This document shows positions 1 through 64,000 of a DNA stretch of 64,000 bases, one piece after another. This stretch comes from Planctomycetia bacterium (GTDB lineage Bacteria; Planctomycetota; Planctomycetia; Gemmatales; HRBIN36). The notes below the pieces were generated by a model. It was not told where the DNA came from. It was given only the letters and a program-made list of their open reading frames with translations, and made no database searches. The stretch is taken from assembly GCA_016795155.1 (NCBI GenBank), contig JAEUIE010000050.1:1-64000 (forward strand), read 5' to 3'. Position 1 is the first letter of the stretch; the number at the start of each line of letters is the position of its first letter. Both the position numbers and the translations under genes were made by a program.

Positions 1-117
1 TCCATCAGTTGGCTACATCAATTTCGACGCTTACGGGTTCGCTATGAACGACGCGATGACATCCACGAAGCGTTCATGCTACTCGGGTGCATCGTCATCT
101 GCGGCTATTTCCTCTAA
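1..117 (+). CDS. IS5-family transposase, C-terminal end (cut by window edge)
   Basis: Reading frame 1 is open from the first base to a TAA at 115-117 and encodes 38 residues. They include RRLRVRYERR followed by DDIHEAFMLLGCIVICGYFL, the typical ending of IS5-group (IS427-like) DDE transposases, where a basic RVRYERR-x-DIHEAF segment carries the last catalytic-domain helix and is followed by a short hydrophobic tail. The protein would cut and join transposon ends. Only the tail is visible, so whether the element is intact cannot be judged. No terminal inverted repeat could be paired because the left end lies outside the window. The element ends just upstream of the ArsR-type regulator. Confidence 0.75.
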   Translation, partial: SISWLHQFRRLRVRYERRDDIHEAFMLLGCIVICGYFL

Positions 118-128
118 TGTTCTTTTTG

Positions 129-186
129 TTAGATGCTCTAAATACAAAACGCCACCTGTCGAATAGAATATTAGACAGACATCTAA
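129..186. promoter_or_regulatory. Two similar interrupted palindromes upstream of the ArsR-type gene, candidate operators
   Basis: Two sites share the half-sites TTAGA and TCTAA: TTAGA-TGC-TCTAA at 129-141 and TTAGA-CAGACA-TCTAA at 171-186, each followed by ATA. The second ends three bases before the ribosome binding site AAGGA (189-193). ArsR/SdpR-family dimers bind interrupted palindromes in their own promoters, so autoregulation is a natural reading. The spacers differ (3 and 6 bases), which argues for some caution. No clear -35/-10 pair was identified. Confidence 0.4.
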
Positions 187-203
187 ATAAGGATATTTGA
201 TCT

Positions 204-512
204 GTGCTCAACGATGCCTTCAAGGCTCTCTCTGATCCCTCGCGGCGACTCATCCTGGCACGTTTGCGTCATGAAGGTGAGTTAAACGCTGGTGAACTGG
301 CAGAGCAGTTCGATATGACCAAGCCGACCATGTCGCATCATTTCACGGTGCTCAAGGAAGCTGGCCTGGTCAAGAGCAGGCGGGAAGGGCAGCAGATCAT
401 TTATTCCCTGAATACCACAGTTGTGGAGGATGTTGTCAGCCTGTTTCTGGATTTGATGAAACCAGCCAGCAAGACAGCGGCAAACGGAAAGAAAGAAAAG
501 AGGGGATCATGA
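204..512 (+). CDS. ArsR/SdpR-family winged-helix repressor
   Basis: This 102-residue DNA-binding protein fits a small ArsR-type winged helix. It opens with NDAFKALSDPSRRLILARL, the family's first-helix signature, continues with the recognition region MTKPTMSHHFTVLKEAGLV (about residues 38-56), and then has the wing containing REGQQIIYSL. It has no cysteine pair for metal sensing, and resembles the autorepressor SdpR group rather than ArsR/SmtB metal sensors. The start is GTG at 204 with AAGGA ten bases upstream. Its stop overlaps the next gene's start (ATGA), so the two are co-translated. It probably represses its own operon through the palindromes just upstream. Confidence 0.88.
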   Translation: MLNDAFKALSDPSRRLILARLRHEGELNAGELAEQFDMTKPTMSHHFTVLKEAGLVKSRREGQQIIYSLNTTVVEDVVSLFLDLMKPASKTAANGKKEKRGS

Positions 513-1216
513 AAAAAATGCAGGTTGCCATCATCGTGGCTCTGATTGCCTTGAGCCTCGGATCATCCTGGCTGGTGCAACAGAATCGAGAGGCTTGGCT
601 GCCTGAAAAAGTTCCAGTCCACTGGGGTATCGATTTCCAGCCTGATGCCTGGGTTTCACGAAACGATATGTTCTGGTACCTGTTTGGAATACCATTGGGA
701 ATGGTTGCTCTGACAGGCATTCTCTATGCCGTCATCTACTGGCTTTCTCCGAAGGGCTTTGAGCCTGCGAAATCCAACCCCAGCCTGGCCGGCTACATCA
801 TCCTGCTGGTGGTGGCTTTTTGTGCTGCCTTGCATGGTGTTGTCCTGTTGAGCTATATATTCCCGGAATTTCCCATAGATCGTGGTTTGATGGGGGTGTT
901 ATTCCTGTTCTTCATCTTGCTTGGTAATGTGCTCGGCAAAGTGCAGCGAAACTTCTGGATCGGCATCCGAACGCCATGGACCATCGCCAACCATCTGGTG
1001 TGGGAAAAGACTCATCGCCTGGCAGCATGGCTGTTTGTTGGAGTCGGAGTCCTGGGAATCGCTTCACTGTTCATTTCGAGAGTTGTTCCGGCTCCCATCA
1101 TGATCGGCTGCTGGATTGGAATGATTGCCCTAGCCGCTCTCGTTCCGGTGATTTACTCGCTGGTGTTCTACAAGAAACTGGAACGCAGCGGGAAGTTGAA
1201 CGAAGTTACCGCTTGA
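509..1216 (+). CDS. SdpI-like membrane protein (DUF1648 plus SdpI regions)
   Basis: This 235-residue integral membrane protein has about six hydrophobic segments. The N-terminal part has a DUF1648-like pattern (VPVHWGIDFQPDAWVSR, about 36-52) after the first membrane helix. The C-terminal half has the SdpI pattern NFWIGIRTPWTIANHLVW followed by EKTHRLAAWLF. In Bacillus subtilis SdpI gives immunity to the SDP toxin and acts with the repressor SdpR, and this gene overlaps an SdpR-like repressor by four bases. No toxin precursor gene is visible nearby, so the local role is unknown. The 3' end overlaps the convergent tilS gene by 11 bases. Confidence 0.85.
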   Translation: MKKMQVAIIVALIALSLGSSWLVQQNREAWLPEKVPVHWGIDFQPDAWVSRNDMFWYLFGIPLGMVALTGILYAVIYWLSPKGFEPAKSNPSLAGYIILLVVAFCAALHGVVLLSYIFPEFPIDRGLMGVLFLFFILLGNVLGKVQRNFWIGIRTPWTIANHLVWEKTHRLAAWLFVGVGVLGIASLFISRVVPAPIMIGCWIGMIALAALVPVIYSLVFYKKLERSGKLNEVTA

Positions 1217-2201
1217 TAAACTGTACGACCAGGTCTCTGCGTGTCACCATGATTCTGCCGGGTAGTTCCACTGCGGTGCGAGTTCCCCGGCAGACTTCGA
1301 TGACTTCCTTCCAGCGCTGATGGTTCATCTGGTCAATCGGCCAATTCTGCGATTGAAATAGGCCTCGCAAAACTTCCTGCATAACGGTATTGGAATTTCG
1401 TTCCAGGAGTTTCAACTTGAGAGCAAGACGTTCTTTGGATTGAAATGCAATGATGGTTTCAAAAAGTCTGCGACTTTCTGTCTTAATCTGTCGGTAAACC
1501 ATTCTTGCTCGATCTGCCCATTCTGCCAAGTGATTAACTGCATCTGGATTCATTTCAATCAGCTGTGGCATGATCTGGTGTCGAATTCTGTTTCTTGTGA
1601 ACTTTATGTCATCGTTGCTGGCATCATGTCGGGCAGTAATGTTGTGGCTTGCAAGATAATCGAGTACATCCTGCCTGGTGCATGTCAGTAATGGCCTCAA
1701 AACGTAAATACTATGGTCAGTTATGGTAAGCCTTCGTTTCGGTGCAATGCCGCGTAACCCCCGCCAACCGGTTCCACGGATCAGGTGATGCAAAACGGTT
1801 TCAGACTGATCGTTCATGGTGTGGCCGGTCATGACCCAGTTGCAACCGTTTTGTCTAGCAACTTCAGTCAGCCAATCGTACCGCAGTTTCCTGGCACAGT
1901 TTTCGATACCACTCTGTTGGGGCGACAATTGATCAGAGTGGCCAAGGTGAAAGTGAAGGCCATGTTGCTGGCAAAGTGACTCAACATAGCGTCCATCAGC
2001 ATCGCTTGCCTCGCCACGAAGGCGATGGTTGTAGTGAGCAATGTGGAGCGTATTTTTATCGACAAGCTGCATCATGGCGTACAGCAGGCAGACACTGTCC
2101 GGCCCACCTGAGACAGCAAGGAGGATGGGGCCGGCGACCTTGTGCTTGTGCATGAAGCGCTGCAAGTGAAGTGTGACAACATGTTGAAGTGATGGCGGCA
2201 T
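1206..2201 (-). CDS. tilS: tRNA(Ile)-lysidine synthase
   Basis: TilS attaches lysine to C34 of the CAU-anticodon tRNA(Ile), making it read AUA. The 331-residue protein has the ATP-pyrophosphatase loop SGGPDS (31-36), the conserved GHTMNDQSETVLHHL segment (126-140), RGTGWRGLRGI, RPLL (169-172) and FTRNRIRHQIMPQL near residue 201. Length is close to the short TilS form seen in Aquifex and well below the roughly 430 residues of E. coli TilS, so most of the C-terminal tRNA-binding region is absent. Its stop lies inside the end of the convergent SdpI-like gene. A pair of inverted hairpins separates its start from metG. Confidence 0.93.
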   Translation of the reverse strand: MPPSLQHVVTLHLQRFMHKHKVAGPILLAVSGGPDSVCLLYAMMQLVDKNTLHIAHYNHRLRGEASDADGRYVESLCQQHGLHFHLGHSDQLSPQQSGIENCARKLRYDWLTEVARQNGCNWVMTGHTMNDQSETVLHHLIRGTGWRGLRGIAPKRRLTITDHSIYVLRPLLTCTRQDVLDYLASHNITARHDASNDDIKFTRNRIRHQIMPQLIEMNPDAVNHLAEWADRARMVYRQIKTESRRLFETIIAFQSKERLALKLKLLERNSNTVMQEVLRGLFQSQNWPIDQMNHQRWKEVIEVCRGTRTAVELPGRIMVTRRDLVVQFIKR

Positions 2202-2206
2202 AGTTA

Positions 2207-2333
2207 GCCCCCGGGCTCTTTAAGCCGGGGGCGGGTTCACGCGGAGAAGAGACTCGTTCGCACAATATTCATAACACACGGTGACTTACGTCACTCTCTT
2301 GCACATCCACCCCCGGCTTGAAGAGTCGGGGGT
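2207..2333. repeat. Inverted pair of G/C-rich hairpins (REP/REPIN-like element)
   Basis: Two related hairpins lie about 75 bases apart in opposite orientation between tilS and metG. The first has stem GCCCCCGG (2207-2214) pairing with CCGGGGGC (2225-2232). The second has ACCCCCG (2309-2315) pairing with CGGGGGT (2327-2333). Read on the minus strand, the second resembles the first on the plus strand, with loops CTCTTCAAG and CTCTTTAAG, so the unit is head-to-head. This is the arrangement of REP doublets (REPINs) and of short elements mobilised by IS200/IS605-type (RAYT) transposases. No such transposase is in the window. The metG stop starts five bases beyond the second hairpin. Confidence 0.7.
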
Positions 2334-2337
2334 TAAA

Positions 2338-3903
2338 TTATTTCTTCGCCTCGATCCTCGGAAACAACGGCTTCACTTTGCCATCGACCAGTTGCGCTGT
2401 AACACGCAAATCATCAGGCTGGGCTTTCAGTTCTGCTGCATCAGCGTACTTCACCTCAGCCCAGGGCTTCGGAAAGTTAAAACTGTTGTAGATTACTTCC
2501 GTAGAACGGGGTATGAACGGCTTGAGCAAAATACTGGCTACACGCAGCGATTGCACAGCATTGAAGAGTACACTCTTCGCTGCTTCCTTGTCGGTCTTGA
2601 CCAGTTTCCAGGGAGCGTTGGTTTCAAGGTATTGGTTAGTAGGAGTCAGGAAGTTCAGGATAATCGTTTGCAGAGCCTGGTTGTAACGGCAGGCTTCAAC
2701 GTGACTGCGGACTTCTTCTACAAACGATTGCAGATTCAATCCAGGAACCACTGCATCTGGCGCTTTACCTGCTGTGCCATTAAAAACGCTTTCGTAATTC
2801 TTCGTAATCAGCGTCAGGCAGCGGCTGAGCAGATTGCCCAGGTTATTCGCCAACTCGCTGTTGAACACCTCGGCAAACCGATCCCAGGAAAAGTCACCAT
2901 CTCCCGGAAACGGGCACTCCCTCATGAAGTAATAGCGGAAAGCATCCGAACTGAACTGGGTGATAATGTCCATCGGCTCAATGGCATTGCCCAGCGATTT
3001 GCTGATCTTCTCGCCCTTGATGTAAACAAACCCGTGGCCGAACACTTTCTTCGGAGCTTCCAAATCTGCCGCCCACAGCATGGCAGGCCAGATGGCACAA
3101 TGAAAACGTGTAATGTCCTTCCCGATGAAGTGCACGTCGGCGGGATAGTACTTCTTGAACGTTGCCTCGTCATCCCCGTAGCCGATGCCGGTGATGTAGG
3201 TGAGCAGAGCATCAAACCAGACGTAGATGGTGTACTCTTCGTCGAAGGGAATTCGGATGCCCCACTCTTCGCCACGCCGGCTTATGTTGATGTCCTGCAA
3301 GCCCTCAGTCTTGATCAGACTGAGGATTTCATTGCGACGGCTGTCAGGTTGTACGAAATCTGGATTCTCTTCGTAATGCTTGAGCAGTCGATCTTGAAAC
3401 GCACTCAACCGGAAAAAGTAACAGGGTTCCGACCTCCGAGTTAGTGGGGTTTTATGATTCGGGCACAGCCCATTGTTTTCGGTGTGCTGCTTGTCGCTCT
3501 TGAACTCCTCGCAGCCATCACAATACCAACCCTCGTACTGACCCTTGTAAATGTGGCCGTTGTCGTAGACCTTCTGAATGAACTTGCGACAACACTGCTT
3601 ATGACGTTCGTGGCTGGTCTGAATGAAGATGTCGTAGCTGATATCGAGCGCATCCCAGATCGATTTGAACTGGTTAGCCATATCATCGCAATAGGCTTGC
3701 GTACCCTGTCCGAGTTCGCTGGCACGCTTGGCAACCTTCAGCGTGTTCTCGTCGTTCCCCATGAGAAAGAAAACGTCATTCCCCTCCATGCGGCGGAAAC
3801 GTGCCTGCACATCTGCGCCCAGCTTTTCAAAAGCGGTGCCGATATGGGGCCGACTGTTGGGGTAATCGATGGCAGTGGTAAGGAAAAATTTCGGTGCGGT
3901 CAT
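2338..3903 (-). CDS. metG: Methionyl-tRNA synthetase
   Basis: This class I aminoacyl-tRNA synthetase charges tRNA(Met), including the initiator tRNA. The 521-residue protein shows the N-terminal A-I-D-Y-P-N-S motif with PHIG (19-22, the HIGH equivalent), the zinc-knuckle-like WYCDGCEEF (about 127-134) followed by CPNH (147-150), the catalytic-domain VWFDALLTYITGIGY (228-242), and KISKS (299-303, the KMSKS equivalent). The anticodon-binding helical domain follows. The C-terminal dimerisation/tRNA-binding EMAP-like domain of the long E. coli type is missing, as in many short bacterial MetRS. The ATG at 3901-3903 starts the protein directly with the catalytic fold. A G/C hairpin lies just after the stop. 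Confidence 0.96.
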   Translation of the reverse strand: MTAPKFFLTTAIDYPNSRPHIGTAFEKLGADVQARFRRMEGNDVFFLMGNDENTLKVAKRASELGQGTQAYCDDMANQFKSIWDALDISYDIFIQTSHERHKQCCRKFIQKVYDNGHIYKGQYEGWYCDGCEEFKSDKQHTENNGLCPNHKTPLTRRSEPCYFFRLSAFQDRLLKHYEENPDFVQPDSRRNEILSLIKTEGLQDINISRRGEEWGIRIPFDEEYTIYVWFDALLTYITGIGYGDDEATFKKYYPADVHFIGKDITRFHCAIWPAMLWAADLEAPKKVFGHGFVYIKGEKISKSLGNAIEPMDIITQFSSDAFRYYFMRECPFPGDGDFSWDRFAEVFNSELANNLGNLLSRCLTLITKNYESVFNGTAGKAPDAVVPGLNLQSFVEEVRSHVEACRYNQALQTIILNFLTPTNQYLETNAPWKLVKTDKEAAKSVLFNAVQSLRVASILLKPFIPRSTEVIYNSFNFPKPWAEVKYADAAELKAQPDDLRVTAQLVDGKVKPLFPRIEAKK

Positions 3904-3997
3904 ACCTGTCTTTCAGGGGAATGTGATGTCTTCATGATATTGATGACAGCTATTGAGACAGTGGAGTTCATGGCAAGTGAAGTTATGAATCCAAGTA

Positions 3998-4228
3998 CTA
4001 TTTCCGTTGTTCTGCAGCTTTTCGGAAAATGCCGACACTAAGCAGAACAATTGCGATAAGCTGCAAGGCTAAGCTCATACCACCATAAAACATTATTTGA
4101 GCGATATAGATATTCTGCATCTCGGTGGCGGACATCGGTACGTAAGATACAAAGGAGCCGACTATCAGCCAAAGAGTTACACCCATACTCACTGCGATTA
4201 ATATCAACACTGGCCAAATGTTTTTCAT
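3998..4228 (-). CDS. Small two-helix membrane protein, function unknown
   Basis: This 76-residue protein has two predicted membrane helices, about residues 5-28 (WPVLILIAVSMGVTLWLIV) and 46-68, with a short positively charged tail (RKAAEQRK). The charge suggests an inside C-terminus. I recognise no family. The start ATG is at 4226-4228. It lies alone between metG and a phospholipase D-like gene on the same strand, with gaps of 94 and 50 bases, so it could be transcribed separately. The main alternative is that this is not a real gene, but the hydrophobic pattern and clean start make that less likely. Confidence 0.6.
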   Translation of the reverse strand: MKNIWPVLILIAVSMGVTLWLIVGSFVSYVPMSATEMQNIYIAQIMFYGGMSLALQLIAIVLLSVGIFRKAAEQRK

Positions 4229-4278
4229 ATCAGATCGCTTTCAGCAAGCAAATCTTCACACATGTAAGGCAAAGAACA

Positions 4279-4878
4279 CTATGCCGCTTTTTTGTGGCCG
4301 TCTCTGCCTCGATCCTGTGAACCAGCCCCCTCCTTCAATTGAGGCTGCCGGCTGTGCACTTTGTGGTTTTCATAATACTGCAGATATTTTTCCACCAGTT
4401 TCTTATCGTGGCGTATGATCAGTAGATTTTCGGCATTGGCATCTTCAGCCTGCCGTGTGAAATTGAAGCTGCCTGTAATAATCACTTTCTGATCAATGAT
4501 CATCAGCTTGTTGTGAGCAATGGCATGTTCGCCATCGACCAGCACTTTCAGACCTTTTTCCATGCAACGTGGCATATCAGAACGCAGTTCCGCTTCATTG
4601 GAGCGGTCGAACAATATTTCCACATCCACACCCCGGTCATGTGCATCCATCAAGGCTTTGACAATCGGATCATAAGTAAACGAATAAGCCATCACCAGAA
4701 TCTGTTTCGTGGATGCATTGATGGCATCGACAATGGCCTGCCCGCATCCGCCCTTAGGGGAAAAGTGAACATGAACTGCCGGTGGCGGAATAAATCGGCG
4801 CAGAATCATTCGTCCCCAGTAGACTGCCACCAGCGCTGCTGCAAAGCCTGAGCAGACCAGAAGTATGAGTGTTGTCAT
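4279..4878 (-). CDS. Membrane-anchored phospholipase D-like protein with one HKD motif
   Basis: This 199-residue protein has an N-terminal membrane helix (about 3-22) and a single PLD domain. The HKD motif is visible as H122-x-K124 with D129 in AHNKLMIIDQKVIITGSFNFT, with Ser137, Asn139 and a downstream Glu150. Single-HKD proteins of this size resemble Nuc-type endonucleases and the mitochondrial cardiolipin hydrolase group, which work as homodimers that share an active site. The protein probably cleaves phosphodiester bonds in nucleic acid or lipid at the outer face of the membrane. The last 25 residues are polar and Lys/Arg rich. The substrate is not evident from the context. Confidence 0.85.
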   Translation of the reverse strand: MTTLILLVCSGFAAALVAVYWGRMILRRFIPPPAVHVHFSPKGGCGQAIVDAINASTKQILVMAYSFTYDPIVKALMDAHDRGVDVEILFDRSNEAELRSDMPRCMEKGLKVLVDGEHAIAHNKLMIIDQKVIITGSFNFTRQAEDANAENLLIIRHDKKLVEKYLQYYENHKVHSRQPQLKEGAGSQDRGRDGHKKAA

Positions 4879-4896
4879 GACTTTACCACTCCACGC

Positions 4897-5316
4897 TTAT
4901 TCGAAACCATACTTCGATTCGATGGCACGTTTCGACTGGTTGTATTCAACTTGAGTTACCCGACCTTCATCGCGGGCGATCTCCAGTTCATTCAGTTCAC
5001 GCTTCTTGATACGCTGCTGGCAGGCCAGACTGGCACGATAGTTGATAACCCGTGCTTCGTTGTACCCGGCAATTGGATCCCACAGAATGGAAACAGGCCA
5101 GGTGAAGAGATCAACTGCTCCCAGCACATAATTGCCTGTGTAGAAGGAACCACAACCCGGAAGAACACCTAGGCAGGCTGCTAAAGTCGGGTTCTTCTCT
5201 TCAACGAGGACACCATCAGCCCGCATTTGCTGATATTCCGATTCCTGAATCGTGTTCAGACTACTGCAGCCTGAAAGCAAAGTGCCACACATCAGAAGAT
5301 AAGCCATCTGGTGCAT
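4897..5316 (-). CDS. Small lipoprotein, probable membrane-associated
   Basis: I choose the ATG at 5314-5316, preceded by GGGGGA, which gives a 139-residue protein. A longer frame to 5388 has no such site. The N-terminus MHQMAYLLMCGTLLSGCSS carries a lipobox (LSGC), so signal peptidase II processing and lipidation are expected. The middle segment PTLAACLGVLPGCGSFYTG followed by NYVLGAVDLFTWPVSILWDP is a Gly-rich hydrophobic region like those in small bacterial lipoproteins of unknown role. The last third is charged and probably helical (KKRELNELEIARDEGR). The divergent dehydratase gene begins 128 bases away. Confidence 0.75.
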   Translation of the reverse strand: MHQMAYLLMCGTLLSGCSSLNTIQESEYQQMRADGVLVEEKNPTLAACLGVLPGCGSFYTGNYVLGAVDLFTWPVSILWDPIAGYNEARVINYRASLACQQRIKKRELNELEIARDEGRVTQVEYNQSKRAIESKYGFE

Positions 5317-5444
5317 GCATTTCCCCCAGCAAATGTTGCCTAGTATGCGCGGTAGGCGGGAGATAACCTCAGCGTACGTTTTTGTCAATGGATGAACTGA
5401 GAGTTCCTGTTACACTGGACATGTTGTGGAAACAGGTGAATCAG

Positions 5445-7412
5445 ATGAACTTTGATACAGCGTTGCTGGAAGCAGATGATGCACAGTGCTATGAAGTGAC
5501 CACTAAAGCTCCTGGCCCAACAGGTAAATTGCCTCTGACGGATGAGATGCTCAAGCATTCGCCCAGCGGTGATCTATTTGGCTGGACGCAAAATGCTGGA
5601 ATGGGTTGGGATCCCATAACACTACAGGGAAACGATTTCCTGCTACTCAGTACTCATGGCGGACTGCGGAATGCAGATGGTACAGCATTAGCCTTGGGCT
5701 ACCACACCGGCCACTGGGAAGTGAATCTTCTGGTAGCCGAAGCAGCACGCGAACTCAAGAAACTGGGAGCAACTCCCTTTGCAGCTTATGTCACTGATCC
5801 CTGTGATGGCAGGACACAGGGTACTACAGGTATGTTCGATAGTTTGCCTTACCGTAACGATGCAGCCATGGTCATGCGTCGGTTGATCCGTTCCCTGCCT
5901 ACTTGCAAAGGTGTCATGGGGATTGCCACCTGCGATAAGGGCTTACCTGCAACCATGATGGCACTGGCCAGTTGTCATGACTTGCCAGCAATTCTTGTTC
6001 CCGGTGGAGTAACCTTGCCCGCTGAAGACGGTGAAGATGCAGGTAAGGTGCAAACCATTGGCATTCGGTACATACATGGCTTGGTTACATTGGAAGAGGC
6101 GGCAGAACTGGGATGTCGTGCCTGTGGATCGCCCGGGGGAGGGTGCCAGTTTCTGGGCACCGCAGCCAGTGCACAACTTATTGGTGAAGCACTGGGATTA
6201 ACCTTGCCCCACGCTGCGTTGGCGCCATCCGGGCAACCAATCTGGAAGGACCTCGCAACTCGCTCTGCTCGAGCACTGATGCAAATGCGGAAGAAAAAGA
6301 TCACAACGAAGAACATATTTTCTGATGGATCAGCAAGAAATGCGATGGCTGTGTTCGCAGCAGCTGGTGGTTCTACCAATATGCTCTTTCACATTCCCGC
6401 CATACTGCACCAGGCCAAACTCGAACGCCCATCGCTCCAGCAGTGGATGGAATTCAACAGAAAAATACCACGCCTGGTAGATGCATTACCCAACGGCCCT
6501 GTTGGTCATCCCACCATTCGCGTATTCCTGGCAGGTGGCGTGCCGGAAATCATGCTCCATTTACGGGAACTCCATCAGATTGATGAAGGAGCTTTAACTG
6601 TTACTGGTGAACCGGTCGGTAGAATACTGGATGCCTGGAGAATCAGTGAACGCCGCAAGAGACTACAGGATAGATTGTTCCAATGTGATGGAGTCGACCC
6701 AGCTGATGTCATCATGTCGCCTCAAAGAGCGGGATCAAATGGTCTGACCAGTACAGTGGTTTTTCCAACGGGCAACCTTGTTCCGCAAGGCAGTGTCATC
6801 AAAAGCACGGCCATCGATCGTTCCATGATTGATGAAAACGGTATATTTCGACATACTTTTCGTGCCAGAGTTTTTACGACCGAGACAGCAGCGATGCAGG
6901 CGCTCAAGGCCAAGGATGAATCCGCCATCAAGCCGGGTGATGTCATCGTGCTGATCTGCCGAGGCCCCATGGGTGCGGGCATGGAAGAAACGTATCAGAT
7001 AACTGCAGCGCTAAAGCATTTGCCTTGGGGTAAACAGGTGGCAGTTCTGACCGATGCCCGCTTTTCAGGCGTATCAACTGGTGCCTGCATCGGGCACGTT
7101 TCCCCAGAAGCCTTGGCAGGCGGACCTATCGGGAAACTAATCGAAAGGGATCTAATCGAGATAATCATCGATCAGCGTGAGCTAGCAGGAAGTGTCAATC
7201 TCATTGGACATGGCAACGAAAAGCATGATGCGACATGGGGTAATAGAGTACTCGAATCACGAGCATTCAGAACTGACTTGAGGCCTGATTCTTCCTTGCC
7301 TGAAGACACTAAACTGTGGGCAGCATTGATCCAGGCCAGTGGTGGTGTATGGGGAGGGTGTGTTTATGATGTTGACCGAATAATGCGACAATTAAAATCG
7401 TGTAATTCCTAG
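5445..7412 (+). CDS. D-xylonate dehydratase, YagF/YjhG type (IlvD/Edd family)
   Basis: The enzyme dehydrates a sugar acid, probably D-xylonate, to a 2-keto-3-deoxy acid using an iron-sulfur cluster. The protein matches the long YjhG/YagF branch of the IlvD/Edd family over its full length (655 residues from the ATG at 5445, typical for that branch). Visible motifs include [23 protein letters not shown]-like [32 protein letters not shown] and [14 protein letters not shown], with candidate cluster cysteines 120, 163 and 234, and the C-terminal [26 protein letters not shown] five bases before 5445 supports that start over upstream TTG/ATG codons at 5382/5388. A DapA-family enzyme lies 1 kb downstream, as yagE does beside yagF in E. 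coli. Confidence 0.92.
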
Positions 7413-7518
7413 ATGCGAATGAGAATTGTGGTCTATAGTTAAAGAATATGGGATGCAGGGGAGAATCATCAATCTTCTGCATTGCGGTTTATCTGTAAGT
7501 GTTCTTTTGAGAGTCGTC

Positions 7519-7743
7519 ATGTTCCTTCGTCAGAAGTGTCCCAACTGCGGAAAAGAAGTTGAATTTGTCTATGTACAGATAGGCCATGGTATCTGTTGCA
7601 AGAAATGCAATTATGAATTCACCCTGACTGTCAAACGTCGCCCCATGTTACCTTATGTAATAGTATTGGCTGCCTTGGTAGTTCTTGGCGGTGTTGGTTA
7701 TTACACCTTCAAGACTTTTCACGATTGGTGGATTTATCGATAG
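7519..7743 (+). CDS. Small zinc-ribbon membrane protein
   Basis: From the ATG at 7519 this is a 74-residue protein. It starts with a four-cysteine zinc ribbon (CPNCGKEVEF at 6-15, then CCKKCNYEF), followed by a basic segment KRRP and one membrane helix (LPYVIVLAALVVLGGVGYY), with a short aromatic tail. The topology would put the ribbon in the cytoplasm. An upstream in-frame ATG at 7426 would add 31 residues with no homology-like features, so I prefer the shorter form. It sits 106 bases after the dehydratase and 52 bases before upp. No function can be assigned. Confidence 0.7.
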   Translation: MFLRQKCPNCGKEVEFVYVQIGHGICCKKCNYEFTLTVKRRPMLPYVIVLAALVVLGGVGYYTFKTFHDWWIYR

Positions 7744-7795
7744 TAGCTCTGCCAAAAGTAGCTAAGATGCCTGCAGGTAAATCGGGGCATCATTC

Positions 7796-8425
7796 ATGTC
7801 GGAACCAGTCCACGTTTCGTCTCATCCACTGATCGCTAGCCGCATTGCAGAACTTCGTCACAAATCGACTCAGCCAGCCCGATTTCGTGAACTGGTCCGG
7901 CAGCTATCGCAGTTATTGTTCTTCGAAGCAGCAGAAAAGTTGCAGGTAGAACCCATGAACGTTTCAACTCCATTGAGTGAAACCAGCGGATTGCGATTGA
8001 AACAGCGCATCGGACTGATTCCCATATTGCGAGCTGGTCTCGGGATGGTAGATAGTATTCTGGAATACATTCCTGAGGCCCAAGTCTGGCATCTGGGTCT
8101 GTATCGGAATGAAGAAACACTGGAACCGGTGACGTACTATAACAAACTGCCAGCCACACCTCGTATCGATCTTGCAATTGTTCTTGATCCCATGCTGGCA
8201 ACCGGTGGCTCATCGATTACCAGCTTGAGTATTCTTAAACGCTGGGGCGCCAGAGAACTCTGGTATATTGGTTTGATAGCAGCCCCCGAAGGTGTAAAAC
8301 GAATGCAGGCGGCTCACCCAGATGTTCCACTGTATCTGGGAGCACTGGATTCTCACCTGAACTATCAGGGTTATATTGTGCCCGGACTTGGTGATGCGGG
8401 TGACCGGCAATTTGCAACAGCGTAA
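7796..8425 (+). CDS. upp: Uracil phosphoribosyltransferase
   Basis: This pyrimidine salvage enzyme makes UMP from uracil and PRPP. The 209-residue length is standard. It shows LIPILRAGLGMVDSILEYIP (74-93), the PRPP loop VLDPMLATGGSSITS (129-143), and the C-terminal uracil-binding YIVPGLGDAGDR (193-204). The start ATG at 7796 gives the family's usual N-terminus (HPLIASRIAELRHKSTQPARFRELV). The DapA-family gene begins 13 bases after the stop, so the two are probably co-transcribed although their pathways are unrelated. Confidence 0.95.
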   Translation: MSEPVHVSSHPLIASRIAELRHKSTQPARFRELVRQLSQLLFFEAAEKLQVEPMNVSTPLSETSGLRLKQRIGLIPILRAGLGMVDSILEYIPEAQVWHLGLYRNEETLEPVTYYNKLPATPRIDLAIVLDPMLATGGSSITSLSILKRWGARELWYIGLIAAPEGVKRMQAAHPDVPLYLGALDSHLNYQGYIVPGLGDAGDRQFATA

Positions 8426-8438
8426 TCAAGGATAAAGC

Positions 8439-9335
8439 ATGTCAGAAAAACTCCATTGGCACGGTGTGTTCCCCGCCATAACCACACCGTTTCATACTGA
8501 TCTGAAGGTGGATCACTCATTTCTGGCAAGGCATGTGAAATGGCTGATCTCTAATGGCTGCCAAGGCATAGTGGCTTTGGGTTCATTAGGTGAAGGAGCC
8601 ACGCTAGAAAAAGAAGAGAAACTGGAAATCCTGAAGACATGCAAGGCTGCCCTGGGCAATGACATCCCTCTGGTTGCTGGCATATCTGCGCTGAGTACAG
8701 CCGATGCTGTGCGTTTGGCCAAAGAGGCCCAGGATGCCGGTTGTCAGGGTTTGATGGTTTTGCCACCCTACGTTTACTGCTCCGATTGGCGTGAAATGAA
8801 AGCCCATGTTGCTGCGATTTTCAAAGCAACGAATCTGTCTTGCATGCTTTACAACAACCCAATCGCTTACAAGACCGATTTCCTGCCAGAACAGGTAGCG
8901 GAACTCTGCCAGGAGCATTCCAATCTGCATGCGATTAAGGAATCAAGCGCTGATGTTCGCCGAGTGACGGCTTTACGCGCCCTGCTTGGCGACCGCCTGG
9001 CATACTTTATGGGTGTTGATGATCTGATTGTCGAAGGAGTTCAGGCCGGGGCAACGGGCTGGATTGCAGGGCTGGTTAATGCATTTCCCAAAGAATCGGT
9101 TCAGATTTTTGAGTTAGCCCTGGCTGGTAAAGACACCAGAGCGCTCTATGAGTGGTTCCTGCCGCTGCTCCGGCTCGATGTGGTAGTGAAGTTTGTTCAG
9201 CTTATCAAGTTGACACAGGAAAAAGTGGATATGGGTTCTTCAACCGTCAGACCGCCACGGCTGAAACTAGTAGGCGCTGAACTGGCTGCCGCTGATAAGA
9301 TTATTGACCATGCCATCAAGCACAGGCCCAAGTGA
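8439..9335 (+). CDS. DapA-family lyase/aldolase, possibly for 2-keto-3-deoxy sugar acids
   Basis: This 298-residue (beta/alpha)8 enzyme belongs to the class I aldolase group that forms a Schiff base. The key residues visible are Tyr138 in MLYNNP and the Schiff-base Lys167 in AIKESSADVRR. The GxxGE loop appears as GSLGEG (48-53), where true DapA has GTTGE. Members include dihydrodipicolinate synthase, N-acetylneuraminate lyase and 2-keto-3-deoxy-pentonate/gluconate aldolases. A D-xylonate-type dehydratase gene lies upstream, and in E. coli yagF sits beside the DapA-type aldolase yagE, so cleavage of the dehydration product is plausible. That substrate is inference. Lysine-synthesis DapA is less likely because the loop differs and no lysine genes are nearby. 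Confidence 0.85.
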   Translation: MSEKLHWHGVFPAITTPFHTDLKVDHSFLARHVKWLISNGCQGIVALGSLGEGATLEKEEKLEILKTCKAALGNDIPLVAGISALSTADAVRLAKEAQDAGCQGLMVLPPYVYCSDWREMKAHVAAIFKATNLSCMLYNNPIAYKTDFLPEQVAELCQEHSNLHAIKESSADVRRVTALRALLGDRLAYFMGVDDLIVEGVQAGATGWIAGLVNAFPKESVQIFELALAGKDTRALYEWFLPLLRLDVVVKFVQLIKLTQEKVDMGSSTVRPPRLKLVGAELAAADKIIDHAIKHRPK

Positions 9336-9339
9336 TCAG

Positions 9340-9951
9340 ATGCCAAAGAAATCACCATACGGTGTGCATCCTGGTGTGGCTATGACCATTCAATGGGTGA
9401 AAGACCTGCCTGCTAAAACCGGCAAGTCACTCGATGAATGGATGAAAACCATTGAAAAACAAAAGCTGAAAACCGAAAAGGAACGAGCAGAATATCTGAA
9501 AAAGATATGCGGTTTGGGAACCAACTACGCAGGATGGCTGGCAGCGCGATCCCTTGGCAAAGGTGATGAAGACCTTGATCCTGCAGCTTATTTGCGCAGT
9601 GCAGTGAACTGGGTGGAAGCCATGTTTGCCAGTAAACCGCTGATCAGACCTCTTTACGAAAAGGCTCTCTCATTGGGGTTGTCGTTGGGCAAGGATGTTA
9701 AAGTCTGCCCCTGCAAGACCATGATTCCCTTCTACCGCAACAACGTGTTTGCAAAATTAACTCCATCAACCAAAACCAGACTCGATTTGGGAATGTGTTT
9801 GCGAGGCATTCCATTTTCAAAGCGATTGACGGATACTGGCGGTACAGCAAAAAAGGATAGAATCACTCATAACATCGCCATCACCAAGCCTGAAGATTTT
9901 GATGATGAACTGATGAAATGGTTCCGCAAGGCATATGACATGGATGAGTAA
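9340..9951 (+). CDS. DUF4287/DUF5655-like protein, copy 1
   Basis: From the ATG at 9340 (five bases after the preceding stop) this is a 203-residue soluble protein. The N-terminal part contains the DUF4287-like pattern KTGKSLDEWMKTIEKQKLKT with a following helix that mentions AEYLKKICGLGTNYAGWLA. The C-terminal part is DUF5655-like, with KDVKVCPCKTMIPFYRNNVFAKL, TKTRLDLGMCLRG and an ending WFRKAYDMDE. The same layout recurs at 39184-39756, so these are paralogues. Function is unknown for the family; proteins of this type are widespread and occur alone. A longer start at 9304 overlapping the previous gene cannot be excluded. Confidence 0.8.
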   Translation: MPKKSPYGVHPGVAMTIQWVKDLPAKTGKSLDEWMKTIEKQKLKTEKERAEYLKKICGLGTNYAGWLAARSLGKGDEDLDPAAYLRSAVNWVEAMFASKPLIRPLYEKALSLGLSLGKDVKVCPCKTMIPFYRNNVFAKLTPSTKTRLDLGMCLRGIPFSKRLTDTGGTAKKDRITHNIAITKPEDFDDELMKWFRKAYDMDE

Positions 9952-10027
9952 GTCCACAGTATCCAAACAATTCAAACCCTTCTAGAATACATCCACTCGC
10001 CAACATCAATGAAAGAGGCACGTTAAG

Positions 10028-11491
10028 ATGAACAAGCCAGTGCTTTGGATTATCGGTATCCTTGCGATTTGCACACTCGTGATTGCCGGTCAAGCTCAAG
10101 ATAAAAAAGAGTCGACAACCTCGATCAGCAAACCGCCAGAAACGGTCAAAGTCGAACAGGGGAAATTCAGCGTCGATATCAACACCAAAGGGGTTTTCGA
10201 AGCTGAAGATTTTGAAGAGTTGTCCATCAAGCTTGAAGCCTGGACCGGAATGACAGTCTTGAGTGCGGTGCCACACGGCACAACGGTCAAGAAGGGCGAT
10301 GTACTGGTGAAGCTGGATATGGAAAAGTTCAACAAAGCTTTGAAAGATCTGGATATTGAGCGTGAATTATCTGACCTTGCCTTCAAGCAGGCTGAAGAGG
10401 ATTTCAAGACCTCTCAGAAGTTGTTGCCTCTGGATGAAGCAGCAGCCAAGCAGGCTTTTGAATATGCTCAGGAAGATTACAAGCGGTTTGTTGAAGGCGA
10501 TCTTCCTCTGCTTAAGCGCAATGCTGAATTTACATCACGCAGTGCGAAGAACTTCTTCGATTATGCCTCGGAAGAACTCAAGCAACTTGAAAAGATGTAC
10601 AAGGCTGATGACATCAAGGAAGAAACCGAAGAGATTATTCTCCGTCGTCAGCGTGATACTGTGGAAAATGCCAAGAATAATCTGCTTAACAGTGAAAAAC
10701 GAGCAAACGATCAGCTCAAATATGAATTGCCACGTAGGGAGCAGAGCATGAAAGAGGCGAATGAACGTACGAAACTGAATTATGAGAAGTCTCAGATCAC
10801 TATGCCAGCTCAAGTCAGGCAGAAACAATTGGCTTTTGAGAAGACTAAACTGGAACGGGCCAAAGCGCTGGAACGTTTCCAGAACATGAAGGCAGATTAT
10901 GACAAAATGACCAACATGGTCGCTCCCTGCGATGGCATTGTCTATTACGGCAAGGCAACCAAGGGCCAATGGAATTCAAGTTCCGTGGAATCCAAACTGC
11001 AACCCAAAGGCACACTTCAAAACGATGATGTCTACATGACCATCATCAAATCAAACAAACTGGCTGTCCGATCCACCATCGATGAAAAAGACCGTCCCTT
11101 CATCAGTACTGGCGATGATGTCAGAATCATCCCCACCGTGGCTCCTGATAACAGGATCAAGGGCTCCGTTTCGAGTATCACAGCCATGCCGTTAGGTACT
11201 TCCTTCGAAATGCGATGCAAGTTGAACGAAGCAACAGACGGACTTTCACCCGGCATGACCTGCAATGTCAAAGTAAAGGGATATTTGAAGGAAAAGGCTC
11301 TGACACTTCCCGCGTCTGCCATTTCCTTTGATGAAGAAAATGAATCCTTTGTTGTCTATCTGCCAGCAACTGGCACGGAAAAGCCAGCGAAAAAGACAGT
11401 GAAAATCGGCAGACGTTCCGCTGACAAAGTCGAAATTCTCGACGGACTGGCAGCAGGTGATTCTGTGTTGAAGGAAAAACCTGCTAAGTAA
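10028..11491 (+). CDS. HlyD/MacA-type periplasmic adaptor protein
   Basis: This 487-residue exported protein has an N-terminal signal or anchor (VLWIIGILAICTLVIAGQA). The layout is that of membrane fusion proteins: a first biotinyl-lipoyl half (VKVEQGKFSVDINTKGVFEA followed by VPHGTTVKKGDVLVKLDME), a long charged coiled coil at roughly residues 100-290, the second lipoyl half (MVAPCDGIVYYGKATKGQW), a beta-barrel region, and a C-terminal segment ending in LPASAISFDEENESFVVYLP and IGRRSADKVEILDGLAAGD. It would link an inner-membrane pump to an outer-membrane channel. No transporter gene is adjacent. A strong terminator follows the stop. Confidence 0.87.
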   Translation: MNKPVLWIIGILAICTLVIAGQAQDKKESTTSISKPPETVKVEQGKFSVDINTKGVFEAEDFEELSIKLEAWTGMTVLSAVPHGTTVKKGDVLVKLDMEKFNKALKDLDIERELSDLAFKQAEEDFKTSQKLLPLDEAAAKQAFEYAQEDYKRFVEGDLPLLKRNAEFTSRSAKNFFDYASEELKQLEKMYKADDIKEETEEIILRRQRDTVENAKNNLLNSEKRANDQLKYELPRREQSMKEANERTKLNYEKSQITMPAQVRQKQLAFEKTKLERAKALERFQNMKADYDKMTNMVAPCDGIVYYGKATKGQWNSSSVESKLQPKGTLQNDDVYMTIIKSNKLAVRSTIDEKDRPFISTGDDVRIIPTVAPDNRIKGSVSSITAMPLGTSFEMRCKLNEATDGLSPGMTCNVKVKGYLKEKALTLPASAISFDEENESFVVYLPATGTEKPAKKTVKIGRRSADKVEILDGLAAGDSVLKEKPAK

Positions 11492-11517
11492 GGCTGGCAG
11501 GAAACTATTGATGCTTG

Positions 11518-11548
11518 CGGGAGGAGAATTGTCCTCCCGTTATTTTTT
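11518..11548 (+). terminator. Rho-independent terminator after the adaptor gene
   Basis: The hairpin has stem CGGGAGGA (11518-11525) and TCCTCCCG (11532-11539), loop GAATTG, followed by TTATTTTTT. The eight-pair G/C-rich stem and T tract fit intrinsic termination on the plus strand. The T tract overlaps the stop end of the convergent TPR gene. Confidence 0.9.
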
Positions 11549-12307
11549 GCGCGGCCTGGGTTGTTTGCGTTTGCTTGAATATCGGCTGCTGTGTGCTGAA
11601 TCAAATCGAAGGATACATGCATCGGATTCGTCGGAGGAGTCATTATCCACGGCAGGTACTGCTTTCAGCAGAGGCACCGTTGAAATCCGCTTCGAATGAT
11701 TCTGGCTTCTCAACGTCACAGCATAAGCAAGTTCGTTCCACAATGATTGAACGGTGGGATGTGCTTTGCCCATTCGAAACTGAATTTCCTGCAGCTTCTT
11801 ACGTGCTTCGGCTTCCTTGCCTTCCTCCACCAGAGCTTGAATGAGGTTGCGCAGATGATCTAGATTATCCGGATCGAGCTCCACAGCTGTTTTCAGATGC
11901 TCCAGCCCACGCTTGGAATTTCGGTTCTGGAAGAGAAAATCGCCTAGTGCACGATGACATTCACTCGAATCTGGAGCGAGTTTAACAGCTTGTCGCAGAT
12001 GCTTCAAAGCCCGCTGGCGATTTCCCGATTCGTCTTCATCATGCAGGTGTCCCAGCATATGATGCAATGCTGCATCATCGGGATCGCTGGCTAACGCTGC
12101 TTTGACATGCTGCCTTGCTGACAGATACTCCCCTTTCATACGCAACGCATCTGCCAATAGAAGTGAAGCATCAACACGCAGAGAAACTGGAAGGTCCAAC
12201 TGCAGCAATCGCTTGAGGTAAATAATGGCTTTGTCTACCTGGCCGGCTTCAAGGAGTGTGCAACTGCGATTCCAGATGCCATCAGCAAAACGTACTTCGC
12301 CGTTCAT
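11540..12307 (-). CDS. TPR-repeat protein
   Basis: I start the protein at the ATG 12305-12307, preceded by GGAG at four bases, which gives 255 residues. An upstream frame to 12355 adds 16 residues. It is built of tandem tetratricopeptide repeats. The clearest are ALASDPDDAALHHMLGHLHD, LKHLRQAVKLAPDSSECHRA and LEHLKTAVELDPDNLDHLRN, each with the A/L-x-DP-x-x pattern. There is no signal peptide or membrane segment, so a cytoplasmic scaffold role is likely. The C-terminal tail of about 35 residues is disordered-looking and ends in a basic stretch (SSKRKQPRPRKK). Partner unknown. Confidence 0.82.
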   Translation of the reverse strand: MNGEVRFADGIWNRSCTLLEAGQVDKAIIYLKRLLQLDLPVSLRVDASLLLADALRMKGEYLSARQHVKAALASDPDDAALHHMLGHLHDEDESGNRQRALKHLRQAVKLAPDSSECHRALGDFLFQNRNSKRGLEHLKTAVELDPDNLDHLRNLIQALVEEGKEAEARKKLQEIQFRMGKAHPTVQSLWNELAYAVTLRSQNHSKRISTVPLLKAVPAVDNDSSDESDACILRFDSAHSSRYSSKRKQPRPRKK

Positions 12308-12446
12308 ACTCCGAGCCTCCCTGCTCGAATCACGATATCCTGTACAGTCATGCAACTTATAATGTTTTAATTCGTCACTTTCAAGACACTTTTACTACTT
12401 AAATTTCCCGGCAGCTACCCAGATCGCCTAGATTGACAATGTATGG

Positions 12447-12848
12447 CTAATCTCTTTCGGTTGATTCTTTGAGGACTGCTTCATTTACATAGATTGGTAC
12501 TTCCGCAGTTACCGCTATGGCAATGGCATCACTAGGCCTGCTATCAATTTCAATCAGTTTGCCGTGTTGAACAACTCGGATTTTGGCATAGTAGGTTCCT
12601 TCCCGCAGACTGCTGATCATGACATCCTGTATGGTGCCGTCTAATTTTTCAATTGCTTCGCAGATAAGATCATGTGTCAACGGCCTGGGTGTAGGAACTC
12701 CTTTGACTCGCCGTTCGATGCTGACGACTTCAAAGAGTCCAATAACAATCGGGAAAATCCTATCTCCCTCAACTTCTTTGAGGTAGATCACATATTGTTC
12801 GCGAACATCATCCGTGACAATGCGGCGTAATTCCATGGGAACTGGCAC
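12447..12848 (-). CDS. Bifunctional nuclease (DUF151/BFN) family protein
   Basis: This 133-residue protein fits the BFN domain over nearly its full length. Motifs visible are YVIYLKEVEGDRIFPIVIGLFEVVSI (about 20-45), RPLTHDLICEAIEKLDG (55-71), TYYAKIRVVQHGKLIEIDSRPSDAIAIAV (86-114) and a C-terminal VPIYVNEAVL. The SRPSDAIAIA segment is the most conserved region of the family. Members have reported DNase and RNase activity, and in plants a role in defence signalling; the bacterial role is unclear. It is divergently placed from the PP2C gene with a 259-base spacer. Confidence 0.9.
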   Translation of the reverse strand: MPVPMELRRIVTDDVREQYVIYLKEVEGDRIFPIVIGLFEVVSIERRVKGVPTPRPLTHDLICEAIEKLDGTIQDVMISSLREGTYYAKIRVVQHGKLIEIDSRPSDAIAIAVTAEVPIYVNEAVLKESTERD

Positions 12849-13107
12849 GTTAAATCCTTCCGGTTTCAGGCTTCATGCTGCATATTCACAGGAAAACGTA
12901 GAGGATTCAAGCATTTTAACAACGGTTATCCCACTGAAATGCACGAGGAATCAGGAAAGTTCTGATCTGAAGCGAGAAAAAACAGACTAGCCGCTTGCGT
13001 ACACCAGAGCCCAAGATACACTTATCGAGGGGACACAGTTGACTCGCTTCATTGGAGTGTCCTGGGAGTTACCCTGTTGCGCCCAACCCGGGTACCGAGG
13101 TGGTTCG

Positions 13108-13872
13108 ATGTCTGTTCGTCTGAAAATTGGAAAATGCAGCCTTCTTGGAAACTACCGTGAAAACAACGAAGATGCTGTTGATGTCAAGGAATTACCGAGC
13201 TTAACAGTTGCTATTGTCGCTGATGGCATGGGTGGGCAGGCCGCGGGCGAAAAGGCCAGCCAGATGGCAACAGAGATTATTCCACGGGAAATCAGCCAGA
13301 ACGTTGAAAACTCAACCAGTTCAGATGATATCAGAAAAGTTGTCAGGAAATCCATTGTCCAGGCCAACGAAGAGATTATTTCGTTAGGCCAACTGGATCG
13401 CGATTATCGAAATATGGGAACCACCGTGGTTGGAGTTGCCTGGGTTCCTGCCTTTCGTGATGATTGTCTGTTTGTCACCGGTGTGGGTGACAGCAGGGCT
13501 TATCTGCTTCGTGACGGTAAAATCGATCAGTTAACTATTGATCATTCTCTCGCGCAGGCATTGGTCGAAGCTGGTACCATTACACCTGAAGAGGCAAAAG
13601 AACATCGCTTCAAGAATGTTTTGTGGAAATACCTCGGTAGTAAAGAAGTAGGCGAAGGCCCTGAAGTTAAAACATTATTTGTTCGTCCCGGTGACAGAAT
13701 TCTATTATGTACAGATGGACTTTGTGGCGTAGTTCCAGACGAACGTGTAGCCCAGGCCATGCAGGAGCACAAAGAAACCCAGAGTTGCTCTGAAGCGCTG
13801 TGTCAGTTAGCCTTGGATTTAGGCTCTCGCGATAATGTCTCCTGTATCGTGCTGGATGTCACGGACGGTTAG
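13108..13872 (+). CDS. PP2C-family Ser/Thr protein phosphatase
   Basis: From the ATG at 13108 this is a 254-residue soluble phosphatase that removes phosphate from Ser/Thr with two metal ions. The PPM motifs are in order: GNYRENNEDA, VAIVADGMGGQAAGEKAS, MGTTVVGVAW, VTGVGDSRAYLLRDG, LCTDGLCGVV and RDNVSCIVLD, with the metal-binding aspartates in DGMGG, TDG and RDN present. An in-frame start at 13039 would add 23 residues that lie before the usual domain boundary. The kinase gene begins 66 bases downstream, so the pair may act on shared targets, as PrkC/PrpC-type couples do. Confidence 0.92.
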   Translation: MSVRLKIGKCSLLGNYRENNEDAVDVKELPSLTVAIVADGMGGQAAGEKASQMATEIIPREISQNVENSTSSDDIRKVVRKSIVQANEEIISLGQLDRDYRNMGTTVVGVAWVPAFRDDCLFVTGVGDSRAYLLRDGKIDQLTIDHSLAQALVEAGTITPEEAKEHRFKNVLWKYLGSKEVGEGPEVKTLFVRPGDRILLCTDGLCGVVPDERVAQAMQEHKETQSCSEALCQLALDLGSRDNVSCIVLDVTDG

Positions 13873-13938
13873 TGGATCTCATTGACATATCATAGCCATT
13901 ACAATTGAATATCTTCACCAGCATCTACGTCTGTTCTG

Positions 13939-14883
13939 GTGTATGATGTAGTATGGATTTATTCTCAGGCTAATACTTTGAGTTCACCCCCACCACAATT
14001 TGATCTTAAGGCAGGCATGGAGCCTATTCCAGGATGCCGATTGATCAAACGCATTGGCCGTGGCGGATTTGGCGAAGTCTGGGATGCCCAAAACATTCAG
14101 GATGACTCACGACTGGCACTCAAGTTTCTCGATTGTAAACATCAGCCCGCCAGCCTGGTAGTCAATGAAATCAAACTCCTGATCCAACTGCGTGATCTGC
14201 AGCACGATAATCTCCTGCAGTATTACAGCGTGACTGCCAGTAAGAACATCATTATCCTCACGATGGAACTGGCGGAAGGCAGTTTGAATGATCTGCATTA
14301 CATTTACCGCATGGATCACAAATCACACGTGCCTTCCAGCGTGTTGATCAACTTGATGTCGCAAGCAGCTAGCGGGCTGGATTTCATTGCCCAGCAGAAA
14401 TTGACGCAAAACTCCATGATGGCTCAGCATGGTATGCAGCACTGTGATATCAAGCCCAGTAACCTGCTTTTACTCTCCAATAAACTGAAAATTGCCGATT
14501 TCGGTTTGTCAGGCCCCCAACTCTGGAATGCCAAGGGGAAAGCCTTTGGTACTCCTCTGTATGCGCCGCCAGAGTTATATGAAGGCAAGGCCAATACCAG
14601 AACGGATCAGTTTTCGCTTGCAGTGACCTACGTTGAATTACGAACTGGGCAGTATCCTTATCCGATGTCAACGGATGGATCTTTCCCGAATGTTTCGCCC
14701 GATCTTTCGATGTTGCCTGAAAGTGAACGACCCGTAGTGGCTCAGGCGCTTTCCCCACAATGGCTCAATCGATTCAATTCCTGCCAGGATTTTGTTGACG
14801 CATTAGTCAAGGTGGTTGTGCCCAGTTCCCGCGGCCTGCCTTATGTCAAACGCAGTTCATCGCATGGCTCATACCGTCGCTGA
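13939..14883 (+). CDS. Ser/Thr protein kinase (Hanks type), cytosolic
   Basis: The kinase domain fills most of the 314 residues, with no membrane segment. Visible elements are the glycine loop GRGGFGEVW (40-48), Lys62 in LALKF, Glu77, the catalytic loop HCDIKPSN (168-175), DFG (187-189) and the APPE motif (209-212). The loop has Cys in place of the Arg of HRD, so this is a non-RD kinase, and activation-loop phosphorylation may not be needed; the catalytic Asp170 and Asn175 are kept. The start is uncertain: ATG at 13939 is used, but a TTG near 13979 or ATG at 14017 would also keep the domain. It lies between a PP2C gene and a rhodanese gene. Confidence 0.9.
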   Translation: MYDVVWIYSQANTLSSPPPQFDLKAGMEPIPGCRLIKRIGRGGFGEVWDAQNIQDDSRLALKFLDCKHQPASLVVNEIKLLIQLRDLQHDNLLQYYSVTASKNIIILTMELAEGSLNDLHYIYRMDHKSHVPSSVLINLMSQAASGLDFIAQQKLTQNSMMAQHGMQHCDIKPSNLLLLSNKLKIADFGLSGPQLWNAKGKAFGTPLYAPPELYEGKANTRTDQFSLAVTYVELRTGQYPYPMSTDGSFPNVSPDLSMLPESERPVVAQALSPQWLNRFNSCQDFVDALVKVVVPSSRGLPYVKRSSSHGSYRR

Positions 14884-14892
14884 GTTTCATCC

Positions 14893-15261
14893 ATGAAGCA
14901 CTCTCCCGGATTTCTGCAACTGGTGAATGATGCCAAAACCCGCATCAGGGAAATATCACTTCATGAATTGAAAGCAAAACTGGCGAGTGCCAAGCCGTTT
15001 ATTCTGATTGATGTGCGTGAAGAAAGTGAATGGCAAGCCGGGCATCTGCCGAATGCCATGCACCTGGGTAAAGGGATCATTGAGCGAGATATAGAAACCA
15101 AGGTACCTGAGAAAAATCAGGAAATTGTTTTGTACTGTGGTGGTGGATTCCGTTCCGCCCTGGCCGCTGATGCCTTGCAGAAAATGGGCTATACCAACGT
15201 GCTTTCCATGGATGGAGGCTTCAGGGCCTGGAAAGAAAACAACGAACAAATCGTTCATTGA
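14893..15261 (+). CDS. Single-domain rhodanese-like protein
   Basis: This 122-residue cytoplasmic protein has a full rhodanese domain. It shows FILIDVREESEWQAGHLPNA (37-56), a family signature, and the active-site loop YCGGGFRSA with Cys82 able to carry a persulfide. The usual role is sulfur transfer from thiosulfate or another donor. It follows the kinase stop by nine bases, so co-expression is likely, and it converges with holA at a five-base gap. The acceptor is not evident. Confidence 0.9.
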   Translation: MKHSPGFLQLVNDAKTRIREISLHELKAKLASAKPFILIDVREESEWQAGHLPNAMHLGKGIIERDIETKVPEKNQEIVLYCGGGFRSALAADALQKMGYTNVLSMDGGFRAWKENNEQIVH

Positions 15262-15266
15262 TACTA

Positions 15267-16250
15267 TTATGATAATCGTACCAGTAGCCGTTCCAGTGTT
15301 GCAGCAGGGGAGAGCATTCCACTGCTCTTTAACGTGATTTCTGCTTCCATCAGCCAGTCAAAGAGTCGATCTGCTTTGGAGCCTAGTTGCTTCAAGTGCT
15401 GCTGCACCGATTGAGCTTTAAAGGGTGGTAACCCTGCCTGGGCCACAGCACCCTGCAGGCTCATTCCATCCTGCAGCAAACGATGAGCCTGTGCCATCTT
15501 TCTGAGCTGCCATGCCATACCTGCCAGGAGACCTAAGGGTTCTTCACCCTGATCGATCAGTCTTGCCAGGGTTTGAAACGCAGACTGGCGCTGATTGGCA
15601 GCCAGGGCATCGAGCATCACCCAGACGGTGCTGTTTCTATTGCGTGCCACCAGGTTCTCGACATCCTTGACAGTAATTGCATCCTGGTTGCCAACAAAAG
15701 TTGCCAGCTTGGCCAGTTCCTGATTGAGCAGCCCCAGTTCAGGCTCAATCAGCTCTACCAGAAGCTGAACGGCTTCCGGCTGCATTTTCTTGCCATACTG
15801 TTGAGTACACCACTTGGTGAGAAAGCTGGTCAGGAGATGAGGCTTCTTGTGTTCGCAGGTAATGGTCTGTGCTTCGGGCAACTGCTTGGCTAACCGTGTA
15901 TTGCTTTTCCAGGTAGAGACCTCAAGCACCAGAACTCCACAAGCACTGGGCTTCTCCAGGTACTTCTCCAGTTTTTCCCGGTACTTGCTGACAAAGTCGT
16001 CTGCATTGCGAAGCAGGACCAAGCGGGTAGGGTGACCGAACGGCGGAGTCAACAGATCATCTTTTACCGTCGCCCAGTCGACTGATTCTCCATCGTAAAT
16101 CGAACGGGCCATTTCGGCTGATTCGGGTAGAACAAGCGATTCGAGCTTTTCGCAGACCAGTGTCTTGAGATAGTATTCCTTGCCTGCAACTACGATAACA
16201 GGCTTCACATCATACTTGGCATTCTTTTCCAGTAACGACCAGCCGTCCAT
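15267..16250 (-). CDS. holA: DNA polymerase III, delta subunit
   Basis: The delta subunit is part of the clamp loader that opens the beta sliding clamp during replication. The 327-residue protein has the family layout: an N-terminal AAA-like domain starting VIVVAGKEYYLKTLVCEKL (about 18-36), the PFGHPTRLVLLRNADDF segment (67-83), the WCTQQYGKKMQPEAVQLLVEL region (about 150-170) with NQELAKLATF, and a C-terminal all-helical collar ending in LSPAATLERLLVRLS. As usual for HolA, no functional Walker A is seen. A conserved-loop hairpin (16299-16330) sits between its start and ccsA. Confidence 0.9.
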   Translation of the reverse strand: MDGWSLLEKNAKYDVKPVIVVAGKEYYLKTLVCEKLESLVLPESAEMARSIYDGESVDWATVKDDLLTPPFGHPTRLVLLRNADDFVSKYREKLEKYLEKPSACGVLVLEVSTWKSNTRLAKQLPEAQTITCEHKKPHLLTSFLTKWCTQQYGKKMQPEAVQLLVELIEPELGLLNQELAKLATFVGNQDAITVKDVENLVARNRNSTVWVMLDALAANQRQSAFQTLARLIDQGEEPLGLLAGMAWQLRKMAQAHRLLQDGMSLQGAVAQAGLPPFKAQSVQQHLKQLGSKADRLFDWLMEAEITLKSSGMLSPAATLERLLVRLS

Positions 16251-16298
16251 TGCTCTCCGTTCATCAGAGTGAATACAACGAAATCTTGTGAGTTGTGG

Positions 16299-16330
16299 CA
16301 GGGTCGTAACTGTACTCAGTTTCGACCCTG
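16299..16330. repeat. Intergenic hairpin with TACT loop, copy A
   Basis: Stem CAGGGTCG (16299-16306) pairs with CGACCCTG (16323-16330); after a T/T mismatch AACTG (16308-16312) pairs with CAGTT (16317-16321), closing a TACT loop (16313-16316). The same plan, with a different inner stem, is found at 42885-42914, 42943-42974 and 55057-55088. It lies between the minus-strand genes ccsA and holA and has no following T tract in either direction, so it is not an obvious terminator. Confidence 0.75.
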
Positions 16331-16353
16331 TTCAATGGATATTCAACAAACTG

Positions 16354-18774
16354 TTATGCAGCCAGTTCCTGTCCTGACATTTCTCTATTGATTCGTTTTA
16401 AACAAACCAGCAGTACCCACATCAGATTGATGGAGCCAATAAGGAATATCGTCCACGGGCCACCATCACCCATGCCATAACTGTGTAGACCGGCACCCAA
16501 AATAAAGTTAACGCCATACCACGACATGACGATGGCAGAGAAGCAAACAACCGAGGCGATTGCCATGCCGAAGTCTTTCACCCAGCCGATGTAACGGGCA
16601 TGCAACGGCAACAGATAAACCACCAGTGCAATCAGTGCCCAGGTTTCCTTGGGATCCCAGCCCCAGAATCGCCCCCAGGATTCTGCAGCCCAGATACCGC
16701 CCAGCAACGTACCAACACCCAAGAGCAATACTGCAACCTTGATGGCTGAGTAGCAAAGATTGGAAAGATTCTTCAGCAGATCGCGGCGATCGGAATTGAA
16801 CCAATAGAGCACCAGAGAAATGTTTCCAATCGCCCAGGCCAGCGCACCTGCTGCATAGCTGGCCACAATGGTCATCACATGGATGATCAACCAGTAATTG
16901 CTGCGGAGCACGGGTACCAGTGGGTCAATCTTGGCATCGAAACCACGGCTATATGGTAGTTGATCAGCAAGGATCATCCCGAGTGTAGCGACAATCGAAC
17001 CAGCGAGGATGATTATGGTATTTCGGTAATAACATTCGAGCATCAATGCGAATACCGCACCCATGCTGGCGACGAACACTACCGTTTCAAACATGTTGCT
17101 GACCGGAGGTCTGCCTGAAATCATCACCCGACCATAGTAAGCGAATATCTGGAAGCCAAGAGAAATGAGCAGTGGTGCAAAGCCTGCAAAGTAAAGTGTC
17201 CGGTTATCCAGTCGCAGTGACAGTGCAAAAAGTATGACTGCTGCCAGCATGGAGATCCAAGCCCACTTGAAAGGCTCGACTCGATTCAACGTGAGTTCCA
17301 GTTGAGTCGTATTCTCACCAGGATAATTGCCTTGGGTAAATTCCCTGCTGACTTCGGTAAGAGTTTTCTGGAAGGCCAGCGTGGCATTCTGGAATTCGCT
17401 GCCATTCCCGCTGCGGTACGCATTGCCCACGGCATCGTAGGCAGCCAGCACCTGTTTGGCTTGTGTTTCAGGGAATGGTTGTGATTTGATTGCTGCCAGG
17501 TACATATCGGGATGCTTGATTTCCAGATATGCCATGTACATCTGGTTGTGTCGCTCATCACCAACGATGAAAGGCTTGCGGATATTCTGGATGGATTGTT
17601 TGAGATTCTTCAGCGCAACGCGATCCTTGGCTACGGTTGTTTCGCTTTCGGGCGGCATCATCTCGGTGATCTTCTTTTTCATCTCCTGTTTAGTGAGGTT
17701 TGCCTGGCCCATGCTGGCTGCGAATTTGGTGAAGTCTGCTTCGGACATTTTATCGAGTTGTTCCAATGCTGATTTTCTGGAAGCAGCAACCTGTGAATCG
17801 GCACGTTTCTGAAAAACAGCTTCCAAATCGCGAATGACAGGCTCAATCTGATTCTCTTTAAGCGCCTGCTGGAATGATTCGAGCGATTTGCGTACTTCTT
17901 CTGAAAGATAAAGTCTGGGCAGCAGGCTGACTCGTTGGCTCATAATGTCCCACCACGCCATATTGGCATTTTCCTGGGGACTCAACATGGGAGCACGCAT
18001 GGTCGTGGTGATGTAACGCAATTCACCCATCGAGAACCAGGATGAGTTGGGAACTTTATCCAGCGCAACATAATGAACCGGGTCGGCCAGGAGTCTTCGG
18101 TTTTCCCGTTCTGTTGCTGCTTTGTTCCGCAGTTCCATGGAGCCGGTAATGAGCTGGTAGTAGCCAAATCGGTCAGATACCGATTCTGCCTTGCGTTCAA
18201 GAGGTTCCAGACTCTGCTTATAGTGATCCGGGTCAACATCGCGCTTTCGATTCACTGCAACCACCAAGCGCTGGAAGGGGACGGACTTGTGTAGGTCATT
18301 CGGAGAAATTCTCTTGGAATGCACTTTCTCGGCATGTTGAGGATCATCTTTGTCCACGCCATAAATCGCTGCTCGTAACTCGTGGTCTTCACACAAAATG
18401 ATCGGGTAGTTGTCCCAATCGATTTTGTTCTTGTCTTTTTGTTGTGGCACATAGAAGAGCCAGGACATGAATATTGGCATGGCCTTCTGGCCATCCAGGC
18501 TGGCACGGCCTGTGATTTTGCGTACCGTTTCGATGGCCACGGTCTGCAGCGGCTTGATGCGTCCCTCTTCCAATACCGGCCAAGATGCCCAACTCGAATA
18601 GTCGTACTCGGGCAATTCCAGCCGGGTTTCGGAACTCGTCTGCGTTTGAACGGCCAGCCCATACCAGTAAGGCTCAATCACCTTGTAAGCCATGGCAAGG
18701 AGAAGAATGCTATTACCGGCGATGAGCACCAAAGTGATCGCGCGACGTGTTGTCCAGGTTGAATCGTTCATCAT
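16354..18774 (-). CDS. ccsA: Cytochrome c biogenesis protein CcsA/ResC type, with long N-terminal region
   Basis: Together with ResB this forms the system II haem exporter and haem lyase that attaches haem to apocytochromes c outside the membrane. The C-terminal third is a standard CcsA domain with about eight membrane helices, including the haem-presenting WGRFWGWDPKETW (700-712) and flanking histidines in IHVMTIVASYA and LPLHARYIGW. The N-terminal part of about 480 residues is mainly soluble after one membrane helix, with long charged helical stretches. CcsA alone is usually about 300-400 residues, so at 806 residues this is a much enlarged form, possibly the planctomycete type. The RBS GAAGGAG lies just before the start, 35 bases after resB. 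Confidence 0.9.
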   Translation of the reverse strand: MMNDSTWTTRRAITLVLIAGNSILLLAMAYKVIEPYWYGLAVQTQTSSETRLELPEYDYSSWASWPVLEEGRIKPLQTVAIETVRKITGRASLDGQKAMPIFMSWLFYVPQQKDKNKIDWDNYPIILCEDHELRAAIYGVDKDDPQHAEKVHSKRISPNDLHKSVPFQRLVVAVNRKRDVDPDHYKQSLEPLERKAESVSDRFGYYQLITGSMELRNKAATERENRRLLADPVHYVALDKVPNSSWFSMGELRYITTTMRAPMLSPQENANMAWWDIMSQRVSLLPRLYLSEEVRKSLESFQQALKENQIEPVIRDLEAVFQKRADSQVAASRKSALEQLDKMSEADFTKFAASMGQANLTKQEMKKKITEMMPPESETTVAKDRVALKNLKQSIQNIRKPFIVGDERHNQMYMAYLEIKHPDMYLAAIKSQPFPETQAKQVLAAYDAVGNAYRSGNGSEFQNATLAFQKTLTEVSREFTQGNYPGENTTQLELTLNRVEPFKWAWISMLAAVILFALSLRLDNRTLYFAGFAPLLISLGFQIFAYYGRVMISGRPPVSNMFETVVFVASMGAVFALMLECYYRNTIIILAGSIVATLGMILADQLPYSRGFDAKIDPLVPVLRSNYWLIIHVMTIVASYAAGALAWAIGNISLVLYWFNSDRRDLLKNLSNLCYSAIKVAVLLLGVGTLLGGIWAAESWGRFWGWDPKETWALIALVVYLLPLHARYIGWVKDFGMAIASVVCFSAIVMSWYGVNFILGAGLHSYGMGDGGPWTIFLIGSINLMWVLLVCLKRINREMSGQELAA

Positions 18775-18809
18775 TCACTCCTTCTCAGGAGATTTAGGCT
18801 CAGTGAGAT

Positions 18810-20969
18810 TTATACCGTTTGGCGTTTTTTCGGTTTGAAGAAGTAAGCTTTCATGTAATACATGGTTGCAATACCCAGCCCCAGCATACCCGTTCCCAGA
18901 TATTTCAGCCAGAGACCCGGGTCGCGACCTACCGTAAATACAGAACCTGCCATGGGTTTGCCAGTCGTTTCATCCAGGCCAAACTGCTCAAAACGAGATT
19001 GATATACTTTGAAACCACGATGATCGAGCGGTTCGTTCATGGTGATCATGAAGTTGTCGCCGTGGTAAGCCTGGCCGCCGAAGAACTTATAGAGTTCGCT
19101 GAGTTCCTTTTCATCGTTTACTTTGACGAAGCTGGTATAGGTGGCAGCGCGGGTAGTGCCGGGATCAAGTTGCGATTCTGCCCGTGTTAATTCAATGGAA
19201 AATGGCAATTGCATCTGCTGATACCCGAAAGTCAGCTTGATTGGCTCGTTGAAAGTCTGGTTATCAAGTGTGCCCGAAATGGCGAAATGAGCCTGTCGGC
19301 CCAATGCGATCCACCGTTCTTTGGAAAAGGCATGTGTCTGATTCTGCAAGTCTTTCTTCGTCAGAATTACACGACAGAGTAAGGCAGGGGGATTTTCTTC
19401 ATCCAGAAGTCCAGGTCGCTTCGTTATAGGAACCACGCGCTGCACGCAAGGTTTCGCATGAGGCAGATGCTCGGTGATAATAAAGCTGCCCGCATGGCGA
19501 TCCCAGATACGTTGCTCTACTCCACTGGGTGGCGCTTCGCCGGAATCTTCCAGCAACATTTTGCCATCCTGCTCGATGAAGGTTCTGAAATAAAGTTTTC
19601 CATCCGTGGTCTGCATGAATTGCAGCAGTGATTTAATGTGCGGTCTGCCCGTCGCCAGTCCGTCGTACCCGAAACGAACATCAGGTGCATGGTAGAAAAC
19701 AGCAGGCAACCCCTCTGCCAGGTCTGGAGTTGGTGTGCTGAGATGATCGAGTGGGCCTGGATATTCCACTTTGCGACCAGCGATCTGGTACTTGGTTTTC
19801 TTGCCGTCGGGAGAAATGACTTCCCCGGTTACCACTGGAAAATCGGGAGACTCATTGACATCCTGGCTGTTAGGTCGTGGAACGTATTTTTCCAGAACAA
19901 GCTGCCAGCCTGATTTACCAAGTGGAACTGTTTTGCCAATGTTGCTGGCAACATCCACGCGGATCTTTTCCTGGCCGATAGCGAACACCAGTTGGCCCTG
20001 CTTCCCTCGCTGATCGTTACTGACTGGTTTGGTGAATTCATCAATCAGAGCAGAATGAAATTTGCCATGAAATTCAATCAGCATGTTGTTGCGAATAGTA
20101 TTCAGATACGGGAACAGGTTACGGTCCTGATCCATCGCCAGCGCGATCCAGGAAGGTTTAACCCGCATGGTCTCTTTAGTGTTGATTTCGAGTTTCAGTG
20201 CTGGGAAACCGAACTCTTTGCTTTCCGCTGCTTCGAGTGTTTCCAGGCGGCTATGCGGAAGATGGGCTATGACTTCCAGTCGTAAATCATCATACAAAGC
20301 AGTGCTGATGGAACGAGGAAAAGGATTGGCGAGCCAGGCCATGGAACCGATCAGTCCGGGAACCTTGATGGATTTCCCTAATTCCGATCCCCAGGGAAGC
20401 GGTCCTGGTTTTACATCAATCTGTTTGTTCTCCCATTCACCTTTACCAGTTTTTTCCTGTCTTAAACGATCCAGAGAAAGAATCATCTGCTGGCTGAGAC
20501 TAACCTCATTGGATCGTTGGGGAATACGCAACTGTTCCGAAGCAAAAGGGGAATCGACCAGTCGCATCATGGCATCCACGCCAAAAAAACTGTTGAGCAC
20601 GCCACCAGCGAGCATGGTTAACAAACCGACATGGGTGATCAGGAAACCAGTCTGATGCTTCTTCCAGGGCCACTTCTTCATGGCAGCAAAGAAAATACAT
20701 AAAGCCAGCACACCCAGCAGTGCGGTAAACCACCAGGAATAATAGACCAGTTCCTGAGCGATTTTGTCGCTGTACCATGATTCCAGGCAAGTTCCAATAA
20801 TCATGGCGATGGTGAAAACACTTCCCGCTGTCAGCGCAAGGTGAAGCGAACCAAGTGTACGTGCCATCTTCCAGAACGGTGCTTTCGACGTTGCCCCTGT
20901 TTGGATGGCAGGCTTGTTTGCCGGCGAATGGTCAATTTTCTTGACATCGCGCGGCGCGGTTGAGGTCAT
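18810..20969 (-). CDS. resB: Cytochrome c biogenesis protein ResB/Ccs1 type
   Basis: This 719-residue partner of CcsA has an N-terminal group of membrane helices (LTAGSVFTIAMIIGTCLESW, then VYYSWWFTALLGVLALCIFF) with the ResB-like start LGSLHLALTAGSVF, followed by a helix around GFLITHVGLLTMLAGGVLNSF. A long periplasmic domain follows, with a final conserved part NEPLDHRGFKVYQSRFEQFG and a last membrane helix before a basic tail (FFKPKKRQTV). The family is thought to hold the apocytochrome. It is first in a minus-strand operon with ccsA. The N-terminal 40 residues are polar and carry no motif. Confidence 0.9.
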   Translation of the reverse strand: MTSTAPRDVKKIDHSPANKPAIQTGATSKAPFWKMARTLGSLHLALTAGSVFTIAMIIGTCLESWYSDKIAQELVYYSWWFTALLGVLALCIFFAAMKKWPWKKHQTGFLITHVGLLTMLAGGVLNSFFGVDAMMRLVDSPFASEQLRIPQRSNEVSLSQQMILSLDRLRQEKTGKGEWENKQIDVKPGPLPWGSELGKSIKVPGLIGSMAWLANPFPRSISTALYDDLRLEVIAHLPHSRLETLEAAESKEFGFPALKLEINTKETMRVKPSWIALAMDQDRNLFPYLNTIRNNMLIEFHGKFHSALIDEFTKPVSNDQRGKQGQLVFAIGQEKIRVDVASNIGKTVPLGKSGWQLVLEKYVPRPNSQDVNESPDFPVVTGEVISPDGKKTKYQIAGRKVEYPGPLDHLSTPTPDLAEGLPAVFYHAPDVRFGYDGLATGRPHIKSLLQFMQTTDGKLYFRTFIEQDGKMLLEDSGEAPPSGVEQRIWDRHAGSFIITEHLPHAKPCVQRVVPITKRPGLLDEENPPALLCRVILTKKDLQNQTHAFSKERWIALGRQAHFAISGTLDNQTFNEPIKLTFGYQQMQLPFSIELTRAESQLDPGTTRAATYTSFVKVNDEKELSELYKFFGGQAYHGDNFMITMNEPLDHRGFKVYQSRFEQFGLDETTGKPMAGSVFTVGRDPGLWLKYLGTGMLGLGIATMYYMKAYFFKPKKRQTV

Positions 20970-21067
20970 GCGTCATTTCCCGAAATCACAAAAGACAAGA
21001 CAAGTCAAGAACCTTGTCCAGAACTGGTGGGATGTCTACATTTTACGTGCCAGACTCTGTTTGCATA

Positions 21068-21084
21068 TAGTTTGCTGCAAACTA
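21068..21084. promoter_or_regulatory. 17-base palindrome upstream of resB
   Basis: TAGTTTGC-T-GCAAACTA is a perfect palindrome with a one-base centre, about 100 bases upstream of the resB start and 63 bases beyond the mutarotase stop. A GTTTGC direct copy lies eight bases before it. It could be an operator or a short hairpin. No matching site occurs elsewhere in the window. Confidence 0.35.
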
Positions 21085-21146
21085 CTTTATCGAATTCCGA
21101 GATGTAGTAATAACACGGCTGAAAATTCCTGTTTAAATGAACCTTA

Positions 21147-22355
21147 CTACTTGCTGGTGCTGAAAGCGTAAATGGTTGTCTGGCGGTATGTTTCGCCTGG
21201 ATTCAAAACGGTCGTGGGAAACTGCGGTTTATTGATGGAATCAGGATAATGTTGTGTTTCGAGACAGAAACCGGCGTGTTGCTGGTAGACCACCCCATTT
21301 TTTCCCGTCAGTTTGCCATCGAGAAAATTGCCTGTGTACAGTTGAACGCCGGGTTCAGTGGTTAAAACATGCATCACTCGACCCGATTGCGGTTCAACTA
21401 CACTAGCGCAAAATCGCAAATCAGCCTGGTGTCGTTTAGACATTGACTGTATTTGCTCATCCTGTTTCTCAATGACAGCCTGCCCCTGTTTCGCGGAATA
21501 CTTCGCAGAATGTACCAGGTAGTTGTGATCATATCCTTTCGCAGGCGTCGAATAGAGTTGTTCGATGCGTTCACCTATAGTGTGTTCCTTGCTGAAGAAA
21601 TCGAGCGGTGTCCCTGCTACATCGTCAACCTTGCCTGTCGGGATCATGGTCTCATCGGTTGGCGTGTACTGGCTGCTGTTAAGTCTCAGCTTATGCCCCA
21701 GAACGTTTTCCTTGCCGCCTGTCAGATTGAAATAGCTGTGATTGGTCAGATTCAGTGGAGTGGCTTGATCTGTCGTTGCTTCATACTCGATTTTGAGTTG
21801 ATTGTCATCTGTCAGGTAATAACTCACCAGGGTGGTTAAAGTACCTGGATAGTTTTCCTCACCGTCCTTGCTGACATACTTGAGTTTGATGCCCTGATAA
21901 TCGGGGCCATCCACCTGAGATAGGAACTGCCAGACTTTCTTATCAAACCCGACCTTGCCGCCGTGCAGACTATTGGGGCCATTGTTCACCTCAAGCGAAT
22001 ACTCTTTACCATTCAGCGTGAACTTGCCTTTGGCAATACGATTGGCCACCCGGCCAGTGATGCAGCCAAAATAAGGATGACCTGCCAGGTAACCTTCCAG
22101 ATTGCTGAAACCAAGACAGACATCGGCGAACTTGCCCTCACGATCGGGGACATGCAGTTCCTGAATGATGCCGCCATAGGTTAGTATTTTGACCACCATG
22201 CCGTTCTTGTTGGTCAGAATGCATTGGTCAACCGCCTCCCCCGTGCTGGTTTTCCCGAAGGGTACTTTTTGAAAGGTGGCTCGGCCTTGTGCCTGGATCG
22301 GTGTTGTTACGCTCATCATCAAAAGTCCAGTCAAGAGAATAGGCAACCGGTGCAT
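21147..22355 (-). CDS. Exported aldose 1-epimerase (galactose mutarotase)
   Basis: The enzyme interconverts alpha and beta anomers of sugars such as galactose and glucose. The 402-residue protein has a signal peptide (RLPILLTGLLMMSVTTPIQA) and then a GALM beta-sandwich: ILTYGGIIQELHVPDREGK, GRVANRIAKGKFTLNGKEYS, NGPNSLHGGKVGFDKKVW, LTNHSYFNLTG and a C-terminal AGFCLETQHYPDSIN. The catalytic histidines in SLHGG and TNHSYFNL and the Glu of CLETQHYPDS are present. Planctomycetes keep many sugar-active enzymes outside the cytoplasm, which fits. It is divergent from phoU. Confidence 0.93.
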   Translation of the reverse strand: MHRLPILLTGLLMMSVTTPIQAQGRATFQKVPFGKTSTGEAVDQCILTNKNGMVVKILTYGGIIQELHVPDREGKFADVCLGFSNLEGYLAGHPYFGCITGRVANRIAKGKFTLNGKEYSLEVNNGPNSLHGGKVGFDKKVWQFLSQVDGPDYQGIKLKYVSKDGEENYPGTLTTLVSYYLTDDNQLKIEYEATTDQATPLNLTNHSYFNLTGGKENVLGHKLRLNSSQYTPTDETMIPTGKVDDVAGTPLDFFSKEHTIGERIEQLYSTPAKGYDHNYLVHSAKYSAKQGQAVIEKQDEQIQSMSKRHQADLRFCASVVEPQSGRVMHVLTTEPGVQLYTGNFLDGKLTGKNGVVYQQHAGFCLETQHYPDSINKPQFPTTVLNPGETYRQTTIYAFSTSK

Positions 22356-22560
22356 GACAGAGTCTCTCCGTGCTTGGTAGCTTGCAGTGTATAATCGAAG
22401 CAGGGTATTGCAACTGTTTTTCAGGCCAGACTCGCCGTAGCATCTGGCGCAATAACCCCTTATGATCTACATAGATTCTTAACGTATTCTACATCTTTAA
22501 CTCTAGGATGAGCCTGCATCGTGGTGTAGCGAAGCAGGCTCAGCCGGAAGGATTCGTCTT

Positions 22561-23229
22561 ATGTCGATCCACATGAATCGTGATCTGGAAAAGCTCCAGA
22601 AACGCATTCTCTCACTGGCAGGTGATGTCGAACGCTACGTGGAAAAGTCCATCTCAGCCTTGTTCAACCGAGACGCAGAACTGGCAAGGGAATTAATGGA
22701 TGATGACAACGCCATCGATGAGGAAGAAAACCAGATCGAAGAAGACTGTCTGAAAATCCTCGCATTACACCAACCTGTAGCGATCGATTTGCGACGTGTT
22801 GCCACTATTTTGAAAATCAATGGTGACCTGGAACGAATGGCGGACCTGGCCGCGAACATTGCCGAGCGGGTTTACAGCCTGGCCATGTCCTCGCCAATCC
22901 CCATTCCTGCCACGCTGCGAACGATGGCCGATTTGGTCAGTTCCATGTTGCGAGACAGCCTTGATGCATTCATGAACCTCGATTCTTCATCCGCCAAGCG
23001 TGTGTGCAGGCTGGATGACTCGATTGATCTGTTCAACCGCGAGATCATTGTCGAGATCATCCGCTTCATGAAGCAATCAACTGACAATGTCGAACCAGGA
23101 CTGAACCTCTTTTCCGTGGTCCGCCAATTGGAACGAATTGGCGATCACGCTACGAACATTGCAGAGGATGTTGTCTACCTGGTGGATGGAACTATCATCA
23201 GGCATCATCCCGAAGCAATCAGAGATTGA
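22561..23229 (+). CDS. phoU: PhoU-like phosphate signalling protein
   Basis: PhoU proteins are three-helix-bundle repeats that bind metals and control phosphate uptake by acting on the PstSCAB transporter and the PhoR kinase. The 222 residues comprise two PhoU domains: the first about 10-105 with DDDNAIDEEENQIEEDCLKI, HQPVAIDLRRVATILKINGD and LERMADLAANIAER; the second about 115-215 with a LERIGDHATNIAEDVVYL segment. These E/DxxxD motifs bind metal in the family. The start ATG is at 22561. It is followed by a response regulator gene after 31 bases; no pst genes or sensor kinase are in the window. Confidence 0.93.
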   Translation: MSIHMNRDLEKLQKRILSLAGDVERYVEKSISALFNRDAELARELMDDDNAIDEEENQIEEDCLKILALHQPVAIDLRRVATILKINGDLERMADLAANIAERVYSLAMSSPIPIPATLRTMADLVSSMLRDSLDAFMNLDSSSAKRVCRLDDSIDLFNREIIVEIIRFMKQSTDNVEPGLNLFSVVRQLERIGDHATNIAEDVVYLVDGTIIRHHPEAIRD

Positions 23230-23260
23230 AATCAATCCTGTTGCTTGAAACTGTGGAGAT

Positions 23261-23965
23261 ATGCAAAGCATGGCCAAGGACAAACTGCTACTGGTGGAAG
23301 ATGAACGATCATTGACGGATGTGCTGGTTTACAATCTGGAACGGGATGGCTACGAAGTATTCGTCGCTCACGATGGGAAAGATGGATTGCGGAAAGCTCA
23401 GACCATTCTGCCCGATGCCGTTATTCTTGACCTGATGCTGCCTGGAATGAGTGGCCTGGATGTCTGCAAGGAATTGAAATCATCGAATAAAACCTCTTCC
23501 ATACCCGTATTGATGCTGACCTCCAAATCGGAAGAATCGGATCAGATCGTAGGCTTTGCCGTGGGGGCCGATGACTATGTCACCAAGCCCTTCAGTACCA
23601 AAGTACTGTTACAGCGCATCAAGGCGTTATTACGCCGAAAATCTCTGCCTGAATCGGTAGATAACGATTTTCTGGCCTTTGGAAAAATCAAAATTGACAA
23701 GCGCAGCCACAAGGTGTTGCATGGCCACCATACCCTGGCCCTGACTCCGACAGAATTCCGGCTGCTGGAGACATTGATCAGGCAACCTGGAAGGGCCTTC
23801 ACCCGCCATGACCTGATGGATTCTGCCATTGGTGATGGGGCGATTGTTCTGGAAAGAACTATTGATGTGCATGTGAAATCATTAAGACGCAAATTGGGTT
23901 CTGCAGGTGATTTCATTGAAACCGTTCGAGGGATTGGGTACCGGCTCAAAGAATCTCCAACCTGA
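23261..23965 (+). CDS. OmpR/PhoB-family response regulator
   Basis: This 234-residue two-component regulator has a receiver domain (about 8-125) with phosphoacceptor Asp57 in ILDLMLPG, acidic residues in VEDE, Thr87 in MLTSK and Lys109 in VTKP. It also has a PhoB-type winged helix (about 140-230) with LALTPTEFRLLETLIRQPGR and the recognition segment ERTIDVHVKSLRRKLG, ending in VRGIGYRLKE. The location behind phoU suggests phosphate control. No histidine kinase is encoded here, so its partner must lie elsewhere. An internal ATG at 23270 is an alternative start. Confidence 0.92.
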   Translation: MQSMAKDKLLLVEDERSLTDVLVYNLERDGYEVFVAHDGKDGLRKAQTILPDAVILDLMLPGMSGLDVCKELKSSNKTSSIPVLMLTSKSEESDQIVGFAVGADDYVTKPFSTKVLLQRIKALLRRKSLPESVDNDFLAFGKIKIDKRSHKVLHGHHTLALTPTEFRLLETLIRQPGRAFTRHDLMDSAIGDGAIVLERTIDVHVKSLRRKLGSAGDFIETVRGIGYRLKESPT

Positions 23966-23984
23966 GGTTCTTTAACATTAGCTT

Positions 23985-24044
23985 GTGCTGTGTCATAAAT
24001 GGCAATATGATAGGGTCGTAAGGGCTGAATACAGCACAACCCTA
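23985..24044. repeat. Crossed pair of short inverted repeats after the response regulator
   Basis: GTGCTGT (23985-23991) pairs with ACAGCAC (24031-24037), and TAGGGT (24011-24016) pairs with ACCCTA (24039-24044). The order is A, B, A', B', so both cannot form as simple nested stems; together they have pseudoknot topology. The stretch lies between the response regulator and the DUF1559-like gene, in the probable leader of the latter. Confidence 0.3.
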
Positions 24045-24175
24045 GTCTGCTACGGGAATTGCGCTTTTCACAGAATCTATTCTCCTTTACAATCGAACTC
24101 AACTATTCATACGTCTGTATGGTAGGGGCACGTTCTAGCCACCAGATAGCTACCTGTACGACGAAGGAGTTAAGA

Positions 24176-27115
24176 ATGCCCGCACCGAATAAGTCCAAGC
24201 AACCCAAGAAGTTGGACAAATCCAATAAGGGCGAAGCTCCAAAGAAAAAGAAAGGTAGTTCCAGCAGTCTTCTGATCATCCTTTCAGTAGTTGGTGTTGT
24301 TGTCCTGCTCGGAGTGGGTATTACTATTTTCATGCTGATGTCGGGTGGTGAAAAACCACCGCTTTCTGGTCCAACAGGCAAACAGACTGCCAATAATCAG
24401 CCACAATCAGGCAGTTCAGAAGAAGGCACGGGCACTGCACAGCCTGATGTTGCTGAACTGACCACTAAGGCTTCTGAACTAGCTGATTCCCTGGCAGATG
24501 TTGCCAAGGCGGAAGAAGCTGGCAAGAAACTGCGTGAGCTTCTCGAGAGCGACGTGGTGAACAAGATTCAAGGTGGCAAGAATGCCCTGCTGAATGCCAT
24601 TAAAGATAAAGCTCTGGCAGGAAACGCAGGGGCCAGACAGTTCATCAAAGCACTGTCGAAAGACAGCTCCAATGCAACGTTGGCACAGGCAGCACTCAGA
24701 ATTTATGAAGACTCATTGAAGCAGGCAGGCGAGAAAGATGATGCAGCCATGTCGACTTCTGTCGGCGAAGAACCAACCAATTATCTGCCTAACCGGGTGG
24801 ATGTTGTCTTTCATATGAACCTGAACAAATTCCTTGACAGTGAATACAACAAAGGTCTTTTTGCAACGGGTGCGTTCAAGAAAGAAGATATTGATAAACG
24901 GATTGGCATGCCTGCCAACATGATCGAACAGGTAGTTCTGGGTGGCATCAAGGATTACAACCAGGTGGTGGGAGTTATCCGAACTACTTCCCCATACAAC
25001 TGGGATGATGTTAAGAAAACCATCCAACTTAGTGAATCAGGGAATACCATCAAAGGTAAAACCTATTACATCGGCAAAATTGATTTCATGACCGAATTTC
25101 TAGGTCAACGCATTCCCGGATTGGATGCACTGAAAGACAAGGCGGCATTCTGGCGAGTAGATGTCAAAACACTCGTATATGCAGATGAAGTGACCATGAA
25201 GGATCTGCTCGAGAATCCACCTACAGTTGAAAAAAATCTGGATCCACCAACAACGGCAGCTTTGCCTGGTGCTTCCGGTGGTAATGGTGCACCACCCGAT
25301 GGGCCAACGAGTGGTGGTATTTCAGTCGGGGGGCTTGGTGGTGCTGAAGGCGGGACAAACGTTTCGGGTGGCACTGGTGCGCCTTCTGCATTGGGGGGAG
25401 GGGCATCCCAAAAACCTAATGAAGGTGCAAGTGCAGGATCAGTCAATCTTCCGGATTCATCTCGTGTTGAGAGATATCGTACACTTGATGGAAAGATGCG
25501 TCGTCTTATCAAATATACCGAGGATACAAAGATTGAATCGTTATGCCTTTTTGCAGACAAGGCAACATCCAAATTTCCTATTCTCGTTGAATACATGTTT
25601 TATCTGAATCGCCTTCCCTCTGTGCGAAATAAAGAGATTGACACGTTGGCTGTCGCGTTACCAGCTGTCACAGGCTCACCTTCATTACGAGTAGGAGTTG
25701 CGTGCAAAGGCAGAAGTGTTGTTCGTGAAATCACGAATGATATTGAAAAGCTCTTGACATCAATTGCCAAGGATGATCTGCATGATATTTTTGGCTTTGA
25801 CTTCAAATTGAAGCAGGTTGCTGGATTTACAGAAGATCAGCAGGCTTCGATAGGTGGTGGTATTGGCGGTCAAACTGGCGGAACATTTGGCAGAAGTACC
25901 TTAGGTGGAAAAGGCGGCATGGCTCCTGGACCTGGCGGTGGTGCGGGTGCACCTGGTGCGACATCGAGTTCAGGTGGTGGAAACGCTCAAGGTATCACTG
26001 GTGGTGGATTTGGAACTGGATTAGCTTCAGAAGGAAATAGTCCTCCAACAAATCTCGGTCAACAAGGCAGACCTGGTGCGCAACAGGTTTCTACCGCAAC
26101 TGATACTGAACCATCAGGCAGCCTCTCTATCGAACGTTCTGAAGAATACATCATCATTACTGCAACGGTGAAAAGCTCATTATCTGACTTTACCCAAAAA
26201 CATATGAAGGGTTGGATGCAGCAGATTCGAGGCAAGCAGGAAATTACCAGTGGTAAATTCAAGTATGGTGACCTGGCAGCGAGTCTTAACTACCTCAAAG
26301 ATGATTTGAAAAACAATAAACGCCCAGTTGTATTCCCCTTTGGCGCTCATCCACGTACTTTCGATGCAGAACGAGGCCCACGTCCTTACCCTGCTCACGA
26401 ACGGGTCAGCTTCTTCAGGGAACTGTTGCCTTACCTCGGAGATGATAGGTATTTCAGCATGCGGGAGAGCATCGATCCAGAACGCTCCTGGCGTACTCCT
26501 TCGAATTTGGAAATGGCACGCATTGTTGTGCCGCACTTCCTGAATCCTTCTGCAGGCACTTCTTCCATATACGTTAATATGCATGGAATCGATCAGCCAC
26601 TGGCTGCAACGCATTTTGTCGGCATGGCTGGTGTCGGGCCAGATGCAGCATATCTTCCCAAGAGTGATCCTCGCGCCGGTATCTTCGGCTACGATCGCCA
26701 GACTTCTCCGGATGATGTTAAAGATGGCTTGTCCAATACCATCTTCATGATTGAAGCTGACAAAGCGCTGTTAGGTCCCTGGCTGGCGGGTGGTGGTTCC
26801 ACCGTACGTGGCACGAGCCTGGCTGGCAATGATGTAGGCAAGCGTGGAGGCTTCTCATCCCCCAGCTACTCCGGCAAGCAGGGGGTATGGGTAATGATGG
26901 CTGATGGATCGACACGTTTCCTTTCCAAGGATGTTTCGCCTGAAGTCTTCAAGGCATTGTCAACCATGAATGGCGGAGATAGTGCTGGTGCCATTGATCT
27001 GATCGCAAGCAAGGTGACATTCGAAGTAGGTCCGCGAAGCGATGCTGGTACTCCAACTGCTACCACCAAGAAGAAACGTCTGGTGGAAGAAGAGGAAGCA
27101 CCTGTCAAGAAGTAA
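24176..27115 (+). CDS. Membrane-anchored DUF1559-like protein with glycine-rich inserts
   Basis: The ATG at 24176 with AAGGAG eight bases upstream gives 979 residues. It starts with a Lys-rich cytoplasmic tail (KKLDKSNKGEAPKKKKG), then one membrane helix (31-55), an Ala-rich helical region, and a long outside part. Two low-complexity stretches rich in Gly, Ala, Pro and Ser interrupt it (roughly residues 355-430 and 555-650). The C-terminal part has the pattern of planctomycete DUF1559/H-X9-DG proteins: DVKDGLSNTIFMIEADKALL, then VWVMMADGSTRFLSKDVSPE and LSTMNGG. Such proteins are abundant in Planctomycetes; function is unknown, although usually they carry an N-terminal type IV pilin-like segment, which is lacking here. 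Confidence 0.85.
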   Translation: MPAPNKSKQPKKLDKSNKGEAPKKKKGSSSSLLIILSVVGVVVLLGVGITIFMLMSGGEKPPLSGPTGKQTANNQPQSGSSEEGTGTAQPDVAELTTKASELADSLADVAKAEEAGKKLRELLESDVVNKIQGGKNALLNAIKDKALAGNAGARQFIKALSKDSSNATLAQAALRIYEDSLKQAGEKDDAAMSTSVGEEPTNYLPNRVDVVFHMNLNKFLDSEYNKGLFATGAFKKEDIDKRIGMPANMIEQVVLGGIKDYNQVVGVIRTTSPYNWDDVKKTIQLSESGNTIKGKTYYIGKIDFMTEFLGQRIPGLDALKDKAAFWRVDVKTLVYADEVTMKDLLENPPTVEKNLDPPTTAALPGASGGNGAPPDGPTSGGISVGGLGGAEGGTNVSGGTGAPSALGGGASQKPNEGASAGSVNLPDSSRVERYRTLDGKMRRLIKYTEDTKIESLCLFADKATSKFPILVEYMFYLNRLPSVRNKEIDTLAVALPAVTGSPSLRVGVACKGRSVVREITNDIEKLLTSIAKDDLHDIFGFDFKLKQVAGFTEDQQASIGGGIGGQTGGTFGRSTLGGKGGMAPGPGGGAGAPGATSSSGGGNAQGITGGGFGTGLASEGNSPPTNLGQQGRPGAQQVSTATDTEPSGSLSIERSEEYIIITATVKSSLSDFTQKHMKGWMQQIRGKQEITSGKFKYGDLAASLNYLKDDLKNNKRPVVFPFGAHPRTFDAERGPRPYPAHERVSFFRELLPYLGDDRYFSMRESIDPERSWRTPSNLEMARIVVPHFLNPSAGTSSIYVNMHGIDQPLAATHFVGMAGVGPDAAYLPKSDPRAGIFGYDRQTSPDDVKDGLSNTIFMIEADKALLGPWLAGGGSTVRGTSLAGNDVGKRGGFSSPSYSGKQGVWVMMADGSTRFLSKDVSPEVFKALSTMNGGDSAGAIDLIASKVTFEVGPRSDAGTPTATTKKKRLVEEEEAPVKK

Positions 27116-27135
27116 TTGATTCAACAACTCTCAGG

Positions 27136-27170
27136 CAGCTCTGGCTCACTAGCCAGAGCTGTTATTTTTT
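27136..27170 (+). terminator. Rho-independent terminator after the DUF1559-like gene
   Basis: Stem CAGCTCTGGCT (27136-27146) and AGCCAGAGCTG (27151-27161), loop CACT, followed by TTATTTTTT. Eleven pairs and a T tract make a strong intrinsic terminator for the plus-strand gene; it overlaps the stop end of the convergent glycosyltransferase gene. Confidence 0.92.
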
Positions 27171-29318
27171 CCAGTGAAAGGCCAGCCCGCGATACCAGTC
27201 TGCACTGGCGCCTAACCAGCGGTTCCAGAACTTGTCTTGATGAAGTATCTGGCTCCATTTTTTCCGCATTAATTGACGGTAATTCTCGTCAGAGTAATCA
27301 ATGGTTCGTGTTGCTGATTCATGATGGATCAGCTTTGCCTGCGGATTGATTATCACCTGATATCCCGCTTGCCTGAGACGCAGGCACAAATCAACGTCGT
27401 TATATGACGTTGGAAAAGTCTCAGTATCCAGACCGCCCTGCTCAAGGTAAAGCGATTTTCTTATGATCATGCAGGCGCCACTCACTGCAGAGACTTCACG
27501 CGAAAGCCTGCTGATTCCCCGATCCAGGCCATCATGCATGATGGCATCAGAAAGGTTCCGGGCCATAGCTTGTGATTCAAGCACGATGCCTGCGTGCTGG
27601 GTTCTGCCATCAGGGTAAATAAGCCAGGCGCCACAAGCCCCCACCTCGGGAAAACTGCACTGACTGACAAGAACATCAAGCCAGTCTGTGGAGAGCACTT
27701 CTACATCATCGTTCAGCAGCAGGAGGTACTCTCCCCGGGCATGCAGGGCAGCTTCGTTATTGAGTTTTGAATGATTGAACGGAATGTCCATCCTGATTAT
27801 CTGGTCCGCTGGACATTGTTCCAGATAATCGAGTGTGTCGCTTTCAGTTGAGCCATTGTCTATCACGATGATTTCATAACGTGGGTATTGCGTAAGACTG
27901 CGAATGCTGTTCAGGCATTTGTAAAGCAGTTCAACATTGTTCCGCGTTGGAATCAGTATGGAAACCAGTGGCTTTTCTGTTTTCTGGTTGACATGATATG
28001 TACAGGCTCGTGGCCCATCTATGATCTCGCATGTCTGGTTTCTTCTTCGAATCGATTCTTCAATAATCTGGCGACCTGTTTCGTGGCATCGTCGATTTAT
28101 TTCAGCTCGCGAGGATAGGCCTCCTGTTCTCCAGTGATAATAGATTCCAGGAACATGAACGACGCGACAGCCGGGCTTATCGGTAATGCGTACTGCCAGT
28201 TCCCAATCCTGCGAGCCATCAAATTCGCTTCGGCACCACTCTTGGTTAACGAAGGCACGGCGATACATGCACAGGTGACCAAAGTACATCATGCCACGCA
28301 GCAGCCAGGGCGACCAACCAGGTTTGAAGAATGGTTCCGATCGCCTGCCACAGGCATCAATACGGTCTTCGTCGGTGTAAAAAACGTCGCCTGATGAGTT
28401 CTGGGCAGCACATGCCAGTGCCTGTAATGCCTGGGGGTGCAATGCATCATCCTGATCCAGGAAGGCGATGTATTCGCCGGTCGCCAGGTTGATGCCAGCA
28501 TTGGTAGCCTGCGATATTCCCTGGTTGTAATCGCTGTTTACCAGTTTGATGTTCGGATATCGATGGGTGAGTTCAGTGAGTTCATCCAAGAGACAGGGAT
28601 TGGCGCTTCCATCATCGCTGATGCACAATTCCCAATGGGAATAGGTCTGCTTTAATACAGAATCAATGGCCTGATGCAGATGATCCAACCGCGGCCTGAA
28701 TATGGGGATGACAATCGAAATGAGTGGCTGTTCGATTGGCATCGGCATTGAATGCAGATCATGTTCACGCAACCAATGCTGGTACTCGCGCTGTGTACCC
28801 GAAAAGTCTGACGATAACTCAGGATCATCCTGCAGAGTAAAGCGGTCAACGATTAATCTTGAAAAATATTGGGCTTGTTGCCCGAATGAGTCGATGGCGC
28901 GAATTTCCAGCGTATACTCGCCATCTTTGAATTGCTTAGGATCAGGGCAAAGTCGAAAGCCCGGTGATTGTTTCTGCTGAAAATGAGGGAATGTTTGAAA
29001 GACATCAGGCCTGGGAATATCGCAAGTGGTTTGAGCGATCAACTGGTTATCCACCCAGCCTTCGATCTTTACAGGGCCAGCGGTGCTTGAATAGGCCCAG
29101 CCCGTGATCGAACCGCAGCCGGTCAAACGCGGTTCACCATCCAAGGCAAGCAGAATGGGTGTCTGGTGAAATTTCCAGCGCCGGTACAAGGCCCTGCTGC
29201 TTCGCCAGGAATGAGACAAGGTCTTGAACAGCTTGCCTGATGGCCTGGCATGAGGATCACTTCCTGCCCAACTGCGATAGAGTTGCCGAACTCCTGATTT
29301 TGCCCACCGGTTGAGCAT
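27162..29318 (-). CDS. Two-domain family 2 glycosyltransferase
   Basis: This 718-residue protein has two GT2 (GT-A) domains in tandem after a N-terminal region of about 200 residues with a beta-rich segment. The first has PLISIVIPIFRPRLDHLHQA, CISDDGSANP and the metal-binding FLDQDDALHP. The second has PLVSILIPTRNNVELLYKCL, VIDNGSTESD and LLLNDDVEVLSTDWL, with a C-terminal MIIRKSLYLEQGGLD and YNDVDLCLRLRQAGYQV. Such proteins build surface polysaccharides by transferring sugars from nucleotide donors. No membrane helices are seen. Its ATG overlaps the stop of the upstream GT2 gene by one base (TGATG). Confidence 0.9.
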   Translation of the reverse strand: MLNRWAKSGVRQLYRSWAGSDPHARPSGKLFKTLSHSWRSSRALYRRWKFHQTPILLALDGEPRLTGCGSITGWAYSSTAGPVKIEGWVDNQLIAQTTCDIPRPDVFQTFPHFQQKQSPGFRLCPDPKQFKDGEYTLEIRAIDSFGQQAQYFSRLIVDRFTLQDDPELSSDFSGTQREYQHWLREHDLHSMPMPIEQPLISIVIPIFRPRLDHLHQAIDSVLKQTYSHWELCISDDGSANPCLLDELTELTHRYPNIKLVNSDYNQGISQATNAGINLATGEYIAFLDQDDALHPQALQALACAAQNSSGDVFYTDEDRIDACGRRSEPFFKPGWSPWLLRGMMYFGHLCMYRRAFVNQEWCRSEFDGSQDWELAVRITDKPGCRVVHVPGIYYHWRTGGLSSRAEINRRCHETGRQIIEESIRRRNQTCEIIDGPRACTYHVNQKTEKPLVSILIPTRNNVELLYKCLNSIRSLTQYPRYEIIVIDNGSTESDTLDYLEQCPADQIIRMDIPFNHSKLNNEAALHARGEYLLLLNDDVEVLSTDWLDVLVSQCSFPEVGACGAWLIYPDGRTQHAGIVLESQAMARNLSDAIMHDGLDRGISRLSREVSAVSGACMIIRKSLYLEQGGLDTETFPTSYNDVDLCLRLRQAGYQVIINPQAKLIHHESATRTIDYSDENYRQLMRKKWSQILHQDKFWNRWLGASADWYRGLAFHWKK

Positions 29319-30295
29319 CAGGCAACCTCGCGCTGATAGCCACGACTGAGTGATTCAAAATGCCACAACCTGGCAAATGGCGTTATCACCACTTGCTTAC
29401 CAGTCTGCCGAACACGTTCGCAGAGAGTAACGTCGTTGTGAGTGATGGGGTAGGCAGGATCAAAACCACCTACCGAATAAAACAGGAACCGTGGTATCAT
29501 CAGGCAGGCGCCGGTGACTGCGGGAACACTGCGGATGCGGCGAAGTTCATGATTTTCACCGGGATAATGATCCGGTTGATGACGGTGAACATGTATCCAT
29601 TCTCCCTGCGGGCCCGTTGGAAACATCCCGGCATGTTGAATGGTTCGGTCAGGATACAACAGCGTTGCACCTGCAATACCAACACGCTGATCGCCTATGA
29701 TTTCCAGCATCGCTTCCAGCCACGCGGGCTGCATGGCCATCACATCATTATTGAGAAACAGAAGAACCGAACGGGTAGAAGCGGTGGCTCCGCTATTGCA
29801 AAGGGTAGAGTAGTTGAAGGGTTGATCTTCACGAATGACTCTGACGTTGCGATTCAGTAAACAGGTTTCGATGAATTTGTGCGTGCGATGTTCTGCACTG
29901 CCATTATCCACCAGGATCAACTCAGCGCGTGGCACCGTGCGATAGAGCGGCAATACGCACCGTTCCAGCAATTCTGGCTGGTCACGAAATGGAATGATAA
30001 TGCTGACATCATCAGCGGTGTAAATCTGATCGGTACGGGGTGAAAAGGCAGTAAAGGGAAGTTGGTCGGAGGGCTTAATAGGAGGTTCGGCCGGCGTTTC
30101 CTCGCGCTTGACACACTTTTTGAGGTTGGAGGTGAGCCGAGTCAGCCCTTGAAAGAGAGGCCACCAGCGTGAGCCTTGAATGGATTTCAGTTCATCCTGA
30201 TATCGTTCTGCCCGGTCGAATTCGTGTTTATAACGCTGGTTCAGTTCATGAACGAGCGTATCAGCATGCATATCTTCGCGACTGCCTTGTCGCAT
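29318..30295 (-). CDS. Family 2 glycosyltransferase
   Basis: From the ATG at 30293-30295 this is a 325-residue protein; a longer frame to 30370 exists. It has a charged coiled-coil-like N-terminus (about 1-60: LVHELNQRYKHEFDRAERYQ) and a single GT2 domain with DVSIIIPFRDQPELLERCVL, LILVDNGSAEHR, the metal-binding LLFLNNDVMAM and a C-terminal ACLMIPRFLFYSVGGFDPAY. It resembles the second domain of its neighbour, so the two genes may come from duplication. It is likely to act with that gene on the same surface glycan, with coupled translation at the TGATG junction. Confidence 0.88.
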   Translation of the reverse strand: MRQGSREDMHADTLVHELNQRYKHEFDRAERYQDELKSIQGSRWWPLFQGLTRLTSNLKKCVKREETPAEPPIKPSDQLPFTAFSPRTDQIYTADDVSIIIPFRDQPELLERCVLPLYRTVPRAELILVDNGSAEHRTHKFIETCLLNRNVRVIREDQPFNYSTLCNSGATASTRSVLLFLNNDVMAMQPAWLEAMLEIIGDQRVGIAGATLLYPDRTIQHAGMFPTGPQGEWIHVHRHQPDHYPGENHELRRIRSVPAVTGACLMIPRFLFYSVGGFDPAYPITHNDVTLCERVRQTGKQVVITPFARLWHFESLSRGYQREVA

Positions 30296-30418
30296 GGCGT
30301 AATTCCTGTCATCCTTAACACAATACCAAGTATGAGGATGGCGAAAGCCAATGTCAAGAGATGCTGGCAATATCTGCCAATCTGATTAAGATTTCTGAGA
30401 CTCGATGGGAGTAATATC

Positions 30419-32305
30419 TTGGCTTCAGCAACACTGTCTCAGAATCTGAAAAAACTCAAGCTACCCTTGGCATTTGGCCTTCTGCGGTTGTGTACCGATG
30501 AGAGTATTTCACGAGACGATGCTGTCACGATCATTCATCGCGCCCTCGATGCAGGCATCAGGTTGATTGATACCGCCGATGCTTATTGTCTGAACCACAA
30601 GGATTTTCATGCCGGTGAACTGCTGGCAAAAGATGCGGTGAATACCTGGAAAGGGCCTCGCAAAGAAGTCATCATTTTCACGAAGGCTGGCATGACCAGG
30701 CCCAAGGGCAAGTGGGTGCCTGATGGCAGTCCGGAGCATCTCAGAAAGACCGTTGATGAAAGCCTGCTCGCTTTGGGTGTTGACCGTATCGACGTATTGC
30801 AACTGCACGTACATGATACCAGGGTGCCTTTTGAAGAAACATTGACGGCGCTGGCGGAACTGCAGAAACAAGGCAAGGTTCATCATCTGGGGTTATGCAA
30901 TACCACGACAGCTGAAATCAAGCAGGCAAGTCGTCACTTTACGGTAGCAGTCATCCAGAATGAACTGAGTGTGTTAGCGAGGAAAAGCGCAACCGATGGC
31001 ACTTTGGCATTTGCACAAGAGCAGGGCATCCCATTCCTGGCCTATCGTCCTCTCGGCGGAATTGCGAAAGTGGAAAAACTGTCGACGAACAAGAGTCTCT
31101 TACCCCTGGCGAAAAAACACCATGTCACACCACAGCAACTGGCGATAGCTGCCGTAGAGCAGGCGGGTGATCTGGTATTTCCATTGATTGGGACGACTCA
31201 GCCCAATCACCTGAAACAGTCTGTTGCATCTCTGCAAATCAAACTGGATAGCGAAGATCGTTCGGTGTTGGATGCCAAATTTTCATTTGCATCAGCCAAT
31301 CCAGCTAAATCAACAGCTTCTGGCAGTTCTGGTGCCGCAAAGAAAAAAGCAGCCAAAGGTGCCGAGGTCGTCATCCTGATGGGTATTCAGGGTGCAGGGA
31401 AATCAGAACTGGTAGCAAGTTATCGAAAGCAGGGTTACGAGCGTTTGAACCGCGATGACGTTGGCGGCAAGCTGGATGACCTGGTGCCTCGGATGGTGGA
31501 GCTGTTGGAGAACGGTAAAACAAAAATCGTTCTGGATAATACTTACCCCACCCGAATGTCACGTGAACCGGTTGTTTCCGCAGCAAGGGAAATGGGAGCA
31601 ACGGTGCGGTGCAGGTTTCTCAATACACCCATTCACGAAGCTAGAATCAATGTTGTCCACCGCATGTTGCAGCGTTATGGTCAGAACCTGGGGCCTGACG
31701 AAATGAAGGCCTATGCCAAAACCGATAACAACCTTCCACCGCCTGCTGCCTTGAAGCGATGGGCAGACAGCTTTGAAATGCCAAACGAAGATGAGGGCTT
31801 TGCCAGTGTGGAGGTGATTCCCTTTACCCGGCGTGCCGACGCAAAACAATCCAAGAAAGGACTTCTCCTCGATGTCGATGGCACCATCAGGATCACCAAG
31901 AGCGGTGAGAAATACCCTCGGCATCCTGATGATGTCGAATTGATACCAGGGCGACGAGAAAAACTGGAGCACTGGATTAAGCAGGACTACCAGCTCTTTT
32001 TTGTCTCCAATCAAAGTGGTGTTGCGTCAGGCAAGGTAGAAAAAGAAGTGGTGGAGGCTGCATTTCAAAAGACGATCAAGCTGCTGGGTTTACCTGTAGT
32101 GGATGTGGCTTATTGCCCTCATCCAGCATTCCCCGTGGGTTGTTTCTGCAGAAAGCCTTTCCCAGGCATGGGTGTTTACCTGATGCAGAAACACCAGTTA
32201 GCTCGCGAACACCTGGTGGTAGTAGGCGATTTGAAGAGTGATGAAGACTTTGCAGCGGGTATCGGTGCACGGTTTGTGCATGCCGATGAATTCTTTTCCA
32301 ACTGA
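30419..32305 (+). CDS. Fusion of aldo-keto reductase, P-loop kinase and HAD phosphatase
   Basis: This 628-residue protein has three enzyme domains. Residues 12-290 are an aldo-keto reductase barrel with the tetrad Asp51, Tyr56, Lys89 and His130. After a short Ser/Lys linker (298-313), a P-loop kinase (316-470) has GIQGAGKS (322-329) and LDNTYPTRMSRE, as in T4 Pnkp-type polynucleotide kinases. Residues 480-628 form a HAD phosphatase with Asp485/Asp487 in LLLDVDGT, VSNQSGVASG, a Zn-site pattern CPHP...CFCRKPFPG (566-582) as in GmhB/HisB, and GDLKSDED. The start is TTG at 30419 behind GGGAG. Kinase-phosphatase order resembles phage polynucleotide kinase-phosphatases; substrate unknown. Confidence 0.88.
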   Translation: MASATLSQNLKKLKLPLAFGLLRLCTDESISRDDAVTIIHRALDAGIRLIDTADAYCLNHKDFHAGELLAKDAVNTWKGPRKEVIIFTKAGMTRPKGKWVPDGSPEHLRKTVDESLLALGVDRIDVLQLHVHDTRVPFEETLTALAELQKQGKVHHLGLCNTTTAEIKQASRHFTVAVIQNELSVLARKSATDGTLAFAQEQGIPFLAYRPLGGIAKVEKLSTNKSLLPLAKKHHVTPQQLAIAAVEQAGDLVFPLIGTTQPNHLKQSVASLQIKLDSEDRSVLDAKFSFASANPAKSTASGSSGAAKKKAAKGAEVVILMGIQGAGKSELVASYRKQGYERLNRDDVGGKLDDLVPRMVELLENGKTKIVLDNTYPTRMSREPVVSAAREMGATVRCRFLNTPIHEARINVVHRMLQRYGQNLGPDEMKAYAKTDNNLPPPAALKRWADSFEMPNEDEGFASVEVIPFTRRADAKQSKKGLLLDVDGTIRITKSGEKYPRHPDDVELIPGRREKLEHWIKQDYQLFFVSNQSGVASGKVEKEVVEAAFQKTIKLLGLPVVDVAYCPHPAFPVGCFCRKPFPGMGVYLMQKHQLAREHLVVVGDLKSDEDFAAGIGARFVHADEFFSN

Positions 32306-33409
32306 TTACTTATCCCGCAAGGCCTGGTAAATAGCAGTACTGATGGCAGCGGGATCGCCATATCCACAGTTAGTCATCACCACAACGCCATGCTTCTGTT
32401 TGGGATAGACCACCAGCCGCGTGGTTGTTTCCCCCTGCTTGCCCCCATGCGATAGCCGTAGGCCATTCTGATCATCTACCCCAAACCCGAGCCCGTGACC
32501 AGTCAGCTTGCCATCGTTGGTTTTCTGCCTGGTGTTCATCATGGAATCGGTGGATGCTGAAATCAATTCCTGGTTTAATACTGCACGAGCCCAGATTGCA
32601 AAGTCTCTGATGTTCGATTTGTATCCACCCGCACCATGCTTCCAATAATGTGCTTCATCACCAAGACGAGTAGGCTTGTCTTCGGCAGTAGCTCGGTTAT
32701 AGCCTGCCGCCCAGTAAGGTTGCTGTTGATACGGCATATCCAACTGAAAGCTTTTCATGCCCAGTGGTTTGATGATGCGTTGGACGAGTTGATCCTGAAT
32801 TGGCTGCTTGCCCGCATTCTGCACCACGGCGCTGGCCAGTATGTAGGCATACGAAGAGTAAAGAAATTTCTCACCTGGCTTATGCAGCAGGGGTGTACGA
32901 TTGAAGACGTTTAGCGAATTGACCGGGTTCAGCAAAGGCAGGGGTGTGTCGTATTTCTTGTTGGTAGGCAGAACTCTTCCATAATGTTGAATCCCACTTT
33001 GATGACACAGCAGATGCCGCATGGTGATGATGCCGTCTTTTTCAGGAAACTCCGGCACATATTTTTTGATATCGCAGTCCAGATCGAGCTTGCCCTTTTC
33101 GACCAGTTGCATGGCAGCCAAAGCGCACAATGGCTTTGAATTGGAAGCCCAGTTGAACACCGTATCAACGGTCACCGGTATCTGCGATTCCCGGTCGGCC
33201 AGGCCAAAGCCTTTCAGGTAAACGATTTCCCCCTTCTGCAGGATGCCGATGGCTACGCCAACCAGTCCCTGTTTCTCGATCTGTGCAATCACTGCTTGAT
33301 CGACTTTTTTAGCTTGCTCTGGTTTAAGACGTTCTTTTGATTGTGCTGGCGAACTTTGAACCTGAATTAAACACAACACAACAATGAAAGCCATCTGAAA
33401 ACGCTTCAC
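32306..33409 (-). CDS. Secreted class C beta-lactamase-fold serine hydrolase
   Basis: This 367-residue protein starts with GTG (33407-33409) behind GGGG and has a signal peptide (about 1-22, MAFIVVLCLIQVQSSPAQ). The serine hydrolase fold shows Ser89-x-x-Lys92 in NWASNSKPL, the second-motif Tyr184 in LYSSYAYILA, and the third motif as SHGGKQGE near the C-terminus. The second motif has Ser in place of the Asn of YxN, and the HGG of the third replaces KTG, as in many esterase- and peptidase-like relatives. It may act as an esterase, D-aminopeptidase or peptidoglycan-related enzyme. The gene meets the end of the fusion gene with no gap. Confidence 0.88.
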   Translation of the reverse strand: MKRFQMAFIVVLCLIQVQSSPAQSKERLKPEQAKKVDQAVIAQIEKQGLVGVAIGILQKGEIVYLKGFGLADRESQIPVTVDTVFNWASNSKPLCALAAMQLVEKGKLDLDCDIKKYVPEFPEKDGIITMRHLLCHQSGIQHYGRVLPTNKKYDTPLPLLNPVNSLNVFNRTPLLHKPGEKFLYSSYAYILASAVVQNAGKQPIQDQLVQRIIKPLGMKSFQLDMPYQQQPYWAAGYNRATAEDKPTRLGDEAHYWKHGAGGYKSNIRDFAIWARAVLNQELISASTDSMMNTRQKTNDGKLTGHGLGFGVDDQNGLRLSHGGKQGETTTRLVVYPKQKHGVVVMTNCGYGDPAAISTAIYQALRDK

Positions 33410-33508
33410 ACCAATCCCCTCTGAAATGTAGTTTCATTACTGACAGTGCATTCAAGATAAGATACCATGCCCTTCGTATGACTAGCAACTGTCAACAGGA
33501 GTACATCG

Positions 33509-36500
33509 GTGATTCGTTTTTCTCTCAGCTGCATCTTGATGTTCAGCTTTTCCTGCGTGGTAATTTCTCAGGACAGACCAGGGAAGATTGCGACAGCTAA
33601 AGAAGTAGATGTCAAAAATCCCTTTACATCGTTAAAGCTGCGCTCCATCGGGCCAGCGCTGATGTCAGGCCGCGTGGTGGGGTTGGCAGTCCATCCGGAG
33701 AATCGAGCAGTTTACTATGCTGCTGTAGCCTGTGGCGGTGTCTGGAAAACAGAAAATGCTGGTACTTCCTGGAAGCCCATTTTTGATAACGAAAATTCCT
33801 ACTCCATCGGTTGCATTACGCTTGATCCACAGAACCCGAACACAGTCTGGGTAGGCACGGGCGAAAACAACAGTCAGCGCAGCGTGGGATATGGCGATGG
33901 CGTTTACAAATCCATCGACGCTGGCCGCACCTGGACCAACATGGGGCTGAAAACCTCTGAACATATTGCCAAGATTCATATCGATCCACGCGATTCCAAT
34001 GTGGTGCTGGTTGCTGCCCAGGGGCCGCTCTGGACTTCAGGTGGTGATCGCGGCTTGTATAAGACTAAGGACGGCGGCAAAACCTGGGAGAATATCCTTC
34101 GCATCAGCGAGAATGCAGGTATCACTGATTTTGTCGTTGACCCGCGAAATCCCGATGTGATCGTAGCTGCATCCTACCAGCGTCGTCGCCATGTGTGGAC
34201 CCTGGTCAATGGCGGACCTGATTCTGCCATTCATCGCACCACCGATGGTGGAAAGACCTGGACTAAAGTTCGTTCTGGATTGCCAACCTCGGAACTGGGA
34301 AGAATCGGCCTGGCAATCTCCCCCAGCGACCCTGATGTGCTCTACAGCACCATCGAAGCAGCTGAAAAACAGGGTGGAGTCTTCCGTTCACTGGATCGAG
34401 GCATCACCTGGGAGAAGCGAAATTCCTTTGATGAGCAAGCTCAGTATTATGCACACCTGGTTGTCGATCCAGTTGACAAGAATCGCATCTATATCATGAA
34501 CGTGCTGATTCAAGTGTCAGACGATGGTGGCAAAACTCTCCGCTCCATGACAGAACGCTGGAAACATGTCGATAACCATTCATTGTGGATCGATCCCAAA
34601 CAGCCAAATTATTATCTCGTCGGTTGCGATGGTGGCATTTACGAGAGCTTTGATCGGGCAGCCAACTGGAAGTTCATCAGCAACCTGCCCATCACCCAGT
34701 TTTATGATGTAACCTGCGAACAGGTCGATTCACCCTTCTACCGTGTGTATGGCGGCACGCAGGATAACAACACGCTGGGCGGCCCGGCTCGCACCATGAG
34801 TGTGCATGGCATCACCAACAGCGACTGGACAGTGCTGGTGGGTGGCGATGGCTTTCATTGCAAGGTCGATCCGAAAGACCCCAACATTGTTTATGCAGAA
34901 TTTCAGTATGGCGGATTGTTCCGTTACGATTGGCGGACCAGTCAGCGTGTCTTCATTCAGCCTCAGCCCGGGGCTGGCGAGCCAAGCTTGCGCTGGAACT
35001 GGGATTCACCACTGATGATCAGTCCTCACAGTAATACACGTATTTATTTTGCAGCCAACAAGCTATTTCGCAGTGATGATCGTGGCGACAGTTGGAAAGC
35101 CATTTCGGGCGATCTGACTCGACAGCTTGATCGCGATCAACTCAAGGTATTCGGTAAAATCCTGCCACCTGAAACGGTTTCCAAGCACGTATCAACATCG
35201 CTCTATGGCAATATCACAGCGCTTGCTGAATCTCCCAAGAAAGAAGGGCTGATTTACGTCGGCACCGATGATGGTTTGATTCAGATTACCCAGGATGGTG
35301 GTGCAAGCTGGAGCAAAGTAGATCAGTTTCAGGGAGTGCCAGCCATGACCTATGTCGCCAGGCTGGCAGCATCACAGCATGATGCAAGCACCGTCTATGC
35401 CGCTTTCGACAATCACAAACAGGGTGACTTTGCACCCTATTTGCTGAAGAGTATCGATGCAGGTAAAACGTGGGTCGCTGTGACAGGTGATTTGCCGACG
35501 CGTGGAAGCGTACTGGCCTTTGCCGAGGATCATGTCGATCCCAAGCTGCTCTTTGCAGGTACCGAGTTTGGTCTCTATTTCAGCCAGGATGGCGGTCATC
35601 ATTGGCATCGGTTGAAAAGTGGACTACCTACCATCGCTGTGAGGGATTTGTGTATTCAACAACCCATGAACGATCTGCTGGTGGGAACCTTCGGCAGAGG
35701 ATTCTACATTCTTGATGACTATTCCCCGCTGCGAACTGCAGCTTCCGAATTGGAGAAACCTGCAGCGCTTCTGCCCATCCGCGATGGTTTTCTGTACATG
35801 CAGACAACCCAGTATGGCGGTCGAGGCAAAGCCTCGCTGGGTGAAGATTTCTACACAGCACAAAACCCTGATTTCGGTATGACCTTTACCTATCACCTGA
35901 AAGAAGGCACGAAATCCATCAAGCAGTTGCGTAAAGATAAAGCCAAAAAGGATGACACTTTCTACCCCAAGATGGAGGAACTGCGGGCTGAAGAAGAAGA
36001 GGAGGCTGCAGCAGTAATAATCACCATTCATGATGCTCAGGGTAAACCCATCAGGCATATCAATGCGCCAGCCGGTGCCGGGCTGCATCGGGTCAATTGG
36101 GATTTCCGACGGGCCGCTGCTACGGCACCGCGGGCCAGTTCAGGGGATGAGGGTGAAGAAACATTCCGCGGTCCGCCTGGCGGTCCCTTGGTTCAGCCTG
36201 GCGATTATCAGGTATCGCTGGCATTGAAAACACAGGGGCAACTGAAACCACTGATAGGCCCTACGAATTTCAAAGTGAAATACGTTGGCGCTATGCCGCT
36301 TCCCGTGGACGAGAGGAATCAGCTCGAAACGTTCCAGCAGAGTGTAATTGCCTTGCAGAAAGAGCTGACCGCAGTGCAGGGACTTTCCAGCGAAGCCACC
36401 ACGAAACTGGAAGCTATCAAAGCTGTTCTGGATACTTTTCCCGCTGCATCAGCTGAATCCAGGCAGAAGGTGCGAAACATCCTGGCCGAGCATCGCAAAA

Positions 36501-36772
36501 TGCTCAGATTACTCAACGGCGATGGCTTCCTGCGCAGCCGCAATGAAAATGCTCCGACATCCATTGCAGAACGGGTAGGCTTTGCTGCTGGTGCCACACG
36601 TAGCATCATTTACAAGCCAACCGGCACACAGAAAGAACAGTATGAGATTGCCCGAAAAGAATTGGAAGCTGTAGGCAAGGAAGTGCGTGAGCGATTACAG
36701 GTTGAGGTCAAAGCTCTCGAAACTTATCTTGAACAGATCGGTGCTCCCTGGACTCCAGGAAGAATGAAGTAA
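33509..36772 (+). CDS. Exported VPS10/Asp-box beta-propeller protein
   Basis: This 1087-residue secreted protein has a signal peptide (IRFSLSCILMFSFSCVVIS) and then many Asp-box (BNR) repeats of the S-x-D-x-G-x-T-W type, such as SIDAGRTWTNMG, TKDGGKTWENIL, TTDGGKTWTKV and SLDRGITWEKR, spread over residues 80-700. This is a ten-bladed VPS10/sortilin-like or glycoside hydrolase-like propeller. The last 300 residues are helical and charged, with a DxD-free region of no known family. Homologues are widespread in Planctomycetes, often annotated as glycosyl hydrolase, but no activity is established for this subgroup. A 14-pair hairpin lies just beyond the stop. Confidence 0.87.
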   Translation: MIRFSLSCILMFSFSCVVISQDRPGKIATAKEVDVKNPFTSLKLRSIGPALMSGRVVGLAVHPENRAVYYAAVACGGVWKTENAGTSWKPIFDNENSYSIGCITLDPQNPNTVWVGTGENNSQRSVGYGDGVYKSIDAGRTWTNMGLKTSEHIAKIHIDPRDSNVVLVAAQGPLWTSGGDRGLYKTKDGGKTWENILRISENAGITDFVVDPRNPDVIVAASYQRRRHVWTLVNGGPDSAIHRTTDGGKTWTKVRSGLPTSELGRIGLAISPSDPDVLYSTIEAAEKQGGVFRSLDRGITWEKRNSFDEQAQYYAHLVVDPVDKNRIYIMNVLIQVSDDGGKTLRSMTERWKHVDNHSLWIDPKQPNYYLVGCDGGIYESFDRAANWKFISNLPITQFYDVTCEQVDSPFYRVYGGTQDNNTLGGPARTMSVHGITNSDWTVLVGGDGFHCKVDPKDPNIVYAEFQYGGLFRYDWRTSQRVFIQPQPGAGEPSLRWNWDSPLMISPHSNTRIYFAANKLFRSDDRGDSWKAISGDLTRQLDRDQLKVFGKILPPETVSKHVSTSLYGNITALAESPKKEGLIYVGTDDGLIQITQDGGASWSKVDQFQGVPAMTYVARLAASQHDASTVYAAFDNHKQGDFAPYLLKSIDAGKTWVAVTGDLPTRGSVLAFAEDHVDPKLLFAGTEFGLYFSQDGGHHWHRLKSGLPTIAVRDLCIQQPMNDLLVGTFGRGFYILDDYSPLRTAASELEKPAALLPIRDGFLYMQTTQYGGRGKASLGEDFYTAQNPDFGMTFTYHLKEGTKSIKQLRKDKAKKDDTFYPKMEELRAEEEEEAAAVIITIHDAQGKPIRHINAPAGAGLHRVNWDFRRAAATAPRASSGDEGEETFRGPPGGPLVQPGDYQVSLALKTQGQLKPLIGPTNFKVKYVGAMPLPVDERNQLETFQQSVIALQKELTAVQGLSSEATTKLEAIKAVLDTFPAASAESRQKVRNILAEHRKMLRLLNGDGFLRSRNENAPTSIAERVGFAAGATRSIIYKPTGTQKEQYEIARKELEAVGKEVRERLQVEVKALETYLEQIGAPWTPGRMK

Positions 36773-36779
36773 TAAAAAC

Positions 36780-36811
36780 AACAAGCCGACAGGTTTCCCT
36801 GTCGGCTTGTT
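36780..36811. terminator. Bidirectional terminator hairpin between convergent genes
   Basis: The 14-base stem AACAAGCCGACAGG (36780-36793) pairs perfectly with its complement at 36798-36811 around a TTTC loop. On the minus strand it is followed by a T-rich stretch (GTTTTTATT), a good intrinsic terminator for the TIGR03000 gene; on the plus strand the T tract is weak. Confidence 0.85.
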
Positions 36812-36830
36812 CATTGATGATTCATACACA

Positions 36831-37502
36831 TTAGCGGTTGCTGGCAGTACGAATATCATTCAGGCTGCTGAATTCTTCTCGAATATCAGCGCCTGCTTTC
36901 ACCAGTACCGTCTTCGTTTCACTCTGAACTACGCCATCACGAATCACTTCGGCTTTCATGACATAGCGGTATTCCTGGCCGTTATCGAGGTCGGGAGTCA
37001 TGAAAGTACGGATTGATTTATCGATAGTACGTGTCAGTTGGCCATCCACATACAGCTTGGCATCAGCAGGCAAGGAAATGGAAACCTTGGCTGGTGCTGC
37101 TGCATCGGGTTTCTTTTCAGGCTGAGCAGGTGTTTCATAGCTGGGAGTATAGGAGGAGGAGTGAACTGCTCCACCGCAACTGGAACCGCTGCAGCCATAG
37201 CAGCTGTGTCCACCCGTGCAACTACCGGTGTAATAATAGTACGAACCATGGCAACTGCCTGAACAGCTGGAGCCGTAGCAGCTGGAGCCATAGCAGGTGG
37301 AACCGTAGCACGAAGAATAGCCAGAGCAGGAGCCTTGGCAGCTGCCGTAACAACTACTGCCGTAGCATCCGCGACTGCCATAGCAACCGCCTGTGCAACT
37401 GGCGTATGAAGAGCCTTGGCAACCACCGTAACAACTGCGCTTGTGGCAGTCGATGGTGGTAGCTGGTGTGGATAAGGTGGCCATCAAGACCAGACTATAC
37501 AT
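36831..37502 (-). CDS. TIGR03000-type protein with Cys/Gly/Ser/Tyr-rich repeat
   Basis: From the ATG at 37500-37502 (GGAGG six bases upstream) this is a 223-residue exported protein. After a short hydrophobic start, residues about 15-115 consist of imperfect repeats of CYGSSCYGS type, with many Cys and Tyr and almost no charge. The C-terminal 80 residues (KVSISLPADAKLYVDGQLTR, then FMTPDLDNGQEYRYVMKAEV) match the TIGR03000 domain, which I know only from Planctomycetes. The Cys content would allow many disulphide bonds. A role in the cell wall or a surface layer is plausible, but no function is known for the domain. Confidence 0.9.
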   Translation of the reverse strand: MYSLVLMATLSTPATTIDCHKRSCYGGCQGSSYASCTGGCYGSRGCYGSSCYGSCQGSCSGYSSCYGSTCYGSSCYGSSCSGSCHGSYYYYTGSCTGGHSCYGCSGSSCGGAVHSSSYTPSYETPAQPEKKPDAAAPAKVSISLPADAKLYVDGQLTRTIDKSIRTFMTPDLDNGQEYRYVMKAEVIRDGVVQSETKTVLVKAGADIREEFSSLNDIRTASNR

Positions 37503-37914
37503 GTGCATCCTCCAATATCATTCAGCTTGAGGCCCGACGTACCCCGCCGTGTTTCCCCAAACAATCGTTGGTACTCTAGAAATGTTAAATTGGGCAATAT
37601 GGAGTTGCAATTGCTAATTAGCTAATTTAGCTGGATAATGAATCCAGACCTGTCGTAAAAGATGGTACAGCTTAACATCATGCCTGAATTCTGCTTATTG
37701 CATTTTGCGTAAGTCTATTTATTGAAACATGTTGCGAAATAATTGCGTGAACTTTCATACTGTCAAATGTGTCTAATGCATAAAGACTTCGTGACGAAGT
37801 CTTAATGAGTATTGTCATTTGCGTCAATCAATGACTATACTTTGAAGTATCCTCTCTTTGGCATCCTCTCTCTGCCTGACGTTTGAACAACCTGTCTTTT
37901 GCAGAGATGGAGCA
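37503..37914. other. 412-base AT-rich intergenic region
   Basis: No convincing gene is seen here on either strand. It carries the RBS and promoter side of the TIGR03000 gene (minus strand) and of the HAD gene (plus strand). It contains two palindromes: AATTAGCTAATT (37616-37627) and AAGACTTCG-TGA-CGAAGTCTT (37783-37803). It is clearly more AT-rich than the surrounding genes. An open frame from 37858 to the HAD start is an extension of that gene, not a separate one. Confidence 0.7.
37783..37803. promoter_or_regulatory. Perfect 9-base inverted repeat upstream of the HAD gene
   Basis: AAGACTTCG (37783-37791) and CGAAGTCTT (37795-37803) flank TGA. It lies 112 bases upstream of the chosen HAD start and has no T tract, so it is more likely an operator than a terminator. 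No second copy was found in the window. Confidence 0.4.
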
Positions 37915-38796
37915 ATGAAACACGGCTATCTGATCGACATGGATGGGGTTCTCTACCGAGGTTCGGTATTGATACCCGGGGCAGATCAATTCATCCATCA
38001 ACTTCGCGAACGTGACATTCCCTTTCGCTTTCTGACCAACAACAGCCAGCGAACACGGCTGGATGTCGTTGCCAAGCTGTCGCGCATGGGAATCATGATT
38101 GAAGAAGAGCATGTCTTTACCTGTGCGATGGCCACTGCACGCTACCTGGCTCAGCAAAAACCCAATGGCACTGCCTTTGTCATTGGCGAAGGCGGCTTGC
38201 TCAATGCCCTGCATATGAACGGCTATGCTGTTGTCGATCACGATCCGGACTATGTGGTGGTTGGAGAAGGTCGCACCTTCAATCTGGAATTGGTGGAGAC
38301 TGCAGTCAGGCTCATCAGCAATGGCGCCAAGCTGATTGCCACCAATCTCGATCCGAGTTGCCCCACGCACAACGGCATCAGGCCTGGCTGCGGTGCCCTG
38401 GTAGCCTTACTCGAAACGGCAACCGGAGTGAAAGCATTCAGCGTTGGCAAACCCAGCCCGATCATGATGCGAGCTGCTCGAAAGGAGCTAGGGTTGACCA
38501 CGGATGAAACCACGATGATCGGCGACACGATGGAAACCGATATTCTCGGCGGAGTGCAACTCGGTTTTCACACGGTATTGGTTCTCAGCGGTGGCACGCG
38601 GGAAGAAGACCTCGAGCGTTTTGCGTATCGCCCTGATATGGTGGTGGAATCACTGGCCTTTCTGGTGGAAGTGCTGGAAAGACACGATTGGATTCCACCC
38701 TGGCTGCACCAGCAGGAAAATGATACTCCGCCACCCCCAGTCAAACTGTCGCCACGGCGTTCGGTGAAGTATGCACTTTCTGCAGCGAGAAAGTAA
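37915..38796 (+). CDS. HAD-IIA family phosphatase, NagD-like
   Basis: I start the protein at ATG 37915, giving 293 residues that begin KHGYLIDMDGVLYRG, the first HAD motif with the nucleophile Asp. Further motifs are the cap-class IIA pattern FLTNNSQRTR, the Lys motif GKPSPIMMRAARKELG and MIGDTMETDILGG. NagD-type enzymes dephosphorylate UMP, GMP or small sugar phosphates in the cytoplasm. The family's TNN motif is a good class IIA marker. The C-terminal 40 residues (PPPPVKLSPRRSVKYALSAARK) are basic and Pro-rich and are absent in most relatives. An in-frame start at 37858 is not needed. Confidence 0.9.
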   Translation: MKHGYLIDMDGVLYRGSVLIPGADQFIHQLRERDIPFRFLTNNSQRTRLDVVAKLSRMGIMIEEEHVFTCAMATARYLAQQKPNGTAFVIGEGGLLNALHMNGYAVVDHDPDYVVVGEGRTFNLELVETAVRLISNGAKLIATNLDPSCPTHNGIRPGCGALVALLETATGVKAFSVGKPSPIMMRAARKELGLTTDETTMIGDTMETDILGGVQLGFHTVLVLSGGTREEDLERFAYRPDMVVESLAFLVEVLERHDWIPPWLHQQENDTPPPPVKLSPRRSVKYALSAARK

Positions 38797-38817
38797 ACGA
38801 GGGGTGAGGGAAGTGGG

Positions 38818-38839
38818 GGCAGGGTTGAATTAACCTGCC
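38818..38839. terminator. Weak hairpin at convergent gene ends
   Basis: GGCAGGGTT and AACCTGCC form an imperfect stem with a GAATT loop across the gap between the HAD gene and the GlsB-like gene, overlapping the latter's stop. There is no T tract on either strand, so terminator function is uncertain. Confidence 0.35.
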
Positions 38840-39090
38840 TTGCCCTTTGTCGCCAATCCATACAGGAACAGCACGAGTACGCCGCCGCCAACGGCCAGTG
38901 CCATGCTGCGCAGATCAAATCCGGTAACATCACCAAAGCCAAGCAGCGTGCCGATGAAACCGCCGACCACGGCACCCACAATTCCAATGATGATGGTGAC
39001 AATCAAGCCACCCGGATCTTTGCCGGGATTGAGAAACTTTGCGATCACACCTGCCAGTAAGCCGAAAACAATCCACAATACAATACCCAT
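38830..39090 (-). CDS. GlsB/YeaQ/YmgE-family small membrane protein
   Basis: From the ATG at 39088-39090 (GGAG six bases upstream) it is an 86-residue protein with about three membrane helices. It starts with MGIVLWIVFGLLAGVIAKFL, the family start, followed by the polar NPGKDPGGLIVTIIIGIVGA segment and a final helix MALAVGGGVLVLFLYGL with a Lys/Gly tail. The 'transglycosylase-associated' family is widespread and its role is unclear, with links to stress. The upstream ATG at 39102 adds four residues and lacks a ribosome site. Confidence 0.9.
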   Translation of the reverse strand: MGIVLWIVFGLLAGVIAKFLNPGKDPGGLIVTIIIGIVGAVVGGFIGTLLGFGDVTGFDLRSMALAVGGGVLVLFLYGLATKGKAG

Positions 39091-39183
39091 GATTGTCTCC
39101 ATTTTAGTTGGTAAATACTCATCTCCACTTTATCCTTTCAGTGACAGGTATGCTAATCTATTCCATCAATATGGAGTGCAGCG

Positions 39184-39756
39184 ATGGCGGATAAAGTTAG
39201 TGAGGCTATGGATTCCATGGCCCGCAACCTGCAGGAAAAGACAGGTAAATCGCTTGATCAGTGGGTGGCAATCGCAAAGAAGTCGGGCCTGGCCAAGCAT
39301 GGTGAAATGGTGAAATTTCTCAAGACCGATCATGCTATGGGACATGGTTATGCCAACATGGTGGCCCATGCCTTACTCAATCCCGATGTGCTCAAGAAGA
39401 CAGATAATGCCGAGTCTGATCTGCTCGAAAGACAATATGCTGGCGCCAAGGCCGCGCTACGTCCCATCTATGATAAGTTGCTGAAAGCAGTACAGGCCTT
39501 TGGAAGTGATGTCGAAGTCTCTCCCAAGAAAACCTATGTCAGCCTGCGCCGTTCCAAACAGTTTGCCCTGGTACAGCCCACGACAGCGACTCGTCTCGAT
39601 GTGGGCATCAATCTGAAAGGCGTCAAGCCAGCGGGCCGACTGGAAGCCTCTGGCAGTTTCAATGCCATGGTGACGCATCGGGTCAGAGTGGAAGATATTA
39701 AACAGCTAGATGCAGAATTGTTCTCCTGGCTCAAGAAGGCTTACGAGTCCGCGTGA
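39184..39756 (+). CDS. DUF4287/DUF5655-like protein, copy 2
   Basis: This 190-residue cytoplasmic protein shares its layout with 9340-9951: the KTGKSLDQWVAIAKKSG start, a GHGYANMVAHALL segment, and the C-terminal part SDVEVSPKKTYVSLRRSKQF, TATRLDVGINLKGVKP and ELFSWLKKAYESA. In both copies the C-terminal part looks like DUF5655. The two differ by a large share of residues, so the duplication is old or the genes arrived separately. A good terminator follows (39797-39842). Function is unknown. Confidence 0.85.
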   Translation: MADKVSEAMDSMARNLQEKTGKSLDQWVAIAKKSGLAKHGEMVKFLKTDHAMGHGYANMVAHALLNPDVLKKTDNAESDLLERQYAGAKAALRPIYDKLLKAVQAFGSDVEVSPKKTYVSLRRSKQFALVQPTTATRLDVGINLKGVKPAGRLEASGSFNAMVTHRVRVEDIKQLDAELFSWLKKAYESA

Positions 39757-39796
39757 GCGCAGTGGCATCGATACCACTACAGTCATATTCTTGATA

Positions 39797-39842
39797 CAAG
39801 CAGGTGCATACGGTAATCGACCGTGTTCATCTGCTTGTTTTT
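39797..39842 (+). terminator. Rho-independent terminator after DUF4287-like copy 2
   Basis: CAAGCAG (39797-39803) pairs with CTGCTTG (39831-39837), an inner stem ACGGT (39810-39814) pairs with ACCGT (39820-39824), and TTTTT follows. It ends 29 bases before the start of the next plus-strand gene. Confidence 0.8.
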
Positions 39843-39871
39843 CTGAATGTTCACGGAACGGAGTGGCTGGT

Positions 39872-40435
39872 ATGAAACTCTGGATTGCCTTTGTAATCGG
39901 TGCCGGTTTGTGCTGGGGCACGTATGTCCCGTTGATTACTCACGGCGGCAAATCGCTGGCAGCTAACCCACAGGGAATTGGCAATCGCCTGGCAGCAATT
40001 CTCTGTGTAGGCGGTGCTTATGTACTCATCGCAATTATCATTCCTATGGTGATTTTCTTTCTGAACGGCACCAGCAATTTGAAATGGACTACCAATGGAA
40101 TTTTCTTTTCTTCGATGGCAGGAGTAGCCGGTGCTCTGGGTGCAGTGTGCGTGGTTTTTGCAACTGCCAATGCAACCCAGGAAGATAGACTCTACATCGC
40201 TCCAGTTATTTTTTCTCTTGCGCCAATCATCAACACGATATGCAGTTTGTTCTGGCACCCCACGACTGAAAATGCCTGGCATATTGGTCTGCCCAAAGTA
40301 CCACCCGGTATGCTGTTCTATGCAGGTATCCTGATGGCAGCAGTTGGAACCTTCCTGGTGCTCTACTCCAAGGAAGCTTCGGAAGCCCCAGCAGCCAAGC
40401 CAAAACCAACAGTAGTCGAAAGTAAGCCAGCTTAG
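39872..40435 (+). CDS. Multi-helix membrane protein, function unknown
   Basis: From the ATG at 39872 (GGAACGGAG upstream) this 187-residue protein has about five membrane helices, with WIAFVIGAGLCWGTYVPLIT at the start and a last helix FYAGILMAAVGTFLVLYS. The start GAGLCWGTYVPLITHGGKSL resembles one half of drug/metabolite and RhaT/GRP-type sugar transporters, which have a doubled bundle of five helices. With only one half it would need to dimerise. The C-terminal tail is Pro/Ala/Lys rich. I cannot assign a substrate. Longer upstream starts lie within the terminator and are rejected. Confidence 0.7.
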   Translation: MKLWIAFVIGAGLCWGTYVPLITHGGKSLAANPQGIGNRLAAILCVGGAYVLIAIIIPMVIFFLNGTSNLKWTTNGIFFSSMAGVAGALGAVCVVFATANATQEDRLYIAPVIFSLAPIINTICSLFWHPTTENAWHIGLPKVPPGMLFYAGILMAAVGTFLVLYSKEASEAPAAKPKPTVVESKPA

Positions 40436-40452
40436 GGGGCAGTCTCAAAAAG

Positions 40453-41832
40453 TTATTTTCGCATTCTCGGACGAACGGGTCCGGGCTGCATCGGATTAAA
40501 CGGGTTGAATTGATCGGGCATCATGGCCTGATCAATGCGCGGCAACTCGCCAAGAACAACCTCGATATTCAGACGTTCCAGTTTTCCTGGTCGTCCGGTG
40601 ATGCCTCGCACTATTTCCAGAACCACGCGATCATTTGGTCGAAGTTCTCGGATATGATGACGCAATTCTTCATCATTTCGAATTGGAAATTCCTTGTCTT
40701 TGTGTTTCAGTCGAATTACCAGATCGTTGACGAGCAGCCCGGCTTTCTCAGCAGCGGAATCGGTCGCAACATTGCCAATGACTGCACCGCCAGCTACTCC
40801 TGCTTTTGATGCCAGACGTGGATCAATATTTCCCAAGCTGACGCCCAGATAGCCACGTGTAATCTTGTGTGGCGGTTTCAGGAGCGTTTCAACTACTTCC
40901 TTAACCGTGTTGCTGGGTATGGAAAAACCCACGCCATTACTTCCTGAGCTGCCATTCTGGGTTGCGATGGCAACATTGATGCCTATCACTCTTGCTTTGA
41001 GATCAAGCAGCGGTCCGCCTGAGTTGCCGACATTGATCGCTGCATCAGTCTGCAGCACTTCGGTTTCCACCTGTCGGAGTTCCGTGCGTCCCTTGGCACT
41101 GATGATGCCAGTCGTCACTGATTGCTTGAGTCCGAACGGACTGCCGATCGCAACAACCCAGTCGCCAACAGAACACAGATCACTGTCGCCCCATTCAGCC
41201 GCCACCAGGTTGTCGAAATCAGCGGCATCAAACTGAATCACTGCCAGGTCGTAGAACGGATCATGGTAGATCGCAGAAGATTCCACATACACCGTTCTGC
41301 CTGACGAGAAATTGATTCCTACCCTGTCAGCTACTTCATAGCGATCCGCCTTGGTGGGATTATGAATGACATGGCTGTTGGTGACCACATAACCCACAGG
41401 CAGGCCATCGACATCTTTCGTGATTTTGTAGATGACACCCGACCCTTCGCCTGCTTTGGCAAACCCCCGTTCGGTTTGAATGATGTTCGAGATATTAACT
41501 ACCGATGGTCCGGCTTTTGCTGCCACCGCCTTGAAGGCAGAAGGCGCGATATCCAGTTTCGCAAGTTTTTCTCCAGCAGCCTGGGCTTCCGCTTTCAGGC
41601 GAGCCTCGTTCTTGCGAAATTCAAATTCAGCTTCTGCTCTCGCGTCAGCTTCACGCAACCGAATCTTCTGGGCGACATCCGAATCATTCCACTGTTTGTG
41701 CAGTATGGGAAACAGATAGGCGCCGGCGGCTATGAGCATGCCTGCGCCAAACAGAAAGCCAATAAAAAAACCTCCCGAACTGGCACGCGGTTCGGGATAG
41801 CCTGGAGCATCAAATCGTGGGTCGTAGCTCAT
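40453..41832 (-). CDS. HtrA/DegP-type serine protease with PDZ domain
   Basis: This 459-residue membrane-anchored protease has a membrane helix (about 22-44), then a charged helical linker rich in Glu/Ala (55-95), a trypsin-like domain with His154 in TNSHVIH, Asp195 in YDLAVIQ and Ser271 in NVGNSGGPLL, and one C-terminal PDZ domain (about 330-430: YLGVSLGNIDPRLASKAGVA). DegS- and HtrA-type proteins degrade or sense misfolded envelope proteins. The single PDZ domain and N-terminal anchor fit DegS or HtrA of Gram-positive bacteria. The end is Pro-rich. Neighbouring genes on both sides are unrelated. Confidence 0.92.
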   Translation of the reverse strand: MSYDPRFDAPGYPEPRASSGGFFIGFLFGAGMLIAAGAYLFPILHKQWNDSDVAQKIRLREADARAEAEFEFRKNEARLKAEAQAAGEKLAKLDIAPSAFKAVAAKAGPSVVNISNIIQTERGFAKAGEGSGVIYKITKDVDGLPVGYVVTNSHVIHNPTKADRYEVADRVGINFSSGRTVYVESSAIYHDPFYDLAVIQFDAADFDNLVAAEWGDSDLCSVGDWVVAIGSPFGLKQSVTTGIISAKGRTELRQVETEVLQTDAAINVGNSGGPLLDLKARVIGINVAIATQNGSSGSNGVGFSIPSNTVKEVVETLLKPPHKITRGYLGVSLGNIDPRLASKAGVAGGAVIGNVATDSAAEKAGLLVNDLVIRLKHKDKEFPIRNDEELRHHIRELRPNDRVVLEIVRGITGRPGKLERLNIEVVLGELPRIDQAMMPDQFNPFNPMQPGPVRPRMRK

Positions 41833-41979
41833 ATCTCATTCCGGTGTTAGGTTCGACACTATTATACGTCAAGGCTGGCTTCCTAGCAGGGTATGCCATG
41901 CATTGTTCCTGAACAAGTTCATTGCGTTGTCATGATTGTCTGTTATGCTGTGAAAAACACGGAGTACACGAGGTTTCCA

Positions 41980-42858
41980 ATGAAGATGAATCGACGCGAG
42001 TTTACAAGCCTGGCTGTCACCAGTTGCCTGACCGGGAACCTGCTGGCTGGTTCCAGACCTGAACCCTGGTTCAAGATTTCACTCGCTCAATGGTCCTTGA
42101 ATCGGGCCATCTTTGGCAAGAAGATCGATCCACTCGATTTTCCACGCGTAGCCAAAGAGGATTATGGAATAAATGCAGTGGAATACGTCAATCAATTTTA
42201 CGTCGCTCAAAAAAACAAAGATGCCTATGTGTATGAACTGAAGAAACGGAGTAGCGATCTTGGAGTAACCAATGTACTCATCATGATTGATGGTGAAGGA
42301 GCACTGGGCGATCCGGATTCAGCAGCACAGAGCAAAGCCGTTGCGAATCATCACCGCTGGGTAGACTGGGCCAAAATGCTGGGCTGCCATGCCATTCGAG
42401 TGAATGCGGAAACTAAAGGCAAAGGCACTTTTGAAGAACAGATGAAACGGGCTGCGGATGGACTCGCCAAGCTGTGTGAGTATGGTGACAAGCAGGGCAT
42501 CAACATCATTGTCGAGAACCACGGCGGACTATCATCCAACGGCAAGTGGCTTAGTGGCGTCATGAAACTGGTGAATAACCCTCGCTGCGGCACATTGCCT
42601 GACTTTGGCAACTTCTATGATTACGATCATTACCAGGGTGTAGAAGAACTGATGCCATTTGCCAAAGGTGTCAGCGCCAAATCGTATCACTTTGACGAGG
42701 CGGGCAATGAAACCAAACTGGATTACGAACGCTTGCTCAAGATTGTCAAAGCTGCAGGATACCGTCGATACATCGGCGTCGAATACGAAGGCGAAAAAAT
42801 GTCGGAACCCGATGGCATTCGTGCCACGAAAAAGCTGCTGGAAAAACTGAACGCCTAA
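41980..42858 (+). CDS. Tat-exported sugar phosphate isomerase/epimerase (TIM barrel)
   Basis: From the ATG at 41980 (GAGG six bases upstream) the 292-residue protein starts with a probable Tat signal (MNRREFTSLAVTSCLTGNLL; twin Arg then Phe) and continues as an AP endonuclease 2-like (xylose isomerase-like) TIM barrel: SLAQWSLNRAIFGKKIDPLD, VLIMIDGEGALG, GCHAIRVNAETKGKG, INIIVENHGGLSSNGKW, CGTLPDFGNF and RYIGVEYEGE. Glu, His, Asp and Glu metal ligands are present in VENHGG, DFGN and VEYEGE. Planctomycetes have many such exported isomerases of unknown substrate. A second, cytosolic-looking relative follows 163 bases later. Confidence 0.88.
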   Translation: MKMNRREFTSLAVTSCLTGNLLAGSRPEPWFKISLAQWSLNRAIFGKKIDPLDFPRVAKEDYGINAVEYVNQFYVAQKNKDAYVYELKKRSSDLGVTNVLIMIDGEGALGDPDSAAQSKAVANHHRWVDWAKMLGCHAIRVNAETKGKGTFEEQMKRAADGLAKLCEYGDKQGINIIVENHGGLSSNGKWLSGVMKLVNNPRCGTLPDFGNFYDYDHYQGVEELMPFAKGVSAKSYHFDEAGNETKLDYERLLKIVKAAGYRRYIGVEYEGEKMSEPDGIRATKKLLEKLNA

Positions 42859-42884
42859 AGGAAGAGTCTGCAACGTAGCAGTGG

Positions 42885-42974
42885 CAGGGTTATTCGGTAC
42901 TCCGAATGACCCTGTTGATTATGCAAGGACTCAGCATTCTTGCAGGGTCATGCACGAGTACAAGCATAGCCCTG
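42885..42974. repeat. Intergenic hairpins with TACT loop, copies B1 and B2 in inverted orientation
   Basis: B1 (42885-42914) has CAGGGT pairing with ACCCTG, a mismatch, then ATTCGG pairing with CCGAAT around loop TACT (42898-42901). B2 (42943-42974), read on the minus strand, has CAGGG...CCCTG, ATGC...GCAT and loop TACT (complement of 42957-42960). They lie head to head in the 163 bases between the two isomerase genes and before the second gene's RBS. B2 and copy C (55057) share most of their bases; B1 keeps only the fold, base and loop. Confidence 0.75.
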
Positions 42975-43021
42975 CCAGGGCGAAACTGTTTTCACTGAAC
43001 TATTTTCCGATGGAGCCGCGA

Positions 43022-43924
43022 ATGCAGCTGGGATTTGTCAGTGCGATTCTACCCGATCAGACACTCGAAGAAGTGCTTGAGACAGCAAAACAATCCGGGT
43101 ACGACTGCGTCGAATTAATGTGCTGGCCTCCAGGTAAAGCCAATCGACGTTATGCCGGCGTCACGCATCTGGATGTGAGCAACTTCACGGCTGTTGATGC
43201 AGAGAAAGTACATGCCTTGTGCAGCAAGCATGACATCAGCATTTCTGGTTTGGGGTATTATCCGAACCCGCTCGATCCTGATCCGGAATTGCAAGCGGTC
43301 GTCGTAGAACATTTGAAGAAAGTCATCACGGCGGCAAGTTTACTGCAACTCCCCGTGGTCAATACCTTCATCGGCAGAGACTGGAAACGCAGTATCGACG
43401 AGCAGTGGGAAACCATGAAAGCTGTCTGGCGGCCCATTGTCGATCATGCAGAATCATGTGGCATTCGTATTGCCATCGAAAACTGCCCGATGATCTTCGG
43501 TCCTAACGAGTGGCCCGGCGGGAAGAATCTCGCTAATACGCCACAGACCTGGCGCAGGCTCTTTGCGGAGTTTCCGCAATTGGGGCTTAATTTCGACCCG
43601 TCACACCTGGTCTGGCAGATGATCGATATCCCTCGCGCTATTCGGGAATTTGGCAGCCGCATTATTCACGTACATGCCAAGGATGCCCGGATCGATGCAG
43701 ATGATTTGTACGAGCAGGGCGTGATGGGCCATCAATGGCATACCCCCAAGCTGCCCGGAATGGGAGATGTCAACTGGGGAGCTTTCTTCGGCGCGTTGAC
43801 CGATGCTGGTTTCCAGGGCGCAGTCTGTGTCGAAGTAGAAGATCGCGTGTTCGAGAAAACACTGGAAGATCGAAAACGGTCACTGGTTCTCAGCCAGCGT
43901 TTTCTGAGTCAATATGTTGCATGA
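43022..43924 (+). CDS. Sugar phosphate isomerase/epimerase, cytoplasmic
   Basis: From ATG 43022 (GGAG six bases upstream) this is a 300-residue protein with no signal peptide. It is a xylose isomerase-like TIM barrel with GFVSAILPDQTLEEVLETAK, CVELMCWPPGKANRRYAGV, the metal-ligand-containing RIAIENCPMIFGPNEWPGG, LNFDPSHLVWQM, IHVHAKDARID and VCVEVEDRVFE. The His, Asp and Glu of the metal site are visible (PSHLVW, HAKDA, EVEDR). It may interconvert keto sugars, or belong to the iolE/iolI or hydroxypyruvate isomerase group. The substrate cannot be decided here. The gene is 163 bases from the Tat-type relative. Confidence 0.87.
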   Translation: MQLGFVSAILPDQTLEEVLETAKQSGYDCVELMCWPPGKANRRYAGVTHLDVSNFTAVDAEKVHALCSKHDISISGLGYYPNPLDPDPELQAVVVEHLKKVITAASLLQLPVVNTFIGRDWKRSIDEQWETMKAVWRPIVDHAESCGIRIAIENCPMIFGPNEWPGGKNLANTPQTWRRLFAEFPQLGLNFDPSHLVWQMIDIPRAIREFGSRIIHVHAKDARIDADDLYEQGVMGHQWHTPKLPGMGDVNWGAFFGALTDAGFQGAVCVEVEDRVFEKTLEDRKRSLVLSQRFLSQYVA

Positions 43925-43926
43925 GC

Positions 43927-44796
43927 TTACAGTGGAGCAGGCAAATCCCGTTTGCTGAACCGCCAGGTTGCGAACAGGTAACCTGCCGCTGCCACACCTA
44001 AAAGAACAGCCAGTGCAGGTACCTGCACACCGGCAACGGGCAAATTCCATTGATTTTTGAGAATCGCATATTGCGGCTGATAATAGTAAAAGATGGAAAG
44101 CGGTCGATAGGGAGCCAAGCCATCCCATAACTGCCCAAACAGATTCAGCAGCGACATGAACAGGACAATGCCAAATGACCAGGCAAGTACTCGCCATCGT
44201 GATCGACCGACAGAAGAAATGGCATAGGTGATACCACCCAGGGCCAGCGACAGACTTAGCGCTAATAGTGCTGCCTTCCAGTATTCTGAAAGATCAGCAC
44301 TAGGCAGCGGGACTATCATCTTGCCCAGCCAGGTGCCGAGCAACATGCACAACACCAGCCCCGTCATGGTAGTCAGGTCTACCACAAGATGCGTCAGGAC
44401 AATGCGCCAACGTGCTACTGGTTGCGAGATGAGCAGTTCCATCGTACCTCGTTCAATCTCGCCCGCAAGAGCCGATGCGCCCCGACCCAATGCCCAGATC
44501 ATCAAGATAGTTTGAGGCAACGGGTGCACATAGCCGACACTGAGCAGATCGCTGGTTTTGGAGACATCCACCGACTCGCCGCCGAGAACCGCCTGGAACA
44601 ACTTGCCGGAACCTTCAAAGACGATGGCATAGAGATCTTTGGCCGAAATCTTCTTCAAGATAGCAGGCAGCACTTCAACCGTAACGCGGTCAGTGATCTT
44701 GACCCAGAAACCTTCAAACAGAGTAAGCAGAAACGCAGCGCCAAACCAAGGCCAGCGGATGTCGCGAAGTATCTTGAAGTAAAGCGAAACGTTCAT
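43927..44796 (-). CDS. ABC-2 type transporter permease
   Basis: The ATG at 44794-44796 begins one base after the preceding ATPase stop (TGACATG), showing translational coupling. The 289 residues contain about six membrane helices with a first helix around WPWFGAAFLLTLFEGFWVKI, a loop with ALGRGASALAGEIERGTMEL and LLISQPVARWRIVLTHLV, typical of ABC-2 permeases of the ABC exporter group. It would work with the adjacent ATPase to export a substrate. A longer frame to 44841 overlaps the ATPase end and is not needed. Confidence 0.87.
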   Translation of the reverse strand: MNVSLYFKILRDIRWPWFGAAFLLTLFEGFWVKITDRVTVEVLPAILKKISAKDLYAIVFEGSGKLFQAVLGGESVDVSKTSDLLSVGYVHPLPQTILMIWALGRGASALAGEIERGTMELLISQPVARWRIVLTHLVVDLTTMTGLVLCMLLGTWLGKMIVPLPSADLSEYWKAALLALSLSLALGGITYAISSVGRSRWRVLAWSFGIVLFMSLLNLFGQLWDGLAPYRPLSIFYYYQPQYAILKNQWNLPVAGVQVPALAVLLGVAAAGYLFATWRFSKRDLPAPL

Positions 44797-44797
44797 G

Positions 44798-45679
44798 TCA
44801 ATCCTCAGTGCCATTGGCATGGTATTTCTGATAAATGCCACTCAAGCCTTCTGGTTCAATTCGTAACTCAGAAACACCATGTTGAGCTAGCCATGCAAGA
44901 AGCGGCTGCAATTCACCGCGTAGATGAATCTGCCAGCATAAGTCGTTTTTCTCTGCAGAAATGCCTGCAGGCAACGGTTGCGTAGGCTGCTCCTTGAACA
45001 TGACAATCACTTTGCGCAGGCTCTGAATTTCATCCAGCGATTGCTGATGCACCAGCTTGCCAAGCCGCAAAATGCCCACGCGATGACAAACCGTTTCCAC
45101 CTCGTGCAACACATGGGAAGAAAAGAGAATAGTCTGGCCACGATCGCGTGCTTCCTTGATCTGTTCGAGCAATTCATCCCGCATCGTAGGGTCAAGGGTA
45201 TTCGTAGGCTCATCCAGAATAGCCAGTGGTGTGCGTGCGAGAATAACTGCCATCAAGGCGATTTTCCGCTTCATCCCAGAAGAAAGCTGAGCCAGTGGCC
45301 GCTTGATATCAATGTTGAATCTTTTGCTGAGCAACTCGATGTCGCCGGAAAAAGGTTGGCGACGAAGCCCGGCAAGAAACCGGAGTAACTGCACACCGGT
45401 GAGGTTATCGTAAAGCCGCAATTCACCTGGAAGATACGATACGAGTTCTCGAACTTCCAGGCTGTGCTTCCAGCAATCGAGATCTTGAACACAGGCCTGA
45501 CCGTTGGTGGGCTTCAACATGCCCAGCAGGATACGGATCGCAGTTGACTTGCCTGAACCGTTGGGTCCCAGCAAGCCGTAGACTTCGCCGGGAGCAATGG
45601 AAAGATCGAGTTGATCCAAAGCACGGTGCCGTCCATAATCCTTGGTGAGTCCGGTTGTGTGTACCAGTGGTCGCATCAT
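44798..45679 (-). CDS. ABC transporter ATP-binding protein
   Basis: This 293-residue ATPase energises the permease encoded next to it. It has Walker A GPNGSGKST (38-46), a Q-loop region, the signature LSSGM (132-136), Walker B LAILDEP (152-158) and the H-loop His in LFSSHVLHEVE. The signature has Ser and Met in the usual LSGGQ positions, seen in many ABC-2-type exporters. The C-terminal 80 residues are a small domain as found in CcmA/NatA-type proteins. The pair probably forms a two-gene exporter; the substrate is unknown. Confidence 0.92.
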   Translation of the reverse strand: MMRPLVHTTGLTKDYGRHRALDQLDLSIAPGEVYGLLGPNGSGKSTAIRILLGMLKPTNGQACVQDLDCWKHSLEVRELVSYLPGELRLYDNLTGVQLLRFLAGLRRQPFSGDIELLSKRFNIDIKRPLAQLSSGMKRKIALMAVILARTPLAILDEPTNTLDPTMRDELLEQIKEARDRGQTILFSSHVLHEVETVCHRVGILRLGKLVHQQSLDEIQSLRKVIVMFKEQPTQPLPAGISAEKNDLCWQIHLRGELQPLLAWLAQHGVSELRIEPEGLSGIYQKYHANGTED

Positions 45680-45833
45680 CCTGGAAGGCTTCCGTAATCT
45701 ATTGGAATCGATATCTTATGAGGGCGTTCTTGCCATTGCCAACTCGAACAGGCAACTACCTGACGACTGGTCTTGCCTCGATATCCGAGGTTGTGCATAA
45801 TGCGGCGAACAAGATTTAGCCAAGGAAGGCTGC

Positions 45834-46541
45834 ATGGTCGTGACAGTTAAAGTACAACCGGCATTGTTAGCTGGTTTAACAGCGGCGTTTGCTTCGTCTT
45901 CTGAATGCCTGCTGATATCATCACGCACACAACCGGGATTGTTCCCAGCCACTGCAGTTGGCAAGGCGGCAGCCAAGGCTGCTCAGGAAGCAGGCTGGCT
46001 GAATGTGGTACGCTCTGAGACTAAGGGAAAATCCCTCAATACCTATGTCAGTTTATCACAAGCTGGAATGGAGTATTTGTTAACTCAGAACAATCCCAAG
46101 CCGTTGCTGGAAGCCATTCAGACACAATTACATCAATTGGAATCAACACACTCCGAACTGCGTAAGCAACTGCAAAACTGTCAGCTACAAATCGAGACCC
46201 TGCGAAGCAAAACCGAGCAGTTGGAACGGCTTGCAGGTTCAACCGTTACACATGAAAAAGTTACCATGCCCGATTGGGAATCCACGATCAGTGGTTACCT
46301 GATGAATCGACAAGTTTCCAGGCCTGCGGAAGACTGTCCTTTGACGGAATTGTACCAGCATGCCAAGCAGCAGATGCCGCAATTGAGCGTGGGTACATTC
46401 CATGATGGCATTCGCCGGCTACAGGCCAGGCACGAAATCGATTTACAACCCTGGACCGGTTCCCTGCATGAATTGCCGCAACCCGAATTGGCTCTGATGC
46501 AGGGGCATTCCGTAGCCTATTATGCCAGTCCGCGGGGATAG
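45834..46541 (+). CDS. Winged-helix protein partner of the AAA ATPase, unknown function
   Basis: This 235-residue soluble protein has three parts. Residues about 8-90 look like a winged helix (LLISSRTQPGLFPATAVGKA, then AGWLNVV and YVSLSQAGMEYLL, the second part fitting a wing). Residues about 92-132 form a coiled coil (LHQLESTHSELRKQLQNCQL). The C-terminal 90 residues include LSVGTFHDGIRRLQARHEID, LQPWTGSLHELPQPELALMQ and GHSVAYYAS, a second winged-helix-like fold. It has no membrane segment or catalytic motif. The AAA ATPase starts 44 bases downstream, so the two are probably one operon and perhaps one complex. I do not recognise the family. Confidence 0.75.
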   Translation: MVVTVKVQPALLAGLTAAFASSSECLLISSRTQPGLFPATAVGKAAAKAAQEAGWLNVVRSETKGKSLNTYVSLSQAGMEYLLTQNNPKPLLEAIQTQLHQLESTHSELRKQLQNCQLQIETLRSKTEQLERLAGSTVTHEKVTMPDWESTISGYLMNRQVSRPAEDCPLTELYQHAKQQMPQLSVGTFHDGIRRLQARHEIDLQPWTGSLHELPQPELALMQGHSVAYYASPRG

Positions 46542-46585
46542 CAGACCACAACATTACTTGAATCGGCAAGCGAAGAGGATGTCAC

Positions 46586-48850
46586 ATGCCAGCAGTTCAA
46601 GATCGACCGGTAACGTCACGCGCCATCCAGCTTTTGCGCAAAGCAGGGAATCCCTTCCGCAATTACTTTGCAAGACATCCCGATGACGATGTCTGTTCAC
46701 GCTACCATGTGGCAGAACTCTATGCCCGTGAGCGTGAACAACTGCTTGCCGTGGTTGATCTCTATCGCCACGATCCCAAAACCCATTCGGAAATCGTGCC
46801 GGTCCTTGGAAATAAGGGTGCGGGCAAAACGCACTTGCTCCATTCGCTCAAACATGGACCTACGCAAGGCTGGCAACTGGTGGTAACGCCAGGAACCTAT
46901 CAGAAAGGCACCGACTTCCCTGAGTATGTTCTCTTTCAGATCATCGATACGCTGCTGACGGGTGGCAAGCAAAAAGGCAAACGCCCCCTCGAATTCATCG
47001 GCGAAGAACTCACCAGGCGCCACCTGGTGCAGACCCTCGAAGCCATGCCGACAAGTGAGCGAATGAATTACTTTGGAAACGCAAGCCTGGCTCGTTGGGT
47101 GCGCAAGCTTGGACTCGGACAAGCACAGGCTGAGGAAAGATACCAGTGGCTTCTGGAAACATTGCGCAAACCGCATGGCATGCCCATTCGACAAGCCTGT
47201 CAGGAAGCACAGCTTGACCTACAGAAGATCAGCGATGCAATTACTCAGCATGTGGACAACACGGAATCACGTGCCACCCTGGGGATGATGCGTCGCCGCA
47301 TCATCCAGGGGTTTGTCCTCTCTGCGTTGATGCAGCAGGAAACAGTGCTCGCAGATTTTCTCACCGATGGCTTTGCCCGACTCGATTTTCAGGTGCGACC
47401 GGGCAGACAGGATCTGGTGCTGTCCCTCTTTAAGGCTTTGATGGATATCATGTTGTCGCTGAAAGTGCCTGTCGTCGTTGCGTTCGACCAGTTGGAAGAC
47501 CTGTTGCTGGTGCGTCGAAACGAAGATGCTCATAAGATCAGCGAATCGTTCTTTGCTGGCATTGTGCAGTTGATGCATCGGATAGATGGACTCTGCTTCC
47601 TGGTCTTTGCGGAACGAGGCTTGTGGAACCGATTCGTTCCCAGCCTCGATGGCTACATACAGGATCGCCTCAACAATCCGATACACTTGCCCAAGTTTGG
47701 AACAATTAAAGCACTGCGACTTGAACCGCCTGCACCGTACCTCGTCTGGCAGGTGGTAGCGGCTCGTCTAAAGCCGGCTCTCGAGGAACTCGGGCAGGAT
47801 GTAAAACAATGTACCGCTATCTTTCCATTCACCGATGACCAGGTAACCCGTGTTGCCAAAACCGAACCAACCCTGCGCGACATGTTGCAGCAGTTCAGGC
47901 ATCTGTTCGATTCACTGATCTATGGCAGCACGCCCGTCACTATGGTGGAACAGGATGCCCCAACCGTCAAGGAACTGCCTGTTCCAGAAGTGATGCCACC
48001 CCAGGTGAAGAGTATCGTCGCTGTGGAAACGCCTGCGAATCCCGTTTTCCCACCTCTTAAGGATCAGTATCCTCCTGTGGCCAGGCAGATTGCTACGCGA
48101 GACGCTATCGATCTGGGCTTGTGGCCTGCTCAGGGTTCAGCTTTTCCGATTAATGCCGAGAAACCTGTTGAAATCTGCAAGCCTGCGAAAGTGGAAGAAC
48201 GAACAGTAAAGTCTTCCGTTCAGTCGGTTCCCGTCAATTTGGTGGAAACCTGGCGAGAAGAATGTGTTGCTGCTGTGGCGAAGTTAAGTCCCGAAGGAGC
48301 ATTGACTGGTGCTGCACGTGAACTGCAATCCGGACTGGGAAGTATGCTGCTGGCCTGTCAGGATCAGGGAGTAAAACTGGGACCTTGGCGAGTTACTCAC
48401 GTGGTGCCGGAACTCAGCTTTGGCGATCACCCCAGTTACGGTGTCATTTCCATTATCCACTGGGCAGGCAAGGCCGGGAAAACCTGGCGATTGGGGATCG
48501 GCCTGTTCCTGGGGCGAGGGCCGGGTAAGCCTCGTGACCTGGCAGTGAAACTGAGCGCCTTTGACGACGAACCCTGTGTGATTGATCAGCTGATTCTTCT
48601 GCGGCCCTCGGATGACACTTCCATCACCGGCAAAAGTAAAACACTGTGGGATGAATCGGCCAGCAGAGGTCGTATCTCCCGACTGGAATCACTCGATCTG
48701 GAACACTTTGCCTGGCTCTATGCTTTTCCACGCTGGCAGTCAGCGCTTGCAGATGCCCAGGCAGGTTCCACCTTACCGCCACTAACAGATTTCCTGCAGG
48801 ATCAGTTGCACGATCTGCTCATCCAACTCTGTCTGCCAGCGCAGGAGTAA
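46586..48850 (+). CDS. Large AAA-type ATPase, partner of the winged-helix protein
   Basis: This 754-residue protein has an N-terminal AAA/P-loop domain with Walker A GNKGAGKT (75-82) and Walker B VVVAFDQLED (297-306), where the DQLE sequence supplies Asp301 and the catalytic Glu304. Between them is a large helical insert with Arg/Lys patches. A FLVFAERGLWNRF segment (338-350) and an IHLPKFGTIKALRLEPPAPY stretch precede the helical lid with TEPTLRDMLQQFRHLF. A Pro-rich linker (about 450-550) leads to an unrecognised C-terminal domain (560-754) that contains GLFLGRGPGKPRDLAVKLSA. DNA-remodelling or defence use is possible but unproven. Confidence 0.8.
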   Translation: MPAVQDRPVTSRAIQLLRKAGNPFRNYFARHPDDDVCSRYHVAELYAREREQLLAVVDLYRHDPKTHSEIVPVLGNKGAGKTHLLHSLKHGPTQGWQLVVTPGTYQKGTDFPEYVLFQIIDTLLTGGKQKGKRPLEFIGEELTRRHLVQTLEAMPTSERMNYFGNASLARWVRKLGLGQAQAEERYQWLLETLRKPHGMPIRQACQEAQLDLQKISDAITQHVDNTESRATLGMMRRRIIQGFVLSALMQQETVLADFLTDGFARLDFQVRPGRQDLVLSLFKALMDIMLSLKVPVVVAFDQLEDLLLVRRNEDAHKISESFFAGIVQLMHRIDGLCFLVFAERGLWNRFVPSLDGYIQDRLNNPIHLPKFGTIKALRLEPPAPYLVWQVVAARLKPALEELGQDVKQCTAIFPFTDDQVTRVAKTEPTLRDMLQQFRHLFDSLIYGSTPVTMVEQDAPTVKELPVPEVMPPQVKSIVAVETPANPVFPPLKDQYPPVARQIATRDAIDLGLWPAQGSAFPINAEKPVEICKPAKVEERTVKSSVQSVPVNLVETWREECVAAVAKLSPEGALTGAARELQSGLGSMLLACQDQGVKLGPWRVTHVVPELSFGDHPSYGVISIIHWAGKAGKTWRLGIGLFLGRGPGKPRDLAVKLSAFDDEPCVIDQLILLRPSDDTSITGKSKTLWDESASRGRISRLESLDLEHFAWLYAFPRWQSALADAQAGSTLPPLTDFLQDQLHDLLIQLCLPAQE

Positions 48851-48894
48851 AGCTTGGGTTTCATCTTTTTCGAAGGGTTTGGGGTGAAGGGTTC

Positions 48895-49368
48895 TTATTG
48901 TGAACGCTGCCAGTCTCCCGATTTGCCACCCGATTTGGAATCGAGTTGTATCTGCGATATGACCATACTCTTGTCATATGATTTGCACATGTCGTAAATG
49001 GTAAGCGCTGCAACACTGACCGCGGTGAGGGCTTCCATCTCAACCCCGGTGCGGCCCACTACCTTAGCCTCTGCTGTAATGCTGATCTTGCTTGGTTCAA
49101 CAAAACTGAAATCGATACTGACACCAGTCAATGGCAACGGATGGCACAAGGGGATCAGTTGTCCGGTTTGCTTGGCTGCCATGATGCCTGCCAGCCTGGC
49201 TACTTCGATCACATTGCCTTTGCTGAGTGAATGGTTCTGAATCAGTCGCCATGTCTCTTCCTGCATCTGCACCTGCCCACTGGCCCGTGCGATGCGCACC
49301 GTTTCGCTCTTGGCGGACGTGTCCACCATTCGGCTGGCGCCCTGTTCATCAAAATGAGTCAGTGACAT
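48895..49368 (-). CDS. moaC: Cyclic pyranopterin monophosphate synthase
   Basis: MoaC completes the first step of molybdenum cofactor synthesis, turning the MoaA product into cyclic pyranopterin monophosphate. The 157-residue protein begins LTHFDEQGASRMVDTSAKSE and has KGNVIEVARLAGIMAAKQTG, the substrate-binding LIPLCHPLPLTG with Cys and His, GRTGVEMEALTAVSVAALTI and MCKSYDKSM with Asp/Lys catalytic residues. Other cofactor genes (moaA, moaD, moaE) are absent here. It is five bases after the upstream GspS-like gene on the same strand, although the pathways are unrelated. Confidence 0.95.
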   Translation of the reverse strand: MSLTHFDEQGASRMVDTSAKSETVRIARASGQVQMQEETWRLIQNHSLSKGNVIEVARLAGIMAAKQTGQLIPLCHPLPLTGVSIDFSFVEPSKISITAEAKVVGRTGVEMEALTAVSVAALTIYDMCKSYDKSMVISQIQLDSKSGGKSGDWQRSQ

Positions 49369-49373
49369 GTAGA

Positions 49374-50513
49374 TTATCCACGAAACAGATGTGGCACAAA
49401 GCGGCTGGTGTTCTGGGTCACCAGTCCATCATCCTCACGAACGCCAATTCCACATGCATAGCCGTTGACCAGCCAGGAACCAATCACTGCAGTGTTGCCA
49501 TCAAATCGCCCAGGCGGCTGGAATTCCTGATAGACCCATAGCCCTTCGTCATAAGTGCCATCAGTTTGAGCCACGACGTAATCATCATCAAGGATGGTGA
49601 CGTTAGCTCCTTCGCGCCCTCGTGCCGGCTTGCGTACCATCACGACATCATTAATTGGCTGCCAACTGGCGCGCAGCAGATAAGGATGATCGGGATACAT
49701 TTCCCAAAGGATCGGCAACAGACCTTTGCCACTCAGTAACACCTTCCAAGCCGGTTCCAGCCATTTGGTGCTGGCTGTCGGAATGTGTTGTCCGAAGGCT
49801 TCCGTCATCAGCCATTCCCACGGGTACAGCTTGAACATGTTGAGTATGGGCTGGTTCTTGACATCAACAAATGTCTGGTTTTTATGGTTCCAGCCGATCT
49901 CTTCCACGGGAACAGGCACTGTAGTGATGCCTGCCTGCTGGGCCACATCCATCATGTAGCCAATAGTCAGCTCATCTTCGTCCTGTCCTTTCATGCACGA
50001 AAAATGGACAGGGTTTTGCAGGACGGTTTCCTGAGCATAACGCTGCCATGCTTCAATCAACCTTTCGTGGATGGAATTAAACTGGTCATCACTCGCGTGT
50101 GTTTGTTCCAGCCATTGCCACTGTACGACGGCAGCTTCCATCAGCGAGGTGGGAGTGTCTGCATTGAATTCGAGCAGTTTGGGTGTTCCGGAGCCATCAA
50201 AGAGAAAATCGAATCGGCCATAAATGGTATGGGCATCCCGTTCCCAGCTTTGCTTGACATAATTCACGAAATGCTCTGGCACCTGCAATTCAGCAAAACG
50301 ATCCTGGCCGATGATGTAATCCACCGCAGCCAGGCACATGCGATCGAGTTCCTGAGTCGCTGACTCGAGCGTGTTGATTTCCTGCGAGGTGAACTGGTAA
50401 TAGACCGACTCATCCCAATAGGGTGAACCATCATCAAGGGTATGATAAATCAGGCCGACTGATTCCAGTTGACGTTGCCAGTTGGATCGAGGGGAGGCGG
50501 GAACCCGTTTCAT
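49374..50513 (-). CDS. Glutathionylspermidine synthase-like ATP-grasp protein
   Basis: This 379-residue protein matches the YjfC/YgiC branch of the GspS family, which consists of the C-terminal synthase domain alone. Features include FDFLFDGSGTPKLLEFNADT followed by PTSLMEAAVVQWQWLEQ, the ATP-grasp loop-like VRKPARGREGANVTILDD and the end PGRFDGNTAVIGSWLVNGYA. It would use ATP to form an amide bond, probably between a peptide or glutathione-like acid and an amine. The amidase domain of E. coli Gss is absent. It is in an operon with a YgiB-like lipoprotein (one-base overlap, TGATG) and DUF350, as E. coli yjfC is with yjfM and yjfL. Confidence 0.9.
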   Translation of the reverse strand: MKRVPASPRSNWQRQLESVGLIYHTLDDGSPYWDESVYYQFTSQEINTLESATQELDRMCLAAVDYIIGQDRFAELQVPEHFVNYVKQSWERDAHTIYGRFDFLFDGSGTPKLLEFNADTPTSLMEAAVVQWQWLEQTHASDDQFNSIHERLIEAWQRYAQETVLQNPVHFSCMKGQDEDELTIGYMMDVAQQAGITTVPVPVEEIGWNHKNQTFVDVKNQPILNMFKLYPWEWLMTEAFGQHIPTASTKWLEPAWKVLLSGKGLLPILWEMYPDHPYLLRASWQPINDVVMVRKPARGREGANVTILDDDYVVAQTDGTYDEGLWVYQEFQPPGRFDGNTAVIGSWLVNGYACGIGVREDDGLVTQNTSRFVPHLFRG

Positions 50514-51136
50514 CAGCTGGAGCCTCCCGACGCGTGAGCCCCACCGGAAGATCCAAAACCGCCTCGGCTGACCGATCCTCCGGAAGAAGGCGCTCCGCTG
50601 CTACGGCCTGAACTGGAACCGCCGGCAAACGAGCGTCCACCACCGCCAGTACTCGGCGTGTAAGGTCGCGGTGTGGAGCTATACCGTGATGGCGGAGAAT
50701 AGGGCCGCGATGTTCCAGTGGTTGACCGGCTCAGCATGTATCCCCACAGGAACCAGCCAATGCCGGGGCCATGATGATACCGGTAATGCGAGCGTGTGGA
50801 ATGCCCCGGTTGAGTTGACTTGGCCAGCCCTGATTCATGCCGTGTGACATCAGCCGTTTCAACAGCCTGGTCCATAACGTAACCGAGGCGCGACGCATTG
50901 AGCGGTGCAGATAGTCCAGTTCCAGGCCCCGCAGCAAGCATTCCAGCAGCCTGCAGAAAGGCATCAGAAACAACGGCTCCGGTTCCCGCAGCGACCGCCT
51001 TGCGTGCCAGGATGGGATCGACATTGGGAAAATCCGCGTTTTGCTGTTGATCATCGCAGCCGCCACAACCTCCCACGAGTAAGGAAGCTGTGCCCAGCAG
51101 TGCCAGTTTGACCACGCGCGATCGCTTACGAGACAT
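50513..51136 (-). CDS. YgiB/YjfM-like lipoprotein with Ser/Gly-rich tail
   Basis: I start the protein at the ATG 51134-51136 (GGGGA nine bases upstream), giving 207 residues; a frame to 51157 adds seven. The N-terminus ends in a lipobox (SLLVGGCGG), so it is a lipoprotein. The middle part has an Ala/Gly-rich region and an aromatic/His stretch (YRYHHGPGIGWFLWGYMLSR). The last 70 residues are dominated by Ser, Gly, Pro and Arg, ending in SRGGFGSSGGAHASGG, like the YgiB/DUF1190 ending RGGFG. In enterobacteria ygiB is next to ygiC, the GspS-like gene, which matches this context. Exact role unknown. Confidence 0.75.
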   Translation of the reverse strand: MSRKRSRVVKLALLGTASLLVGGCGGCDDQQQNADFPNVDPILARKAVAAGTGAVVSDAFLQAAGMLAAGPGTGLSAPLNASRLGYVMDQAVETADVTRHESGLAKSTQPGHSTRSHYRYHHGPGIGWFLWGYMLSRSTTGTSRPYSPPSRYSSTPRPYTPSTGGGGRSFAGGSSSGRSSGAPSSGGSVSRGGFGSSGGAHASGGSS

Positions 51137-51179
51137 CTTGAATTTTCCCCGGTACATCAGGTAACCAACTCAGACTATT

Positions 51180-51419
51180 CTAGCCTATGGCAGCGGCCAT
51201 GATGATGCTGATTCCAATAACTACCGCCCCAGCGAGGATGGCTGCGGCAATATTGGATTTTGAGGTTATTTCCCCACCCAGGTCACCAGGCGTGATCCAG
51301 TCAAACAGCTTGAAGCCGGCAACCGCCATCAAAATGCCAACCGCACCAAACAACACTGCGGAAAGCAATGCTTCGTACATATTGGTGGGATGCCACACTT
51401 CTGCAAAGAGACTCAACAT
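51180..51419 (-). CDS. DUF350-family small membrane protein (YjfL-like)
   Basis: From the ATG at 51417-51419 (AGGA eight bases upstream) this 79-residue protein has two membrane helices, about 14-34 (LLSAVLFGAVGILMAVAGFK) and 57-77, joined by the short conserved loop LFDWITPGDLGGEITSKSN, a hallmark of DUF350. YjfL in E. coli occurs with the YgiB-like yjfM and the GspS-like yjfC. Here the order on the minus strand is DUF350, lipoprotein, GspS-like, then moaC. The cluster therefore seems conserved across phyla. An upstream frame to 51482 adds unlikely residues. Confidence 0.88.
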   Translation of the reverse strand: MLSLFAEVWHPTNMYEALLSAVLFGAVGILMAVAGFKLFDWITPGDLGGEITSKSNIAAAILAGAVVIGISIIMAAAIG

Positions 51420-51589
51420 GGGTTGATCCTTGATGGATTGAAAGTTATTCGTTCGCAGCATAACCAATATTATGGCGTACATCTAGAAAAAAGGCACATT
51501 ATAATAATGCCATCTTTCTCACAGCCATGCACTACATATTCGCTGGGCATGGAAACCCTATATTGAAATGATCCATGGGAGAAATGCCG

Positions 51590-51991
51590 ATGTTTCGTGC
51601 CCTATTGAGTTTAGCCATCTTCTCAACTCTATTCGCAACGATTGAGGCTCAGGATAAACAGAAAGATTCTCCCCTGGTGGCACGCACGAGAAAAAAACTC
51701 GATACGAAGATAACTGTGAGCTTTACCGATGAACGCCTGAAGGATGTTGTCAGCGAATTGGAGAAAGAAGCTGAAGTGAAGTTCCGCCTCGATACCAAAG
51801 GCGGCGTGTCGCAGAATATGAGCTTCACCTACAAAGCCGAGGATAAGCCGTTGAAAGAAGTGCTGGCAGAAATGTTCAAAGGCAAAGGTCTCGGCTACGT
51901 CATCCACCGCAAGCAGAACAACAACGACCGCTATGAAGGGTACATTGATATCGTGCAAGGCGACCAGCGCGGCGATGATAAGAAGCCATAA
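51590..51991 (+). CDS. Secreted small protein with secretin/TonB N-terminal (STN)-like domain
   Basis: From the ATG at 51590 (GGGAGA eight bases upstream) this 133-residue protein has a signal peptide (FRALLSLAIFSTLFATIEAQ). The mature part resembles an STN fold: KITVSFTDERLKDVVSELEK, then FRLDTKGGVSQNMSFTYKAE and KPLKEVLAEMFKGKGLGYVI, the pattern of alternating beta-alpha-beta elements. In secretins and TonB receptors this domain is N-terminal to a channel; here it stands alone. Possibly it belongs to a planctomycete family of single STN proteins. A gene with no known family follows 45 bases later. Confidence 0.7.
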   Translation: MFRALLSLAIFSTLFATIEAQDKQKDSPLVARTRKKLDTKITVSFTDERLKDVVSELEKEAEVKFRLDTKGGVSQNMSFTYKAEDKPLKEVLAEMFKGKGLGYVIHRKQNNNDRYEGYIDIVQGDQRGDDKKP

Positions 51992-52036
51992 TTGTTTCCA
52001 AATTGTTGTGACATTTCTCTATTTCATTGGTGAGTT

Positions 52037-52900
52037 ATGCTTTTACTCCTTCTGACCATCATTTCGTTCAGTTCTGATGCCTTGGTATTGAAATGGCAAT
52101 TCAAACAGAATGACACCTTTCGCTACGAAACTACAAGCCGATTGACTCAATCCGTTCGTGTCAAGGAGCAGGAGTACAAGCAGGATAATGTTCATATAGC
52201 GGTAATGAAATACACCGTTCAATCTGTTGAAGCGGATGGCTCACTGAAGCTGGAGCAGATCATCGAATCAATGAAGGCGACGAATCCGGATGGAAGTGCA
52301 TCGCCAGGTAACAATGCGATTTACAATCAGTTACAGGGTGTTGCCCTCACGATGAAGCTGAACCCGAAGTTTGAAGTTACCGAACTCGAAGGTTACGATC
52401 TTCTATTGAAAAAACTGGCAGGAGATGATCCCAGCTTGCGGCGCGTGGTCCATGCTCTGTTTTCGGAAGAACACTTCAAGCAGGCAGTGCATCAGGCTTT
52501 TGGGGTTGTTCCGCAAAAAGAAGTGCCTGCTGGGTTCCAATGGAATCGCAAATCAGAAACATCAATTGGTCCGCTGGGAAGCGTACAGGTTAATCTGCAG
52601 ATGACCGCTGTGGGCATGAAAGACTTTGAATCGAAGAAACTGGTCAAGATTACTTATAAGCCAACTCTGGTATATCATCCTGCTACATCCGAAGCTTCAA
52701 ATCCTGAAATGAGCATTACTAAGGGAACTGTACAATTGCAGGAAAGTGACGGAATAGCCTATTTTGATCCGAAAGCGGGAAGGTTATACCACTCGACATT
52801 GAAATTGAAGATGACAGGCGAATTAACAGGGAAAATATCAGGCCAGGAAGTTCCTATTCGATTTGATCAAACACAAACCATTGAAATGCGAATCAAATAA
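52037..52900 (+). CDS. Exported protein, DUF6263-like, function unknown
   Basis: This 287-residue protein has a short hydrophobic N-terminus (LLLLLTIISFSSDALV) that may serve as a signal, then a beta-rich domain with LKWQFKQNDTFRYETTSRLT, LEGYDLLLKKLAG and KEVPAGFQWNRKSETSIGPL. The ending is a repeated beta pattern (YHSTLKLKMTGELTGKISG) and the acidic-polar QTQTIEMRIK. Layout and motifs resemble planctomycete DUF6263 proteins as I recall them, but the match is weak. It lies between an STN-like gene and a channel-like gene; the next start is 40 bases after the stop. Confidence 0.6.
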   Translation: MLLLLLTIISFSSDALVLKWQFKQNDTFRYETTSRLTQSVRVKEQEYKQDNVHIAVMKYTVQSVEADGSLKLEQIIESMKATNPDGSASPGNNAIYNQLQGVALTMKLNPKFEVTELEGYDLLLKKLAGDDPSLRRVVHALFSEEHFKQAVHQAFGVVPQKEVPAGFQWNRKSETSIGPLGSVQVNLQMTAVGMKDFESKKLVKITYKPTLVYHPATSEASNPEMSITKGTVQLQESDGIAYFDPKAGRLYHSTLKLKMTGELTGKISGQEVPIRFDQTQTIEMRIK

Positions 52901-52940
52901 TGAGTATGATGGGCTTGGCATCAACCGGGACAGACACACT

Positions 52941-53864
52941 ATGAAACAGGCTTTTCGATTTGCACATGAAGGCCCGCTACTGATTATGTCTGCTGCAATC
53001 GTGGCAGCCGTGGGTGTACCTGCCTGGCAGTGGATTTCCACGCATGATATCAGCGATGCCACCATCAAACGCATGTCCCGATTGCTTCTGGGGCCTGAAC
53101 AGTTTCTCTGCTATTTCTGCTTTTGCTGGGCCATGCTGATTCTCTGGACTCGATGGTGGGAAATGGGACGGCAGCGACGACCATTCCAGGTGGAGTTGCT
53201 TCCTCCTGAAGAAGATTACCGTCTGCTGCCTGAGGATGCCAGGCTCTGGCAACGACGCATTCAGCGTCAATCGCTTTCGGGCGGTCAGCCAACACTACTT
53301 GGGAAACTGATTGACCTGGCATTGTTACGGTTCGCCAGTTGCCGGTCTCCTGCTGAAGTAGCAACAGCGATTCGCGAATCCTCCGACCTGGCTCAGAATC
53401 GATTGGTGACTTCGCTGTCTCTCGTGCAGTACCTCGCTTGGGCAATTCCTGCATTAGGGTTCATTGGCACTGCACGCGGTATGGGAATGGCATTAGCTGC
53501 AGCGCCTTCTCTAGGCAGCAATGAAGCGGTTCAGCAGTTTCTCGATCAGACAACACGAAGTCTGGGTTTTACTTTCGATTGCACGCTGGTGGCGTTGTCA
53601 CTCAGTGTGGTCCTGATGTTTTTCATTCATCTGCAACAGCGATCAGAAGAGCAACTGGTTCTTGACGCACAACAGTTCTGTCTCGAACGATTGCTGGTCA
53701 AGTTAGTGAATATCGATTCGATACTCCCCGCAGCCCCAGAAAAGCTGGTTGGCGTACCTGTGAAAGATGTACCGCCCGCAGCGCCACCTTTGCCTGGAAA
53801 CACCAGTCTAGGCCGGGAACGAGTGACAAGAGATTTTGGCCACGGTCTGGGCGGTTTGTCCTGA
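52941..53864 (+). CDS. MotA/TolQ/ExbB-like membrane protein
   Basis: From the ATG at 52941 this is a 307-residue protein with membrane helices near residues 12-32 and 52-72, then in the C-terminal half a MotA/TolQ/ExbB-type region: SLVQYLAWAIPALGFIGTAR, GMGMALAAAPSLGSNEAVQQ and LGFTFDCTLVALSLSVVLMF. Members use proton flow to drive rotation or outer-membrane energy transfer, with an ExbD/TolR-like partner. No such partner gene is adjacent. The end is Pro-rich. The start lacks an ideal ribosome site (GGGA is 11 bases upstream), so a longer form to 52863 is possible. Confidence 0.78.
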   Translation: MKQAFRFAHEGPLLIMSAAIVAAVGVPAWQWISTHDISDATIKRMSRLLLGPEQFLCYFCFCWAMLILWTRWWEMGRQRRPFQVELLPPEEDYRLLPEDARLWQRRIQRQSLSGGQPTLLGKLIDLALLRFASCRSPAEVATAIRESSDLAQNRLVTSLSLVQYLAWAIPALGFIGTARGMGMALAAAPSLGSNEAVQQFLDQTTRSLGFTFDCTLVALSLSVVLMFFIHLQQRSEEQLVLDAQQFCLERLLVKLVNIDSILPAAPEKLVGVPVKDVPPAAPPLPGNTSLGRERVTRDFGHGLGGLS

Positions 53865-53926
53865 TATTCCGTTTCATCCAGTAGTTTATCTTTTATACTG
53901 CCTTTATCTGTTTCATTGAGGTGTTT

Positions 53927-54760
53927 ATGCCTGACTGGCTCTTTGCATTGATTTCATTGACGGCCATGGAAATTGTGCTCGGCATCGACAATATCATCTT
54001 CTTGACCATCCTGGTGGGCAGGCTGCCTGCACATCAACAGACCATTGCCAGGCAGTTAGGTTTAGGCGCAGCACTTGCATCGAGATTGTTGCTGTTGTTC
54101 GCGCTCGCCTGGCTTGCCAGCATGACCACGCCTATCTTCAGTTGGACCGACATAGGCATTCCAGGAAGCTGGCTCAGACCTGAACTCAAGGAAGTGGTCG
54201 ATGAACGTGACAAGAACTTGATGAACAAAGACATTCATGGTACCGAAGTCGCACTGACTCCTGCGATGGCTGAAGCCATTTTCGAACAGCGTAACCAGGT
54301 TTCCTTGCGAGACATCGTGCTGATTATTGGTGGGTTGTTTCTGATTGTCAAAAGCACCATGGAGATTTCGCACAAACTGGAAGAAGCTCGTCGCGGAGAA
54401 GAACACGCTCCACCACGCGTCAGTGGGTTCATGTCGGTTATTGTTCAGATTGCGATCATCGACATTATCTTCTCCCTCGATTCTGTCATTACTGCTGTAG
54501 GTATGGCGAAGCAGGTCTGGGTTATGGTGGTGGCTATGGTGACTGCCGTAGTCGTAATGCTCCTGGCAGCTGCCCCCATCGGCAACTTTGTTTCCAGGCA
54601 TCCCACCATGAAGATGCTGGCGCTTTCCTTTTTGATCCTGATCGGTGTTATGCTCCTGGCTGATGGGTTCGGTCAGCACATCGACCGTGGCTATATCTAC
54701 TTTGCCATGGGCTTCTCGGTGCTCGTTGAATTGCTCAACTTGAAATTGAGGAAGTCGTAA
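53927..54760 (+). CDS. TerC-family membrane protein
   Basis: From ATG 53927 (GAGG five bases upstream) it is a 277-residue protein with about seven membrane helices. The start FALISLTAMEIVLGIDNIIF has the TerC-defining EIVLGIDN motif, and the second conserved motif is IVQIAIIDIIFSLDSVITAV with a DSV core. TerC/YoaE/Alx proteins are linked to tellurite resistance and metal (manganese) export. The loop between helices 3 and 4 is long and charged (LKEVVDERDKNLMNKDIHGT). An earlier GTG at 53921 also reads in frame. The protein is likely in the inner membrane. Confidence 0.92.
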   Translation: MPDWLFALISLTAMEIVLGIDNIIFLTILVGRLPAHQQTIARQLGLGAALASRLLLLFALAWLASMTTPIFSWTDIGIPGSWLRPELKEVVDERDKNLMNKDIHGTEVALTPAMAEAIFEQRNQVSLRDIVLIIGGLFLIVKSTMEISHKLEEARRGEEHAPPRVSGFMSVIVQIAIIDIIFSLDSVITAVGMAKQVWVMVVAMVTAVVVMLLAAAPIGNFVSRHPTMKMLALSFLILIGVMLLADGFGQHIDRGYIYFAMGFSVLVELLNLKLRKS

Positions 54761-54826
54761 ACGGGCTTCAGTTATTGGCAAAGCTATCCGATAACGATAA
54801 TGCAAGATTGTTGTTACGGTGAAACC

Positions 54827-54994
54827 ATGCCCGCTGAAGCCAGATTCGGCCTTGTGATTGCCATTGCACTGATTGTGACTGTTGCTATTTTCTTCAGGCC
54901 GGTTGAAAACACAGGATTTACTAACGCTGTTCCCACCTCCAGTGATAAAGAGCCTCGAATTGTACAAGGCCAAACGACTTCGTTTGCCAAGTAG
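54827..54994 (+). CDS. Small single-helix membrane protein
   Basis: From the ATG at 54827 (GGTGA five bases upstream) it is a 55-residue protein with one membrane helix (GLVIAIALIVTVAIFF), a short positive N-terminus and a polar tail (NTGFTNAVPTSSDKEPRIVQ). I know no family. It follows terC by 66 bases on the same strand and may be co-transcribed. A longer frame begins at 54800. Because of its length the call is uncertain, but the N-terminal Arg, hydrophobic block and RBS all support translation. Confidence 0.55.
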   Translation: MPAEARFGLVIAIALIVTVAIFFRPVENTGFTNAVPTSSDKEPRIVQGQTTSFAK

Positions 54995-55056
54995 TCGCTG
55001 TTAACTCACTTGACCTCGTTGGCTATTACCGTTATTTCGAGACTTGCTAACTGTGG

Positions 55057-55088
55057 CAGGGTTATGCTTGTACTCATGCATGACCCTG
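55057..55088. repeat. Intergenic hairpin with TACT loop, copy C
   Basis: CAGGGT (55057-55062) pairs with ACCCTG (55083-55088), then ATGC with GCAT, a T/T mismatch and TG with CA, closing loop TACT (55071-55074). The sequence is close to copy B2 (42943-42974, minus strand), including the following bases GAGAATGC. A second CAGGGTTAATCGG follows at about 55116 but lacks its partner arm, so the second hairpin seems lost. It lies 65 bases upstream of the start of the glycosyltransferase gene. Confidence 0.75.
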
Positions 55089-55152
55089 CGAGAATGCGGT
55101 GTGCTGCACTGTTTGCAGGGTTAATCGGTTAGCAAGGCAAGGAGTTCACGGG

Positions 55153-56826
55153 ATGGCCCAGGCATTGAATTCGTCAACTTCCGAGAAGAGTGCTTTTCAA
55201 TTGGGTTGGCAGGGAATCGGCATCATCCTGTTGTATGGTGTCACACTTCTCATCGGCTATCATCTCAGTCAGCGCACTCTTACGATGCATGAAGTCATCT
55301 TCGCACAACCAGCCAAGGAAATGCTGGCGAGTGGCGATTTTCTGGTGCCCCGCGTTGGTGGTGTCGTGTTTGGCGACAAACCTCTTTTGACCATGTGGCT
55401 GATGGCGGCATCGATCGAACTCACTGGCAGTCTGGATGAATGGGTGGTTCGCTTGCCCAGCAGCCTGGCTGCATTACTGACTGCTGTAGTCATTGGCATG
55501 ACAGCGGCTCGCTGGTTTGGTAAACGCGTTGGCATTCTCGCTGGTCTTGCTCAGTTGACGAGTTACTACGTGCTGCAGATGGCAACACTCGCAGAGTCAG
55601 ACATGCTGCTAATTTGCTCGGTGACACTTGCCATTTGCTTTTTCGCCTGGGTGCAGATTCCCAGCCCCATCGGGCAAGTGCAGGGGAGATGGACACCCTG
55701 GGTGTTCGGGTTTCTGGTCGGTCTGACATTCATGATCAAAGGCCCGATTGGAGTTGTCTTCATTGGACTGACGGTTGGCTCGTGGATGGTGCTGAACCGC
55801 CAATGGTCGCTGTTACGATTCTTCTTTCATCCGGGCGGCTTGCTGGTGTTTCTGCTGATGGCTTTGCCCTATCCACTTTTATCAGGTTTGCGATATCCAC
55901 CCATTCTGGATGAGTGGTTGCTGCACAACTGGGGGCGATTTAAGGGCGACTTGACGCAGGTGGAGAACAGGGAACCACTCTGGTTTTACTTTCTGAATCT
56001 GCCGATGGTCTTGCTGCCCTGGACACCGTGTCTGATTATCGCATTGATGGATCGCAAAGTGTGGAAGCATCCGATGGTCTGGCTCGCACTGTGCTGGTTC
56101 CTTCCTGGAGTTTTGTTTCTCAGTTGTTCTGCCTGGAAATGGAAGCATTACATGTCGCCATTGCTTCCTGGGCTGACCATCATAGCTGCAGTGGGTCTGG
56201 AAAGATGGCTCTATGTCACCAGCCAGGTTTTGCAGCGCTACTGGCGACCTCTCATGCTGGGAACGCTGCTGCTTGGCATTGCAGGCGTGGCAGTAATTTA
56301 CAAAACTAATCCCCTCGGAGAGTTACCGATTGCTATTCTGGTGAGTGTGGCCTCGATCAGTGCCATGGTCGTGATGGAACTGAATTACAGAAAGTTGCAT
56401 CGCTGGTCAGTTCCTGCGCTATTCACCATGATCTGGATGATGATTGCCGGTGTGTTCATCTGGGTACTGCCTGTGCATGATCATTGTCGGGTGCAGGTGG
56501 AATTTGCGGATAGAATCAACCAGAGACAGGAACTCGATAAGCCGTTGCACCTGGTAAATTTGAGCTATCACCAGATCATTTACTATCTGAAGAAACCCAT
56601 TGTACGTCTCGATAAGATCAAGCAGTTTCAATCGCTTGCTGAGCATATCGACGATGATAAATATGTGCTGATTAAGCAGAAGGACATCAGTGAGATTCAG
56701 TCACTGGGCATGGTGCAACCCCTCGATAGCTGCCCTAATACACGCAGAAAAACAGGGCCAGGCGACAACCTGGTGCTGGTACGGCTCCAGACAGTATTAC
56801 CAGCTCAATTCAATGTTAATCCATAG
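55153..56826 (+). CDS. ArnT/PMT-type membrane glycosyltransferase (GT-C)
   Basis: From ATG 55153 (AAGGAG upstream) the protein has 557 residues with about ten to twelve membrane helices and the GT-C layout. The first outside loop shows LTMHEVIFAQPAKEMLASGD with the acidic residue of the active site, then FLVPRVGGVVFGDKPLLTMW, DEWVVRLPSSLAALLTAVVI and a following MVLLPWTPCLIIAL. ArnT and PMT proteins transfer a lipid-linked sugar to lipid A or to proteins outside the inner membrane. The C-terminal 120 residues are soluble. The acceptor is unknown. Copy C of the hairpin family lies just upstream. Confidence 0.87.
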   Translation: MAQALNSSTSEKSAFQLGWQGIGIILLYGVTLLIGYHLSQRTLTMHEVIFAQPAKEMLASGDFLVPRVGGVVFGDKPLLTMWLMAASIELTGSLDEWVVRLPSSLAALLTAVVIGMTAARWFGKRVGILAGLAQLTSYYVLQMATLAESDMLLICSVTLAICFFAWVQIPSPIGQVQGRWTPWVFGFLVGLTFMIKGPIGVVFIGLTVGSWMVLNRQWSLLRFFFHPGGLLVFLLMALPYPLLSGLRYPPILDEWLLHNWGRFKGDLTQVENREPLWFYFLNLPMVLLPWTPCLIIALMDRKVWKHPMVWLALCWFLPGVLFLSCSAWKWKHYMSPLLPGLTIIAAVGLERWLYVTSQVLQRYWRPLMLGTLLLGIAGVAVIYKTNPLGELPIAILVSVASISAMVVMELNYRKLHRWSVPALFTMIWMMIAGVFIWVLPVHDHCRVQVEFADRINQRQELDKPLHLVNLSYHQIIYYLKKPIVRLDKIKQFQSLAEHIDDDKYVLIKQKDISEIQSLGMVQPLDSCPNTRRKTGPGDNLVLVRLQTVLPAQFNVNP

Positions 56827-56828
56827 TA

Positions 56829-57344
56829 TCAGGTCAGTTCCTGGAGTCGAGCCAGACCTGCCTCAGCCACCTGTCTGCCGGTGATGAATCGCCCTTCGTT
56901 GATCCACGAGCGTACCAGTTGCTTGGAGATGTTGCCCAGCAGCTTGACTTCAAGATCGAGCAGTTCTTCTTCGAGCTGTTCGAAATGAGTTGCCCAATGT
57001 CTTGCTTCAATGCTGTCCACCCGTTTATCACTTTCCCAGCGCATCCGATGAAACAGCAGCGTGGAATAGGGAGTCACCCAGCGCTTTTGGGAGGCAGCGA
57101 AAATCAGTACTGTTGCTGATGAACATTCTCCCAGCACATAACAGGTTACCTTGAGTTTGCGCAGTCGTATCAGTGAAAGGATAGCCATAGCACCATAAAC
57201 GGAACCACCTGCTGAGTCGATATGGAAGATGCACTCACTGCCTGGCTTGAGTTGGATCAACTCCTTGGTGAGTTCCGCTTCCCAGTCGTCAACGTCACCA
57301 ATGAGGGCGAATTCCGGGATAGTCTTCTTGCGAGATGTGGGCAT
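56829..57344 (-). CDS. ClpP-fold serine protease-like protein
   Basis: This 171-residue protein has the ClpP/crotonase-like fold: ECIFHIDSAGGSVYGAMAIL (37-56), where ClpP has INSPGG, then YVLGECSSATVLIFAAS with probable nucleophile Ser76 and the probable His99 in STLLFHRM. The third catalytic Asp position, in the WINEGRFITGRQVAEAGLA segment, is Asn or Glu, so the triad may be altered. It lacks the usual ClpP N-terminal processing sequence. It may be a protease or a regulator without activity. It converges tightly with the GT-C gene (gap of 2 bases). Confidence 0.82.
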   Translation of the reverse strand: MPTSRKKTIPEFALIGDVDDWEAELTKELIQLKPGSECIFHIDSAGGSVYGAMAILSLIRLRKLKVTCYVLGECSSATVLIFAASQKRWVTPYSTLLFHRMRWESDKRVDSIEARHWATHFEQLEEELLDLEVKLLGNISKQLVRSWINEGRFITGRQVAEAGLARLQELT

Positions 57345-57431
57345 AATGTCAATCTGCTGGTGTAGAAGAGCACTCTAGCGAACAGTCAGTCCTTATACAA
57401 TCAAAAAGACACCATCATCAACAGAAAAGGG

Positions 57432-58547
57432 ATGCTCTTGCGCGTTGCATTGGTACATGATTGGCTGCTGGGGATGCGTGGCGGCGAGAAAGTTCTCGAA
57501 GCGATTGCCCGAATGTATCCTGATGCTGAACTTTTCACGCTGATTGCAGACCGCCAATCTCTTTCCCCTATTCTGCAACAACGCAAGATACATACCAGTT
57601 GGTTGCAGCGACTGCCCGGTGTCAGAAGTTATTACCGGACATTGTTGCCCTGGATGCCAGGAGCCATCGAACAACTGGATGTAACGGGCTTTGACCTGAT
57701 CATCAGTTCCAGTCATTGCGTTGCCAAGGGGGTGATGGTTCCCTCTGGTGCGAAACATTTGTGCTACTGTCATTCGCCTATGCGCTATGCCTGGAACCTG
57801 CAGGAACTCTATATCAGTAAAGTGCCAGCACCTCTGAGGCCAATTGTCCGAAAACAACTCGAAAAACTGCGAGAATGGGACAGGAAATCATCGGATCGGG
57901 TACATCAATTCATCGCCAATGGCAAAACAGTACAGGAACGGATTCGATCTGCATACAGCAGAGATAGCCTCATCATTCATCCGCCGGTGGATACCGATTT
58001 TTACCATCCAGACACAGAACGAAAGCGGGAAGATTACTATCTGGCTGTTTCAGCCCTGGCTCCCAACAAACGGATTGATCTCGCTGTTTTGGCATGCATG
58101 AGACAGAAAAAGAAACTGGTGATCATTGGCTCAGGCCAGGAATCGAAACGACTGCAACAGATGGCCGATCCGAATCTCATTCAGTTCCTCGGCTGGCAGT
58201 CTGATGAAGTCATCAGGGAACATTATCAGCGCTGCAAAGCATTGTTATTCCCCGGCGAAGAAGACTTCGGAATAGTGCCTTTGGAAGCCAATGCCTGTGG
58301 AACCGCTGTAATTGCCTACGGCCACGGTGGCGCAACTGAAACCATTCAGCCTTTAGGTGAAATCGAGCGTCCAACTGGCATCTGGTTTAATGAAGCAACT
58401 GTTGATTCTCTCTGTGCAGCCATCGAACAGTTTGAGCAATCGGGTGATGCCATAGAGCCGAAAGCCTGCAGACAAAATGCACTGCATTACAGATCCGAAC
58501 GCTTCACTGATACCATGCAGCAGGCAGTCAAGACATTCATGTCATGA
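57432..58547 (+). CDS. Family 4 glycosyltransferase (GT-B), WbaZ-like
   Basis: This 371-residue cytoplasmic enzyme has two Rossmann domains. The start LLRVALVHDWLLGMRGGEKV contains the GGEKV loop of GT4 mannosyltransferases, followed by LIISSSHCVAKGV, LCYCHSPMRYAWNLQELY and a C-terminal part with ALLFPGEEDFGIVPLEANAC, whose E-x7-E holds the nucleotide-sugar. It likely adds mannose or a related sugar to a growing polysaccharide or O-antigen. It begins 88 bases from the divergent ClpP-like gene. No other polysaccharide genes flank it except the GT-C gene at 55.2 kb. Confidence 0.9.
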   Translation: MLLRVALVHDWLLGMRGGEKVLEAIARMYPDAELFTLIADRQSLSPILQQRKIHTSWLQRLPGVRSYYRTLLPWMPGAIEQLDVTGFDLIISSSHCVAKGVMVPSGAKHLCYCHSPMRYAWNLQELYISKVPAPLRPIVRKQLEKLREWDRKSSDRVHQFIANGKTVQERIRSAYSRDSLIIHPPVDTDFYHPDTERKREDYYLAVSALAPNKRIDLAVLACMRQKKKLVIIGSGQESKRLQQMADPNLIQFLGWQSDEVIREHYQRCKALLFPGEEDFGIVPLEANACGTAVIAYGHGGATETIQPLGEIERPTGIWFNEATVDSLCAAIEQFEQSGDAIEPKACRQNALHYRSERFTDTMQQAVKTFMS

Positions 58548-58619
58548 GTAGGCCAGTCACCGACACGTTCTGCTGGTCAGGCATAGAATAATGAGCATCA
58601 ACTTTCACTGGACTGGGGT

Positions 58620-59903
58620 ATGGAAACAAATACGCACGTGACCAGTTGGCAGGATCGACTGCAGCATATTGTCGATACCATGCGGGAAATGAGTCTGCAT
58701 GGCGATCCGCAGGAGATGGTGCGATCGTATGGCGCCCGCATGCGGAAGCTCAGGCCAGATAATACGATTCTTGCTATCAGCCGACGTGGTCTGGAATCTC
58801 CCTGGTATCGCATCACCCGATCCAACAAGCTCGATCCCACGATCAATCCCTGGAAGCAGCCTGAGAAACTGCCGCTGTTGCAGGGTGGAATCCTCGGCGA
58901 TCTGATTTATGCTGCTCAGCCAAAGATCATACAGAACTTTCATCTCAACCAGGACGATCCTGCTTATGAGTTCCTGAGCAATCACCGGTCACTCATCGCC
59001 ATCCCCCATTATGATCTGGGCGAAGCCGTGAACATGGTGATCGTTCTGCGGCAAACGGCGGATGCGTTTGACCCGGATGAATTCCCTGATCAGGTTTTGA
59101 TCAGCAATCTCTTTGGCCGGGCCACGCACAACCTGGTATTGCGGGAGCAGGTACAGCATTCCTTTGATGCCATTGATCGTGAATTGAAAGCCGTAGCTGC
59201 CATCCAGAGATCGCTACTGCCTAAAGAACTGCCTCAAGTTCCAGGCCTGGATCTGGCTGCGTACTATGAGACTTCTGCGCGAGCCGGTGGAGATTATTAC
59301 GATTTCTTTCACTTGCCCGGCGACTTGCGAGGCATTCTGATAGCTGATGTCAGCGGACACGGTACACCGGCTGCCGTGCTGATGGCGGTGACACACAGCA
59401 TTGCCCACAGTTACCCGGGCCCAGCCAAGCCCCCTGCACAGTTGCTCGAATATCTCAATCAACGACTGGTGGAAGCGTACACCAGTCAGGTGGATGCATT
59501 CGTCACCGCCTTCTATGGTGTGTATGATCCAGCTAACCGTCGCATTCAATATGCCAGTGCGGGGCATCCGGCGCCGCGGCTGAAGAGATGTTCCGATAAC
59601 ACCCTCATGACGCTCGATGGCGAACGGGCTCTGCCATTGGGTATCTTTCCCGATACCACTTACCAGAATCATGAAGTGCAATTGATCCCGGGCGATCAAA
59701 TAGTCTTTTACACCGATGGCATTACCGAAGCCCACAACCACGCCGGACAGATGTTCGGCACAGAAAGGCTCGATGCTGTGCTCAGCAACTGTGGAATCAG
59801 CGCACAGGGGCTACTGGATGATGTTATTTCCAGCGTCAATCAGTTCACCCAGGGCCAGCAGGTTGAGGATGATCGAACCGTAGTTGTCATGAAAGTCCAC
59901 TGA
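58620..59903 (+). CDS. SpoIIE/RsbU-type PP2C phosphatase with GAF-like sensor domain
   Basis: This 427-residue protein has an N-terminal GAF-like domain (about 40-180, with LRPDNTILAISRRGLES and DLGEAVNMVIVLRQTADAFD) and a C-terminal SpoIIE phosphatase domain (about 190-425) starting AIQRSLLPKELPQVPGLDLA. The metal-binding aspartates appear in ARAGGDYYDFF, LIADVSGHG and FYTDGITEAHN. Such proteins dephosphorylate anti-anti-sigma factors in partner-switching pathways and so control sigma factors or stress. No anti-sigma or STAS partner gene is near. There is no membrane helix. Confidence 0.9.
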   Translation: METNTHVTSWQDRLQHIVDTMREMSLHGDPQEMVRSYGARMRKLRPDNTILAISRRGLESPWYRITRSNKLDPTINPWKQPEKLPLLQGGILGDLIYAAQPKIIQNFHLNQDDPAYEFLSNHRSLIAIPHYDLGEAVNMVIVLRQTADAFDPDEFPDQVLISNLFGRATHNLVLREQVQHSFDAIDRELKAVAAIQRSLLPKELPQVPGLDLAAYYETSARAGGDYYDFFHLPGDLRGILIADVSGHGTPAAVLMAVTHSIAHSYPGPAKPPAQLLEYLNQRLVEAYTSQVDAFVTAFYGVYDPANRRIQYASAGHPAPRLKRCSDNTLMTLDGERALPLGIFPDTTYQNHEVQLIPGDQIVFYTDGITEAHNHAGQMFGTERLDAVLSNCGISAQGLLDDVISSVNQFTQGQQVEDDRTVVVMKVH

Positions 59904-60014
59904 TTCGGCTTGACCAAGTGGTATAGTCCGGTTAAACGGCATATTCCACAAGTGCTTCTTGAAGCTACTTGCACCGGCTTAACTTGCTGAGAAGTCATTC
60001 AGGCTGAATACTTT

Positions 60015-60497
60015 ATGACGTACCCGCTGGCGACTGCTCATCGTGTCTGTGCCCGCACTGGAAAAGTGCTGCAGCCCGGTGAGAAGCACATGGTAGTTCT
60101 TCGCAACAAAGACGAAAGTCTGGCCAGGGAAGAAATCTCCATGGAAGCCTGGGCGGAACCAGGCCAGGATGCGTTTGCATGGTGGCAAACCAGCGTCCCG
60201 GATCGTCAAGCGTCATCGCGATTGATTATTGATGATGGTCTGGTGTATGATTGTTTCACCAGGCTCGAATCCGAAGGGGATGCTGTCAAAGTCAATTTCC
60301 GCTATGTGCTTGCCTTGTGGCTGCTCAGAAAACGGAAACTGAAATTTGAAGATGTCCGCAAGGATCAGGGGCAAGAATGGCTTATGCTGCGGGAAGCAAG
60401 GAATAAGAAACTCCACCGCGTTCTCGACCCGCATCTGAATGAAGAAGCCATCGGGCAGGTGCAGCAGGAAGTGGAAGCCATGTTGCAGGCTGCATGA
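60015..60497 (+). CDS. Conserved hypothetical protein, function unknown
   Basis: This 160-residue soluble protein begins with ATG 60015 and has no signal or membrane segment. The N-terminal part carries AHRVCARTGKVLQPGEKHMV, which has a C-x3-G pattern but only one cysteine pair at most, so a zinc site is unlikely. A central LRKRKLKFEDVRKDQGQEWL and C-terminal Glu/Gln-rich helix (EAIGQVQQEVEAMLQAA) follow. I do not recognise a family. A lipoprotein gene starts 19 bases after its stop, so the two are probably an operon. Confidence 0.65.
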   Translation: MTYPLATAHRVCARTGKVLQPGEKHMVVLRNKDESLAREEISMEAWAEPGQDAFAWWQTSVPDRQASSRLIIDDGLVYDCFTRLESEGDAVKVNFRYVLALWLLRKRKLKFEDVRKDQGQEWLMLREARNKKLHRVLDPHLNEEAIGQVQQEVEAMLQAA

Positions 60498-60516
60498 GAA
60501 TTCGGGAAAGGAAGCT

Positions 60517-61410
60517 ATGAAGAGAGTGACATACTATTCCTGGTTTCTTCTCCTCGCCACATTGATCGTCACGAGTGCAGGTTGCAAAAGCCTCATCGGT
60601 GTGAATGAACCATCGCGTGGCAATGCTTCCTTTACCACCCCAGCCAATGCTGCTGAACTTGTCACCCATCTGAACAGAAACGCACAACCTATTCAATCGG
60701 TGGAGAGCGACGCTCTCGATATTACAGTAACCCAGAATGGTCAGCCCTTTGGTTTGAATGGCAAACTGGCATATCAGAAAGAACGTAATTTCCGCATGAT
60801 CGCCAGTGCTATTGCCAGTACCGAGGCAGACCTCGGCTCCAACGATCAGGAATTCTGGTTCTACATGAAGCGGAATGATCCGCCTGATTTGTTTTTCTGT
60901 TCTTACAACGAACTTTCGCAGGCTCAAATCAAACTGCCAATTCAACCTGACTGGATTGCTGAGGCGCTCTGCGTGCAGAGCCTGAACCCGCAGGAATACG
61001 AAATGCGGGAACTTCGCAACGGCGCCTATTTTGAACTAATCAAGCGGGTCAATCATCAGGGTGAACAACTCTACAAAGGCGTGCTGATTGCAACGAGTGG
61101 CCCGAATGCCGGCCGCGTGGTGATGCATCGCCTGTTCCGTGCCAAAGGCCCCGAAGTATGGCGTGCCGAAATGCTGGAATACCAGTTGGAAAAAGATGTA
61201 GGTACCTACGCCATACCCTACCATGTCAAAATCACCTGCCCGGAGCAGAATGTCACCATCGAAATGAAACTGAAAGACTGCAAAGTGAATCAGCTTGCCG
61301 CCGGTGCTCAATTGTTCCAGCGCCCGCAAGGTTATCGTAGCCGCGACATCGCCCGCCTCCAGCCATCAGGTGTTCCTAACACTATTACCCGAGTCCGTGG
61401 CGGCGAGTGA
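60517..61410 (+). CDS. Lipoprotein, LolA/LolB-like outer-membrane carrier possible
   Basis: From the ATG at 60517 (GGAAAGGAAG upstream) this is a 297-residue lipoprotein with a lipobox (LIVTSAGC, about residues 14-21). The mature part is beta-rich, with LNGKLAYQKERNFRMIASAI, NDQEFWFYMKRNDPPDLFFC and YAIPYHVKITCPEQNVTIEM, a layout that is like LolA/LolB folds and DUF4292-type proteins. The ending has Arg/Pro-rich segments (RPQGYRSRDIARLQ). It might carry lipoproteins or lipids, but this is inference from the fold-like pattern only. Confidence 0.72.
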   Translation: MKRVTYYSWFLLLATLIVTSAGCKSLIGVNEPSRGNASFTTPANAAELVTHLNRNAQPIQSVESDALDITVTQNGQPFGLNGKLAYQKERNFRMIASAIASTEADLGSNDQEFWFYMKRNDPPDLFFCSYNELSQAQIKLPIQPDWIAEALCVQSLNPQEYEMRELRNGAYFELIKRVNHQGEQLYKGVLIATSGPNAGRVVMHRLFRAKGPEVWRAEMLEYQLEKDVGTYAIPYHVKITCPEQNVTIEMKLKDCKVNQLAAGAQLFQRPQGYRSRDIARLQPSGVPNTITRVRGGE

Positions 61411-61449
61411 TTCTTATCCTCGCCCCTCACCCCTGAATCCTCACCCCTC

Positions 61450-62433
61450 TCAATAGGTTATCAATGCTTCCAGCCGTTTAATGCGATCTTCAATCGGCGG
61501 ATGACTGGAAAACATCGAAGAAGATAGTGCCGAAAATTGCCTGATGGGATTCACAATATACATATGTGCCGTGCCACGGTTGGCCGTTTCCAGTACCTCG
61601 GTATCTCGTGATAACTTTCGCAGTGCACCAATCAATCCACTCGGGTTGCGTGTAAATTCAACCGCAGATGCATCTGCCAGGTATTCACGTTTTCGGCTGA
61701 CTGCCAGTTGAATGATCTGAGCCAGAATGGGAGCAAGAATACTCAATATGAACGCCAGCACCACCATGATGGCGATGAAGATGGCAGCACCATCTTTTTT
61801 ACTGCTGCCATCACTGGAGGTGCGATGGCGCGAAGTGCCGCCCCAGTGTGCCCCGGTACGCAACGCTCGCCAGAAGAAATCTGACAGCATGACAATGACG
61901 CCGATCAGTACTGCCAGGAGCAGCATTAGCCGAATGTCGTAATTGCGTATGTGGCCCATCTCGTGTGCAATGACGCCCTGCAACTCATCTCGATTCAGGC
62001 GATAGCGAAGTCCAGTGGTAATGGCAACAATGCCATGTGCGGGATCGCGACCAGTAGCGAATGCATTCATCGCAGTATCATCAATCAGATAAACCTGCGG
62101 CATCGGTACATTGGCCGCAATCGCCATTTCTTCCACGACATGATACAGTTCAGGGTCTTCGCCGGGCTGTAATGGCCTGGCGCCACTGACACCCAGAACA
62201 AGCGAACTGCCGTTAAAGTACGCCAATGAACAAATGAAAAAGGCGATCACAGCAGCCACCAGCCCTGCAATAACTCCGGACTGTACCTCAGCCCAGGTAG
62301 CGTTCTGTGTGGACATCGAGATGAAAGCGATTGCCAGTATGACGGCAATCGCAGCTACAAACAGAACAAAGCAGACAACAAGCACAACGCTCGCTCTCTT
62401 ATTGGCTGCAATATCATCTCGGAAAGTGTGCAT
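61450..62433 (-). CDS. htpX: M48-family membrane zinc peptidase, HtpX-like
   Basis: This 327-residue protease has membrane helices near residues 18-40 and 50-73, then the zinc motif HEMGH (157-161) and the third ligand Glu250 in KREYLADASA, with further helices around 170-188 and 218-243 between them. The family degrades damaged membrane proteins. The context matches: the LemA gene is next in the same direction (57-base gap), a pair that is common in bacteria. The stop lies near a C-rich stretch (CCCCTCACCCC) that follows the lipoprotein gene. Confidence 0.93.
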   Translation of the reverse strand: MHTFRDDIAANKRASVVLVVCFVLFVAAIAVILAIAFISMSTQNATWAEVQSGVIAGLVAAVIAFFICSLAYFNGSSLVLGVSGARPLQPGEDPELYHVVEEMAIAANVPMPQVYLIDDTAMNAFATGRDPAHGIVAITTGLRYRLNRDELQGVIAHEMGHIRNYDIRLMLLLAVLIGVIVMLSDFFWRALRTGAHWGGTSRHRTSSDGSSKKDGAAIFIAIMVVLAFILSILAPILAQIIQLAVSRKREYLADASAVEFTRNPSGLIGALRKLSRDTEVLETANRGTAHMYIVNPIRQFSALSSSMFSSHPPIEDRIKRLEALITY

Positions 62434-62490
62434 AGGATTTGCGCGAGAGAAAACCCGGCATGGCGAATCTATGCCGGAACTTTGCCTTCC

Positions 62491-63120
62491 TTAGAACTGT
62501 ACTTTCGGTGCCTGATTGACAGCGGCCGCCTCTTCCGGGGCGACTTCATAAAAGCCAACCGGGCCAAAGCCGGTGAAGCCAGCTACAAGATTGTTGGGGA
62601 AACGCATCAGGGATGCGTTGTATTTTCCCACGGAGTCGTTGTAATGCTGGCGGGCAAAGCCGATTCGGTTTTCCGTGCTCTTCAGTTCTTCCTGCAACGC
62701 GAGGAAGTTCGTGTTGGCTTTCAGATCGGGATAGGCTTCTGACAAGGCAAAAAGCTGTCGCAATGCTCCGCTCAACTGGTTTTCCGCAGCAATCTGGTTG
62801 TTGATGCCCTGTGCGCCTACTGCAGCGTTTCTCGCCTGGATAACTTTCTCCAGCGTGCCTGATTCGTGCTTGGCATAGCCTTTGACAGTTTCCACCAGGT
62901 TGGGAATCAGATCGTGACGGCGTTTGAGTTGTACATCAATCTGAGCCCAGGCATTCTGGGTTTCCACGCGACCGTTCACGAGACCATTATATATCGAGAT
63001 GGCGATCAGCAGCAGGACGACACCGATTCCCACGAGAATCCAGGTCCAAGGCAATTCCTGAGCCTTAGCAGCATCAGCCTGCGCCAGTAGCCATTGAGAA
63101 GTTGACAATAATGCATACAT
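62491..63120 (-). CDS. LemA-family protein
   Basis: This 209-residue protein has one N-terminal membrane helix (about 24-45, PWTWILVGIGVVLLLIAISI), a short outside N-terminus, and the conserved LemA helical bundle: YNGLVNGRVETQNAWAQIDV, QLKRRHDLIPNLVETVKGYA and KHESGTLEKVIQARNAA, then AYPDLKANTNFLALQEELKS and TENRIGFARQHYNDSVGKYN. LemA proteins are paired with M48 peptidases, as here with htpX downstream. Function is not settled. The N-terminus precedes the helix by about 20 residues, so it may not be cleaved. Confidence 0.93.
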   Translation of the reverse strand: MYALLSTSQWLLAQADAAKAQELPWTWILVGIGVVLLLIAISIYNGLVNGRVETQNAWAQIDVQLKRRHDLIPNLVETVKGYAKHESGTLEKVIQARNAAVGAQGINNQIAAENQLSGALRQLFALSEAYPDLKANTNFLALQEELKSTENRIGFARQHYNDSVGKYNASLMRFPNNLVAGFTGFGPVGFYEVAPEEAAAVNQAPKVQF

Positions 63121-63259
63121 CTTGCATCTCCATGTTAATCCAGTTGATTCTTGGCATTATGCATGCCACGTAAGGTGCTGTCTAGCAGTGAAATTCCTAT
63201 TACTGAAAGAATAATACTTCCGAACATGTTATTCGCAGCCACCGTTTGGGGATTTCAGT

Positions 63260-64000
63260 TTGAGCGTTCATTCACCCACAACGATCCATGAGACACAGGA
63301 AATCATCGCCCAATCCTTTCGGGACAAAAGCCCTGTTTATCCTCAGGGCGGAATGACGCAGCAGCACTGGCTCGCACCAGCTACTGAACCAGGCGTGCTA
63401 CTGGATATGAGATCCATTAACCAGGTTGTTGATTATCCGTTTCGAGACATGACCATCACCGTGCAGGCAGGCATGACAGTTCATCAGATGAAACAACTTC
63501 TGAAAGAACAGAAGCAATGTCTGCCTATCGACGTGCCTGATGAAGCTACTGCAACAGTCGGAGGCAGCATTGCCGCTAACTTAGCAGGGCCACGTGCCGC
63601 AGGCTGGGGTTCCTGGCGCGATTACCTTATCGGCTTAAGCTGGCTCAATGACCAGGGCAAAGCAATTAAGGCGGGTGGGCGCGTCGTCAAAAATGTAGCA
63701 GGGTATGATTTCTGCAAACTGTTTGTCGGCTCGCTGGGAACGCTGGGTGTCATCACTGAAGTAACCCTGAAAGTAAAGCCTCAGCCTGAAAAGTTGTCAC
63801 TATTGCTGATAGAAACAAATAGCTCCGGCTGTCATGTGTTAATGCAGGCACTGAAATTGCGGCAGGTCTACCCGGTTCTGGCAGTCTGGAATTCCACTAG
63901 CAAACAACTAACACTTGGTTTTGAAGACAATCAGAGCGCTGTCAACTGGCAGGTGCAACAGACTTTACAGGCTGCCGAAACGGCCAGGTTATCCGTGCAG
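63260..64000 (+). CDS. Glycolate oxidase FAD-binding subunit-like protein, cut by window end
   Basis: A plus-strand frame runs from TTG at 63260 (GGGGA seven bases upstream) to the window end without a stop, 247 codons. It contains the PCMH-type FAD-binding pattern: SPVYPQGGMTQQHW, MRSINQVVDYPFRDMTITVQ, ATVGGSIAANLAGPRAAGWG, IKAGGRVVKNVAGYDFCKLF and GSLGTLGVITEVTLKVKP. GlcE is the FAD subunit of glycolate oxidase, with GlcD and GlcF as partners, and this gene fits that short form. The C-terminus and any glcD/F neighbours lie beyond the window. The TTG start is inferred, since no ATG precedes the conserved part. Confidence 0.82.
   Translation, partial: MSVHSPTTIHETQEIIAQSFRDKSPVYPQGGMTQQHWLAPATEPGVLLDMRSINQVVDYPFRDMTITVQAGMTVHQMKQLLKEQKQCLPIDVPDEATATVGGSIAANLAGPRAAGWGSWRDYLIGLSWLNDQGKAIKAGGRVVKNVAGYDFCKLFVGSLGTLGVITEVTLKVKPQPEKLSLLLIETNSSGCHVLMQALKLRQVYPVLAVWNSTSKQLTLGFEDNQSAVNWQVQQTLQAAETARLSVQ

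Follow-up and report, generated by a model that had tools for sequence, protein, structure and literature searches.

An aldo-keto reductase joined to a polynucleotide-kinase-like kinase and a HAD phosphatase in a single bacterial protein: a candidate enzyme for the healing of nucleic-acid ends

Mammalian PNKP (PDB 1yj5, 3zvl, 3u7g) combines a P-loop kinase, marked by NRD, DNT and SR motifs and by an FEPP..EGF..I.F tail, with a HAD phosphatase of the pattern D.DGT..T.SG..(F/Y)P..P.D; in phage T4 Pnkp the kinase precedes the phosphatase. GmhB and HisB-N are HAD-IIIA phosphatases endowed with a CxH..CxC zinc loop followed by RKP, while the Pnkp1/Rnl/Hen1 RNA repair complex is a bacterial end-repair machine combining several activities. 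Finally, jumbo phages encode PNK-HAD proteins, for which a function in RNA repair has been put forward (PMC7824862).

The protein described here, encoded in a stretch of 64,000 nucleotides of planctomycete DNA (the window), joins an aldo-keto reductase (AKR), a kinase and a HAD phosphatase in one chain and has something in common with each of these systems. All the kinase and HAD motifs of mammalian PNKP listed above recur in the fusion, whereas the mammalian enzyme has the reverse domain order and lacks both the AKR and, as seen in the alignment, the C-H..C-C zinc loop. T4 Pnkp has the same kinase-then-phosphatase order, with ~340 columns aligned by Foldseek at roughly 15% identity, but has neither zinc loop nor AKR, and the HAD domain of the fusion falls outside the T4-type family PF25109. 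GmhB and HisB-N share with it the zinc loop, RKP and the fold, but not a fused kinase and AKR, and the fusion HAD remains below the GmhB cut-offs. Pnkp1/Rnl/Hen1, to which the kinase is weakly similar (4xrp, E 2e-4), relies on another phosphatase and other partner enzymes and has no reductase. The free-standing kinase-HADs of 310–340 aa found in huge phages, probably the same family as PNK-HAD, have the same zinc loop, and in named phage records their identity to the window's module reaches 39%; unlike the fusion, they are not accompanied by an AKR in any phage locus examined. As to the reductase, AKR13B2, the pyridoxal reductase PdxI and perakine reductase share the AKR fold and tetrad at 29–32% identity, but are single-domain small-molecule enzymes.

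Neither the individual domain families nor the kinase-HAD module is new; a description of the fusion of this module to an AKR was not found in the openly accessible literature. A carbonyl reductase fused to a 5'-kinase and a 3'-phosphatase would represent a concrete candidate for the direct reversal of 5'-aldehyde ends, a major stable type of end at oxidative and enediyne breaks; should its substrate be different, the family would still pair a redox enzyme with end-healing enzymes in a single conserved chain.

The fusion gene and its three domains

The gene is an uninterrupted frame of 628 codons, running on the + strand from a TTG at 30419 to a stop ending at 32305, and it stands alone, both flanking genes being on the opposite strand. 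Its features are:

29318-30370, strand opposite to the fusion gene: upstream neighbour, a glycosyltransferase
30419..32305, + strand: whole gene, AKR-kinase-HAD fusion of 628 aa, TTG start (ORF, Pfam and AlphaFold2)
30467..31276, + strand: aldo-keto reductase domain, residues 17-286 (Pfam PF00248)
30569, 30584, 30683 and 30806, + strand: codons of the AKR tetrad D51, Y56, K89 and H130 (motif)
31277..31354, + strand: interdomain linker, residues 287-312, of low confidence and differing in length among homologues
31355..31837, + strand: polynucleotide-kinase-like P-loop kinase, residues 313-473 (AAA_33; mouse PNKP best match)
31850..32296, + strand: HAD phosphatase domain, residues 478-626 (PNK3P; mouse PNKP, GmhB and HisB matches)
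32114..32158, + strand: zinc-site loop CPHPAFPVGCFCRKP (C566, H568, C575, C577) of GmhB/HisB type (alignment)
32306-33409, strand opposite to the fusion gene: downstream neighbour, a beta-lactamase-family protein

The sequence-only reading had proposed one 628-residue protein with three intact active sites, and this is borne out by the open frame and by the Pfam domains, which were recovered in the anticipated order and above their gathering scores: Aldo_ket_red at 17-286 (184.3 bits; gathering score of PF00248, 24 bits), AAA_33 at 317-419 (39.7 bits) and PNK3P at 484-626 (40.6 bits; gathering score of PF08645, 22 bits). D51/Y56/K89/H130, GIQGAGKS, LDNTYPTRM, DVDGT and CPHP..CFCRKP are all present. 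AlphaFold2 predicts a well-ordered full chain (pLDDT 91.3, pTM 0.83), in which residues 295-307 of the linker are the sole segment with pLDDT below 50. Elsewhere in the window a 225-aa ORF (36831-37508, − strand) displays an extreme Cys/Gly/Ser/Tyr repeat content (CYGSCxGS-like) and is apparently secreted or structural.

The AKR domain belongs to PF00248 by both score and possession of the Asp-Tyr-Lys-His tetrad. AKR13B2, perakine reductase and pyridoxal reductase are its nearest relatives, the first two also being the top matches by fold, and the equivalog/subfamily cut-offs for pyridoxal reductase are widely missed.

The kinase displays the P-loop GIQGAGKS (322-329), NRD346 with the general-base Asp, DNT373-375, the downstream arginines R382 and R415 and the tail FE.P..DEGF..V..IPF, i.e., the sequence features of a PNKP-type 5'-kinase. 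In a profile search with the kinase-phosphatase module, mouse PNKP ranked first (1.6e-37) with both domains and the kinase tail aligned, GmhB and HisB following it over the HAD portion. The module is predicted with a pLDDT of 95, and its leading Foldseek matches are mouse PNKP (the ssDNA complex among them) and T4 Pnkp, followed by HisB and GmhB; by fold the kinase also resembles PFKFB-type kinase-phosphatases. The kinase is closest to mammalian PNKP, its best matches, by sequence as well as by structure, being to the mouse PNKP kinase. The PNK-3'Pase equivalog TIGR01663 scores 97.7 bits against a cut-off of 502.8, but the domain order represented in this model is the eukaryotic one, and the low score therefore rules out orthology and not kinship. 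Of the initial comparison with phage T4 Pnkp, the domain order stands and the sequence resemblance does not: besides the mammalian affinity of the kinase, the T4-type HAD_PNKP family PF25109 yields no match in the fusion protein at E 0.1. The same family is found, with 168.8 bits, in a genuine T4-type Pnkp neighbouring one of the phage relatives (locus L109).

The HAD domain belongs to PNK3P (PF08645), with both D485 and D487 of the nucleophile motif DVDGT (485-489) in place and a T.SGE.YPR.PDD segment common to PNKP, and it also matches HAD-IIIA families. The suggestion that its metal site is of GmhB/HisB type proved correct in that the C566/H568/C575/C577 loop follows the CxH..CxC pattern of GmhB, whereas the GmhB models TIGR00213, PRK08942 and NF050049 are missed (53.9, 71.8 and 46.4 bits against cut-offs of 149.6, 178 and 250, respectively). 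The domain combines PNKP-like and GmhB-like features.

These affinities bear on an alternative that we regard as rather improbable, namely that the fusion is a small-molecule enzyme whose AKR reduces a sugar, an aldehyde or a pyridoxal-like metabolite, the kinase and HAD domains adding phosphate to, or removing it from, the product or a related metabolite. The proximity of the AKR to AKR13B2 and pyridoxal reductase, the GmhB/HisB-type zinc loop and the PFKFB-like fold of the kinase would suit such an enzyme; yet the resemblance of the kinase to PNKP extends over its whole length, tail included, the GmhB and pyridoxal-reductase cut-offs are missed by far, no metabolic gene neighbourhood is conserved at the chromosomal loci, and the free-standing relatives of the kinase-phosphatase sit in phages among RNA-repair genes. 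An identity as a defence system was also considered and dropped, the PADLOC anti-phage defence models giving no match to the fusion protein at E 0.01.

Distribution, descent and conservation

The kinase-phosphatase module was used to scan GTDB species genomes. Reading the open frames at the resulting 67 loci showed an in-frame AKR at 56; five loci (L057, L073, L077, L085 and L088) are truncated where a contig stops, and the remaining six (L065-L070, five Myxococcota-like and one planctomycete) are free-standing. The fusion is present in Planctomycetota, Myxococcota and Gemmatimonadota and in MAGs labelled Verrucomicrobiota, Lentisphaerota and Gammaproteobacteria. Other genomes of the same family, order and class, as well as other phyla, hold full-length homologues that are ~47–59% identical and alike in domain order. 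Presence is patchy, the module occurring in 10 of the 398 genomes of the window's class. The possibility raised at the outset, that homologues would be separate genes and the present one a joined artefact, is contradicted by Sorangium cellulosum and Nannocystis, whose fusions include some in complete chromosomes. Together with the independent MAGs, these finished genomes rule out an assembly artefact, and chance is likewise excluded.

Against nine free-standing AKRs the fused AKRs form one group (support 94), AKR and kinase distances are correlated (0.93), and on the kinase tree the fused kinases, except for rows truncated by contig ends, lie together, apart from the phage and free-standing myxobacterial proteins. 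These trees would most simply be read as a single fusion whose parts were afterwards inherited together and to some extent spread horizontally. Pairwise dN/dS is mostly 0.04–0.3 in all three domains, with higher values in a few pairs that are either very similar or very divergent, which points to purifying selection on all three.

Among 62 fusions the AKR tetrad is conserved in 60–61, the remaining rows being alignment gaps, and it does not vary in an alignment of 45 sequences; the kinase lysine, NRD, DNT and the two arginines are essentially invariant in the 62 fusions, in agreement with the 45-sequence alignment, S/T at position 329 being the sole variation within the kinase catalytic motifs. 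The HAD domain has had a different fate. In a Myxococcota subgroup (L080-L084, L087 and L089) its DxD motif is lost or altered while AKR and kinase are kept; in the Gemmatimonadota fusions DxD is partly altered, and no Pfam HAD match was obtained at E 0.01 in the sampled members of the nucleophile-loss group L079, L084 and L089. The zinc loop survives this loss: L080-L084, L087 and L089 retain it as CxH..CWC, its four ligands do not vary in the 45 aligned fusions, and H568 and C577 are found in 60 of the 62, nucleophile-less members included, the other two being gaps. AKR and kinase are therefore the conserved core of the protein, the phosphatase being dispensable although its zinc loop stays, and the persistence of the loop in the nucleophile-less subgroup suggests a structural or nucleic-acid-binding role.

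A possible role in the healing of oxidised ends

The reading that we prefer, with less than even confidence, is that the fusion protein heals, within one chain, nucleic-acid ends that oxidation has broken. What speaks for it is the homology to PNKP over both domains, the probable single origin of the fusion and the coupled evolution of its parts. Seen directly are the fused frame and its conservation, the intact catalytic residues and the PNKP-like sequence and fold; the nucleic-acid substrate, the reduction of a carbonyl end and the order of the steps are what we infer. The AKR, using NAD(P)H, would reduce a carbonyl at a strand break, most likely a nucleoside 5'-aldehyde produced by oxidation of the sugar at C5', to be converted to a 5'-OH or, as a second candidate, a 3'-keto end, to be converted to a 3'-OH; the kinase would then phosphorylate the resulting 5'-OH end and the HAD domain strip off the 3'-phosphate, leaving a ligatable 5'-P/3'-OH end that a DNA ligase would seal in the window's organism. 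The 5'-aldehyde is the most economical substrate for the AKR because its reduction yields a 5'-OH, the substrate of the kinase itself. On chemical grounds, reduction would restore a normal terminus only with a nucleoside 5'-aldehyde or a 3'-keto nucleotide; reduced phosphoglycolaldehyde or 3'-unsaturated aldehyde would still block the end, and an abasic site, like a 3'-unsaturated aldehyde, is a less likely target, its reduced product still not being ligatable.

In its most specific form the preferred reading amounts to direct-reversal DNA repair of 5'-aldehyde ends, with the AKR converting 5'-CHO to 5'-OH and handing it over to the kinase and the HAD domain removing the 3'-phosphate; in this precise form we consider it doubtful. 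Oxidation at C5' gives 5'-al-dN as a major product, stable for days (PMC12564780), and at enediyne breaks a 5'-aldehyde is accompanied by a 3'-phosphate or a phosphoglycolate (PMC3825254), end types on which AKR-then-kinase and the HAD domain, respectively, would act. Such a scheme agrees with the conservation of AKR and kinase beside an optional phosphatase. Resolution of the 5'-aldehyde was called "essentially unknown" in a review of 2012 (PMC3825254), and one of 2025 mentions only its non-specific repair in vitro by strand displacement (PMC12564780); a dedicated repair of this end is described in neither of the two.

The loss of the HAD nucleophile in Myxococcota that keep AKR and kinase is what would be expected if AKR-then-kinase were a coupled core, and the invariance of these two domains next to a dispensable phosphatase, combined with the repair character of the kinase-phosphatase relatives, lends support to the proposed role, in which a damaged aldehyde end would be reduced ahead of phosphate exchange. 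Against end-healing counts the fact that the closest AKRs (AKR13B2 and pyridoxal reductase) act on small molecules, and we know of no AKR acting on a polymer end.

AKRs commonly reduce reactive aldehydes, and the AKR of the fusion could merely clear free ones (base propenals, methylglyoxal or sugar fragments) arising from the same damage whose ends the kinase-phosphatase heals, the fusion serving co-expression instead of hand-over. Such a division of labour would agree with this usual activity and with the intact state of all the active sites, but fusion is seldom needed for co-expression, and a single fusion origin kept across phyla suggests that physical coupling matters; we hold it to be very unlikely.

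DNA or RNA: sealing enzymes and phage relatives

In addition to LigA and RtcB, the genome of the window's organism (97% complete) encodes two ATP-dependent DNA ligases, one of them next to Ku; neither PF09414 nor PF09511 RNA ligases were detected in it. RtcB joins 3'-phosphate or cyclic-phosphate ends to a 5'-OH, that is, it seals the very ends that a PNKP would convert, so that 5'-P/3'-OH ends would here go to a DNA ligase; because a DNA ligase would seal the product ends of the enzyme, DNA is more likely than RNA to be the substrate in this organism. Other observations argue against healing of DNA ends. No operon partner is conserved beyond close relatives, as judged by clustering the genes around the chromosomal fusion loci, so that the fusion is not linked to DNA repair by its genomic surroundings; the company of Ku is inconsistent, with 15 of the 44 genomes searched encoding it versus 22 of the 298 from the window's class, a comparison confounded by phylum; a PF09414 RNA ligase scores above cut-off in 20 of 40 fusion-bearing genomes; and the phage relatives look like RNA repair.

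Indeed, huge phages carry free-standing kinase-phosphatases of the same family with an identical type of zinc loop, and the PNK-HAD proteins assigned to RNA repair (PMC7824862) are likely to belong to it. The alternative thus suggested is repair of RNA, the kinase-phosphatase healing RNA cleaved by ribonucleases so that an ATP-grasp RNA ligase can seal it, and the AKR either handling an oxidised RNA end or acting as an NADPH-bound redox sensor that gates repair, as in Kv-beta. Besides the published assignment, it draws on the presence of a PF09414 RNA ligase in 27 of the 33 phage records with a kinase-phosphatase and on one group of related phages in which a T4-type Pnkp, two RNA ligases (Rnl1/Rnl2-type) and RlaP cluster around the gene. 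A general proximity of RNA ligases to the phage genes is weak, with 8 of 25 lying within 10 kb against 4.3 expected, an excess that is not significant and is phylogenetically clustered. Furthermore, the other 20 of the 40 fusion genomes, like the window's own, have no PF09414 match above cut-off, and a pure sensor would have no need for an invariant catalytic tetrad. On balance we find RNA repair by the fusion unlikely.

Some minor observations concern the phage loci. In three of ~12 kb (L107, L109 and L116) the zinc-loop kinase-HAD coexists with a separate T4-type Pnkp and two RNA ligases, implying that the two are non-redundant end-healing enzymes. On the kinase tree a planctomycete free-standing kinase-phosphatase (L070 / L020) groups with the phage proteins and is possibly phage-derived. 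A protein with PARP-catalytic and WGR domains, unusual in phages, is encoded within 6 kb of several huge-phage kinase-phosphatases (L140:2667-3956 and ORFs in L094, L114 and L129/L138), and genes for NADAR (L091:7040-7516), NAD synthetase (L090:7898-9577) and CinA/PncC (L098:5340-5888) lie near others, which hints at a neighbourhood devoted to NAD-linked repair or counter-defence.
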